In this document: positions 1-36,087 of the stretch, one piece after another
Numbering within the stretch: position 1 is the stretch's first letter
Layout: every line of letters begins with the position of its first letter
IMG/VR virus record: IMGVR_UViG_3300021335_000001
Location: 1-36,087 of that record
Origin: a virus
DNA length: 36,087 bases
Strand: one strand, 5' to 3'
Position numbers and translations under genes: made by a program
Notes under the pieces: model-generated
Database searches by the model: none
What the model was told of the DNA's origin: nothing
What the model saw: only the letters and a program-made list of their open reading frames with translations

Positions 1-127
1 GGTCTGTGCTTTCTTGCAAGGTTACTCTATTGCCAATTAACACAGAGTTAAATATTGGGCTGCTGTTTACGTTGAACTGAGTGCCTGACAGGTACATGTT
101 ATTACCTGCAGAATAAGTGGTGTCTGT
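1..127. repeat. Direct terminal repeat, left copy
   Basis: These 127 bases are identical to the last 127 bases of the window. The tail-fibre reading frame continues across the junction when the two copies are merged. This marks a closed circular contig with a 35,960-bp unit. The length equals a common maximum assembly k-mer, so it is more likely an assembly overlap than a biological terminal repeat. Confidence 0.97.
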
Positions 128-1507
128 GTTTGTAACAGTCTCAGTAGCAGATGTAATACCTGTGATGTGACCATATGTGTCTAGCGTAATGTCTTGAATG
201 TAGGTACGACCAGAGTTGTTCACAGATGCCTGAGAAGAAGTGTCAGCATGTGTAAATGTCAGGTCATATGGATCGCCATCTGAGCCTGTTGATGTGTCTG
301 TCCAGTTGATGTCAATGCCACCGCCCTCAACAAACTTAACCTCTTTGCCGTGGCTAATTGTGACCTCAGTCCCATCGCCATCTTCTAGCTGGAAAGTTGT
401 CAATCGGTTGGTATTGGTGTCGGTGACTGTTTCAGTTGCGCTACTAATGCCAGTGACATGGCCATACCCATCAAGCGTAATATCTTGAATGTAAGTGCGA
501 CCACTGTTGTTTACTGACGATTGGGACGATGTGTCGGCGTGATGAAGAGTAATCGTTTCGTTGAATGACTGATCGGTTGTAAAATTACCGCCGCCTGACA
601 TAGCATTGCCAGCGCTTACTGTGATCGTTGCATTATTAGGAACAGTGTCAGTATTTACGACTGTTTCAGTAGCCGTAGCAAGCCCAGTGACATGCCCATA
701 GGTGTCCAAAGTAATGTCTTGGATGTATGTTCGCCCAGACCCGTTTACTGATGCTTGCGATGAGGTATCTGCGTGACTAAGCGTAACATTACCAGTGCCA
801 CCACCAATTAATCCCGAACCTGCCGTGATGGTTTGATCCGCTGTTGCGCCTGCTTCAATGCCATCTAGCTTTGCGTGATCCGCGTCAGTAAACACATTAC
901 TGTCTGACGCGCTCTCTACAAGCGACCTAATTTCTGCCGCTGTTTGATCCGCTGTCGCACCACTTTCGATGCCGTTTAGCTTCGTATGGTCAGCATCAGT
1001 AAATACGTTACTGTCTGTCGCGCTTTCCACAAGCGCCCTAATCTCTGCCGCAGTCTGGTCTGCTGTTGCACCGCTCTCAATACTGTCTAGTTTTGCACCA
1101 TCCGCTGCGACATCGCGCCCGTCTACCGTGCCAGTGACAGCAAGATTGCCTGTTACCGTAGCACCCGTCGCGCTAGGCTCAACCTTAGTAGACCCTTCGT
1201 GCTGCAAGCGATTAAGGTCATCAGCAACCGCCGTGATAGATACGGTTGCAGCTCCACCCAAGCTGATAGCTGCGTTTGAGTTACTGCTTTCTGTCGGGCT
1301 GCGTGTTAGTGATGTGCCAGTTGAGCTATAAGTACCTGTGCCAATCTCAAAATTGCCACCTTCCTCAATAACGTATTGAACGACATCACCATCAGAAACA
1401 CCCGCATCTGCGAATGATTGGTAGCCCACAGACGCACCACCAAGAGTGACTGTGCCGCTTCCAGTAGTGGATGTCGTCATCTTGGCCCTGTTAAAAAGTT
1501 TAGCCAT
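1..1507 (-). CDS. Tail fibre with S74 self-cleaving chaperone, N-terminal part (continues across the circular junction)
   Basis: The frame opens at ATG 1507-1505 (start MAKLFNRAKM) and has no stop down to base 1. It continues in frame from 35960 to a stop at 35266, giving about 733 aa. This part holds an N-terminal virion-attachment-like region, then three copies of a segment with GATADQTAAEIR and TDADHxKL (around residues 140, 178 and 214). Three longer copies containing SGRTYIQDITLDxYGH follow (around residues 244, 322 and 419). Such Ser/Thr/Gly-rich repeats are typical of trimeric phage fibre shafts. The gene lies 12 bases after the 143-aa structural gene, at the end of the packaging/adaptor block. 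The C-terminal S74 domain is described in the entry at 35266. Role: host attachment, acting outside the virion. Confidence 0.88.
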   Translation of the reverse strand, partial: MAKLFNRAKMTTSTTGSGTVTLGGASVGYQSFADAGVSDGDVVQYVIEEGGNFEIGTGTYSSTGTSLTRSPTESSNSNAAISLGGAATVSITAVADDLNRLQHEGSTKVEPSATGATVTGNLAVTGTVDGRDVAADGAKLDSIESGATADQTAAEIRALVESATDSNVFTDADHTKLNGIESGATADQTAAEIRSLVESASDSNVFTDADHAKLDGIEAGATADQTITAGSGLIGGGTGNVTLSHADTSSQASVNGSGRTYIQDITLDTYGHVTGLATATETVVNTDTVPNNATITVSAGNAMSGGGNFTTDQSFNETITLHHADTSSQSSVNNSGRTYIQDITLDGYGHVTGISSATETVTDTNTNRLTTFQLEDGDGTEVTISHGKEVKFVEGGGIDINWTDTSTGSDGDPYDLTFTHADTSSQASVNNSGRTYIQDITLDTYGHITGITSATETVTNTDTTYSAGNNMYLSGTQFNVNSSPIFNSVLIGNRVTLQESTD

Positions 1508-1519
1508 GATGACCCTCCA

Positions 1520-1951
1520 TTATGCCATTGTTAGGATGCCGTTTGTCCCAATGTCGATTGTGAATGTATCACCATCGTTCAAGGTCAAGGATGTCCCATA
1601 ATCGTAATACCCAATCACTGGATCGGCTGGTGATGTTGGCGTGTCGTTGTAAATTACAACATAGCGGAACGCCGCCACTGAGCCACCTGATGCAGTTAGC
1701 GTCAAGTCATCCGCAGATAGCTTGTATGTGCCGCCTGTCTGTGTGCTTGTGACCGTAGTCAGTGTGCGTGATGACAGGTTTGTGTAAGAAATTTCACTGA
1801 TGTTTGCTAGAACACCGTTGCCATCTGCTGTTACATCTGTTCCCGCTGTTGGGTCAGTGTTTGACAACGCAACTGCCAGCGTGTCGCTGTCCAAGTCCAT
1901 TGCATTCGCCATGTTTTTGACGAAATCGTTTACCTTTGTAAAACTAGCCAT
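1520..1951 (-). CDS. Small virion-associated protein, hypothetical (143 aa)
   Basis: The N-terminus is helical and polar (start MASFTKVNDFVKNMANAM). The rest is beta-rich and Thr/Ser-rich, ending in a hydrophobic strand (TFTIDIGTNGILTMA). No enzymatic motif is visible. The start codon overlaps the stop of the adaptor gene (TAATG at 1949-1953), and the S74 fibre follows 12 bases on. The position between adaptor and fibre and the composition suggest a small structural component of the tail or capsid. No function can be assigned from sequence. Confidence 0.8.
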   Translation of the reverse strand: MASFTKVNDFVKNMANAMDLDSDTLAVALSNTDPTAGTDVTADGNGVLANISEISYTNLSSRTLTTVTSTQTGGTYKLSADDLTLTASGGSVAAFRYVVIYNDTPTSPADPVIGYYDYGTSLTLNDGDTFTIDIGTNGILTMA

Positions 1952-2571
1952 TAGTAACTCCTAATCTTTAAACGACGACCTGAACCGCCTGACTTGGCTC
2001 TTTCATTCTCTACGTTTATAGCATCAATTGAACTCTGAAACAATGCTGCCCATGTTTGCATACGTGCGTCTTCACCCAAGAATGGTGCAGAGTGTATTAA
2101 TGCACCATAAAGATATGCGTCTGGGTGATACTGCAAAACCCAGTTTGATGCATTTAATCCTGACAATTTATCTATTGCTGAATAGTATACCATTTCCAAG
2201 GTATATTGTGTGTCAGGCGTAGGGAATAGCTCAATGGTGCCATCTGTAATTGCGTAATACCGTGGCTTACCTGTTGTGTCGCTAGTTGCTTGGCGACGAT
2301 CCATAATCTCACCCTGACCAACTAACTCTACTGCGTGTGGTGGATCAGCTTGCAGAACAAAACGTACAGGCTCTAGGAAATCACTAGGAAGCGCAGTATA
2401 TTGAGTGTCTACCGTTGCGTTCGATCTACGCTCCATGCGCCAGTGACGCAATTGACGATCCATCGTAGCCTCTGCCAGATCAATGAATGTCTGTATGCGT
2501 GTTGTTTGATCATCACGGTCTAGGAAGTCCGCAATAACCGTTTGTAGCTCTGAGTATGTGGTAATTGGCAT
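1951..2571 (-). CDS. Head-tail adaptor protein, SU10-type (206 aa)
   Basis: The N-terminal region (TYSELQTVIADFLDRDD, then FIDLAEATMDRQLR and MERRS at about residues 5-50) fits the phage SU10-like adaptor family, which sits below the portal and joins it to the tail in short-tailed phages. The middle has the family-like LPSDFLEPVRFVL and the C-terminus is helical and basic. Length is normal for the group. Start and stop are tightly coupled: the upstream stop is directly adjacent (TAA then ATG at 2574-2569) and the downstream junction is TAATG. Confidence 0.8.
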   Translation of the reverse strand: MPITTYSELQTVIADFLDRDDQTTRIQTFIDLAEATMDRQLRHWRMERRSNATVDTQYTALPSDFLEPVRFVLQADPPHAVELVGQGEIMDRRQATSDTTGKPRYYAITDGTIELFPTPDTQYTLEMVYYSAIDKLSGLNASNWVLQYHPDAYLYGALIHSAPFLGEDARMQTWAALFQSSIDAINVENERAKSGGSGRRLKIRSY

Positions 2572-4383
2572 TTATTCTTCCTCTTGCAGCGCTTGTTGCG
2601 TGACCATCATGGCTACAACCCACTGTGGCGCACTCATCTTCTTAGCTTGCTTTATCAAAGCGTTTGTGACTTTGCCTTCTGATAGCACTTTTTGCGCAAA
2701 TGCGTAAGCCACATCACGACCCTGCGTTTTTTCAATATCAATAAAAGTATTAACTGTATCCGTATTGATTGCCCGCCACGGTTGCTTTGCTTTTGTCGGA
2801 CTACTTTCATAAACTTTGTAATCCGCACTATTCATTAACAAACCGCCGCCAGTACCCTTTTCGCGCTGCGCTGCTGACAAATCCGCAAATGCTAAGTTGG
2901 CTGGAACACCGCGACTTCCATCTAAAAATGTAACCGCTGGGCCTATCTTCGCTACGCCTGTATCGTATGTTGTAGACATTTCAGGGGTAGTTTCCAGCAA
3001 CCCACGCTGCAAATCTGGGGTGAACCCACGATAACCTACTGTTCCCCAATCCATACCCATTTGGGCTTCGTCTGCCACTGCTAAACGGGCATCATGCACT
3101 TTCGGCATACCGCGTTTATAAAGATTGGTTTTATCTAGACCCTTCAGGAAATATGCCCTTTGAGTGCCTGTTGGCAAAGATCGCATATAGCTGAGAATTG
3201 CTTCTGGTTCTGCTACTGACGTAAAGTCCCTAAATGGATATGTCGTAACTGATTTTGTTTTTGGCGTACCGTCTGCTTTTTTTATGATATTGCCATCAGC
3301 ATCCCGAACCTTAACTAGCTCTGGAACCCCAATGTTTCGTATAGCATTGTCAATGTATTCTAGGTCTTTACCCTCAATGTCGCCCATCTCAACGGCTTTT
3401 CGCACCATTTTTCCATATGTTTCACCTGTATGCAGCGCAAAGTCTGATGACTTTTCACCCATCAAAAAAGACATATAAAACGGATCAGTGCTTTCTAATG
3501 CTTCGTTTAGCTTTGAAGATGTAGCAGATTGTGCGCCCGCATACCCCTGAAGTGGGTTGTCTACATCTATATATTCGAAACCAGCCAAACTTCTTTGCGG
3601 GTCATCACTTAGATCGTATTTACCAACAGACAAAATATCATGTCTACCTGTTTGATCCCCCACAATCGCTAGAACATCCCTACCTTCTAAGTCAGCAAAA
3701 TCACCAATAACTGGTGAGACTGTTTCACCTGTCGGCCTAACTACGCTTTCATGCTCTAATAAAGCTATAGGCTTTTGTGATTTCAAATTAGAAGTGTTGG
3801 ACATCGGAACATACGGTTCGCCTGTCATATACTCTATGACGTTAGGTGTTTCTTCAAGACGTGCTTTTATTTCGGCACCGCTTCGGACACGATCAAATAC
3901 AGCATCCGCACCAACACCCACGGGTACACCGCCCTCATAGAATGCATCTCTTACGCCCTCTAGATCACCTTCTAGCAATGATCGGGTTGCGTACTTTACA
4001 TCAGATGGTACAGCATCAGCTAGTCTTTCAGCACCAGTAACAATGCCACGGGCTAAAGTGTCACCAACAACAGGAACAGCGCCAACTACTGTACCTAAAC
4101 CCAATGCGGCGGCTAACGGATAGTTTGGATCATCCTTTGATAGCTCTTGCCCTAAATCCATTGCACCAGTGATCTCACCTAGGACAGGTAAAAAGTCACC
4201 ATAATCCTGTACAAATTGTACGCTTGCTGGCGTTTGTGATCTGTCACCTAGAAGCGTTGTGCGGTTAGCTGGTGGCGTGTAATTGACCAGTTCATCACGG
4301 TCTTGCACCAAGCCACCCAAAAATTCACCTAAACGCTCCCGACGATCCCGCGCTGGTAATGTCAAAAACTCTATAAAGTTCAC
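2572..4383 (-). CDS. Large protein of unknown function between packaging and adaptor genes (603 aa)
   Basis: The start is GTG at 4383, overlapping the previous stop as GTGA, with a GGAG box about 7 bases upstream. Residues 90-120 form a Gly/Ala/Val hydrophobic segment (LAAALGLGTVVGAVPVVGD) that could insert in or cross a membrane. The C-terminal ~300 residues look like a globular domain, with motifs such as YPFRDFTSVAEPEAIL, GMPKVHDARLAVADE and DWGTVGYRGFTP. I do not recognise the family. A hydrophobic N-terminal segment plus a large C-terminal domain is compatible with an ejected virion protein or an effector injected with the DNA, but that is inference. The position (after terL, before the adaptor) is not one usually held by a conserved morphogenesis gene of this size. 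Confidence 0.75.
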   Translation of the reverse strand: MNFIEFLTLPARDRRERLGEFLGGLVQDRDELVNYTPPANRTTLLGDRSQTPASVQFVQDYGDFLPVLGEITGAMDLGQELSKDDPNYPLAAALGLGTVVGAVPVVGDTLARGIVTGAERLADAVPSDVKYATRSLLEGDLEGVRDAFYEGGVPVGVGADAVFDRVRSGAEIKARLEETPNVIEYMTGEPYVPMSNTSNLKSQKPIALLEHESVVRPTGETVSPVIGDFADLEGRDVLAIVGDQTGRHDILSVGKYDLSDDPQRSLAGFEYIDVDNPLQGYAGAQSATSSKLNEALESTDPFYMSFLMGEKSSDFALHTGETYGKMVRKAVEMGDIEGKDLEYIDNAIRNIGVPELVKVRDADGNIIKKADGTPKTKSVTTYPFRDFTSVAEPEAILSYMRSLPTGTQRAYFLKGLDKTNLYKRGMPKVHDARLAVADEAQMGMDWGTVGYRGFTPDLQRGLLETTPEMSTTYDTGVAKIGPAVTFLDGSRGVPANLAFADLSAAQREKGTGGGLLMNSADYKVYESSPTKAKQPWRAINTDTVNTFIDIEKTQGRDVAYAFAQKVLSEGKVTNALIKQAKKMSAPQWVVAMMVTQQALQEEE

Positions 4384-4805
4384 CGCTCAACTCCGCGTAG
4401 ATAGTCAATCAAACTGAGCATTGCACTCATACGTCTTACTGGGGAAGCTGATACACCCTGCGATGCTGCACTACCAAGAGACATCAAAGACTGCATTGTG
4501 TCGCCTGCATCACGGGCTGTTCTGAAGTCCCGCAAGTCTTCTTGCGCATTTTCATACGCAACCATTGGGCTGTTGACATAGCGCATACGGCCTACTGGAA
4601 CCCCAGCGCGTGGGCCAAACTCTGACATGGCTTCGCTGTAAACAGGACGCGCAGACAAACGACTGTTGTTCAGTTCATCCATCGCTTGCATGATTGTATC
4701 GTCGCTATAAAAGTAACCTTCGGTGTCATCTTCGCGCAAACGAAAAGCGTTTTCGGTGTCACCCGTCATTTGTGCGTAGTTTAAACGTAATTCGTAGCTG
4801 TCCAT
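4380..4805 (-). CDS. Hypothetical protein (141 aa)
   Basis: I take the ATG at 4805, which overlaps the upstream stop as TAATG and has a GAGGGG box three bases before. A longer version from 4841 would overlap the upstream gene by 37 bases with no better signal. The protein is mostly helical and polar, rich in Arg, Met, Asp and Glu (SYELRLNYAQMTGDTENAFRL near the start), and ends LIDYLRGVER. No known domain is visible. The stop overlaps the GTG of the 603-aa gene, so the two may be co-translated. Confidence 0.7.
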   Translation of the reverse strand: MDSYELRLNYAQMTGDTENAFRLREDDTEGYFYSDDTIMQAMDELNNSRLSARPVYSEAMSEFGPRAGVPVGRMRYVNSPMVAYENAQEDLRDFRTARDAGDTMQSLMSLGSAASQGVSASPVRRMSAMLSLIDYLRGVER

Positions 4806-5017
4806 TAGCCCCTCACCGATTTCTTTCCACGGCATCCCCATGCCTTGCGTCTGACTTTGACTTTTTCAGTTTGTTTCTGGCCCGAACTACGCGCACAATA
4901 CGCGTCACCGCGCTTGGTGCCTTTCGCAGATGTTCGCTTATGTGTACGGCCCTTGCTATCCTTGTATGTCGTTCCATTCGCGTACTTTACTGATGCTGGG
5001 GTCTTCTTGCGTGGCAT
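4805..5017 (-). CDS. Small basic protein (70 aa)
   Basis: A strongly basic, Lys/Arg/Thr-rich protein (start MPRKKTPASVKYANGTTYKD). About a third of its residues are basic, and it has two cysteines (CARSSG and WGCRG). The start is coupled to the upstream stop by TAATG, with a GGGAA box 8 bases before, and the stop is coupled to the next ATG the same way. Composition suggests nucleic-acid binding, perhaps DNA condensation or packaging. No family is recognised. Confidence 0.72.
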   Translation of the reverse strand: MPRKKTPASVKYANGTTYKDSKGRTHKRTSAKGTKRGDAYCARSSGQKQTEKVKVRRKAWGCRGKKSVRG

Positions 5018-5802
5018 TAGTACATTCCCAGCAGTGACCGTGCGATTTTGCGTTTAGGCTTCTTGTTGCCGCGACTGTTGTAAATACTTGGCAATGGGGG
5101 CGGTGCAATCAAACCGATTTTGCTATAGTCTGTTGCTGGGTCATATAACTCACGCTCACCGCGCTCACCAGCTATTAGGTTTAACAATTCACTGTATTGA
5201 CCAGCACCCTCAAAGCGCCCACCTGATGCCTGCGGCCCGCCACGGTCATACATGTCTTTGATGTTGCGATAGCCGATGTCGGCGCGATCAACTATGTAAT
5301 CTCCTTCATCATCCTTTTCACGGGCCATGCCTAGCGGTCTGATCTTCATAGCGTTACCGATCATAGACAAAGGCCCACCGCCGTAGAATGCTGTGCCATA
5401 CTGGTCTTGCCCGCCACCATCGAATGCATCTGTAAGTGGATTTACCCAACGAAACATACCATCGGCGCTCTTACCCCAATAGCCAAAGTTACCATCGTTG
5501 TTATACTTTTCTATTTGAGATTGTAGTAGCTCACGATCTTCTCTGGGGTCTAGCGCTTTAGACTTTACGCCACCCTTACCGCCACCGCCTAGAATGCTTT
5601 TAGCCTGTGGGGCTGCACCTGATACTGGGCCTGATGACTGACCACCGCTAACTACATTTGGTAAAGCTGGGGCATTGCTTGGAGCGCCATTTGCGTATGG
5701 ATCACCCAAGCCACTACTTGCCAAGATTTGTCTATGACGCGTTACTCTTGGATCATCGTCTTTTAATCTTTTGCCGCTAGGGCCACCATACGTTACAGGC
5801 AT
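5017..5802 (-). CDS. Hypothetical late protein (261 aa)
   Basis: The first ~85 residues are low-complexity, rich in Gly, Ser, Pro and Ala (SGGQSSGPVSGAAPQ). A more ordered region with aromatic/Gly motifs follows (YWGKSADGMFRWVNPLTDAF, around 115-135), and the C-terminus is basic (RGNKKPKRKIARSLLGMY). No catalytic motif is visible. It starts with a TAATG overlap on the tiny basic ORF upstream and ends with a TAATG overlap onto the 70-aa basic gene. Its place downstream of terL suggests a packaging accessory or minor virion protein. Confidence 0.72.
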   Translation of the reverse strand: MPVTYGGPSGKRLKDDDPRVTRHRQILASSGLGDPYANGAPSNAPALPNVVSGGQSSGPVSGAAPQAKSILGGGGKGGVKSKALDPREDRELLQSQIEKYNNDGNFGYWGKSADGMFRWVNPLTDAFDGGGQDQYGTAFYGGGPLSMIGNAMKIRPLGMAREKDDEGDYIVDRADIGYRNIKDMYDRGGPQASGGRFEGAGQYSELLNLIAGERGERELYDPATDYSKIGLIAPPPLPSIYNSRGNKKPKRKIARSLLGMY

Positions 5803-5852
5803 TATTTTTTCTTCCCGCCTTTACGGCCTTTTTTCTTATATCCACAACCCAT
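5802..5852 (-). CDS. 16-aa lysine/glycine-rich micro-ORF (MGCGYKKKGRKGGKKK)
   Basis: ATG at 5852-5850 overlaps the stop of the 62-aa gene as TGATG, and the TAA at 5804-5802 overlaps the ATG of the 261-aa gene as TAATG. The product is MGCGYKKKGRKGGKKK, 9 of 16 residues Lys or Arg. It fills almost exactly the gap between two real genes and keeps the stop-start coupling of the chain, which supports translation. It could instead be a coupling leader with no product function. Confidence 0.55.
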   Translation of the reverse strand: MGCGYKKKGRKGGKKK

Positions 5853-6040
5853 CAGGCTCTCCGCTGCTTCTTGACAACCTTTTTAGCCACCACAGCCATG
5901 TTGTCGATTAAGTTAGGATAAGGGCGACCAGCATCCGCTGCACGTCTTTTAGCGCGGGCAACTTGACTTTCAGTCATTTTCTTGCGCTTTTTCTTAGGTT
6001 TCGGATTATCCGTTTCCCAAGGTGCTTTCTGCTTTACCAT
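5852..6040 (-). CDS. Small basic protein downstream of terL (62 aa)
   Basis: A Lys/Arg-rich protein (start MVKQKAPWETDNPKPKKKRK) with a distinctive core AGRPYPNLIDNMAVV and a basic tail. From memory, similar short proteins with an AGRPYPNL-type motif sit near terminase genes in other marine phages. The function is unknown; charge suggests DNA binding. It lies 35 bases after terL and ends in a TGATG overlap with the 16-aa ORF. Confidence 0.75.
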   Translation of the reverse strand: MVKQKAPWETDNPKPKKKRKKMTESQVARAKRRAADAGRPYPNLIDNMAVVAKKVVKKQRRA

Positions 6041-6075
6041 ATCGGTGTCCCCGTGTTTGAGGCCACTTTAGCACA

Positions 6076-7356
6076 CTAGGCAATCCCGCGCAAATTCCTT
6101 CTAATAGGTGGCCCCCATTGCTGCGTGGGGCTGTATCCAACAGCTAAGTATCTAAACGCATCTGCACCGTGTGATGTCCAATCGTGAAGCGGTCTACCCC
6201 GCCATGCTTTGTTCTTTTCGTCGAAACTTCTGCGATACTGACGCAATGCCTCAATACCCCGTGCGCACTTTTCTTCGTCAAACCAACATCTGGCAAGCAT
6301 AGATCGTGCGGCCTGTATTCCATCATCGACACTTAGTTTCGGCGCAATCTCAATGTTCCGTATGCCCAGCGCGTCAAGCGTTTCAAGTCGGCTCTTTCCC
6401 GTACCCAATTCTTTGACTTGAACATCGTGCGGCAAAATGTGTTGTTCATAGTGGTATGGTTTTTCCGACAGAACTTTCGCATAATGATCTAAGCCAACCC
6501 CGCTGTTTTCGTAGTAGTCAATGATCCGTGTTTCACCGCTGGATAAGTGCTGCGACCACCAAATTGCGGTGCTATCTCCAATTCCCAAGTCCCAAGATGT
6601 TACAACGCCAAGCGCTGGATCGTATGGAACCATAGTTATGCGACCATCATCCGTAGCCGCTTTCATTTCATTCCCGTAATATGCCCCTTCAATGGCTGCT
6701 TCAAAGCTGCACTCAAATTCCTGAAGGTAGCGATTTTCGCCCATCATTGCGCGGGCATCTGCCAGTTCGTCTTCGTCTAACAAGTTTGTGTCCGATGCCT
6801 TGTACATCGCAGTAAACCAATCGGGGTCACGCTTTGCTGCGTCCCACATTTCCCAAAACTCATTTTTGCCCTTGGGCGTACCGATCAGTGTGATCTTACC
6901 CTTGCGATCCACAGTGGCTGGTCTGATGACGTTTGGATAGGCCGATGCAGGGAAGTCAGCAAACTCATCGATGCAGACATAATCGAAGTACAAGCCGCGC
7001 ATCGCGTTAAAGTTATCCCCACCGAACAGACGGAACCGCGCACCATTGTCAAAGTCCACACGCAATTCGCTATGATTGACCTTCACGTTTGGAATATCTG
7101 CGGTAAACTGTAACACGTAATCCCACGCTACAGCTTTTGCTTGGGAAAGGTACGGGGCAATGTAGCCCACGCGCACGTTGTCTAGGGGGCATTCGTAGCA
7201 GTATTTAATCAGATCGTTGATTACAGCTACGGTCTTACCAAAGCGTCTGTGAGCCACGATAATCGCAAAGCGCTCTTTCCTATTGTGAAAGTCTAAAGCT
7301 ATCTTGCGCGGGCTGTATGCGGTCTGTCTGACCTCAACTAATGCGGGGGTTGCCAT
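6076..7356 (-). CDS. terL: Terminase large subunit (426 aa)
   Basis: The ATPase-nuclease motor that translocates DNA into the prohead through the portal. The ATPase domain has a Walker A AHRRFGKT (residues 35-42), Walker B YVCIDE (126-131) and a coupling motif LIGTPKG (157-163). The RNase-H-like nuclease domain begins at SWDLGIGDST (Asp256) and ends with the late acidic motif HDWTSHGADAFRYL (Asp399). Length and motif order are normal for a full-length terminase. It overlaps the small-subunit candidate by 19 bases. The packaging strategy (headful or cohesive) cannot be read from sequence alone. Confidence 0.96.
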   Translation of the reverse strand: MATPALVEVRQTAYSPRKIALDFHNRKERFAIIVAHRRFGKTVAVINDLIKYCYECPLDNVRVGYIAPYLSQAKAVAWDYVLQFTADIPNVKVNHSELRVDFDNGARFRLFGGDNFNAMRGLYFDYVCIDEFADFPASAYPNVIRPATVDRKGKITLIGTPKGKNEFWEMWDAAKRDPDWFTAMYKASDTNLLDEDELADARAMMGENRYLQEFECSFEAAIEGAYYGNEMKAATDDGRITMVPYDPALGVVTSWDLGIGDSTAIWWSQHLSSGETRIIDYYENSGVGLDHYAKVLSEKPYHYEQHILPHDVQVKELGTGKSRLETLDALGIRNIEIAPKLSVDDGIQAARSMLARCWFDEEKCARGIEALRQYRRSFDEKNKAWRGRPLHDWTSHGADAFRYLAVGYSPTQQWGPPIRRNLRGIA

Positions 7357-7655
7357 TCAACTCTCACCACATGATCAACTTCACCTTCGATGTCAGCCTT
7401 GACCTGTAACGGTAGAACCTTACCCATGAGGTTAATAAACGCTGTTGGGTTTTTCTCTGCCTGTTCTTCTAGGTAAGAAACCAAACCGTCTTTGCCGAAC
7501 TTATTCCCAGCGCGGGCTGCTGCTTCAAGTATCGCATCTTTGAGCAACTTACTATTTTTGTTCATCGCGCCTTTAGGTCTACCCTTGCCACGATTACCCG
7601 TATTTACGCCTATTTTATTATTTTGTTCTACATCTGTTCCCATAGTACCGTCCAT
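7338..7655 (-). CDS. Probable terminase small subunit (105 aa)
   Basis: It sits directly upstream of and overlaps terL. It has a basic GRPKGAMNKNSKLLKDAIL stretch (residues 25-43) followed by helices ending FINLMGKVLPLQV, a pattern common in short DNA-binding proteins at this position. It would recognise the packaging site and load the large subunit. The start is uncertain: ATG 7655 has no clear ribosome-binding site, and the next ATG is at 7643. It is the first gene after the terminator at 7700-7748, so late leftward transcription probably begins just ahead of it. Confidence 0.72.
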   Translation of the reverse strand: MDGTMGTDVEQNNKIGVNTGNRGKGRPKGAMNKNSKLLKDAILEAAARAGNKFGKDGLVSYLEEQAEKNPTAFINLMGKVLPLQVKADIEGEVDHVVRVEWQPPH

Positions 7656-7699
7656 TGTGGGTGCGTCTATATGTTGTAGATAATAGCGTATGAGATACT

Positions 7700-7748
7700 A
7701 AAAAAAAAGACCCCCTGATGCACATAGAGAAAGGAAGCAATCAGAGGG
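7700..7748 (-). terminator. Intrinsic terminator of the replication transcript
   Basis: On the minus strand a 9-bp stem (CCCTCTGAT with ATCAGGGGG, one G-U pair; plus coordinates 7740-7748 and 7711-7719) with a 20-nt loop is followed by TC and a run of nine T (7708-7700). It lies 72 bases after the stop of the P-like gene and separates the replication block from the terminase genes. Confidence 0.85.
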
Positions 7749-7819
7749 CCAGTTATATGAGGCAGACATAACAGGGAGGGTTTCATGTCGCCCTGTCATG
7801 ACAATACCATATTCTACTG

Positions 7820-8314
7820 TTATTCTCTATGGGTCAAGGGTCTGTGTGCGTCAATGTATACCAAGTATGGAGCAAGTTCTTCTTCAGTGACTAGACCATC
7901 CCGCACCATGCGCTCTGCCAGTTTGCCTTGAATGTACATCTGACCTACAGGCTCACCTGCCTTGATCCGCTTTGCATTGATCTCTAAGCTGTCTGGCTTC
8001 CACGTACCATTACCCTTGGGCAAAGACGATTTAGCTGTAGACATAGACTTGGATACCGCTGCGCTGATATCTGCCGCTGTGGGCCATGTACGGGACTTGT
8101 GCGCTTCCTTCAGCTTTAGCATTGCCCGATCCATCGTGCCACGAATGTGATCCTCTGTCGTGTCCTTGGGAAACTTCTGATTTAGCATACGAACAATATT
8201 CCGCGCTTCATCTTCTTCTTTCTGTCGCGTGTCTAGGTGCTTGGGTGTTGCATACCCCTGCATCATCTTAATTAGTTCGCTTAGAATAACTCTTACTCTT
8301 TCGTCGTATGTCAT
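7820..8314 (-). CDS. Putative replication P-like protein / helicase loader (164 aa)
   Basis: A helical protein whose ATG overlaps the stop of the O-like gene as ATGA (8314-8311). The central motif SRTWPTAADISAAV (about residues 74-87) resembles the short aromatic-Pro segment seen in phage P-type and DnaT-like helicase-loading partners, but similarity is weak and the call rests mainly on gene order (regulator, O, P). If right, it would bring the host DnaB helicase to the origin. The C-terminal part (VGQMYIQGKLAERMVRDGLV) is not recognised. It is the last gene before the terminator. Confidence 0.55.
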   Translation of the reverse strand: MTYDERVRVILSELIKMMQGYATPKHLDTRQKEEDEARNIVRMLNQKFPKDTTEDHIRGTMDRAMLKLKEAHKSRTWPTAADISAAVSKSMSTAKSSLPKGNGTWKPDSLEINAKRIKAGEPVGQMYIQGKLAERMVRDGLVTEEELAPYLVYIDAHRPLTHRE

Positions 8315-8964
8315 GCTTCTACCTCATCTTCCCAGCGCTCACCGTTCAGCCATGTGGCTAAGTGCGGGATATATTGTTTATCTTTACCTTCTAATGTTTG
8401 CACATAATCCATCAGCTTGGGAAGTAGATCATAAAAATCTTTCTTCTTAGAAGCTGCCTTGAATGCCTTACGTGCCTGACCCTTGCCAACCTTTCTAGGA
8501 TACAAAGACCATAACTGATCAAAGTAATAATCTACTTCATCGTCAGATGATGAATTATTGTTATTACTTCCAAGGTTATTTCTTCCTAGGTTATTCATGC
8601 GCAGATTTTGCGTATCCCCATGCGCAGATTTTTCGCATACCATGCGCAGATTTTGCGTATCGGTGTCCGTCGAACTATTATGCTCAGTAGTTCCCATAAG
8701 TTCTAAGACGTAACTATTAGACGTTTTGCCCCCACGGTCACGGAATTGATTAAAGCGTTTGATCAATCCTAGTTGTTCTAAGACAGTCAGGTGGCCCTCA
8801 ACTGATCTGCGTGACATTTCGCAGACGCTTGCAAGGTGACTAATGCTGGGGAAGCATTTACCTGTTTCCTGATTGTGGCAGTCTGCTAACCAATACAACA
8901 CTATCTTTGTCGCTGGTTTCAAACCTTGTTGCTTCATAGCTAAAGCTGTCATATAGTGGGACAT
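8311..8964 (-). CDS. Replication initiator, lambda O-like winged-helix protein (217 aa)
   Basis: I choose ATG 8964 (MSHYMTALAMKQQGL), which has GAGGAG seven bases upstream. The N-terminal ~90 residues are a helix-turn-helix/winged-helix domain of the kind in phage O proteins (CFPSISHLASVCEMSRRSVEGHLTVLEQLGLI). A low-complexity Asn/Ser linker follows (NNLGSNNNNSSSDDE). The C-terminal domain (YYFDQLWSLYPRKVGKGQARKAFK ending HLATWLNGERWEDE, split here) is typical of phage replication proteins. The linker DNA holds three iterons (8596-8660) encoding repeated DTQNLRM. It would bind the iterons and, with the P-like partner, load host helicase. Confidence 0.78.
   Translation of the reverse strand: MSHYMTALAMKQQGLKPATKIVLYWLADCHNQETGKCFPSISHLASVCEMSRRSVEGHLTVLEQLGLIKRFNQFRDRGGKTSNSYVLELMGTTEHNSSTDTDTQNLRMVCEKSAHGDTQNLRMNNLGRNNLGSNNNNSSSDDEVDYYFDQLWSLYPRKVGKGQARKAFKAASKKKDFYDLLPKLMDYVQTLEGKDKQYIPHLATWLNGERWEDEVEA
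8549..8660. repeat. Three iterons plus AT-rich tract: candidate replication origin
   Basis: The sequence catgcgcagattttgcgtat occurs at 8596-8615 and exactly at 8641-8660, with a near copy at 8619-8638 (catgcgcagatttttcgcat). The period is 22-23 bp, about two helical turns. Each unit is an imperfect dyad (atgcgc against gcgtat). An AT-rich stretch (8549-8595) lies on one side. The array is inside the O-like gene, the same arrangement as lambda ori inside gene O. Confidence 0.72.
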
Positions 8965-9004
8965 GAGAATACTCCTCACTGTTTCTCATTTTTATATCGC
9001 TCTT

Positions 9005-9028
9005 GACCCTCAGTTTCGGCTGGGGGTC
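9005..9028. other. Hairpin between regulator and O-like gene
   Basis: Inverted repeat gaccctcag / ctgggggtc with a 6-nt loop, lying just after the regulator stop. In the leftward transcript it has one C-A mismatch and no U-run, so it is more likely an RNA-stability or attenuation element than a full terminator. In the rightward direction the stem is complete with one G-U pair and is followed by ttctcatt. Confidence 0.45.
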
Positions 9029-9031
9029 TTC

Positions 9032-9217
9032 TCATTCAGCATCCATCAAATAATCAGATAATGCTTTCACAGTATCATAGCTAACATTGCCGACATTGTC
9101 ACGAACACGATAGAATGTGTGGCGCGAAATACCTGTAGCTTCACATACCCTTGCGGGCTGTCGATCCTGAATTGCTTTGCGTACATACTCTAGGTTGTAC
9201 ATCATATGTGCGTTCAT
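9032..9217 (-). CDS. Small HTH transcriptional regulator, Cro-like (61 aa)
   Basis: A single-domain DNA-binding protein with a helix-turn-helix around residues 20-40 (PARVCEATGISRHTFYRVRD), followed by the closing helix TVKALSDYLMDAE, as in short Cro/C1-type regulators. ATG 9217 is preceded by GGAG with a 7-base spacer. It is the first leftward gene from the divergent promoter region and is followed by the O- and P-like genes, like cro-O-P in lambdoid phages. It probably binds the operator-like repeat at 9230-9267 and controls one or both promoters. Confidence 0.75.
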   Translation of the reverse strand: MNAHMMYNLEYVRKAIQDRQPARVCEATGISRHTFYRVRDNVGNVSYDTVKALSDYLMDAE

Positions 9218-9229
9218 TTTTTTCTCCGT

Positions 9230-9267
9230 TCGATAACTTATAGGGTTGTATCTAGGCTACTTATCGA
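9230..9267. promoter_or_regulatory. Inverted repeat, candidate operator
   Basis: tcgataa (9230-9236) and ttatcga (9261-9267) are perfect inverted half-sites, 31 bp centre to centre (about three helical turns). They flank and enter the two overlapping promoters. The likely ligand is the HTH protein encoded at 9032-9217. Confidence 0.45.
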
Positions 9268-9274
9268 TTATGTA
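9246..9274 (+). promoter_or_regulatory. Rightward early promoter
   Basis: -35 TTGTAT (9246-9251), 17-bp spacer, -10 TATGTA (9269-9274). Transcription would start near 9281 and enter the early recombination genes. It overlaps the leftward promoter almost completely. Confidence 0.6.
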
Positions 9275-9277
9275 CAA
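9249..9277 (-). promoter_or_regulatory. Leftward promoter for regulator/O/P genes
   Basis: On the minus strand -35 TTGTAC (9277-9272), 17-bp spacer, -10 TAGATA (9254-9249). Its -10 overlaps the -35 of the rightward promoter and vice versa, so both cannot be occupied by polymerase at once. Confidence 0.6.
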
Positions 9278-9303
9278 GAGACAATTTGTAGTATGAGGTA
9301 AAA

Positions 9304-9519
9304 ATGTCAGAAAAAATAACACCCGCAATAGTTAATCTGTTTGTTGCCAGAATGATTGCAGCACACACAGAAATGGCAGTGAGAGTAGGCGCATCACAAA
9401 ACCTACAATTCCCAATAGATGCAATAGATATGGTGGAACGCGCTGTTATCGATGCGTTTGACGAATTTGAGAAACACGGCGTATGGGCTGGACTAGTAGA
9501 GGATAAAGCAGATGGCTAA
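9304..9519 (+). CDS. Early hypothetical protein (71 aa)
   Basis: First gene of the rightward early unit, with GAGG 7 bases before ATG 9304. The product is a short helical acidic protein (start MSEKITPAIVNLFVARMIAA, ending WAGLVEDKADG) with no recognised domain. The end overlaps the start of the annealing-protein gene by 8 bases, so the two are probably co-translated. A helper or regulator of recombination is possible but unsupported. Confidence 0.72.
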   Translation: MSEKITPAIVNLFVARMIAAHTEMAVRVGASQNLQFPIDAIDMVERAVIDAFDEFEKHGVWAGLVEDKADG

Positions 9520-10105
9520 AAGATTACCTGCACGATTATTAATGATACTGAAAGACATCAATTTGACGGAACGCCAAGCGGTCTGGGATTGTCACGGTAC
9601 ACCTGTTATTCTTCATAAGGCGTTAGAAAAAGTTGCTGCGCATTATAAGATTGTTTTTGATCAGCCTAAGATCATTGCGTGTGATGTAGCGGCTAAAGAA
9701 GCTGTCATCTGCGTCACAGGCCACATGGAAGGGGCCACAGAGTGGTCTATCGGTGAGGCTGCACCCTACAACAATAAGAACAGTTACCCGTTTGCTATGG
9801 CAGAAAAGCGGGCCAAGGATCGCGTTATTCTAAAGTTAGTGGGATTGCATGGTGATGTTTACTCTGAGGAAGAAGCCGACGATTTTAAGGCGGCTAAACC
9901 TCAGAACAATGCGCCTGCCATGAACCTGAATTTACAAGACCGCGTGGACGCTATGCTTACGTTCTATGAGAACTGCACCCAAGAGCAATTCGATAAAGCG
10001 GAAGGTAAGTACACCAAAATCATCAACAGCCCTGACCTGTCAGAGCCGCAATATGAACAAGTGCTAGAAGCACACAACAAAAGAAAAGTGGAGTTAGGAT
10101 TATGA
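9512..10105 (+). CDS. Single-strand annealing protein, Rad52/Sak-like (197 aa)
   Basis: The core EAAPYNNKNSYPFAMAEKRA (residues 82-101) and following KDRVILKLVGLHGDVYSEEE fit a Rad52/Sak-type phage annealing fold, where a conserved Ala-Glu-Lys-Arg helix follows the beta sheet. The C-terminal region is helical and acidic. The gene ends in an ATGA overlap (10102-10105) with ssb, the classic annealing-protein/SSB pair. Role: pairing complementary single strands in phage recombination and concatemer formation. The family call comes from motif shape and context, and some related proteins carry misleading database names. Confidence 0.68.
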   Translation: MAKRLPARLLMILKDINLTERQAVWDCHGTPVILHKALEKVAAHYKIVFDQPKIIACDVAAKEAVICVTGHMEGATEWSIGEAAPYNNKNSYPFAMAEKRAKDRVILKLVGLHGDVYSEEEADDFKAAKPQNNAPAMNLNLQDRVDAMLTFYENCTQEQFDKAEGKYTKIINSPDLSEPQYEQVLEAHNKRKVELGL

Positions 10106-10476
10106 AAGCTATCACAATTGTCGGGACTATCGGTAGAGACTGTGAAGTTCGTGAGAACAAGGGGGGGCAGTTTGCAACCTTTTCTGTCGCGGTTAACAAA
10201 GGCTATAGCCGCGATGCAGGCACAGACTGGTTCCAAGTGAACTATTATAACACAAAATTAGCCCAGTACCTAACCAAAGGTAAAAAGGTGGTGGCGTCTG
10301 GTAGCTTGGACATAGTGGAGAAAGATGGCAGAACATTCTACAATATCCGCGCCAACCAAGTAGAGTTTGCGGGTGATGCAAAGCCACGCGAACAAGTGCA
10401 ATATAACGATCATTCGTCAACTGAGACACAAGTGGATCGTGTACCTGCGGCGATGGACGATGAAATCCCGTTCTAA
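10102..10476 (+). CDS. ssb: Single-stranded DNA-binding protein (124 aa)
   Basis: An OB-fold SSB with the usual start (MKAITIVGTIGRDCEVRENK), an FSVAVNKGY strand and WFQVNYYNTKLAQYL in the core (residues 1-90). A short disordered linker leads to the acidic protein-interaction tip AAMDDEIPF. All expected features are present in a compact form. It is coupled to the annealing-protein gene upstream, and the DNA of its tip overlaps the next ATG at 10460. Confidence 0.93.
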   Translation: MKAITIVGTIGRDCEVRENKGGQFATFSVAVNKGYSRDAGTDWFQVNYYNTKLAQYLTKGKKVVASGSLDIVEKDGRTFYNIRANQVEFAGDAKPREQVQYNDHSSTETQVDRVPAAMDDEIPF

Positions 10477-10858
10477 AATACAGGTGCTAAAGGTAGAGGG
10501 GGCGCTGGTTCCCCTCACCGAACACGATGCAAACCAGTTAGAAGACACTGCGATCAACACAGTCTTCAACATGACCAGCACAAAGAAACGATCCAACCCG
10601 CACCACAATATGTACTGGGCTGTACTTCAACGTGTGGTTAAGGCGACAGGTAAGTGGCCTACAAAGGATCACCTGCACGATGAATTAAAGTGGGCATGTG
10701 GGTACGTCAGGATGCGATACAACAGCCTCACGGGCCAGCATATGCGCACTGTGGACAGCATCAGCTTTGATGACATGAGCCAAGAAGAATTTAACAACTA
10801 CTTCGATATGGCTATGTCTACGCTTGCGGAAGGAATAGGGTATGACCCGTTACAATAA
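10460..10858 (+). CDS. NinB/DUF1367-like recombination-associated protein (132 aa)
   Basis: I use ATG 10460 inside the end of ssb. The motif NPHHNMYWAVLQRVVKATGK, followed by a His/Leu helix and LKWACGYV, resembles NinB- and DUF1367-type phage proteins, which have a conserved His-x-x-x-Tyr-Trp helix and occur in recombination gene clusters. NinB binds single-stranded DNA; whether this protein does is inferred from family and place. The stop overlaps the next ATG (10842) by 17 bases. Confidence 0.6.
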   Translation: MKSRSKIQVLKVEGALVPLTEHDANQLEDTAINTVFNMTSTKKRSNPHHNMYWAVLQRVVKATGKWPTKDHLHDELKWACGYVRMRYNSLTGQHMRTVDSISFDDMSQEEFNNYFDMAMSTLAEGIGYDPLQ

Positions 10859-11396
10859 ACCGCCGATCTATAGCGATAAAAACAATGACGCGCATGAAGA
10901 AGCGGTATTGGAATTTATTGCATCACTGCGCAAAGAATGGCGACACGTAAAGTCAATAGAAACAAAAGCCAGCTTCGACGGTTTTATATACAAGTGGTAC
11001 GATGCTGGGACACACAGCTACGATAGACCTTTTGCAATGGTTGAAGTGCGAAAATTAAATTGCCTGAGTACAACCTACGAAAGTGCAATGATCAGTTACA
11101 CTAAGATACAAAACTGGCAGTCACTATATCCAATCCTGAATATTCCGTGTTGGTTTGTTGTAAATTGGAAAGATTTAATAGCATATGCGAACATGGAAAA
11201 TATAGCATCTTATGGCGACATTCGCGTTAGCCCGCCCAGCTCAAGAAGAAAGAACCCGTCACATGACAGGGAAATTGTTTTCCATTATCCTGTGAATAAG
11301 TTTGAGCAGTTAGGCGAAAAATCAGACGGTGAGAGACTTTACAATGTCAAATTTGATGAAAAAGCCACCAATGGGCTTGAAGAAACCAAAGGATAA
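10842..11396 (+). CDS. Putative PD-(D/E)XK nuclease-like protein (184 aa)
   Basis: The layout fits a small PD-(D/E)XK nuclease: an acidic helix (HEEAVLEFIASL), a strand with Asp46 (SFDGFIYKW), a second strand AMVEVRKLN with Glu68 and Arg70/Lys71, then a helix with SYTKIQNW (Lys88) and a hydrophobic strand IPCWFVVNWKD. The E-x-K motif reads E-V-R-K, so the lysine is shifted or replaced by arginine. This is an unusual active site if it is catalytic. The place among SSB, HNH and RusA genes supports DNA processing. Confidence is moderate. Confidence 0.5.
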   Translation: MTRYNKPPIYSDKNNDAHEEAVLEFIASLRKEWRHVKSIETKASFDGFIYKWYDAGTHSYDRPFAMVEVRKLNCLSTTYESAMISYTKIQNWQSLYPILNIPCWFVVNWKDLIAYANMENIASYGDIRVSPPSSRRKNPSHDREIVFHYPVNKFEQLGEKSDGERLYNVKFDEKATNGLEETKG

Positions 11397-11682
11397 AAAA
11401 GATGAAGCATACCTCAAACAAATCAGAGAGCAGCCATGCTGCGTCTGTAGAAAGTTTGGAGAAATCCAGAGATCACCCACAACAGCGCATCACGTTATCC
11501 ATGATAGAGCGGGATTTAGACGATCTCACGACAGACTTGCAATCCCTCTATGCGAAGATCACCACCAAGGCTTGTGGGGTACTGACAAAAGTAAAATCGC
11601 TATTCACCAGCAACCGCTGAAGTGGCGTGAAAAATACGGCCCTGATTGGTCATACTCAAAGGGAGATTACGATGGGGAATAG
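11344..11682 (+). CDS. HNH-type endonuclease, Ref/NinG-like (112 aa)
   Basis: A zinc/HNH fold: CCVCRKFG, then TTAHHVIHDRAGFRRSHDRL (the HH pair), IPLCEDHHQGLWG with a CxxHH motif, and a C-terminal WREKYGPDWSY. This agrees with small phage HNH nucleases related to the RecA-dependent nuclease Ref and to DUF968. It probably cuts branched or single-stranded DNA during recombination. The start is taken at ATG 11344, and an upstream GTG at 11329 is possible. The beginning overlaps the preceding gene by 53 bases. Confidence 0.75.
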   Translation: MSNLMKKPPMGLKKPKDKKDEAYLKQIREQPCCVCRKFGEIQRSPTTAHHVIHDRAGFRRSHDRLAIPLCEDHHQGLWGTDKSKIAIHQQPLKWREKYGPDWSYSKGDYDGE

Positions 11683-11965
11683 GATGTCGGGTAAAGAGAT
11701 TAATACCATGCTGCGCATGTATGAACGTGGCGCAACCGCTATAGAGATAGGTAAGAAAATAGGACGCTCACCCAGCGTGGTTAGCTCAACGCTTAACCGC
11801 ATGAGAAACCAGCTAACATCGCGCGACTTGCCACCAGAGACAAAAGCAAAGATGCGTGAGATCGAACAAGAGTTTATTGACGATTATAAAAAAGCCCGCG
11901 CTGAAGGTGAAAAACCGATGGGTGCGATGGCAAAGTTATTCGCCCTCATCAGTCCACGACACTGA
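11672..11965 (+). CDS. HTH DNA-binding protein (97 aa)
   Basis: ATG 11672 has GGGAG 6 bases upstream and overlaps the HNH stop by 11 bases. A resolvase/sigma-like helix-turn-helix (MLRMYERGATAIEIGKKIGR then SPSVVSSTLNRMRN, residues about 13-46) is followed by an acidic helical tail. It is probably a regulator of early transcription. The last 30 bases overlap the 3' end of the opposite-strand rusA gene. Confidence 0.7.
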   Translation: MGNRMSGKEINTMLRMYERGATAIEIGKKIGRSPSVVSSTLNRMRNQLTSRDLPPETKAKMREIEQEFIDDYKKARAEGEKPMGAMAKLFALISPRH

Positions 11966-12373
11966 TATGTAAAGCACAGGCCCACGATCAGGGTGGCAGT
12001 AGGTCTTCCTGACCCGCAGGCTAGTGATCTGTCGGTCATCAGCATAAATCGTATTATTCAATCCATCCCCAACTATTTTTGCGATGTTATCACAATCAGG
12101 GGTACTCATAGGACTGATGGCCCCGTATTCAGCTTCCAGCTTTTTTTTCTTTGACCATGACTTTGGGATATCCATGAACGCGATGATGTCCAAAGCTATC
12201 GGCCTGTCGGTCTGTTCGATGTTGTGCTTTGCCATAGCCGCCCATGCAGCCGCGTGAATGCGCCTCTCATACTCTTTTGTTTTCTGTGGGGTGTAAGTGT
12301 GACCCACCTTAGTAAAGCGCGGTCTACCCTTGCCTATTGGCTGTCCTGTTATTTCTAGTTCAATCTTATACAT
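11936..12373 (-). CDS. rusA: Holliday-junction resolvase, RusA family (145 aa)
   Basis: The metal-binding active-site segment TPDCDNIAKIVGDGLNNTIY (91-110, with Asp93 and Asp95) followed by ADDRQI (Asp112/113) is diagnostic for RusA. The N-terminus GQPIGKGRPRFTKVGHTYTP is also typical. The protein resolves four-way junctions before packaging. Unlike its neighbours it is encoded on the minus strand, and its 3' end overlaps the convergent HTH gene by 30 bases. No strong promoter of its own is visible; a TTGCAA-rich AT stretch at 12421-12446 is the only candidate. Confidence 0.92.
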   Translation of the reverse strand: MYKIELEITGQPIGKGRPRFTKVGHTYTPQKTKEYERRIHAAAWAAMAKHNIEQTDRPIALDIIAFMDIPKSWSKKKKLEAEYGAISPMSTPDCDNIAKIVGDGLNNTIYADDRQITSLRVRKTYCHPDRGPVLYISVSWTDEGE

Positions 12374-12440
12374 GCCCGATCCTCTGTGTGGGAACTGCTG
12401 TCAGTCGTTACATTTTTTTATTTTTTTTGCAAATACCCCC

Positions 12441-12469
12441 TTGCAATGTAGTACATGTGCGACTATATA
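12441..12469 (+). promoter_or_regulatory. Early/middle promoter, copy 1 of a duplicated leader
   Basis: -35 TTGCAA (12441-12446), 17-bp spacer, -10 TATATA (12464-12469). The spacer ends tgcgac. The leader carries gaaaggaac before ATG 12502. The same layout recurs at 13632. A second TTGCAA lies 14 bp upstream (12427-12432). Confidence 0.62.
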
Positions 12470-12501
12470 TAATGTATAAGCAACGAAGAAAGGAACATCA
12501 G

Positions 12502-12750
12502 ATGCCAAGCCTAAACCCAAAATTCGAAACAAAATGGACACGCGCCAAAAAAATGTTCAACGCTAAAATGCGCGAATTTAACAATGATGGGTCAAAAGCC
12601 ATTCAATACTTTGTTGACGAAGCTGCCCGTCAAAAAAAATTGGCAAAACAAAATCCTGCAAGCGTTGCCTACTGCCGCGCAAGTTTCGCTGACAACGCGG
12701 CTACATACGGCATCAACCTAGCATTTGGCATCGACAAAGCTGCAAAATAA
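12502..12750 (+). CDS. Early small basic protein (82 aa)
   Basis: The start is ATG 12502, preceded by gaaaggaac. The product is a helical, Lys/Ala-rich protein (start MPSLNPKFETKWTRAKKMFN) with no recognised domain. It is the first gene after promoter copy 1 and is followed at once by a UUCG hairpin. A high-expression small protein with a stabilised transcript end would fit; possible roles are DNA binding or host takeover. Function unknown. Confidence 0.72.
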   Translation: MPSLNPKFETKWTRAKKMFNAKMREFNNDGSKAIQYFVDEAARQKKLAKQNPASVAYCRASFADNAATYGINLAFGIDKAAK

Positions 12751-12754
12751 TCAC

Positions 12755-12768
12755 GGGGCTTCGGCCCC
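12755..12768 (+). terminator. UUCG-capped GC hairpin
   Basis: ggggc-ttcg-gcccc forms a 5-bp all-GC stem with an extra-stable UUCG loop, 4 bases after the stop. No T-run follows, so it may be a weak terminator or a 3'-end stabiliser that lowers downstream expression relative to the 82-aa gene. Confidence 0.5.
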
Positions 12769-12788
12769 ACCAACATATGAGGTATCCC

Positions 12789-13499
12789 ATGAAAAACGTA
12801 ATTCCAAACCCAGTTAACAACGGCACCACAAAAGCTGATCGCAACCGCTACTGTGGCCCAGCAGTCATCAGTTCACTTACTGGCATGACTACTGCCGAAG
12901 CAGCCCGCCTACTGCGTTATGTATCTGGCAAACGCGCAATCACTGGTGTTTATACCCGCCACCTTTTGCAAGCGTTGAAGATGTGCGGTATCCACATCAC
13001 CAACAAAACCTTCGACCTGTCAGACAACCCCACCCTGATCCGCTTCATCAACAGCGACGACAGATCGCCTTGCGTCACACACCTGATCGTAGCGGGCAAT
13101 CACTTTCAGCTAGTGCGCGACAATAACTTTGTCTGCGGTAAAACCAAAGACTTGGTGTCATTCAAAGACAGCCGCGTAAAACGCCGCGCCCGCGTCAAGC
13201 AAGCGTTCGAACTTGTGACCGATGGCATCGTGATCCCTGACGAAGCCCGCAAGCCAGTGCGCAAGCCGCAGAACAACGAAAGCCGCGCCAAGTGCCAAAA
13301 ACTAGCCAACCAGCTAGGCATCAGCATTGACGTGACATACAACGTCTATGGCTGGAACTACTGCATCTGTTCCGAAGAAGATTACAGCTACTTGGGTGTG
13401 ATCGATGGCTCTAACTGCGATGATTGGGATGAGGTGTATGCCAAGCTCCAACAGATCGAAGAATATGAGATCATGGAAATGGTCAAGTCGATAGCGTGA
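12789..13499 (+). CDS. C39/papain-like cysteine-protease-fold protein (236 aa)
   Basis: ATG 12789 has GAGG 6 bases upstream; an in-frame ATG at 12777 lacks one. Residues 20-120 show a Cys-His layout. RYCGPAVISSLTGMTTAEAA (Cys22) begins a helix as in C39-like peptidases. GVYTRHLLQALKMCGI is the second helix. VTHLIVAGNHFQLVRDNNFV carries His105, with Asp111/Asn112 as third member. The usual upstream glutamine is not evident. The C-terminal ~85 residues (YNVYGWNYCICSEEDYSYLG, then acidic helices) form an unrecognised extra domain. It could cleave a host or phage protein or bind a peptide. Its stop overlaps the 31-aa ORF as TGATG. Confidence 0.6.
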   Translation: MKNVIPNPVNNGTTKADRNRYCGPAVISSLTGMTTAEAARLLRYVSGKRAITGVYTRHLLQALKMCGIHITNKTFDLSDNPTLIRFINSDDRSPCVTHLIVAGNHFQLVRDNNFVCGKTKDLVSFKDSRVKRRARVKQAFELVTDGIVIPDEARKPVRKPQNNESRAKCQKLANQLGISIDVTYNVYGWNYCICSEEDYSYLGVIDGSNCDDWDEVYAKLQQIEEYEIMEMVKSIA

Positions 13500-13594
13500 T
13501 GTGGGGGTCTAACCTGCGTGAGTTCATTCAGGCCATGTTTAATTACGACATGGTCTGGATGCCCGAAGCACCCGATGATGAGCCGCCATTTTAA
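13499..13594 (+). CDS. 31-aa microprotein ending in an SSB-like acidic tip
   Basis: ATG 13499 overlaps the stop of the protease-fold gene as TGATG. The reading frame runs 31 codons: MWGSNLREFIQAMFNYDMVW, then MPEAPDDEPPF. The N-terminal two thirds could form an amphipathic helix. The C-terminal DDEPPF closely resembles the SSB interaction tip (DDEIPF in this phage's own ssb). Translation is supported by coupling and by the ORF filling the space before the next promoter. Function is unknown. Confidence 0.55.
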   Translation: MWGSNLREFIQAMFNYDMVWMPEAPDDEPPF

Positions 13595-13631
13595 AGAGTA
13601 AGAAAAAATCAAGTTTAGTAGCATATAGCTA

Positions 13632-13660
13632 TTGCAATGTCTCACGTATGCGACTATATA
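13632..13660 (+). promoter_or_regulatory. Early/middle promoter, copy 2 of a duplicated leader
   Basis: -35 TTGCAA (13632-13637), 17-bp spacer, -10 TATATA (13655-13660). It shares ttgcaatgt, tgcgactatata and gaaaggaac with copy 1 at the same distances to within 2 bases (ATG 59 versus 61 bases from the -35). It drives the chain of small genes from 13691. Confidence 0.65.
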
Positions 13661-13690
13661 ATAGTTATAGCAAAGAGAAAGGAACCAGCT

Positions 13691-13981
13691 ATGTCTTATA
13701 ATTGTGCAAAGTGTAATGGAACTGGTGAGATCGCGGCCCACAGAAACGTGCTTGGTGGCGTTTGCTTTAAGTGCAACGGCACAGGCAAGCAGGCCCATAA
13801 ACCTGCCGCTAAATCTAAGAAGTACCTATGCAAATATGATGGCGTTGGTTTGTTCACAAAGTCAGCGCGAAGTGAAGCGCAAGCATTACGCATGGCAGTA
13901 GCACATTGGCACTGCAATCCAGACGCGCCTGCAATGGTAAACATCACCGAAGATCAAATCACAGTAGAGGAATTAGTATAA
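13691..13981 (+). CDS. DnaJ-type zinc-finger protein (96 aa)
   Basis: Two CxxCNGTG motifs (CAKCNGTG near residue 5 and CFKCNGTG near residue 28) form one zinc site as in the DnaJ central domain. A basic linker and a C-terminal ~45-residue domain rich in Ala and His (SARSEAQALRMAVAHWHC) follow. It is first in the unit driven by promoter copy 2, preceded by gaaaggaac. Small proteins with a DnaJ-type finger may bind unfolded protein or act as adaptors; a role here is not known. The stop overlaps the next ATG as TAATG. Confidence 0.75.
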   Translation: MSYNCAKCNGTGEIAAHRNVLGGVCFKCNGTGKQAHKPAAKSKKYLCKYDGVGLFTKSARSEAQALRMAVAHWHCNPDAPAMVNITEDQITVEELV

Positions 13982-14229
13982 TGCGCGGACGTTTACCACA
14001 TCACTTTAATATGAACCTCAACGTAAAAGGTTCTCAGTTACCATTAGTCTTTGAGGGCGTATTGGACATGGACGAAGGTTACTTTGAGCCAACAGATGTT
14101 TACCTGCAAAGCGCCCGTGGGCGTGTAGAGGGTAAAGAAGATTACAAGTTGTCAGAAACAGTGTTTAACGAAATCATGTCTGGCAAGTACGATGAAGATA
14201 TCAACGATGCAGCGTGGGGGTCAGCATAA
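13981..14229 (+). CDS. Early hypothetical protein (82 aa)
   Basis: It starts in the TAATG at 13979-13983 and ends in another TAATG at 14227-14231. The protein has a beta-rich N-terminal half (NMNLNVKGSQLPLVFEGVLD) and an acidic C-terminal half (YKLSETVFNEIMSGKYDEDI). No family is recognised. Its setting is a tightly coupled chain of small early genes. Confidence 0.7.
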   Translation: MRGRLPHHFNMNLNVKGSQLPLVFEGVLDMDEGYFEPTDVYLQSARGRVEGKEDYKLSETVFNEIMSGKYDEDINDAAWGSA

Positions 14230-14330
14230 TGCAATATGGCAAGTTAACTTGGGAAGATGTAGTTATTGGGATCGTCTTTGCGGGGGCGGTCATCGTTTGG
14301 ACAACAGGAACAGTGAAAGGGTGGTGGTAA
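14229..14330 (+). CDS. 33-aa single-span membrane microprotein
   Basis: ATG 14229 lies in a TAATG overlap with the preceding stop, and its own TAA overlaps the next ATG at 14330. The product starts MQYGKLTWED, has one hydrophobic helix (VVIGIVFAGAVIVWTTGTV) and ends KGWW. Double coupling and a clean membrane span support a real gene. It may modulate the host membrane or superinfection; this is inference. Confidence 0.6.
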   Translation: MQYGKLTWEDVVIGIVFAGAVIVWTTGTVKGWW

Positions 14331-14533
14331 TGGAAACGTGGCATCAAATGTTACGAAGACATCAACGTGAAAAAATAGAAGCATTGGAAAGTCTCAATCA
14401 ATCTGGATACACACAATCAGAGGCCGCAAAGATAATGGGCATGGGACTTTCAGCATTGAACAATCAGGTAATCAGATCAGGCATACACTGGAAAGTTAAA
14501 AGACAAGGGCAGCGTAAAAGAAATGACAGATAA
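14330..14533 (+). CDS. HTH DNA-binding protein (67 aa)
   Basis: The start METWHQMLRRHQREKIEALE is coupled to the previous stop (TAATG). A helix-turn-helix of the homeodomain-like type (LNQSGYTQSEAAKIMGMGLS, then ALNNQVIRSGIHW) fills the middle, and the tail is basic. It is probably a small regulator of early or late transcription. It overlaps the following gene by 11 bases. Confidence 0.72.
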   Translation: METWHQMLRRHQREKIEALESLNQSGYTQSEAAKIMGMGLSALNNQVIRSGIHWKVKRQGQRKRNDR

Positions 14534-14696
14534 TCAACTAGCGAAATACATCGAACACACAATCAAAGACTGCATCGCAGCACGGGCAAACCCCACCGCA
14601 GCTTTGACGCACATAGATGCGATACATTCACGCATGATCCATGTGCTAGATAAATTGAAAGAAGAACGCGCAGACGTAACTGGCGCACCAGTATAA
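14523..14696 (+). CDS. Hypothetical protein (57 aa)
   Basis: ATG 14523 overlaps the preceding gene by 11 bases and the frame ends at TAA 14694-14696. The product is a compact helical protein (MTDNQLAKYIEHTIKDCIAA onwards, ending EERADVTGAPV). It fills the otherwise empty gap between the HTH gene and the 118-aa gene. No family is recognised. Confidence 0.6.
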   Translation: MTDNQLAKYIEHTIKDCIAARANPTAALTHIDAIHSRMIHVLDKLKEERADVTGAPV

Positions 14697-14705
14697 GAGG
14701 GAAAA

Positions 14706-15062
14706 ATGGTAAACTATTTTGATACTTTGACGCGGGTATTAAAACGTCCACCAACAGAAAAAGAACTTGGCACATTCATGGAAATGAAGCGCGAACAAGA
14801 GGGGTGGAAATCGGGCAAGCTGAAAATAAAAGAGAAAGAGGAAAAGCAACAACTGATGCGCGAACCAAAGCAACCAAAGAAAATAAACGACAGATCACTT
14901 TACCGCTGGCCCAGACGGGCATCGATGCGGGCGAAGATGGTAAACCGTATGTTAAAGGATAACATAACGATCAAGAATATCGCTTATTATATCGACACAA
15001 CGGAAAGCCAAGTAATGGCAGATATTTCTACGTGGGATTTGCCACAAGATAAAAACAAGTGA
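14706..15062 (+). CDS. Basic HTH-like protein (118 aa)
   Basis: GAGGG lies 6 bases upstream of ATG 14706. The protein is highly charged in the middle (KLKIKEKEEKQQLMREPKQP) with a C-terminal helix-turn-helix-like segment (MLKDNITIKNIAYYIDTTES, then QVMADISTW). It is probably DNA-binding. It is the last clear gene of the small-gene chain before a spacer with an 8-bp inverted repeat. Confidence 0.68.
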   Translation: MVNYFDTLTRVLKRPPTEKELGTFMEMKREQEGWKSGKLKIKEKEEKQQLMREPKQPKKINDRSLYRWPRRASMRAKMVNRMLKDNITIKNIAYYIDTTESQVMADISTWDLPQDKNK

Positions 15063-15066
15063 TCGT

Positions 15067-15137
15067 GTGGGCGGCGCTATAGTGTCGGGATATAAGCTGG
15101 GGATGACCAACAAAAACGATGGTATCAAACCGCCCAC
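15067..15137. other. Long-loop inverted repeat in early intergenic spacer
   Basis: gtgggcgg (15067-15074) and ccgcccac (15130-15137) are perfect inverted copies 55 bases apart. The spacer 15063-15170 contains only very short GTG-initiated frames. It could form an RNA hairpin or bind a protein; no T-run marks it as a terminator. Confidence 0.35.
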
Positions 15138-15170
15138 CGCAACAAAATAACAAAATGAAATGTGAGAGCA

Positions 15171-15401
15171 ATGGAATTTTTTACGCTACTGTACATAGAA
15201 TATGCGTTACGCGGTATTGACATAGAAACATATTTGATTTTGCCCGATTATGAGGCGTGTCAAATAGCGATCCGCGACAACGAAGATATGCCGCTATACT
15301 TCAACGCAGATAGCGATGTTAATATGTACTGTGTACGCACTGACACGCTATCCAGATCAATCAAACCTATGTTGCGGCCAACCACCGATAAATCTTCTTA
15401 G
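15171..15401 (+). CDS. Small membrane/secreted protein (76 aa)
   Basis: ATG 15171 begins MEFFTLLYIEYALRGIDIET, a hydrophobic N-terminus compatible with a signal or anchor. Two cysteines follow (YEACQ and MYCVRTD). A similar plan (hydrophobic N-terminus, YEEC, later Cys) is seen in the 58-aa late protein at 16768. The last 35 bases overlap the 3' end of the endolysin gene on the other strand. Function unknown. Confidence 0.6.
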   Translation: MEFFTLLYIEYALRGIDIETYLILPDYEACQIAIRDNEDMPLYFNADSDVNMYCVRTDTLSRSIKPMLRPTTDKSS

Positions 15402-15996
15402 TCTTATCCATGCGATCCTCTAGGCCGTGATACCCACCATTCACACGCTTAGTGATACTTTTGATAATACTATCGGTGACACCCTTATCTGCCATAGCGA
15501 ACAAACCGTTACGCTCAAAGAAGAAGATTGCGCTATCCATCGCTAGTTCATCTGCAATTGGCGATGGGTCATCTACCAAGCTGTCACGCCCAATATGTTC
15601 AGCGAATGCACGGACGTTGTCCTTGCCAGTCAACTGGATGAAACCTTTTCCCGCAAATTTGAACCCATCATTAGAACCCGCTGCATTGCCCATGCGCCCG
15701 TTATAGACCTTGTTTGCCAGTTTCTGTGGGTTCATTGCATATGGGGCAGCTTCGGCCTCTGACGAAAAGCGTGAGGGCCACACACGGCACATTGTTTCCG
15801 CGCGGTAGTTTAGGTTTTCTTCTGAGATCATAAAGTTGCCGCTTTCGTGAGCCGCCTGACCAAGCAAGTGTGCGCCACGATTGGCATTCAATCCGTAATG
15901 CTCTGCAATGGCACGGGCTGTATTAGGCCCAAATGCGCCATCAGGTGTTACCCCGCAAGTCTTTTGCAGCATCTTTAGTGCATCACCTCTAGCCAT
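15367..15996 (-). CDS. Endolysin, GH19 chitinase-like (209 aa)
   Basis: A peptidoglycan hydrolase of the glycoside hydrolase 19 family. The catalytic segment LLGQAAHESGNF carries Glu51, with a second acid near Glu59/60 (SEENLNYRAE). The later KFAGKGFIQLTGKDN is the typical GH19 substrate-cleft motif. The first ~35 residues (LQKTCGVTPDGAFGPNTARA) look like a short PG-binding domain. I start at ATG 15996, coupled to the holin stop (TAATG) with a GGGAGAA box. It cuts the wall after the holin opens the membrane. The 3' end overlaps the convergent early gene by 35 bases. Confidence 0.9.
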   Translation of the reverse strand: MARGDALKMLQKTCGVTPDGAFGPNTARAIAEHYGLNANRGAHLLGQAAHESGNFMISEENLNYRAETMCRVWPSRFSSEAEAAPYAMNPQKLANKVYNGRMGNAAGSNDGFKFAGKGFIQLTGKDNVRAFAEHIGRDSLVDDPSPIADELAMDSAIFFFERNGLFAMADKGVTDSIIKSITKRVNGGYHGLEDRMDKTKKIYRWLAAT

Positions 15997-16382
15997 TATT
16001 TTCTCCCAAAGAATTTTGTCGCAGATCGCACAGCGAAGCTGGCAGACACGATTATGCCCAAAGTAAGCTGATACCACTCTGGCATCGCTTCCAGCGCTAC
16101 AAACCCCTCTGCAACGGCTGTACGGCCCCATTCCCCGCAGAAGCTAAGGATCAAGGGTATGCTGAACAGTAAAACTAAGTATTCGTCTTTATAGCTTTGC
16201 GTTGAGCCTTGTGCCATGATCCGTTCCCAATCAGCAACGGACGTTTCTTTAGAAAGCATTATCTTGGCTTTGGCTTCCGCTTCTGTCAGTTTCAGCTTGG
16301 CATCTGCGGCTTGCTTGTCTGCCTTACCTTTTAACCAGCCACCCGCTAGTTCAGTCAATGGCCCTATTAGTGCCTGTATCAT
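15996..16382 (-). CDS. Holin, GTA-type 3TM family (128 aa)
   Basis: The opening MIQALIGPLTELAGGWLKGK, a charged Lys/Ala helix, then hydrophobic spans (YLVLLFSIPLILSFCGEW and YQLTLGIIVSASFAVRSA) match the 3TM holin family of gene-transfer agents and related phages. It sits directly before the endolysin with a one-base TAATG overlap and after the EF-hand membrane protein with ATGA. It forms the membrane lesion that times lysis. Confidence 0.85.
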   Translation of the reverse strand: MIQALIGPLTELAGGWLKGKADKQAADAKLKLTEAEAKAKIMLSKETSVADWERIMAQGSTQSYKDEYLVLLFSIPLILSFCGEWGRTAVAEGFVALEAMPEWYQLTLGIIVSASFAVRSATKFFGRK

Positions 16383-16684
16383 TTCTTAGCCCCCATGTTG
16401 CTAAATCCAAAGTAAGCACCCACCAAAGCGCTCACAGACACCACATAGATGTTTGCTATGTCTGCGATTAACCCTGCGGCGGTGCTGAGACCCGCTATAG
16501 AGGCTCCCAGAATAGCCAAAGGGTATAAAACCATCCCAGATAGCGCAAACCATGTCATGCGCCTCTGTGCGTCCCTCTTGGCGTCTGCGTCTTCCATTGC
16601 ACGACGACGATCTTCCAGCATGATGTCGCGTTCGTCTGGATCAATCTTTCCGTTTTGGTTTAGATCGTAGTTTTGATTTTCCAT
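16379..16684 (-). CDS. EF-hand membrane protein of the lysis cassette (101 aa)
   Basis: ATG 16684 has AAAGG 7 bases upstream. Residues 7-18 (DLNQNGKIDPDE) are a textbook EF-hand calcium loop, with Asp7, Asn9, Asn11, Gly12, Asp15 and Glu18. A charged helix and two hydrophobic spans follow (WFALSGMVLYPLAILGASIA and IANIYVVSVSALVGAYFGF). It is first after the lysis promoter and overlaps the holin start as ATGA. It is probably a second holin or a holin regulator; calcium sensing is an inference from one loop, since EF-hands usually pair. Confidence 0.75.
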   Translation of the reverse strand: MENQNYDLNQNGKIDPDERDIMLEDRRRAMEDADAKRDAQRRMTWFALSGMVLYPLAILGASIAGLSTAAGLIADIANIYVVSVSALVGAYFGFSNMGAKK

Positions 16685-16719
16685 AAACATACCTTTCGGC
16701 TATGCGTTTGTGTGTCGTG

Positions 16720-16748
16720 ATGATAACCACCACATTGTCATCTGTCAA
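16720..16748 (-). promoter_or_regulatory. Lysis-cassette promoter
   Basis: On the minus strand -35 TTGACA (16748-16743, perfect consensus), 17-bp spacer, -10 TATCAT (16725-16720). It lies 36 bases before the EF-hand gene start and gives the lysis genes their own sigma70-type promoter inside the late region. Confidence 0.75.
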
Positions 16749-16767
16749 AACTACCCACTGATTATGC

Positions 16768-16944
16768 TTACGTTCCACTAACCTCAAGACAAGCCACAGT
16801 TTGGCTGTTGTGTATAACCAAACCCTCTCTTGCCTTTCTGCGTTCCTGTTCGCATTCTTCGTATGTACCGTATGACGGGCCGATCTGATAATACTTCAAT
16901 GAAGCTGACGGAATGTACTGTATAAACACAAGTATATACAACAT
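16768..16944 (-). CDS. Small membrane protein with two cysteines (58 aa)
   Basis: I choose ATG 16944, overlapping the upstream stop as TGATG with AGGGG 8 bases before; a TTG at 16977 is the alternative. The start MLYILVFIQYIPSAS is a signal-like or anchor helix. Cys residues lie in YEECEQ and VACLEV. Size and position just before the lysis promoter would suit a spanin-like or periplasmic protein, but no lipobox is seen. Function unknown. Confidence 0.58.
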   Translation of the reverse strand: MLYILVFIQYIPSASLKYYQIGPSYGTYEECEQERRKAREGLVIHNSQTVACLEVSGT

Positions 16945-17432
16945 CACCAACGCCCCTGTGCTGAACCAATCAACCAAATCGCACCACCTACAATCACAGC
17001 ACCAACAATTGCAAAGGCTGACCCGATGACCCAGCTTAGAATTGCATCTATTGCCTCTTGCTTGCGATATAATTGCTCTTTACGTTCTTTGCGTATTTGG
17101 CCCTCAAGCCGCACTAATTCTTCCCAGTGCGATGGCCCCCAATAAGCTGAAATATACGATTTCAATTCAGACCTGAGATGGTCTGCCTGCTTCTTTGCAG
17201 TAAAAGCTGCCAGAGCCTCATCCTCTACAGACCCACGCATGGTTTTCCAGAGCGATGGTTTTTCTTTAGCTTTGCTTTCAAGGTAGGTAATGTCTGACAT
17301 TGCAGAAGCCCACTTGGAAAGCTGCCCAGCGCAATCTTGAATTTCACGCCCCGTAGCGATCATGGACTTTAACCCATTAAATGCCACATTCGCTGCCGAA
17401 AGTGCCGCGCCTATGGTTATGGGATCGGGCAT
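16944..17432 (-). CDS. Membrane protein with C-terminal anchor (162 aa)
   Basis: The N-terminus is hydrophobic/small-residue (PITIGAALSAANVAFNGLKS). A charged helical middle with likely coiled coil (LVRLEGQIRKERKEQLYRKQ) leads to a strong C-terminal span (WVIGSAFAIVGAVIVGGAIW). It is flanked by other small membrane proteins between capsid and lysis genes. It may be a virion-entry or lysis-related protein; I do not recognise the family. Confidence 0.7.
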   Translation of the reverse strand: MPDPITIGAALSAANVAFNGLKSMIATGREIQDCAGQLSKWASAMSDITYLESKAKEKPSLWKTMRGSVEDEALAAFTAKKQADHLRSELKSYISAYWGPSHWEELVRLEGQIRKERKEQLYRKQEAIDAILSWVIGSAFAIVGAVIVGGAIWLIGSAQGRW

Positions 17433-17698
17433 TATTTTTGACTGCCGCGTTCATCTATTCTTTGAACGCTCTCACGAATTGCTGACATATCACCCGCAAT
17501 TCTTGCTAATAGAACCTCTTGCGCATGAACCGATTGCTCTAGCTGATCAATCCGTTGCATATTGCGGTCAATGTCCCGCACCGCTGTTTCAACATCTGAC
17601 GCAATGCCAGTGATGTATCCAACCAAAAGAATAGTTTGAACAATGATAGCAAAGCCAAAAGACATGGCTTGCAAATTAACCTTGATCGGTGTGGTCAT
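17432..17698 (-). CDS. Membrane-anchored coiled-coil protein (88 aa)
   Basis: ATG 17698 lies one base after the upstream stop; a TTG at 17716 is less likely. One hydrophobic span (AMSFGFAIIVQTILLVGYIT) is followed by a coiled coil (RDIDRNMQRIDQLEQSVHAQ and beyond). The plan is like an inner-membrane spanin or a small coiled-coil lysis helper. The partner, if any, could be the next small membrane genes. Confidence 0.65.
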   Translation of the reverse strand: MTTPIKVNLQAMSFGFAIIVQTILLVGYITGIASDVETAVRDIDRNMQRIDQLEQSVHAQEVLLARIAGDMSAIRESVQRIDERGSQK

Positions 17699-17699
17699 T

Positions 17700-17981
17700 T
17701 TAATATCCGTTAGCAATTAACTTACCAAAGTCGCCTGACATTAATTTCTTTTTAACATATTCTGCGAACTCTTGCGACCCCAGTTTCAGACCGCTTTCTT
17801 TCATCCACATTTCAATAACTACAAAGGGTACTGATCCAGCCAATCGCATGTCGCTGCCGACCTTATGACCATCGATGTTGCGCTCCTTATTGAAGTCCAA
17901 GATGTCTTGGATGTCCTGAGAACGCTTTACGATTAGCTTGTCATCTTCAGTGTGGTAAGAAGTCTTCAGGTAGTTATCCAT
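17700..17981 (-). CDS. Hypothetical late protein (93 aa)
   Basis: ATG 17981 overlaps the preceding stop by 8 bases. The product begins MDNYLKTSYHTEDDKLIVKR and continues with a helix (SQDIQDILDFNKERNIDG). Similar short proteins with an SQDVxxILxxNK-type motif occur after capsid genes in other phages, in my recollection, possibly as head-completion or neck proteins. No firm function. Confidence 0.65.
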   Translation of the reverse strand: MDNYLKTSYHTEDDKLIVKRSQDIQDILDFNKERNIDGHKVGSDMRLAGSVPFVVIEMWMKESGLKLGSQEFAEYVKKKLMSGDFGKLIANGY

Positions 17982-18240
17982 TCTTTTTTGGCCTTCCACG
18001 TTTCTTCGGTGCTTTCCCGCCTTCCCACGCTTCGTTTACGTCTGGCGTAGAAGGGTCATCAGCTTTTAATTTTCCTTTGGCAGTACGGGCGCGTTTTGGT
18101 TTCGGATCATCGATGCGCTGCGCAAATCCGTTAGCGATCATTGCCTTCCCCGCGTCATCAGCAACCTCAACGATGTCATCCATCGCTGCCTTGCGACCAT
18201 CCACAAACGGGCCACGATCTGTAATAATCTTTAACTTCAT
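17974..18240 (-). CDS. Hypothetical protein downstream of capsid (88 aa)
   Basis: ATG 18240 with GGGAG 6 bases upstream is preferred to the longer frame from 18270, which would start inside the capsid terminator hairpin. The N-terminal half (KLKIITDRGPFVDGRKAAMD) looks like a small beta domain; the C-terminal half is basic (KPKRARTAKGKLKADD, KKRGRPKKNG). It may be a head-associated or DNA-binding protein. Confidence 0.65.
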   Translation of the reverse strand: MKLKIITDRGPFVDGRKAAMDDIVEVADDAGKAMIANGFAQRIDDPKPKRARTAKGKLKADDPSTPDVNEAWEGGKAPKKRGRPKKNG

Positions 18241-18255
18241 ATCAAACTCCCATGT

Positions 18256-18279
18256 AAAGAAGGGGGGCATACACCCCCC
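18256..18279 (-). terminator. Partial terminator after the major capsid gene
   Basis: On the minus strand GGGGGG, a 6-nt loop and CCCCCC are followed by TTCTTT (18261-18256), 8 bases past the capsid stop. The broken T-run suggests a leaky terminator that gives extra capsid mRNA relative to downstream genes. Confidence 0.7.
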
Positions 18280-18287
18280 AACCAGTA

Positions 18288-19247
18288 TTATGAACAGTCA
18301 GCAATAACACCGTGTGCTTTTTCTGATGTTACCTCTAGACCCCATTCTGCTGAGATCAAGCGGCGTTCTGACAAACCAGTGCGGGCAAGAGGCTTCTGAC
18401 GTGCTGTCTGCAAGTACGCGATTTTTGCGTAGCTTGGGTCTAGTACGAATACATCTCTAGCGCGAATATGGCGGGCTGGTACAATCTGAAGTGTACCAAA
18501 ATCTGATACATAGATATCAACCGCTGCTGTCAAACGCTTTCCGTCTACTTCTTGGTACTTAGTCGCGTTACCTGTGAAGCTAGAAATTGTTTGCTTTTGT
18601 GAAGAACCACAAAGAACAACAGATGGGTCAGCACCTTCGTCCCAGCATGAAGCAATTACAGACTTCAATAGGGTTTCAGTGATTGCACGTTGTGTACCGT
18701 CTGTCGCTGCCGCGTTTGGATAACCCGCAGAACCTGAACCAGATGTAGTACCGTTAGCACCACCTGTGCCGCGCTCTACGTTAGTAGTCAAGAACGCTGG
18801 TAGACCCGCAGTTGTACGTGCAGTACCAGAAGCCCCTGCCCCCGCACTTACATTGTCCAGAGCCATTTTTTCCATGTCTCTTTTTAATTCAGACAACTTA
18901 TAGGCGACTTGCTTGGCTACTGTTTGAGCATTCGCAACACCGTTAACGTTTTGGTTTGTATCAGAAACTTCTACAACCTTAGCGCTAATAGCTGTGTAGT
19001 TACCCTTGCGGACTGCGTTTGTTGGCGCATTGTTAGATAGGCCCGCGTCACCTTCGATCTGTGTATTTGTCGCGGCGGCTGCCAAATCGACTTCGCTCCA
19101 TTCGAAGTATGTGTTGTCCACGTTGCGTGTGCCAATTGTAGACATAAAGATTGTCTCAGTTGGTGAGATCGAAGCCATCGCATCCGCTAGGTCTTCACGA
19201 ATTGTTGAAACATCATATGTTTCGTTTGTATTTGCTGTTACAGCCAT
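18288..19247 (-). CDS. Major capsid protein, SU10-like (319 aa)
   Basis: The N-terminus (YDVSTIREDLADAMASISPT) and core with FEWSEVDL, a Thr/Asn-rich loop and SVVLCGSSQKQTISSF fit the SU10-type major capsid family (DUF5309), an HK97-fold group. The C-terminal KPLARTGLSERRLISAEWGL is also typical. Length is normal. Scaffold, a small protein and portal lie upstream in the usual head order. It builds the icosahedral shell. A strong hairpin follows the gene. Confidence 0.88.
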   Translation of the reverse strand: MAVTANTNETYDVSTIREDLADAMASISPTETIFMSTIGTRNVDNTYFEWSEVDLAAAATNTQIEGDAGLSNNAPTNAVRKGNYTAISAKVVEVSDTNQNVNGVANAQTVAKQVAYKLSELKRDMEKMALDNVSAGAGASGTARTTAGLPAFLTTNVERGTGGANGTTSGSGSAGYPNAAATDGTQRAITETLLKSVIASCWDEGADPSVVLCGSSQKQTISSFTGNATKYQEVDGKRLTAAVDIYVSDFGTLQIVPARHIRARDVFVLDPSYAKIAYLQTARQKPLARTGLSERRLISAEWGLEVTSEKAHGVIADCS

Positions 19248-19271
19248 TGTCGTTTTCCTTTAGACAAAAGA

Positions 19272-20258
19272 TTAAGAAAGTAGGAAATTAGCGACACTAT
19301 CGATGTCACCTTTTTCCCGCATTGCCGCCTCTGCTTTTTTAGCGCGTGATACTTTGCCTGCTTGTGCTGAACGTTTTGCTGCGGATTTAACTACTGGACG
19401 CGCACCCTCTACCTTTTGTTTGGCTTTGGTTTTGCCCGCTTGTAGCTCCCGCCACTTCAGTGCGTCATTTAGGATCATAACTTCCTCTGCTGTCTTAACA
19501 GTGCTGATTTGATCATCAGTTAACTGGTAATGCTTCTTTGCTTTGGTTGTCATGTCCTGAATGAAAGCGGTTCGTTTTTGTTCATCCCCGAACTCAGGCA
19601 TCCACTCAGCTAAGCGCATGGCCTGTTGGCTGAGATATTCCTGTTGCAATCGATCATTCTCTTGCTGTTCGCGTTGCTGAACATACTGAACTTGCTGCTC
19701 CCATTGCTGACGCTGTTCAACGGCACGACGATATTCTTCCGCTTCCATTTGAAACCTGAAAGGGTCACTCTCTTTGAGTTCCTCTGCTGGGTATTGGGGA
19801 ATAACGGGAACATTGCCTTGCTGCATACGCTGCATCATTTGCTGTAGCATTTGGCGCTCTTGAGCCGTTTCGTTAGTTAGCTGTTCGTACTGTTTACGCT
19901 GTTCAGCTACTTCACTCATGCCCTTTTGGATGTACTTTTGCCCTGAGTATCCACGGGTTAACTCCTCTAAGGATACCTGACGTTCTTCACCATCAACTTT
20001 GACAGTGTACATTTCAGGCTCTTGTGGAGCTTCGTCTACTTCAACCTCAACATCCTCAACATCATCATAATCATCGTCGGATGATGCTTCGACGACATCC
20101 TGATCATCACCATCATCTTCAATAATATCGGGCTGAGTGTCCTCAGTTGCCTCTACTACTTCGTCCGTTGGTGCCTCAGAATTACTAGGCGTATCCATAA
20201 TCAAGTTATCGGCAACCGCCTCTAGGTCATTGCCATTGATTGGGTTAGTCGTTTCCAC
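19272..20258 (-). CDS. Scaffolding protein (328 aa)
   Basis: Directly upstream of the capsid gene. The N-terminal ~85 residues are very acidic and disordered (EDDGDDQDVVEASSDDDYDD). The middle is a long Gln/Glu-rich helical coiled coil (QQMMQRMQQGN, EYRRAVEQRQQWEQQ). The C-terminus is basic (KSAAKRSAQAGKVSRAKKAE) and ends in a short helix. This acidic-coil-basic plan and the gene order are characteristic of phage scaffolds that direct prohead assembly and bind the shell through the basic tail. Confidence 0.85.
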   Translation of the reverse strand: METTNPINGNDLEAVADNLIMDTPSNSEAPTDEVVEATEDTQPDIIEDDGDDQDVVEASSDDDYDDVEDVEVEVDEAPQEPEMYTVKVDGEERQVSLEELTRGYSGQKYIQKGMSEVAEQRKQYEQLTNETAQERQMLQQMMQRMQQGNVPVIPQYPAEELKESDPFRFQMEAEEYRRAVEQRQQWEQQVQYVQQREQQENDRLQQEYLSQQAMRLAEWMPEFGDEQKRTAFIQDMTTKAKKHYQLTDDQISTVKTAEEVMILNDALKWRELQAGKTKAKQKVEGARPVVKSAAKRSAQAGKVSRAKKAEAAMREKGDIDSVANFLLS

Positions 20259-20493
20259 GGTGCTTTCCCTTCCGTTGTATGAGAGCTACGGCATCTACAT
20301 CAGCCTGTAGTGATCTCTCTATTGCTGTTAATGCCCGCAAAATGGCGTGAGCATCCTCACGTTTCTCCACCTCTTGGGCGCTGCTATCTGCGAAAGTCCT
20401 CATTTGGGTGTCCCGCAAATCTTTTATGGTTTCTACAAACCATTCATTCTCTAACAGTGATTTTGAGCGTTTAGCCCGTTGCTCAATATCCAC
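20245..20493 (-). CDS. Small head-region protein (82 aa)
   Basis: A short, charged helical protein (MDIEQRAKRSKSLLENEWFV, later RALTAIERSLQADVD) between portal and scaffold, overlapping the portal stop by 11 bases and the scaffold start by 14. Small helical genes in this position occur in other phages and may assist portal or scaffold assembly. Function unproven. Confidence 0.72.
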   Translation of the reverse strand: MDIEQRAKRSKSLLENEWFVETIKDLRDTQMRTFADSSAQEVEKREDAHAILRALTAIERSLQADVDAVALIQRKGKHRGND

Positions 20494-22594
20494 CTTGCAT
20501 TCCCATCATCTGCGCGTTGTGTTCACGTACCGCTGCCTGTTCTTCTTTGACCTGCTGTACGTCCACCGCTGTGCCATACTTGCCCAGTATCTCAGCTACC
20601 TTGACCGCCAAGTCCTGAACCATTTCGTCACGCGCTAAGTCATCATCCATACCCAGCTTGTGCATCTTGTACTGTTGATCCATCTGCGCTTTCGCCATGT
20701 CTACTTGCGCACGGGTCTGGGCTTTCATTTGTTCAGCTTGCATAAATGCTGCATTCGGGTCTGGTTGCTGTGCCTGCTGCTGCGCCATCATCTGCTGTTG
20801 CTGCTGTTGCTGCATCAACATCTGCTGTTCCATTTCAGGGGTCATCGGCATAAAGTGACGATCAACATTGCGAACACCGCCCAGCGCCATGATGTCTGCC
20901 ATTGTGTTGCGTATCTGTGTAAGCGTCACAAGGCCGTTCTGAGGCCCGTATTGTTGGTATAGCTGCTGTTGTATGCCAAATGCCATTTGTAGCACTGCTA
21001 GGCGCTCTTGTTCACGCCCTGTGCCGATACCCACGTTGACCATCAAATCCATCTCTGTAGACCATGCCCGTGGGTCTACTGGGACAAACTGACCGTTCAT
21101 ACGCATCACTTCGTCTTTGTCAGTATTCTTTACATAAAGTTCTAACATAAGTTTGAACAAACGGCGCATACCGCCCTCTGCCAAGTTACGTGCAATCACC
21201 TCTGCCTGACCCGCTTGCCCTTCCATAGAAGCCGCCACGGATGTAGCTGTAGCGCTTTTCAGCACCTCTGGGTCTAGCCCCTGCGCCATCTTGGATACGC
21301 CAGTTTTGTTATCTACTAGCTGATCAAAGTATTGCAGTGCAGGCAGTGTCTGTGCCGCTGTGAACGGGATCGCCATTTCACCAATAGCGCCCATGTTCTT
21401 AACTCTGATAACCCGCCCGATTTCATTCGACAGCAAGTCATCTACCGCAACCTGACCTTCGACAATTTGCATTGCAGGGTTATTCACCAGTGCAGCGTTG
21501 TCTAGGATGCCCCGTAGCATCGATGTAGCCGCGTCCTGATCGTTAATAACTAGATCGACCAGTGATGTACCAAAGAATGCGTGTGGCTCACTGTCCACCT
21601 CAAAGATCGCGTATGGCGCTGTATCTGCTTCATAGAAGTTCAGTAGCTTGTAGTTAGCCCCTGCGCAGATGAATTGATACAGGCGTGGGATGCCAGTACC
21701 CTCAACATCCAACTCCATGTAGGCTTCGGTTACTGTGATTTTCTTAGAAGCGTATGACGCGTTTTCGTCTTCACCTTCGTCAACAGTATACCCACGGCGC
21801 TCAAACTCTGCCTCATCATCCATGACAGAGTATTCTGTGCTGTCTAGACCGTCGATGTCTTCAGGCTGAAATCCCATCGCCAGTAGATCGGCTACACGCA
21901 TTTCTGTGCTGTGACCGCAAACGTAGAACTGATCGATCCCACGGGCATTACGATCCACGAAGAAATCTTCAGGGGGGATGCTTTCGATGCAAATATCACC
22001 GTCTGGGATTTGGCGCGAAATCTTTACATCATGAACAGGCAACTCAACTTCCGTACCCATTTCATCCACAGAAATAGAGACTTTGACTTCATGCTCTAAA
22101 ACTTCAACATCATCCTCATTCACCAAGAAAGTGAACTCATCATCATCCAAGCCCGTGAAGGTATGGATTTCAGACCGCATACTTTCGTCATAGTAAACGT
22201 GCGCAATCCCGACTTTTTTAACCAAGGCATCTTGGAATACATCGTTGATTAGCTTGTACCCGTCATGCTGTTGGAATTTGTAGCTGATGAACTGTGTCGC
22301 TTGCTCTGCTGCCATGACATCTTCTGGCCCACGCGGAACAAACTCTACTGGTTTATCGTTAGCTAGAAAGACGCGTTGCAGTGATGGCTTGATGCCACGA
22401 ACAACCTCACGGCATTTTGTGGCCACAACCGATGACCGACCTTCTTCATGGTCTAGGTCTGTTTCCATGTCAAAATAGCGCTGCGCCTTGATACGCTGCG
22501 GGGCAATCTCTGCTTCGATAAAGTCCACCGCATCTTGGATTGCTTTGGAGACAATACCTTCGATCTGTGTTTCATCTAATGGTTCTGGACGCAT
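20483..22594 (-). CDS. Portal protein, P22/SU10-type (703 aa)
   Basis: The dodecameric ring through which DNA enters and leaves. The N-terminal region (DLDHEEGRSSVVATKCREVV and ALVKKVGIAHVYYD) and the central GTSLVDLVINDQDAATSMLR and DNAALVNNPAM segments are typical of the large portal family of P22-like phages. The C-terminal ~110 residues are Gln/Met/Ala-rich (a run of QQQQQQQMMAQQQ), probably the helical barrel. Length is near that of the family. Confidence 0.9.
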   Translation of the reverse strand: MRPEPLDETQIEGIVSKAIQDAVDFIEAEIAPQRIKAQRYFDMETDLDHEEGRSSVVATKCREVVRGIKPSLQRVFLANDKPVEFVPRGPEDVMAAEQATQFISYKFQQHDGYKLINDVFQDALVKKVGIAHVYYDESMRSEIHTFTGLDDDEFTFLVNEDDVEVLEHEVKVSISVDEMGTEVELPVHDVKISRQIPDGDICIESIPPEDFFVDRNARGIDQFYVCGHSTEMRVADLLAMGFQPEDIDGLDSTEYSVMDDEAEFERRGYTVDEGEDENASYASKKITVTEAYMELDVEGTGIPRLYQFICAGANYKLLNFYEADTAPYAIFEVDSEPHAFFGTSLVDLVINDQDAATSMLRGILDNAALVNNPAMQIVEGQVAVDDLLSNEIGRVIRVKNMGAIGEMAIPFTAAQTLPALQYFDQLVDNKTGVSKMAQGLDPEVLKSATATSVAASMEGQAGQAEVIARNLAEGGMRRLFKLMLELYVKNTDKDEVMRMNGQFVPVDPRAWSTEMDLMVNVGIGTGREQERLAVLQMAFGIQQQLYQQYGPQNGLVTLTQIRNTMADIMALGGVRNVDRHFMPMTPEMEQQMLMQQQQQQQMMAQQQAQQPDPNAAFMQAEQMKAQTRAQVDMAKAQMDQQYKMHKLGMDDDLARDEMVQDLAVKVAEILGKYGTAVDVQQVKEEQAAVREHNAQMMGMQGGY

Positions 22595-22603
22595 TTAATT
22601 CTC

Positions 22604-24790
22604 CTAGCGCGGTATGTTTATGCCTGTTACACCGCGATACATGTCATAGAATGGATCGCCGCCTTGACCACTTGCCGCCGCAGCACCCGCTGCACCAGAA
22701 ATCGGCTGTGTGGCCCTGCCTAATGGTACATCAAAACTCTTTTCAGCAACAGCACCTGAGAACATCTTAATAAATGGCGCTCTCATACCCAATCTGACGA
22801 TAGATGTTTGACCAAACTTTTCTGCCAACAAACCTAATAAGCTGTTCGCTGTAGTCATTGTGTTACTGTAGTTTTTGGCACCCGCCGTTGCGCGTCTTGC
22901 CACTGAAGCGAACCGTGAAATCAAACGCTGTTCTTCAGGGCTAAACAAACCTGACACAAGATCGGGATTGTTTTTCTTCATTTCATTCCAAAAGTTTTGA
23001 AACTGACTACCAGAGATAACAGGTTGACCATCATCACCCATTTTGCGGGCTTTGTTTGCCATGTGAATAAATGCTTCTTGGCGCAGTTCATTCCATTGTT
23101 CTTCTGGCAAGTTAGCTTTCATAGTCCGTAAATCACGAACCATTTGCGTACCTTTACTCAACTTTGACCCTGCTGCGCCAAACAAGTAATTTGCTACATT
23201 TTCTGGTGGCTCTTTAAACACAAGCTCACCGTCCCGCGTCACCTGCTTAGTCAGTCTATTTAAGATACCATCAGATTTCCACTTTTTTGCAAAATCAGCA
23301 TAGTTACGAATTGCAGCAAGTTGTGCTGTTACTGCTTCATCAGCACCAAGTAAAAGCTGTTGATCTACAAGAGCTTTAAGGGATGCATCTAGCTGCTGTC
23401 GCACCTCACCCGCTGCTTTTTGCGTAACTGATCCAGCATCCCCTGCATTTACAAGCTGTCTACGCAATTGGAAAAGTCGCGTGATGTCGCCACCTGTTGC
23501 CAAGACTTCTTCCATGTCAATGACGATCTTATCAACGACAGGTATTTCCATTAGTGAATAATCATCCATTACACTGCGTAAATCATCAGCTACCGCACCA
23601 GCCATATTAGGGCTAATAAATGCATGACCTGACCGCTTGGCTATATTAAACAATTCAGTAGCCGCCGCTTTTTCTGCTGCCCGCTGTGTCGCTAAAGCCT
23701 CTTGCGCTGCTTTCCCACCTTGACCTGTTGTAATCTCCTGACCGCCTAAACCGCGTTGTATTTGAGACAAATTTTCTGACAAAGCCTCTTGCTGAAGCCC
23801 ACGCTGTCTCTCCATGAACAAACGTGTACCCTCACCAAACGCACCGCTTTCTGCCTGATCCTCAAACAATTGCTGCGCCCGCGACCCAGATGCTTCACCG
23901 CGTGTAAGTGGCACGGGTGTTGGTAGGCTTTCTGCTTCCGCAAGTGCAGCAGATGCTTCTGGTTTACCAACCCGACGAACTTCACCTTTGATTTTTGCAG
24001 CTAGTTCCGCAGTAATATTATCAGGGTCTAATCCTAGCTGCGTAAGTTGTGCGCGAACACTAGCCTTTAAGTTGCCGTTACTGTCTAAAACAGTTGATGG
24101 TCTGGTTTTGACTTTTGCAACGATGTCACCCAAAACCTGTGCAGCTTTTGCGCCTAGCGCACCACCGAAGAAACCAATCGGAATGTCAAAAACTTGGAAG
24201 GGATCGTCACTCAGCTTAGAACTTGCGGCCTCAACGATTGCAGCCTCTGTCATACCGATCAATCCACCGCCAAGCATACCTGCTGTGGGTAGTCCAGCTA
24301 AACCGCCTGTTGCCGCAATTGCTTGACCTAACGCAACGGCACCCGCGCCCTGCATTAAATCAACAGCATTCAATCCTTTCGGGTTTGGATAGAAACGTGT
24401 GTATTGCTGTGTTTCCTGACCGTCACGATAAACTGGCGCAATTACAACCAGATTACCGAAGCGATCTTTATCAAACTGAGCATTCGGTAAAATCTTCTGG
24501 ATGCCTGACTGCAAACGGTCATCACTTGCTGTGGTCGCAAGTAGCGCTGTCATTTGTCGCGCCTTATCTTCTGGTAAACCTAAGTTTGCGCCCTGAATAA
24601 GAGGTATGGTTTCCTCACGCTTCCCACCCTTGAACCAATCCATTAGTGACTGTTCTTCAGGTTCTGCCGCTGGTGTTGAGCCACCATCTAGTCCTTGCAG
24701 CATTTCTTCTATTGAGAGAATGCGCTGTGTATTCTGTTGTTGCTCAGAACCGATGCCCTGCAACATTTCCTCAATAGTTAGATTAGCCAT
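22604..24790 (-). CDS. Internal virion / ejection protein (728 aa)
   Basis: A long helical protein between the portal and the transglycosylase gene, the usual place for ejection proteins. Two copies of IEEMLQG lie at the N-terminus (residues 6-12 and 27-33). A Gly/Ala/Leu-rich region (AVALGQAIAATGGLAGLPTA and MLGGGLIGM, around 150-180) could enter a membrane. The rest is coiled and Ala/Gln-rich, ending in a Gly/Ala tail. It is probably packaged and ejected to help form a DNA channel through the cell envelope. Confidence 0.75.
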   Translation of the reverse strand: MANLTIEEMLQGIGSEQQQNTQRILSIEEMLQGLDGGSTPAAEPEEQSLMDWFKGGKREETIPLIQGANLGLPEDKARQMTALLATTASDDRLQSGIQKILPNAQFDKDRFGNLVVIAPVYRDGQETQQYTRFYPNPKGLNAVDLMQGAGAVALGQAIAATGGLAGLPTAGMLGGGLIGMTEAAIVEAASSKLSDDPFQVFDIPIGFFGGALGAKAAQVLGDIVAKVKTRPSTVLDSNGNLKASVRAQLTQLGLDPDNITAELAAKIKGEVRRVGKPEASAALAEAESLPTPVPLTRGEASGSRAQQLFEDQAESGAFGEGTRLFMERQRGLQQEALSENLSQIQRGLGGQEITTGQGGKAAQEALATQRAAEKAAATELFNIAKRSGHAFISPNMAGAVADDLRSVMDDYSLMEIPVVDKIVIDMEEVLATGGDITRLFQLRRQLVNAGDAGSVTQKAAGEVRQQLDASLKALVDQQLLLGADEAVTAQLAAIRNYADFAKKWKSDGILNRLTKQVTRDGELVFKEPPENVANYLFGAAGSKLSKGTQMVRDLRTMKANLPEEQWNELRQEAFIHMANKARKMGDDGQPVISGSQFQNFWNEMKKNNPDLVSGLFSPEEQRLISRFASVARRATAGAKNYSNTMTTANSLLGLLAEKFGQTSIVRLGMRAPFIKMFSGAVAEKSFDVPLGRATQPISGAAGAAAASGQGGDPFYDMYRGVTGINIPR

Positions 24791-24797
24791 TTGTCAC

Positions 24798-26372
24798 CTA
24801 TTGGTTTGCAGCTTTCGCCGCTTCTAGCGCAGCACGAAATTGCGTCTTTTGTGTTTCTGTCATTGTTGCATAAGTTGCATATTCTGCGTTTAGCTGCGTA
24901 ACCGTCATACCCATGTATGGATTTTCTTGTTGGTTTGCCATTTCTTGATCACGGCGATTTCGCATCATTTTATTCCAATCATCGCGTGAATTGTTTGGAT
25001 TTAACATAAAGGATGCAGCATCTTCAGTGTAACGGCGTAATTTTTCTAAAGCAGTACGGCGCTTAATTAAGAACTCTTTTAGTTCTTCGGTAGATGCATT
25101 TGGTGGGTACGCTGTTTGCCTTGCAACTTCTAATTCACTTGCTGATAAAGCTCCGAAAGTGACAGACGCAACTACATCTAAGCTCATTTGGTTCAATGCG
25201 CGTGTAAGACCACCTGCTTCATTGGTGATATCTGGCAACGCATTCAAAATAATATTACGTTGCGCACCTTGCTCAATGTACCTCAGAGCTTCATCTATTG
25301 TGTTAATTTGCGTTGAAATAGTCTCTGCTTTTTTGAATGCTTCATTTGCCGCTTGCTGTTGGAATTTAGCCGCCTCTGTAGTACCTGTAGCTACACCTTC
25401 CATCGCGATACCGCTTAGTTCTGCTTCACGCAAAACCTCTGCTGCTTCTGGCCCTTCAGGAACTAACATGCCCTCTTTATTGTAAACTTTACGGCCCTTG
25501 TCAGTGATCACATAATAAGCACCGTTCTGGAACTTAACAGACGATCTAATCTTATCTCCGCTAGTGTCATAAAGCTGCGCTGTCAAAACCTTATATGCTT
25601 CAGCAGGTGTCATGGCCCCAGACTTCACCGCACCAAGCAATTGCTTTGCTAAAGCCGCACCAGCACCCGTACCGCCAGCAATACGCTCTAATTCTCCAAT
25701 AGTAGCGTTCTTTGTCGCATCCTGTTTTTCGAATGCAGCGCGTTGCAAGCCTTGTTCGCGTATCTGTTGACCCATGCCAGTACCTTGAAGAACAAGAGGA
25801 TCAAGTGATGCGCCAACGCGACCAAAGAAGTTTAAGCCCGTATTTGGATCACGTTTCATCAATCGCTGACCAAGGTTCATTCCTGAATTATCGGGCTGCA
25901 TAAAGCTAAGAAGTGACATTGGCTTTTCCTTTGGTGGAACTGGTCTTTGGGTCATGCTTGCTGAAAGCGGGTAATTAGCTGGGCGACCATCAGGCAAACG
26001 ATTAAGAACAGCTTTGATGTAGTTTTGCGTTTCTGGAAAGTTAGGAACACGACCTAATTTCTCTACCCGTGTAGGCCCAGCGTTGTACGCCGCAAGCGCC
26101 ATATTGAGATCGGGGAAGCGGCTCATCATTTGGCTTAGATAACGCGCCCCGCCAGCAAGGTTTTGTTTTATGTCTGTAGGATCAACGCCAAGTTCTTTTG
26201 CGGTGTCTGGCATTAGCTGCGCTAAACCCATAGCGCCCTTCGGAGATAAGGCATTAGGATTGAAGCGACTTTCTTGCTCAATTAGCGACAGAAACAAGTC
26301 TTCGGGAACACCCGCCTTACGCGCAGCTTCCCGTGCTAATTGCATGTAATATGCGCGTTTGTTCTCTGCCAT
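24798..26372 (-). CDS. Virion-associated lytic transglycosylase (524 aa)
   Basis: The N-terminal ~110 residues are a complete SLT/transglycosylase domain: [20 protein letters not shown] (catalytic Glu34), [17 protein letters not shown] and [17 protein letters not shown]. The remaining ~400 residues are helical and probably structural. It fits the internal virion proteins that open the peptidoglycan locally during DNA ejection, distinct from the lysis endolysin. It follows the 302-aa structural gene and precedes the 728-aa ejection protein. Confidence 0.88.
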
Positions 26373-26377
26373 TTAGT

Positions 26378-27286
26378 TTATCCAAACATGCTTGCGCCAA
26401 CTTGCAGATAGTTGAACAATCCTGGGTTGAAGTTCTGTTGCGTACCACCACCTGTGGTTGTTTGCGATGAACTGTAAGGCACCATGCCAAGAGCCTGTAG
26501 AGGAAGCTGCATCTTCTGTGTCGGCGCGTTTACATAGTTTTGGTACTGGCCTCTTGCTGCATTTATCAAGTCTTGCATTGCAGCTTGCTGCATACCGCCC
26601 TGCATCATTTGCTGGTTGCCAATAGACTGACCATAGCCAAACGATTGCTGGCCCATACCTGCAAGTTGACCTGCTGCACCTAATTGACGACCTAGATCGG
26701 CCTGTGAAGCGCCTAGAGCAGTGTTAAATCCTTGTGCGCGTAGACGACCCGCTGCATCTGTCATTTGCTGCGTGTAGCCCTTCATGGCTTCTGCTTCCGC
26801 GATGCCTTGACGCGATCCACCAAACGCTCTTGCTTGTTGTGCTTGTGCGCCGATCTGGTTCAATCCCATCTGCGCTGCCGACCCAACGTCACGCAATGTT
26901 TGCTGCACTACTTGGTTTTCGTAAGGGTTTTGATAAGCTGCCATGCCACCCGCTGCGGTTTGACCCATGCCTGCCGCTGTTCGTGCCATAGATGCCTGCT
27001 GCGCCATAGCTGCTTGATTATAAGGATTAGCCATATTTGTTTGTTGCGCTGGTTGTAGTTGCTGACCAGTTGCGCCACCCGCATTCGGGTTCGCGCTTGC
27101 AAAGCCAAGCTGACCACGCTCACGGGTAATACCTGCGCTATCAACGTATGTGTCTGACTGATTGCCACCGCCAAACCGTCCATAATCGTATGCATTAATT
27201 GCTGGGTCTACAAAACTACGACCACCATTTTGACGCATTTCTGTATTTACACCTTGCGTCATTGCTGGGTTTGCTGCACCTGCCAT
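26378..27286 (-). CDS. Gln/Gly/Ala-rich virion protein (302 aa)
   Basis: Low-complexity N-terminal half (NPNAGGATGQQLQPAQQ, then repeated MA/QQ/GM segments) and a helical middle with AYQNPYENQVVQQTLRDVGS and RAFGGSRQGIAEAEAMK. Similar Gln/Ala-rich proteins sit next to ejection genes in podovirus-like phages. Shared composition with the 167-aa protein upstream (both rich in QQA and NP) suggests they act together, perhaps as internal virion or DNA-ejection components. Confidence 0.72.
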   Translation of the reverse strand: MAGAANPAMTQGVNTEMRQNGGRSFVDPAINAYDYGRFGGGNQSDTYVDSAGITRERGQLGFASANPNAGGATGQQLQPAQQTNMANPYNQAAMAQQASMARTAAGMGQTAAGGMAAYQNPYENQVVQQTLRDVGSAAQMGLNQIGAQAQQARAFGGSRQGIAEAEAMKGYTQQMTDAAGRLRAQGFNTALGASQADLGRQLGAAGQLAGMGQQSFGYGQSIGNQQMMQGGMQQAAMQDLINAARGQYQNYVNAPTQKMQLPLQALGMVPYSSSQTTTGGGTQQNFNPGLFNYLQVGASMFG

Positions 27287-27287
27287 G

Positions 27288-27791
27288 TTATTTTCCTCTA
27301 CCTTGGACGCTCACTGGCTGAACGCCAAGAGGTGATGATGGTTGATATTGCTGTACCGCGAAATCTGGCGTTCCCTCTGGGACTACATTTTCACCCTGAA
27401 CACCTGTCACTGGGTTCATGAAGAACGTATCCATGTATTGCGCTTGCGCTGGGCGATACTGGCGTAAATTCTCTACTGATTGCTCAAACACTGGGGCCGA
27501 TGAATAACCCTGAACGCCGCCTGCAAACTGTGTTGCCTCTGGCATGTATTGGCCCGCTCCCGTATTCATTCCAAATGCACCTGCGGCCTGCTGCGTATTT
27601 TCAAAGGCTGCCTGCTGCATCGGGCTAAATGCCGCTACGTCTGGCCCGTAATAAGGGACATAACCGATGTTGGAAACTTTATCCGCTAGTGCAAGGTTTT
27701 GCTTAGAAGCATCTTCAATATACTGCGGTATATCTTGCGTCACCGTTTGTGGTGCAGCTTGTTGGATTGTTGTTGTACCGCCTTTAGACAT
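27288..27791 (-). CDS. Virion protein paired with the 302-aa gene (167 aa)
   Basis: It starts MSKGGTTTIQQAAPQTVTQD and contains YVPYYGPDVAAFSPMQQAAF, a Tyr-x-Pro-Tyr-Tyr-Gly motif often seen in small virion proteins beside ejection genes. The rest is Gln/Gly/Ala/Pro-rich. It overlaps the upstream gene by one base. It is probably a minor internal or tail component; no enzymatic motif. Confidence 0.72.
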   Translation of the reverse strand: MSKGGTTTIQQAAPQTVTQDIPQYIEDASKQNLALADKVSNIGYVPYYGPDVAAFSPMQQAAFENTQQAAGAFGMNTGAGQYMPEATQFAGGVQGYSSAPVFEQSVENLRQYRPAQAQYMDTFFMNPVTGVQGENVVPEGTPDFAVQQYQPSSPLGVQPVSVQGRGK

Positions 27792-28168
27792 TACTCAATT
27801 TCCTTTTTGTATGTGGCGTATAACGGCTCCCAGCCATTTGCCATCAACGGTTTTTTCCAACCAAATCTTCCTGTCATTGTAGCATTTTCGCACCCTTGTG
27901 CCAACGCCCATGCTTTTACATCGTTATTCATGTCTAATATCTGGTCTAATTCACCGCCAGCTAAGAACACGTTTAACACCTTTTTTCTAGGATATACCAC
28001 AATTTCCGTAACAATACACCCCCTTGGGGCAGGCCACAATTGCATGTTGCCAGTATTCACCGCATCCACAATATCTTGATATTCGTGTGTGCCATTAGCG
28101 TATTCAAGTGCCGCTTCGATCCAAGGGCGGCAACGGTTTAGCTCATCAATTGGTTTCATGTCGTTCAC
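27791..28168 (-). CDS. GNAT-fold-like protein (125 aa)
   Basis: The order of elements (a helical start RCRPWIEAALEYANGTHEY, strand WPAPRGCIVTEIVVYP, strand KVLNVFLAGGELDQIL, helix DVKAWALAQGCENATM, then GRFGWKKPLMANGWEP) matches a widespread short phage family that I believe has a degenerate acetyltransferase (GNAT) fold. The usual acetyl-CoA loop is not clear. Its role in the tail operon is unknown; virion modification is a guess. It is coupled to its neighbours by ATGA and a one-base overlap. Confidence 0.6.
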   Translation of the reverse strand: MNDMKPIDELNRCRPWIEAALEYANGTHEYQDIVDAVNTGNMQLWPAPRGCIVTEIVVYPRKKVLNVFLAGGELDQILDMNNDVKAWALAQGCENATMTGRFGWKKPLMANGWEPLYATYKKEIE

Positions 28169-28836
28169 GATGAATGCTCCCCATGTATCCGCGTAATTGT
28201 CATTGTTGCCGCAGGTGAGGCAGGGGAAAATGATGTGGCTGCGGTTGAGTTCAGTGACCCACTTGTACTATCCACCGCCCACTTCGCTTCTAAGTAGTCA
28301 TCTGCATCAAAGCTAAACACCGCGCTGCGTGAAACAACCAAAGTTGCACCGTTGTTATGCAGCACATTTACCATAGTCGATCCTGTGACATTCGTTCCGT
28401 TCTTGGCAGGCCAGAAATAAAACGTCACATCACTGCTAGACGATGATGTAATTTCCGCTGTGAAGTTAATCAGGTATTCGCCAGCTTCCTCAAACACAAT
28501 GCGCTCTGGGTTTGTTGCATCCCGATCAATATACTTATTGCCTGTCGGCGCATCAAACGTGATAGAGTAAGCCGTGTCTGCCGCAGCAGCAGTGATGCTT
28601 GACGATGCGATCAAAGAAATGTGACCGCCCTCCATGACGATCTGACGAAACTCTCCGTCATAAGAAACAACAGGATACTTGTACTCACGATCCCACAGAA
28701 TAACACCATCCTCAGAAGGATTATCGTCCGCTGTTTTTTGCCCTAGCTTTGCAAGATTGCGCTGCAAATATGACGAAAGCTGCCGCCCCCACTGGCGTAG
28801 GTCTGGGCCAAGAGGGGGTAAGATTGGGCTTGGCAC
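28165..28836 (-). CDS. Tail appendage with C1q/TNF-like jelly roll (223 aa)
   Basis: The N-terminal helix (DLRQWGRQLSSYLQRNLAKL) probably attaches to the tail. From about residue 80 a beta domain with FEEAGEYLINFTAEI, VTFYFWPAKNGTNV and SFDADDYLEAKWAV resembles the C1q/TNF-like jelly rolls common at tips of phage fibres. It is probably trimeric and receptor-facing or a fibre tip. The gene overlaps the end of the nozzle-like gene by one base. Confidence 0.65.
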   Translation of the reverse strand: MPSPILPPLGPDLRQWGRQLSSYLQRNLAKLGQKTADDNPSEDGVILWDREYKYPVVSYDGEFRQIVMEGGHISLIASSSITAAAADTAYSITFDAPTGNKYIDRDATNPERIVFEEAGEYLINFTAEITSSSSSDVTFYFWPAKNGTNVTGSTMVNVLHNNGATLVVSRSAVFSFDADDYLEAKWAVDSTSGSLNSTAATSFSPASPAATMTITRIHGEHSS

Positions 28837-30797
28837 TAGCGTTTACCCCCAGCAATTGTGTCTATTCGCATGTTTCCCACTTTCCATTGGGTTGCGCTTT
28901 GACCCTCAACCCGCATACGAAGCTGACGACCAGAAAAGCGAACACTTGTTGGATTGGCAGGCGTGTAAGGCCCGTGGGTAGTTTCAGTCGCGTTAGGATA
29001 GAAACGTGTCTTGAAGGTTACGTTTACGTCACCCTGTGTTATTTCATCAGGTATTAGCTTTGTAACCTTTGCAATATTGTCGCCTGCGCCAAGGCTAATT
29101 GGCCCACTTTCAGCAAAAGTTGTTTCGTTATCAAAGTTATATCCCACTTCGTGATCATACAAATCACTATCTGAATTGTGACCTGCCATGATGGGATATT
29201 GGAAAACGCCGCCCTGAATACCTGCTGTGCGGGACATTTCTCCAATTAGCCAATGGTTTTCTTTGTAATCAAACGCAACATAGCGATCTATTTCTGTGCT
29301 TCCAGAAGACGGATAGAACCACCATATTTCACCATTTTGACCGTTGGCAAACGACCATACCTTTGAAATCTGGCCTACGTTAATATCGCCAAACACATAA
29401 TCATGAACATCGCACGGTATTTCTTGCACTGAGTTTCCGTCAAACCTAAAGAAACCGCTTTTACCCATCCAGAAAACGCCGATGTCTACATCAGATGCAG
29501 ATTTCCTTGAAACAGCACCGCAAGACGTTCCTACGCGCTCAAAGCCATAAACGTATGGTGGGCCTAGATAACGTGCTGTATGCGCGTCTGTGTCGGTTAT
29601 AATGAGTGTCTGACCGCGTGTACGAATGCCCTGCATAATCTGGCCAGATGTTTGCAAATCAATATCTCCAGCTTCGTTTGTGGCGGCTGGTGTCCACAGC
29701 GTATTGTTCTCACGATCACACCATTGAACACGCCTTGGATTACCACCTGCACCAAGAGCAAAAACAAAGCGTTCCTCTGTTACAACCATGCCAACATTGT
29801 TAATTGGCGCATTGGGCAATGGTCTTGCATGAGTAACATTACCATCTGCATTGATGTCTAAGGAATAAAACGTGTAGTTAAACTGTATGCTGTCAGCGGT
29901 TACTGCGCCAAAATAAAGTGTTGCTGTTCCGTCGTCATCCGCGACAAAGCTACCATCTACTGTCGGCGTGGGTGGAACGCCAGAGCTAGGCTGATATGTG
30001 CTGCTGGAAAAATATGTGCCAGTGGTTCCGTTATCATAATTCACGGATACATAGAAGTTGTAATTCACATTGGTAGCAGCACCAAAAATTACTTTTGTTA
30101 TGTATTCTGCGCCCCTTTTTATCGGGATGTTTGAGTGGCGACGAAATGTCGATCCATAGGTGCCATTAGCAATTGCGCTTTCTATCCCCGAACTTGCGGG
30201 GTTTTGGCCATCTGGGAAAAAGCTGGCTGACCAAGTAAAGTTAGGATTTGATGATGTTATAGTTGTAACCGCAGCGTCATCCATCGGGAAATAAGTCCCT
30301 GATGTCGGGACACTCAAATCCCATTCTAATATTCTGCCATCGTCATAATGAAGGCCCAAAAGGTATTCACCCCAGTTATCCAAGGCCCAAGTTGTAGCCT
30401 CTTGCGGCACCGTGTTCTGTGTTACCTGTCTTGGTTGACCGTAAATACCATAGTTGTAACTGCCACCGCCATAACCGACATTCGCCGCAGCATCCTCACG
30501 ACCTGTTGCCAGATCATTTGGAGTGACATTGTACAGAGTGCCGCCACCTGTCATAACCATCAATGCATCATGCGAAGCGCCAGAAAGCCATACGCTACCG
30601 TTGTTTGTTTCCCACGCATGTAAGCCACGAATAGGGTTAGTCGCAAAAGATGTTTTACGCTCACGCCAACCACCAATTGGACGCAATGAGTTGTCACGCC
30701 AACGAACTAGCGATCCGTCACGCCAACGCCCTGCCTGCTCTAAATCAGTCCCGTTTCGATAAAAACCTGCGGGAATATCTAATGGTACTAACGTCAT
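28836..30797 (-). CDS. Tail nozzle-like / tail tube protein (653 aa)
   Basis: The opening (PLDIPAGFYRNGTDLEQAGR, WRDGSLVRWRDNSLRPIGGW) is typical of a widespread structural family in short-tailed phages. Many Trp/Gly beta-repeats (HAWETNNGSVWLSGAS, WCDRENNTLWTPAATN, GVFWMGKSGFFRFDGN) suggest a beta-propeller, as in the nozzle/tail-tube-B or P22 gp10 group. It would form the distal tail tube. The exact equivalence is inferred. Confidence 0.7.
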   Translation of the reverse strand: MTLVPLDIPAGFYRNGTDLEQAGRWRDGSLVRWRDNSLRPIGGWRERKTSFATNPIRGLHAWETNNGSVWLSGASHDALMVMTGGGTLYNVTPNDLATGREDAAANVGYGGGSYNYGIYGQPRQVTQNTVPQEATTWALDNWGEYLLGLHYDDGRILEWDLSVPTSGTYFPMDDAAVTTITSSNPNFTWSASFFPDGQNPASSGIESAIANGTYGSTFRRHSNIPIKRGAEYITKVIFGAATNVNYNFYVSVNYDNGTTGTYFSSSTYQPSSGVPPTPTVDGSFVADDDGTATLYFGAVTADSIQFNYTFYSLDINADGNVTHARPLPNAPINNVGMVVTEERFVFALGAGGNPRRVQWCDRENNTLWTPAATNEAGDIDLQTSGQIMQGIRTRGQTLIITDTDAHTARYLGPPYVYGFERVGTSCGAVSRKSASDVDIGVFWMGKSGFFRFDGNSVQEIPCDVHDYVFGDINVGQISKVWSFANGQNGEIWWFYPSSGSTEIDRYVAFDYKENHWLIGEMSRTAGIQGGVFQYPIMAGHNSDSDLYDHEVGYNFDNETTFAESGPISLGAGDNIAKVTKLIPDEITQGDVNVTFKTRFYPNATETTHGPYTPANPTSVRFSGRQLRMRVEGQSATQWKVGNMRIDTIAGGKR

Positions 30798-30802
30798 TTA
30801 TT

Positions 30803-31063
30803 TCACCATTTCCCTAGCGGACAAGAAGAGTTATCTAGCTTTGTTTTAGCTGGCATTACACAACTGCACTCACTGCACATAAACAACACAGACTTATAGG
30901 AAGGACATGCTTTACATATATCCATTCTTTGCTGGGCTTTTTCAGACGATGCTAGTATACCGAAAGCACTTTCATCTAGCACATTATCGGGGCAGGGTAT
31001 CTCTACTCTCTCACCATCAATCTCTTGCCAGCATTGAACATTTAATGTGTCTTCTGCGCTCAT
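30803..31063 (-). CDS. Zinc-ribbon-like cysteine-rich protein (86 aa)
   Basis: Eight cysteines at residues 11, 24, 50, 53, 63, 66, 68 and 81. The C-terminal set (CKACPSYKS, FMCSECSCVM, SSCPLGKW) is a probable zinc-binding module. Similar short proteins ending in a CPxGKW-like motif occur between fibre and tail genes of other marine phages. It may assist fibre assembly or be a minor virion part. It is joined to the adhesin gene by a one-base overlap. Confidence 0.68.
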   Translation of the reverse strand: MSAEDTLNVQCWQEIDGERVEIPCPDNVLDESAFGILASSEKAQQRMDICKACPSYKSVLFMCSECSCVMPAKTKLDNSSCPLGKW

Positions 31064-32040
31064 TATGTTGATCCGTAAATTGTGCCATTATTTGTTAGTG
31101 TAGCATATGTGCCTGTAATAGCTGCACCGCCAGCGCCTGCTCCTGTGCCTGTTCCCGCTAGACCCCAGCCACCACCACTATTAGTGACGTTGCTTATAGC
31201 ACTAAGAACAGAACCACCAGTACCGCCTGAGTTTGGTGATCCGACCCCGCACAGTGTATTTGTATATGAACATGTACAACCAGTTCCACTGGAGCCTGTG
31301 CCAGATGCAGAACAGCAGCCTACAGATGTTGAACCTGACCCCGCAAACGCACCTTGATCTCCACCGTAGCCTCTATTACCTGAACCACTGGCAGTACAAG
31401 AACCATAAACAATACAGCTACCACCTTCTGAACAGCCAAATGTTGCTAGTACCCCAGATAAACCCACATTGAAACTATAAGGCCCGCCTACACCTGCAGT
31501 AGATACGTTGGGTGCGGATTGACCTGCACCGCCACCGCCTTGGGATGCTGCACCACCGCCGCCACCACCTGCAATAAACGCACCAGAGTTATTTGTTATA
31601 GTTACGCTGTCAGATGTAGTAATCTCCACAGCATCGCCACCGTCTTGCCCCGCTGAACCGCCTCTACCTGTAATAGCACCACTGTTGTTAATGGTTACAC
31701 CGTTAGGGAAGCTACCTGCTATGAGCATACCCGCAGTAGAGGTAGTGGTTGAATATACTGTAGTACCAGAGTTTACGTTAATAACTAAAGGTTCGTTACC
31801 ATCCCAACCATCTGTTATTGCCAAGGCTCTAACATCTATGTTTGAAACATCAGATGCTAATGCAAGTGCATACTCTCTTGCTGCGCCGTACCATTCTGAA
31901 AAACGCGCCTGCGCACCAGCGCCTTTGGTTATCAAATCACGGATGTCTGCATCATTGAGGCTTACCTCAGTACCTGTAGTTCCACCCGCCTCAACGTGTA
32001 TGTCATCTAGGGATATTGCACCACTGGTCTGTAGAGCCAT
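31063..32040 (-). CDS. Glycine-rich, cysteine-containing tail adhesin (325 aa)
   Basis: The N-terminus (MALQTSGAISLDDIHVEAGG, then a WYGAA motif near 50) is a common virion-attachment segment of marine phage fibres. From about residue 125 it becomes Gly-rich with GGSAGQDGG, AGGGGGGAASQGGGGAGQ and similar segments, like the polyglycine adhesin tips of T4-type gp38. Eight cysteines are clustered (GCSEGGSCIVYGSC, GCCS, GCTCSYTNTLC), which is unusual for this type. It is probably the receptor-binding tip. Confidence 0.75.
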   Translation of the reverse strand: MALQTSGAISLDDIHVEAGGTTGTEVSLNDADIRDLITKGAGAQARFSEWYGAAREYALALASDVSNIDVRALAITDGWDGNEPLVINVNSGTTVYSTTTSTAGMLIAGSFPNGVTINNSGAITGRGGSAGQDGGDAVEITTSDSVTITNNSGAFIAGGGGGGAASQGGGGAGQSAPNVSTAGVGGPYSFNVGLSGVLATFGCSEGGSCIVYGSCTASGSGNRGYGGDQGAFAGSGSTSVGCCSASGTGSSGTGCTCSYTNTLCGVGSPNSGGTGGSVLSAISNVTNSGGGWGLAGTGTGAGAGGAAITGTYATLTNNGTIYGST

Positions 32041-32534
32041 TAGATTGTTCCATAAGCTGTGACGTTTCCGACTACTGTTAAATCACCGTTTGCTTCTAGC
32101 TTCATCTTGTTTGTGCCGCCTGTCGCAAAATAGAGAACACCAGAACTTTCTGTAATAGTCCAATCACCTAAGTCTACAGTTGTTATATTGGCTGTTGTAA
32201 TGGTTGCCGTAGGGATTGTTGCAGTCCCTGTAAATGTCGGACTAGCCAAAGGCGCTTTTGCATCTAACTGCGTCTGTATATTACTTGTGACACCATCAAC
32301 GCGGTTTAGTTCTATTGTTGTAGGACTTAAGCCATCCAGCTTGTTTAGCTCTGTGGCGGACGCTGTTACAGCAACACCATTAACTTTCCATCCCGCTCCT
32401 GATGTAACTACATTTGGCGTAGTTTCTGCACCACCATTGTGCGCACTAACTATGTCATCCAGCGCGTTATTTAACTTTGTACCCCAACCGTCTGCGTCAC
32501 CACCGACTGTTGGCTTTGTTACACTAAAAGTCAT
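32040..32534 (-). CDS. Short tail-fibre protein (164 aa)
   Basis: It begins MTFSVTKPTVGGDADGWGTK, a typical N-terminus of phage fibre attachments, and carries repeat-like shaft motifs (ATELNKLDGL, TIELNRVDGV, QLDAKAPLASPTFTGT). The C-terminus ends in a short beta segment (KLEANGDLTVVGNVTAYG). It lies between the repeat protein and the Gly-rich adhesin, so these may build one composite fibre. Confidence 0.75.
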   Translation of the reverse strand: MTFSVTKPTVGGDADGWGTKLNNALDDIVSAHNGGAETTPNVVTSGAGWKVNGVAVTASATELNKLDGLSPTTIELNRVDGVTSNIQTQLDAKAPLASPTFTGTATIPTATITTANITTVDLGDWTITESSGVLYFATGGTNKMKLEANGDLTVVGNVTAYGTI

Positions 32535-32567
32535 GTCTCATTCCTCTGTTACAAGAACAATACCACG

Positions 32568-33410
32568 CTACGCAGCATCCGTCCATATTTCTGCCGACAC
32601 AGCCTGCTCTGTCCATTTTTCCGCGCCGACGACAGGCTCCAACCAACCGCGAACAATGATATCCTTACCTGCATAAGTATATGAGCCAACAATCAACGCA
32701 ACATTCATGGCTTTGGTTGTGATAACGTCACGCCCCGTTGTGGTGTAAGAGCCGCTTTCTGCGCTTATGCTTGTACCAACAGAGAACGCCGCATCTGCGC
32801 CTGTCAGTGCAAACGAACCTGACGCTAAATCAACATTCATCGCAATGACTGTGCCGATGTCCTTACCAGTTAAAGCAAACGATCCAGCGTCAAAACTTTC
32901 AGAAATATCAACGTCTATTTCTTGGCCAGTTACTGTGAACGTACCGCTGTCTGCGCCTATGTTGTATGCGGCAAACAATCCGACATCTTGGCCAGTGAGC
33001 GTGTACGATCCCGCAGTTACAACTTCGCTGATGTCTACATCGATTTCTTGGCCTGTGACGTTAAATGTACCTGCGTTTGCCAGAATACTAACATGCACAA
33101 TGTACGTCTGATCTTGCCCTGTGACAGTGTAAGACCCTGTTGTAGTCTTTAACGCATAACCGCGTGTTGACCCTGCGTCCTGACCAGTAAAGGTAAACGT
33201 GCCAGCATCAACCGCCACGCTCATTACTTTTGTAAGATCAACCGCGCGACCATCTAGCGTGAATACGCCTGTCGGTGCTACGTCTGTAATTAGCTTGCCT
33301 GCACCCTGATAGCTTACTGCATAGCTGCCTGCGTCTACTTCAAACGTCAGACCCTGTAATGCGCTTGTTGCGCCTAACGGGGTTGCGGCTATGGGGGTAA
33401 AGCCAAGCAT
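32568..33410 (-). CDS. Tandem-repeat tail protein (280 aa)
   Basis: Residues ~25-260 are eleven units of about 20-22 residues with the consensus aGsFtvTGqdi. Two units carry the identical VTGQEIDVDISE (around residues 118 and 160). The pattern of small residues, a strand and a turn suggests a beta-solenoid shaft. The C-terminus (WLEPVVGAEKWTEQAVSAEI) is a short non-repeat cap. The place in the fibre block supports a structural or receptor-facing role. Confidence 0.8.
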   Translation of the reverse strand: MLGFTPIAATPLGATSALQGLTFEVDAGSYAVSYQGAGKLITDVAPTGVFTLDGRAVDLTKVMSVAVDAGTFTFTGQDAGSTRGYALKTTTGSYTVTGQDQTYIVHVSILANAGTFNVTGQEIDVDISEVVTAGSYTLTGQDVGLFAAYNIGADSGTFTVTGQEIDVDISESFDAGSFALTGKDIGTVIAMNVDLASGSFALTGADAAFSVGTSISAESGSYTTTGRDVITTKAMNVALIVGSYTYAGKDIIVRGWLEPVVGAEKWTEQAVSAEIWTDAA

Positions 33411-33420
33411 GTACTACATC

Positions 33421-33684
33421 CTATTCAGGTTTCGTGGGCCAAGTAATGTTTACTGGAAAGCCATCTTGCTGCGGCACATCACGCAAAGCCTGACGGTAAT
33501 CCGTTTCAGCTTGGGTCATCGTGCGGTCAGCTACAGCCCACCAATCAGTTTCCTTTAAAAGCCTGTCACGTTTCTCACGAAATACTTCGCTGAACAATGC
33601 AACTTCTTCTGTAGGTAAATCATCTGCGCTTGTACCTTCTGGGAAAGTGGTTCCCTCTAGTATCTTTCTATCTTCTTCATTCAT
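33421..33684 (-). CDS. Tail assembly chaperone-like protein (87 aa)
   Basis: The C-terminal half (KRDRLLKETDWWAVADRTMT, DYRQALRDVPQQDGFPVNIT, WP) matches the small phage tail/fibre assembly chaperone family, which shares LLxxTDW and YRxALRDxPxQ. The N-terminal half is acidic. It probably helps fold or attach the neighbouring fibres. Confidence 0.8.
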   Translation of the reverse strand: MNEEDRKILEGTTFPEGTSADDLPTEEVALFSEVFREKRDRLLKETDWWAVADRTMTQAETDYRQALRDVPQQDGFPVNITWPTKPE

Positions 33685-33687
33685 GGC

Positions 33688-35247
33688 TTACCTCAACAAT
33701 AGTTCGTTTGTCTTAAGTGCAATTGCAAAGTTACCATCAGTTGCTGGGGCCAAGTCTCCACCGCTTGATGCACTTGGGCCATATCCTGCGCCCGCGGATA
33801 ATCCTGAAATTTGACTAGTCGTCCCACCAGTAACAGTAATGGTTGCTGTTTGACCATTGCTGTAAGTGCCTTCTGATATGCCTAATACTTTGAAGTAACT
33901 ACTTTTAGTGTTTACCTCAGTAGAGTTTCTGTGTTGGGAGTTTGTCGGGCTGGGGTGTCCCCATGCTAAGAACGTGCCTCTACCATGTAAACCTTCAAGT
34001 TCTGTCCCATAAAGACTACCCGTGTAATCTGTTACAGTTATTGTGTCCTTTATGGTTACATCTTCACCAGTAACTGATAGCATAAATAAATATCTATTAG
34101 GGTTTTCATGGCCCCAAACTCCAACTTTTGCTTCATTTGTTGTAGCATCGTAGGTGTACATTGCATAATAGTCGCCACCGAAACCTTGGCGTAGAGAATT
34201 AACCTTACCCCAACTTTGCGCTGCCCCACTGGAAGATGTGTTCACTATCGCAGCATACATGGTGCCACCGCTTCTAGTTACAAGCACATAGTCTCCACTG
34301 ACACTATCGAAGCCAAAACCATAATGGTCTACACCCATTCCTGAAAGCGTTGCTTGAACTGGTGTCCCGATGGATAAAGTAGAACCTGATGTTGATATTT
34401 CACAGGCAACAGAAGTGACTGATGAGTTAGACCACCAGCCCATAAATTTATTGTAAGTAGGCGACCAAGCTATGTCGCATCTTTCTGCGACATTGCTGAT
34501 AGCCGTAGTTATCCTTGTTTTTGTGAACGACAAACTAGAACCTGTTGCTGTAATCATCCCAGCATAAGGGTATTGACTACCTTCGTCACAAAAAGCCAAG
34601 ACGAACTTTCCAGAGTTGTTTACGTCTGGCATTAAGTAATTACCGCCCTGTAAATTCGCGGCGTTGCCTCCGTTTCCACTGAGATATGATGGGCCAGAAT
34701 TACTGTTAATTGTAGTTCCGCTAACACCGAATGCGATGCCCATGAGATAATTGCCGTAGTTTGATGTTTTACAGGTAACAACAATGACATTGTTGTGCAT
34801 CGCTAAGCCAATATTAGCTACATAGGTGAAACCAGTATATTCGTAGTGTGTACCCCAAGTAATAGAACCATTGGACGCAACTGTTCCGACGATAATTTTC
34901 ATTCTTCCGCTACTTGAAGAAGTATCCCTAGAAGCAAATGCAACCTTATTAGATGATTGGTCATAGGCAAGTTTAGTTCCATACATGTATCCAGATGCCT
35001 GTGTGTATGAAAGTGTCGTTGGCCCAAATACGCTTTCCGTAGTTTTAACCTTACCTGTTGCGCTAATACCTACAACATCACCTGCTGAGATTGACCCGTC
35101 TGCGGTCATTTCTACAGTACCACCCCCGCCAACACCAGCCGCACCAATAGCCGCCGCTGTGGTGGCATCAACACTTGTGATGTTCTGTAGTTCGCCGCTG
35201 TTACCTATTCTAACAGTGCCTGAACCTGAGCCTGTTCTTAAAGCCAT
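33688..35247 (-). CDS. Beta-propeller tail fibre / receptor-binding protein (519 aa)
   Basis: The N-terminal ~60 residues (TGSGSGTVRIGNSGELQNIT, then a Gly-rich hinge) are an attachment segment. The body has recurring strand groups (KLAYDQSSNKVAFASRD, IAWSPTYNKFMGWWSN, GFGFDSVSGDYVLVTR, MYTYDATTNEAKVGVW), the signature of a propeller of about six blades. The C-terminus (ISGLSAGAGYGPSASSGGDL) is Gly/Ser-rich. It lies between the S74 fibre and the chaperone gene and is probably a host-recognition protein. Confidence 0.72.
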   Translation of the reverse strand: MALRTGSGSGTVRIGNSGELQNITSVDATTAAAIGAAGVGGGGTVEMTADGSISAGDVVGISATGKVKTTESVFGPTTLSYTQASGYMYGTKLAYDQSSNKVAFASRDTSSSSGRMKIIVGTVASNGSITWGTHYEYTGFTYVANIGLAMHNNVIVVTCKTSNYGNYLMGIAFGVSGTTINSNSGPSYLSGNGGNAANLQGGNYLMPDVNNSGKFVLAFCDEGSQYPYAGMITATGSSLSFTKTRITTAISNVAERCDIAWSPTYNKFMGWWSNSSVTSVACEISTSGSTLSIGTPVQATLSGMGVDHYGFGFDSVSGDYVLVTRSGGTMYAAIVNTSSSGAAQSWGKVNSLRQGFGGDYYAMYTYDATTNEAKVGVWGHENPNRYLFMLSVTGEDVTIKDTITVTDYTGSLYGTELEGLHGRGTFLAWGHPSPTNSQHRNSTEVNTKSSYFKVLGISEGTYSNGQTATITVTGGTTSQISGLSAGAGYGPSASSGGDLAPATDGNFAIALKTNELLLR

Positions 35248-35265
35248 TCTGGTATCCTTTCACTA

Positions 35266-36087
35266 TTAGCGATTAAGTTGTTTCTTCAGAGCGTCAATTT
35301 GCTCTTGCTGTTCTTTGATTGCCTCTACCAAGTGACCAATCATGCCGACATAGTTAATCGACTTAATGCCTGTTTCTTCATCCGTCTGCACAACATCTGG
35401 CAAAATAGGTTCTACTTGTTGAGCAATGAAGCCATGACCGCGTGTGCCTGTGTCTTTCCAATCAAACGAAACACCCTCAAGCTGCGTTACATCTGACAAT
35501 GCATTTGTGATTGGCTCTACGTTTTCTTTTAACCGCGCATCTGATGTACTGTTCAAATCACCAGTTACCAAAACATGCGGCGAACTGTTCTTGACTTCTA
35601 GACGCTCTGTGCCGCCTACAACGACACGCCATTGGTCAGCCGCGTGGAACTGCATGTATGTGTTGGTGTCACCGTGATGGGCTATCTGGTCTACGCCGTA
35701 GATATCATAGTTGTTCATATCTAAGCGTTGGGACATCTCCATGTCGGTGTTGCCAATGGTTACTTTAGCAGTACCATTATAATAAAATGTTGTACCAGCA
35801 TTTTCTGACCACTGAACATGCCAATCGTTATTTTCGTCGTCGTAGATACCTGCCGTAGCGCCATCAGTCATAAATGACCAACGACCCTCATTAGAGCTAT
35901 TGCGGATTTGGAGGCCACCCCAGCCAGAAGTTTCAGAAGTAATCTGCAATAGATCGGCACGGTCTGTGCTTTCTTGCAAGGTTACTCTATTGCCAATTAA
36001 CACAGAGTTAAATATTGGGCTGCTGTTTACGTTGAACTGAGTGCCTGACAGGTACATGTTATTACCTGCAGAATAAGTGGTGTCTGT
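35266..36087 (-). CDS. Tail fibre with S74 chaperone, C-terminal part (continues from 1507-1)
   Basis: This is the same gene as 1-1507. The two parts join in frame across the circular junction (codon formed by bases 1, 35960 and 35959), giving ~733 aa. The last ~92 residues are an S74 intramolecular chaperone: SDARLKENVEP at residue ~642 with the Ser that begins the cleaved segment, DWKDTGTRGHGFIAQQVEPI, and a terminal coiled coil (AIKEQQEQIDALKKQLN). The domain trims itself off after the trimer folds. Bases 35961-36087 duplicate 1-127. Confidence 0.9.
   Translation of the reverse strand, partial: TDTTYSAGNNMYLSGTQFNVNSSPIFNSVLIGNRVTLQESTDRADLLQITSETSGWGGLQIRNSSNEGRWSFMTDGATAGIYDDENNDWHVQWSENAGTTFYYNGTAKVTIGNTDMEMSQRLDMNNYDIYGVDQIAHHGDTNTYMQFHAADQWRVVVGGTERLEVKNSSPHVLVTGDLNSTSDARLKENVEPITNALSDVTQLEGVSFDWKDTGTRGHGFIAQQVEPILPDVVQTDEETGIKSINYVGMIGHLVEAIKEQQEQIDALKKQLNR
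35961..36087. repeat. Direct terminal repeat, right copy
   Basis: Identical to 1-127, and coding for part of the S74 fibre in both copies. Merging the copies closes the circle. Confidence 0.97.

Follow-up and report, generated by a model that had tools for sequence, protein, structure and literature searches.

A 31-codon gene ending in an SSB-like tip

The stretch of viral DNA analyzed here (36,087 nucleotides, hereafter the window) raises the question of whether a frame of only 31 codons encodes a free-standing copy of the C-terminal tip of single-stranded DNA-binding protein (SSB) and, if so, which proteins such a tip would engage. The frame (positions 13499–13594, + strand) runs from ATG to TAA and translates to MWGSNLREFIQAMFNYDMVWMPEAPDDEPPF, 31 residues followed by the stop codon; its coordinates and translation agree with a sequence-only reading that had described a TGATG-coupled ORF ending in PEAPDDEPPF. 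The ATG overlaps the TGA of the preceding gene within this TGATG (13497–13501, +), an arrangement suggestive of translational coupling that is also present in the relative at L001; the upstream sequence differs in the other loci. Within the window, frames ending in [DE][DE]xPF are limited to this microprotein and the phage SSB, and no frame with such an ending occurred in 100 windows randomized by a third-order Markov model.

In bacteria, SSB tips organize both replication and repair, and the pockets that receive them are antibacterial targets. The phage SSB (10102–10476, +), which belongs to the OB-fold family (Pfam SSB, E 3e-11), ends in PAAMDDEIPF, so that the DDEIPF end previously assigned to it stands. 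Among 31 Rhodobacteraceae SSB genes, 21 end in DDEIPF, six in DDDIPF, and one in DDNIPF, the other three being not properly read, and the SSBs of both assemblies that carry the microprotein gene end in DLDDEIPF. The window tail, DDEPPF, differs from the host DDEIPF solely by Pro in place of Ile at position −3, and apart from this position the proposed resemblance to an SSB tip holds for host and phage SSB ends alike. The microprotein is not itself a member of the OB-fold SSB family (PF00436), being 31 residues long and giving no Pfam SSB match. Like SSB (DDDIPF or DDEIPF), it terminates in acidic residues and then x-P-F, but it lacks the OB-fold ssDNA-binding domain, its tip being instead connected to a conserved helix through a short linker of fixed length. 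T7-type phage SSBs (gp2.5 and Enc34 ORF6; PMC5686142) likewise use acidic C-terminal tails for docking during phage replication, although these tails are attached to an SSB domain and the likeness considered here is one of acidity.

Relatives of the microprotein

Relatives were sought in viral contigs first with DNA patterns drawn from the body of the gene only, which ignore the tail, and afterward with peptide patterns based on the body. Besides the window, 50 viral contigs and two Rhodobacteraceae assemblies carry the gene, giving an intact set of 53 loci with 40 distinct DNA sequences and 33 distinct proteins. Because the query used to confirm relatives contained the tail, the body-only pattern scan was repeated unfiltered; it returned 36 stretches, of which 26 belong to the family and without exception have the tail, and the other 10 are unrelated. 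Earlier unfiltered body scans gave the same picture, and these filter-free scans rule out a search bias toward tailed copies. One further copy, in a Cobavirinae-like contig (L105:5660–5896), is frame-broken, possibly by a sequencing indel or by decay of the gene.

Searches of Pfam, PHROG, NCBIfam, and the PDB gave no significant profile match to the microprotein. A resemblance to the N terminus of INCENP was sub-threshold and confined to the helix, and we treat it as chance. Among the cultivated phages of INPHARED, three family variants used as queries found no microprotein match, and a fourth query gave only a match at E=10, which is not credible. The microprotein was also not found in the regions of CRP-5, ICBM2, and CRP-901 that were read, although these phages are relatives in that region. 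A search of 395 host-family genomes for prophage copies returned one good match, the already known SB2 assembly, and two weak partial matches lying inside long reading frames.

The tail is the most conserved segment

In all 53 intact copies the protein ends in an acidic residue followed by x-(P/V/C)-P-F, with the stop codon directly after. Pro30 and Phe31 are invariant and residue 27 is always Asp or Glu across the 53 loci (40 distinct DNAs), whereas residue 28 is Glu or Asp in 34 of the 40 distinct coding sequences. The codons vary beneath this constancy: all four Pro codons occur at position 30, both Phe codons at position 31, and all three stop codons directly after it. Mean pairwise identity is 78% for the tail (residues 27–31), 63% for residues 6–22, and 16% for the linker (residues 23–26). 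The corresponding pN/pS values are 0.19 for the tail (codons 27–31, DEPPF, preceded by a further Asp at residue 26; 13577–13591, +), 0.48 for residues 2–22, and 0.86 for the linker, and these are descriptive, the synonymous sites being near saturation and the sequences related. Between the window and its closest relative (L001/L108), the four codons 26–29 (D-D-E-P) have each changed synonymously and none non-synonymously. By these measures the tail is the most strongly constrained part of the microprotein.

The start codon is kept as well, as ATG (or GTG/TTG) directly 5′ of a conserved Trp or Tyr in most variants, despite the DNA 5′ of the start being unrelated between lineages. Thus the start, frame, and tail, on whose conservation in related phages the sequence-only reading had rested its case, are all retained, together with the synonymous bias over the ORF, and this pattern of substitution argues that the ORF is a real gene under selection. 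The tail shares with SSB tips the acidic cluster and terminal P-F (53/53 intact loci) but not an Ile or similar aliphatic residue kept at −3, where the 40 distinct sequences have Pro (31), Val (8), or Cys (1) and never Ile. That no residue ever follows Phe31 is explained by the literature on SSB-tip docking (PMC5872125).

A candidate two-site ligand of host SSB partners

The body (codons 2–22; 13502–13564, +) follows the pattern [WY]xxxLRxF(I/L)xA(L/M)(F/H)xxD(I/M)VWxP, with a predicted helix at residues 6–14 and then an extended DIVWxP segment. Among distinct sequences, Leu6, Asp17, Val19, and Pro22 are invariant, Trp20 is present in 39 of 40, and Phe9 is near-invariant. The linker (codons 23–26; 13565–13576, +) is hypervariable in sequence, with no indels, and its length is the same in all 33 distinct proteins. 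The proposal of a free tip on a helical peptide is therefore upheld insofar as a helix precedes an extended tail, but "free tip" is too simple, because the body is strikingly conserved too and the linker length is fixed. The microprotein is better described as a bipartite ligand or, alternatively, as a mini-fold.

On balance, we lean toward a reading, drawn from sequence comparison, in which this conserved phage microprotein serves as an SSB C-terminal tip in its own right, docking on host SSB partners, whose docking sites it would probably occupy. Through its tip and the free carboxylate of the terminal Phe, the microprotein would enter the basic and hydrophobic pocket that receives SSB in one or a few host genome-maintenance proteins, candidates being proteins of the RecO, RecQ, RadD, RecG, PriA, primase, chi, or RNase HI type, whereas the conserved helix and DIVWxP would make a second contact adding affinity and selectivity. 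The partner enzyme would thereby lose its coupling to host SSB, being either blocked or diverted. Because all of the features read by the pocket are present except Ile at −3, and the body is conserved in addition, we infer a bipartite ligand that may displace SSB from one or a few host partners. Such a two-site ligand is feasible, given that a second hot spot adjoining the tip pocket allowed chemists to raise ligand affinity (PMC10143822). In the same study, replacing Asp by Glu beside Ile-Pro-Phe was mildly favorable for ExoI and RecO, and the family's usual Glu28 parallels this change. Counting against docking is the occurrence of Pro, Val, or Cys, never the Ile of SSB, at −3; counting against a flexible tether are the linker length, which never varies, and the high constraint on the body.

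Gene neighborhoods and an adapter reading

The neighborhoods of the microprotein gene are of several types. In the window type, a tipped SSB lies ∼3 kb upstream; a second type consists of contigs with a RadD-like helicase and a VRR-nuclease, akin to the cultivated Roseobacter phage CRP-901; in Cobavirinae-like contigs, whose closest cultivated matches are CRP-5 and Lentibacter phage ICBM2, the microprotein directly precedes a primase/helicase; and the remaining neighborhoods have no recognizable shared gene. The common factor of the loci appears to be Rhodobacteraceae hosts, judging from the two assemblies and the relatives of cultivated roseophages. A host target is favored because the gene occurs in several unrelated phage backgrounds that seemingly share only the host group.

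The same neighborhoods bear on an alternative that we regard as unlikely yet deserving of weight, in which the body would bind a phage protein of replication or recombination, to which the tip would recruit a host SSB partner, supplying an SSB tail in trans. The conservation of the body, which implies a defined partner, is consistent with such an adapter, as are the position directly before the primase/helicase in the Cobavirinae-like contigs and the scarcity of Pfam SSB, found in two of 18 further microprotein records and missing from 16, many of these records being fragments. On the other hand, the neighborhoods compared have no single phage protein shared by all, and an SSB tipped with DDEIPF is already encoded by the window phage and by two relatives. 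Clear tips in near-complete records are otherwise those of the SSB, the RadD-like helicase, and an unclassified 160-residue protein ending in LDDEIPF; some records of 34–38 kb with the microprotein have no other clear tip.

Predicted structure and a mini-fold reading

Without an alignment, AlphaFold predicted a helix at residues 2–19 (pLDDT 73); with the 33-member alignment, the helix was confined to residues 6–14, beyond which the chain was extended and confidently modeled (mean pLDDT 88 overall and 92 for residues 21–30). The confident tail of the latter model could represent a self-packed mini-fold. We take as the main rival a self-folded mini-protein whose PPF end would pack on its own helix and Trp20, as in a Trp-cage, and whose likeness to SSB would be coincidental, a reading that we nonetheless find rather improbable. 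It would account for the constant linker length (33/33 distinct proteins), the invariant or near-invariant body residues, and the confidence of the alignment-based model, but it leaves unexplained the conserved acidic residues 27–28 and a stop codon that always falls right after Phe. A PDB fold search gave no meaningful match (best E 6), and the tip is met again on a phage helicase unrelated to the microprotein. A self-folded protein could, moreover, still dock through its tip.

Tipped helicases and the remaining alternatives

That helicase is a RadD-like SF2 enzyme of 551–553 residues ending in an SSB-like tip in nine loci and in CRP-901, and on sequence grounds we regard the shared tip as an independent recurrence. 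The endings are FGDEIPF, LEDIPF, and FEEIPF (L122:5243–6904, +; eight other loci; and L179, which is CRP-901 gp20). Like the microprotein, these helicases, CRP-901 gp20 included, are non-SSB phage proteins with an SSB tip, but the microprotein lacks any enzymatic domain. Because E. coli RadD is itself an SSB-tip binder, a tipped RadD-like enzyme suggests self-regulation or the recruitment of partners independently of SSB.

The tip might also serve as an allosteric activator, stimulating RadD, RecQ, or a similar helicase to the benefit of phage replication rather than inhibiting it. SSB-tip peptides alone do alter such proteins, stimulating the ATPase of E. coli RadD and unwinding by RecQ and changing RecO–RecR assembly (PMC7913777; PMC10238739), and some of the phages with the microprotein have their own RadD-like helicase. 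A RadD-like gene was, however, not seen in the DNA examined at most loci, the window included, and we consider activation a remote prospect. Finally, a spurious ORF or chance ending, which the mere 31 codons and the lack of a match in family libraries might suggest, is rejected as vanishingly improbable given the frame, length, and tail kept in 53 loci, near-saturated synonymous change, and zero chance occurrences of the ending in randomized windows.

Relation to known systems

The earlier remark that no described phage microprotein of this kind was known agrees with the open-access literature, in which we found no report of a phage-encoded free mimic of the SSB tip, and with the family libraries. 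The SSB-tip motif and phage mimicry are both known, but an SSB tip encoded as a gene of its own is apparently without precedent; to our knowledge, the microprotein would be the first. It resembles the synthetic two-site SSB C-terminal mimetics directed against ExoI and RecO (PMC10143822) in combining a tip with a second contact beside the pocket, but those are man-made octapeptides, whereas the microprotein is a gene-encoded 31-mer with a putative second contact. If docking by the microprotein is true, it would be a natural counterpart of two-site peptide inhibitors designed as antibacterials, phages would take over the SSB hub by copying its docking signal, and a ready-made 31-residue ligand would be at hand for finding the partner that matters in infection. 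Small host-takeover proteins of phages are similarly tiny, with inferred binding to host enzymes and sometimes mimicry (TraR), but a review of these proteins mentions no SSB mimic (PMC11323111).

More tentatively, and with somewhat less than even confidence, we propose that several marine phage lineages share a dedicated 31-residue SSB-tail decoy that would seize, through tip and helix, a specific host SSB partner or an SSB-sensing defense enzyme. Phage SSBs trigger the Hachiman, Nhi, Retron-Eco8, AbpAB, and Hna defense systems (PMC13381803), and an SSB-like decoy could therefore also bear on immunity, although this is speculation.

Flanking and accompanying features

The gene upstream of the microprotein (12777–13499, +) encodes 240 residues with no assigned family and accompanies the microprotein in 10 loci, not always adjacent to it. 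Its earlier description as a (cysteine) protease fold is unsupported, searches of Pfam, PHROGs, and the PDB having given no match. Within this gene, positions 12789–12907 are 77% identical to Roseobacter phage CRP-901, the only similarity to cultivated-phage DNA found for 12400–15100. A 27-bp promoter-like repeat, GCAATGTNNNACRTRTGCGACTATATA, occurs 5′ of the block that ends with the microprotein (12443–12469, +) and again just 3′ of the microprotein, before the next block (13634–13660, +); no such copies are expected by chance, and the interval between them closes with the microprotein gene. Farther upstream, an ORF on the strand opposite to the surrounding early genes (11936–12373, −) has by eye the look of a RusA-type resolvase. 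In a phage record without Pfam SSB, the 160-residue protein mentioned above (L193:5192–5674, −) ends in KPLDDEIPF, has no Pfam family, and is possibly an unrecognized phage ssDNA-binding protein.
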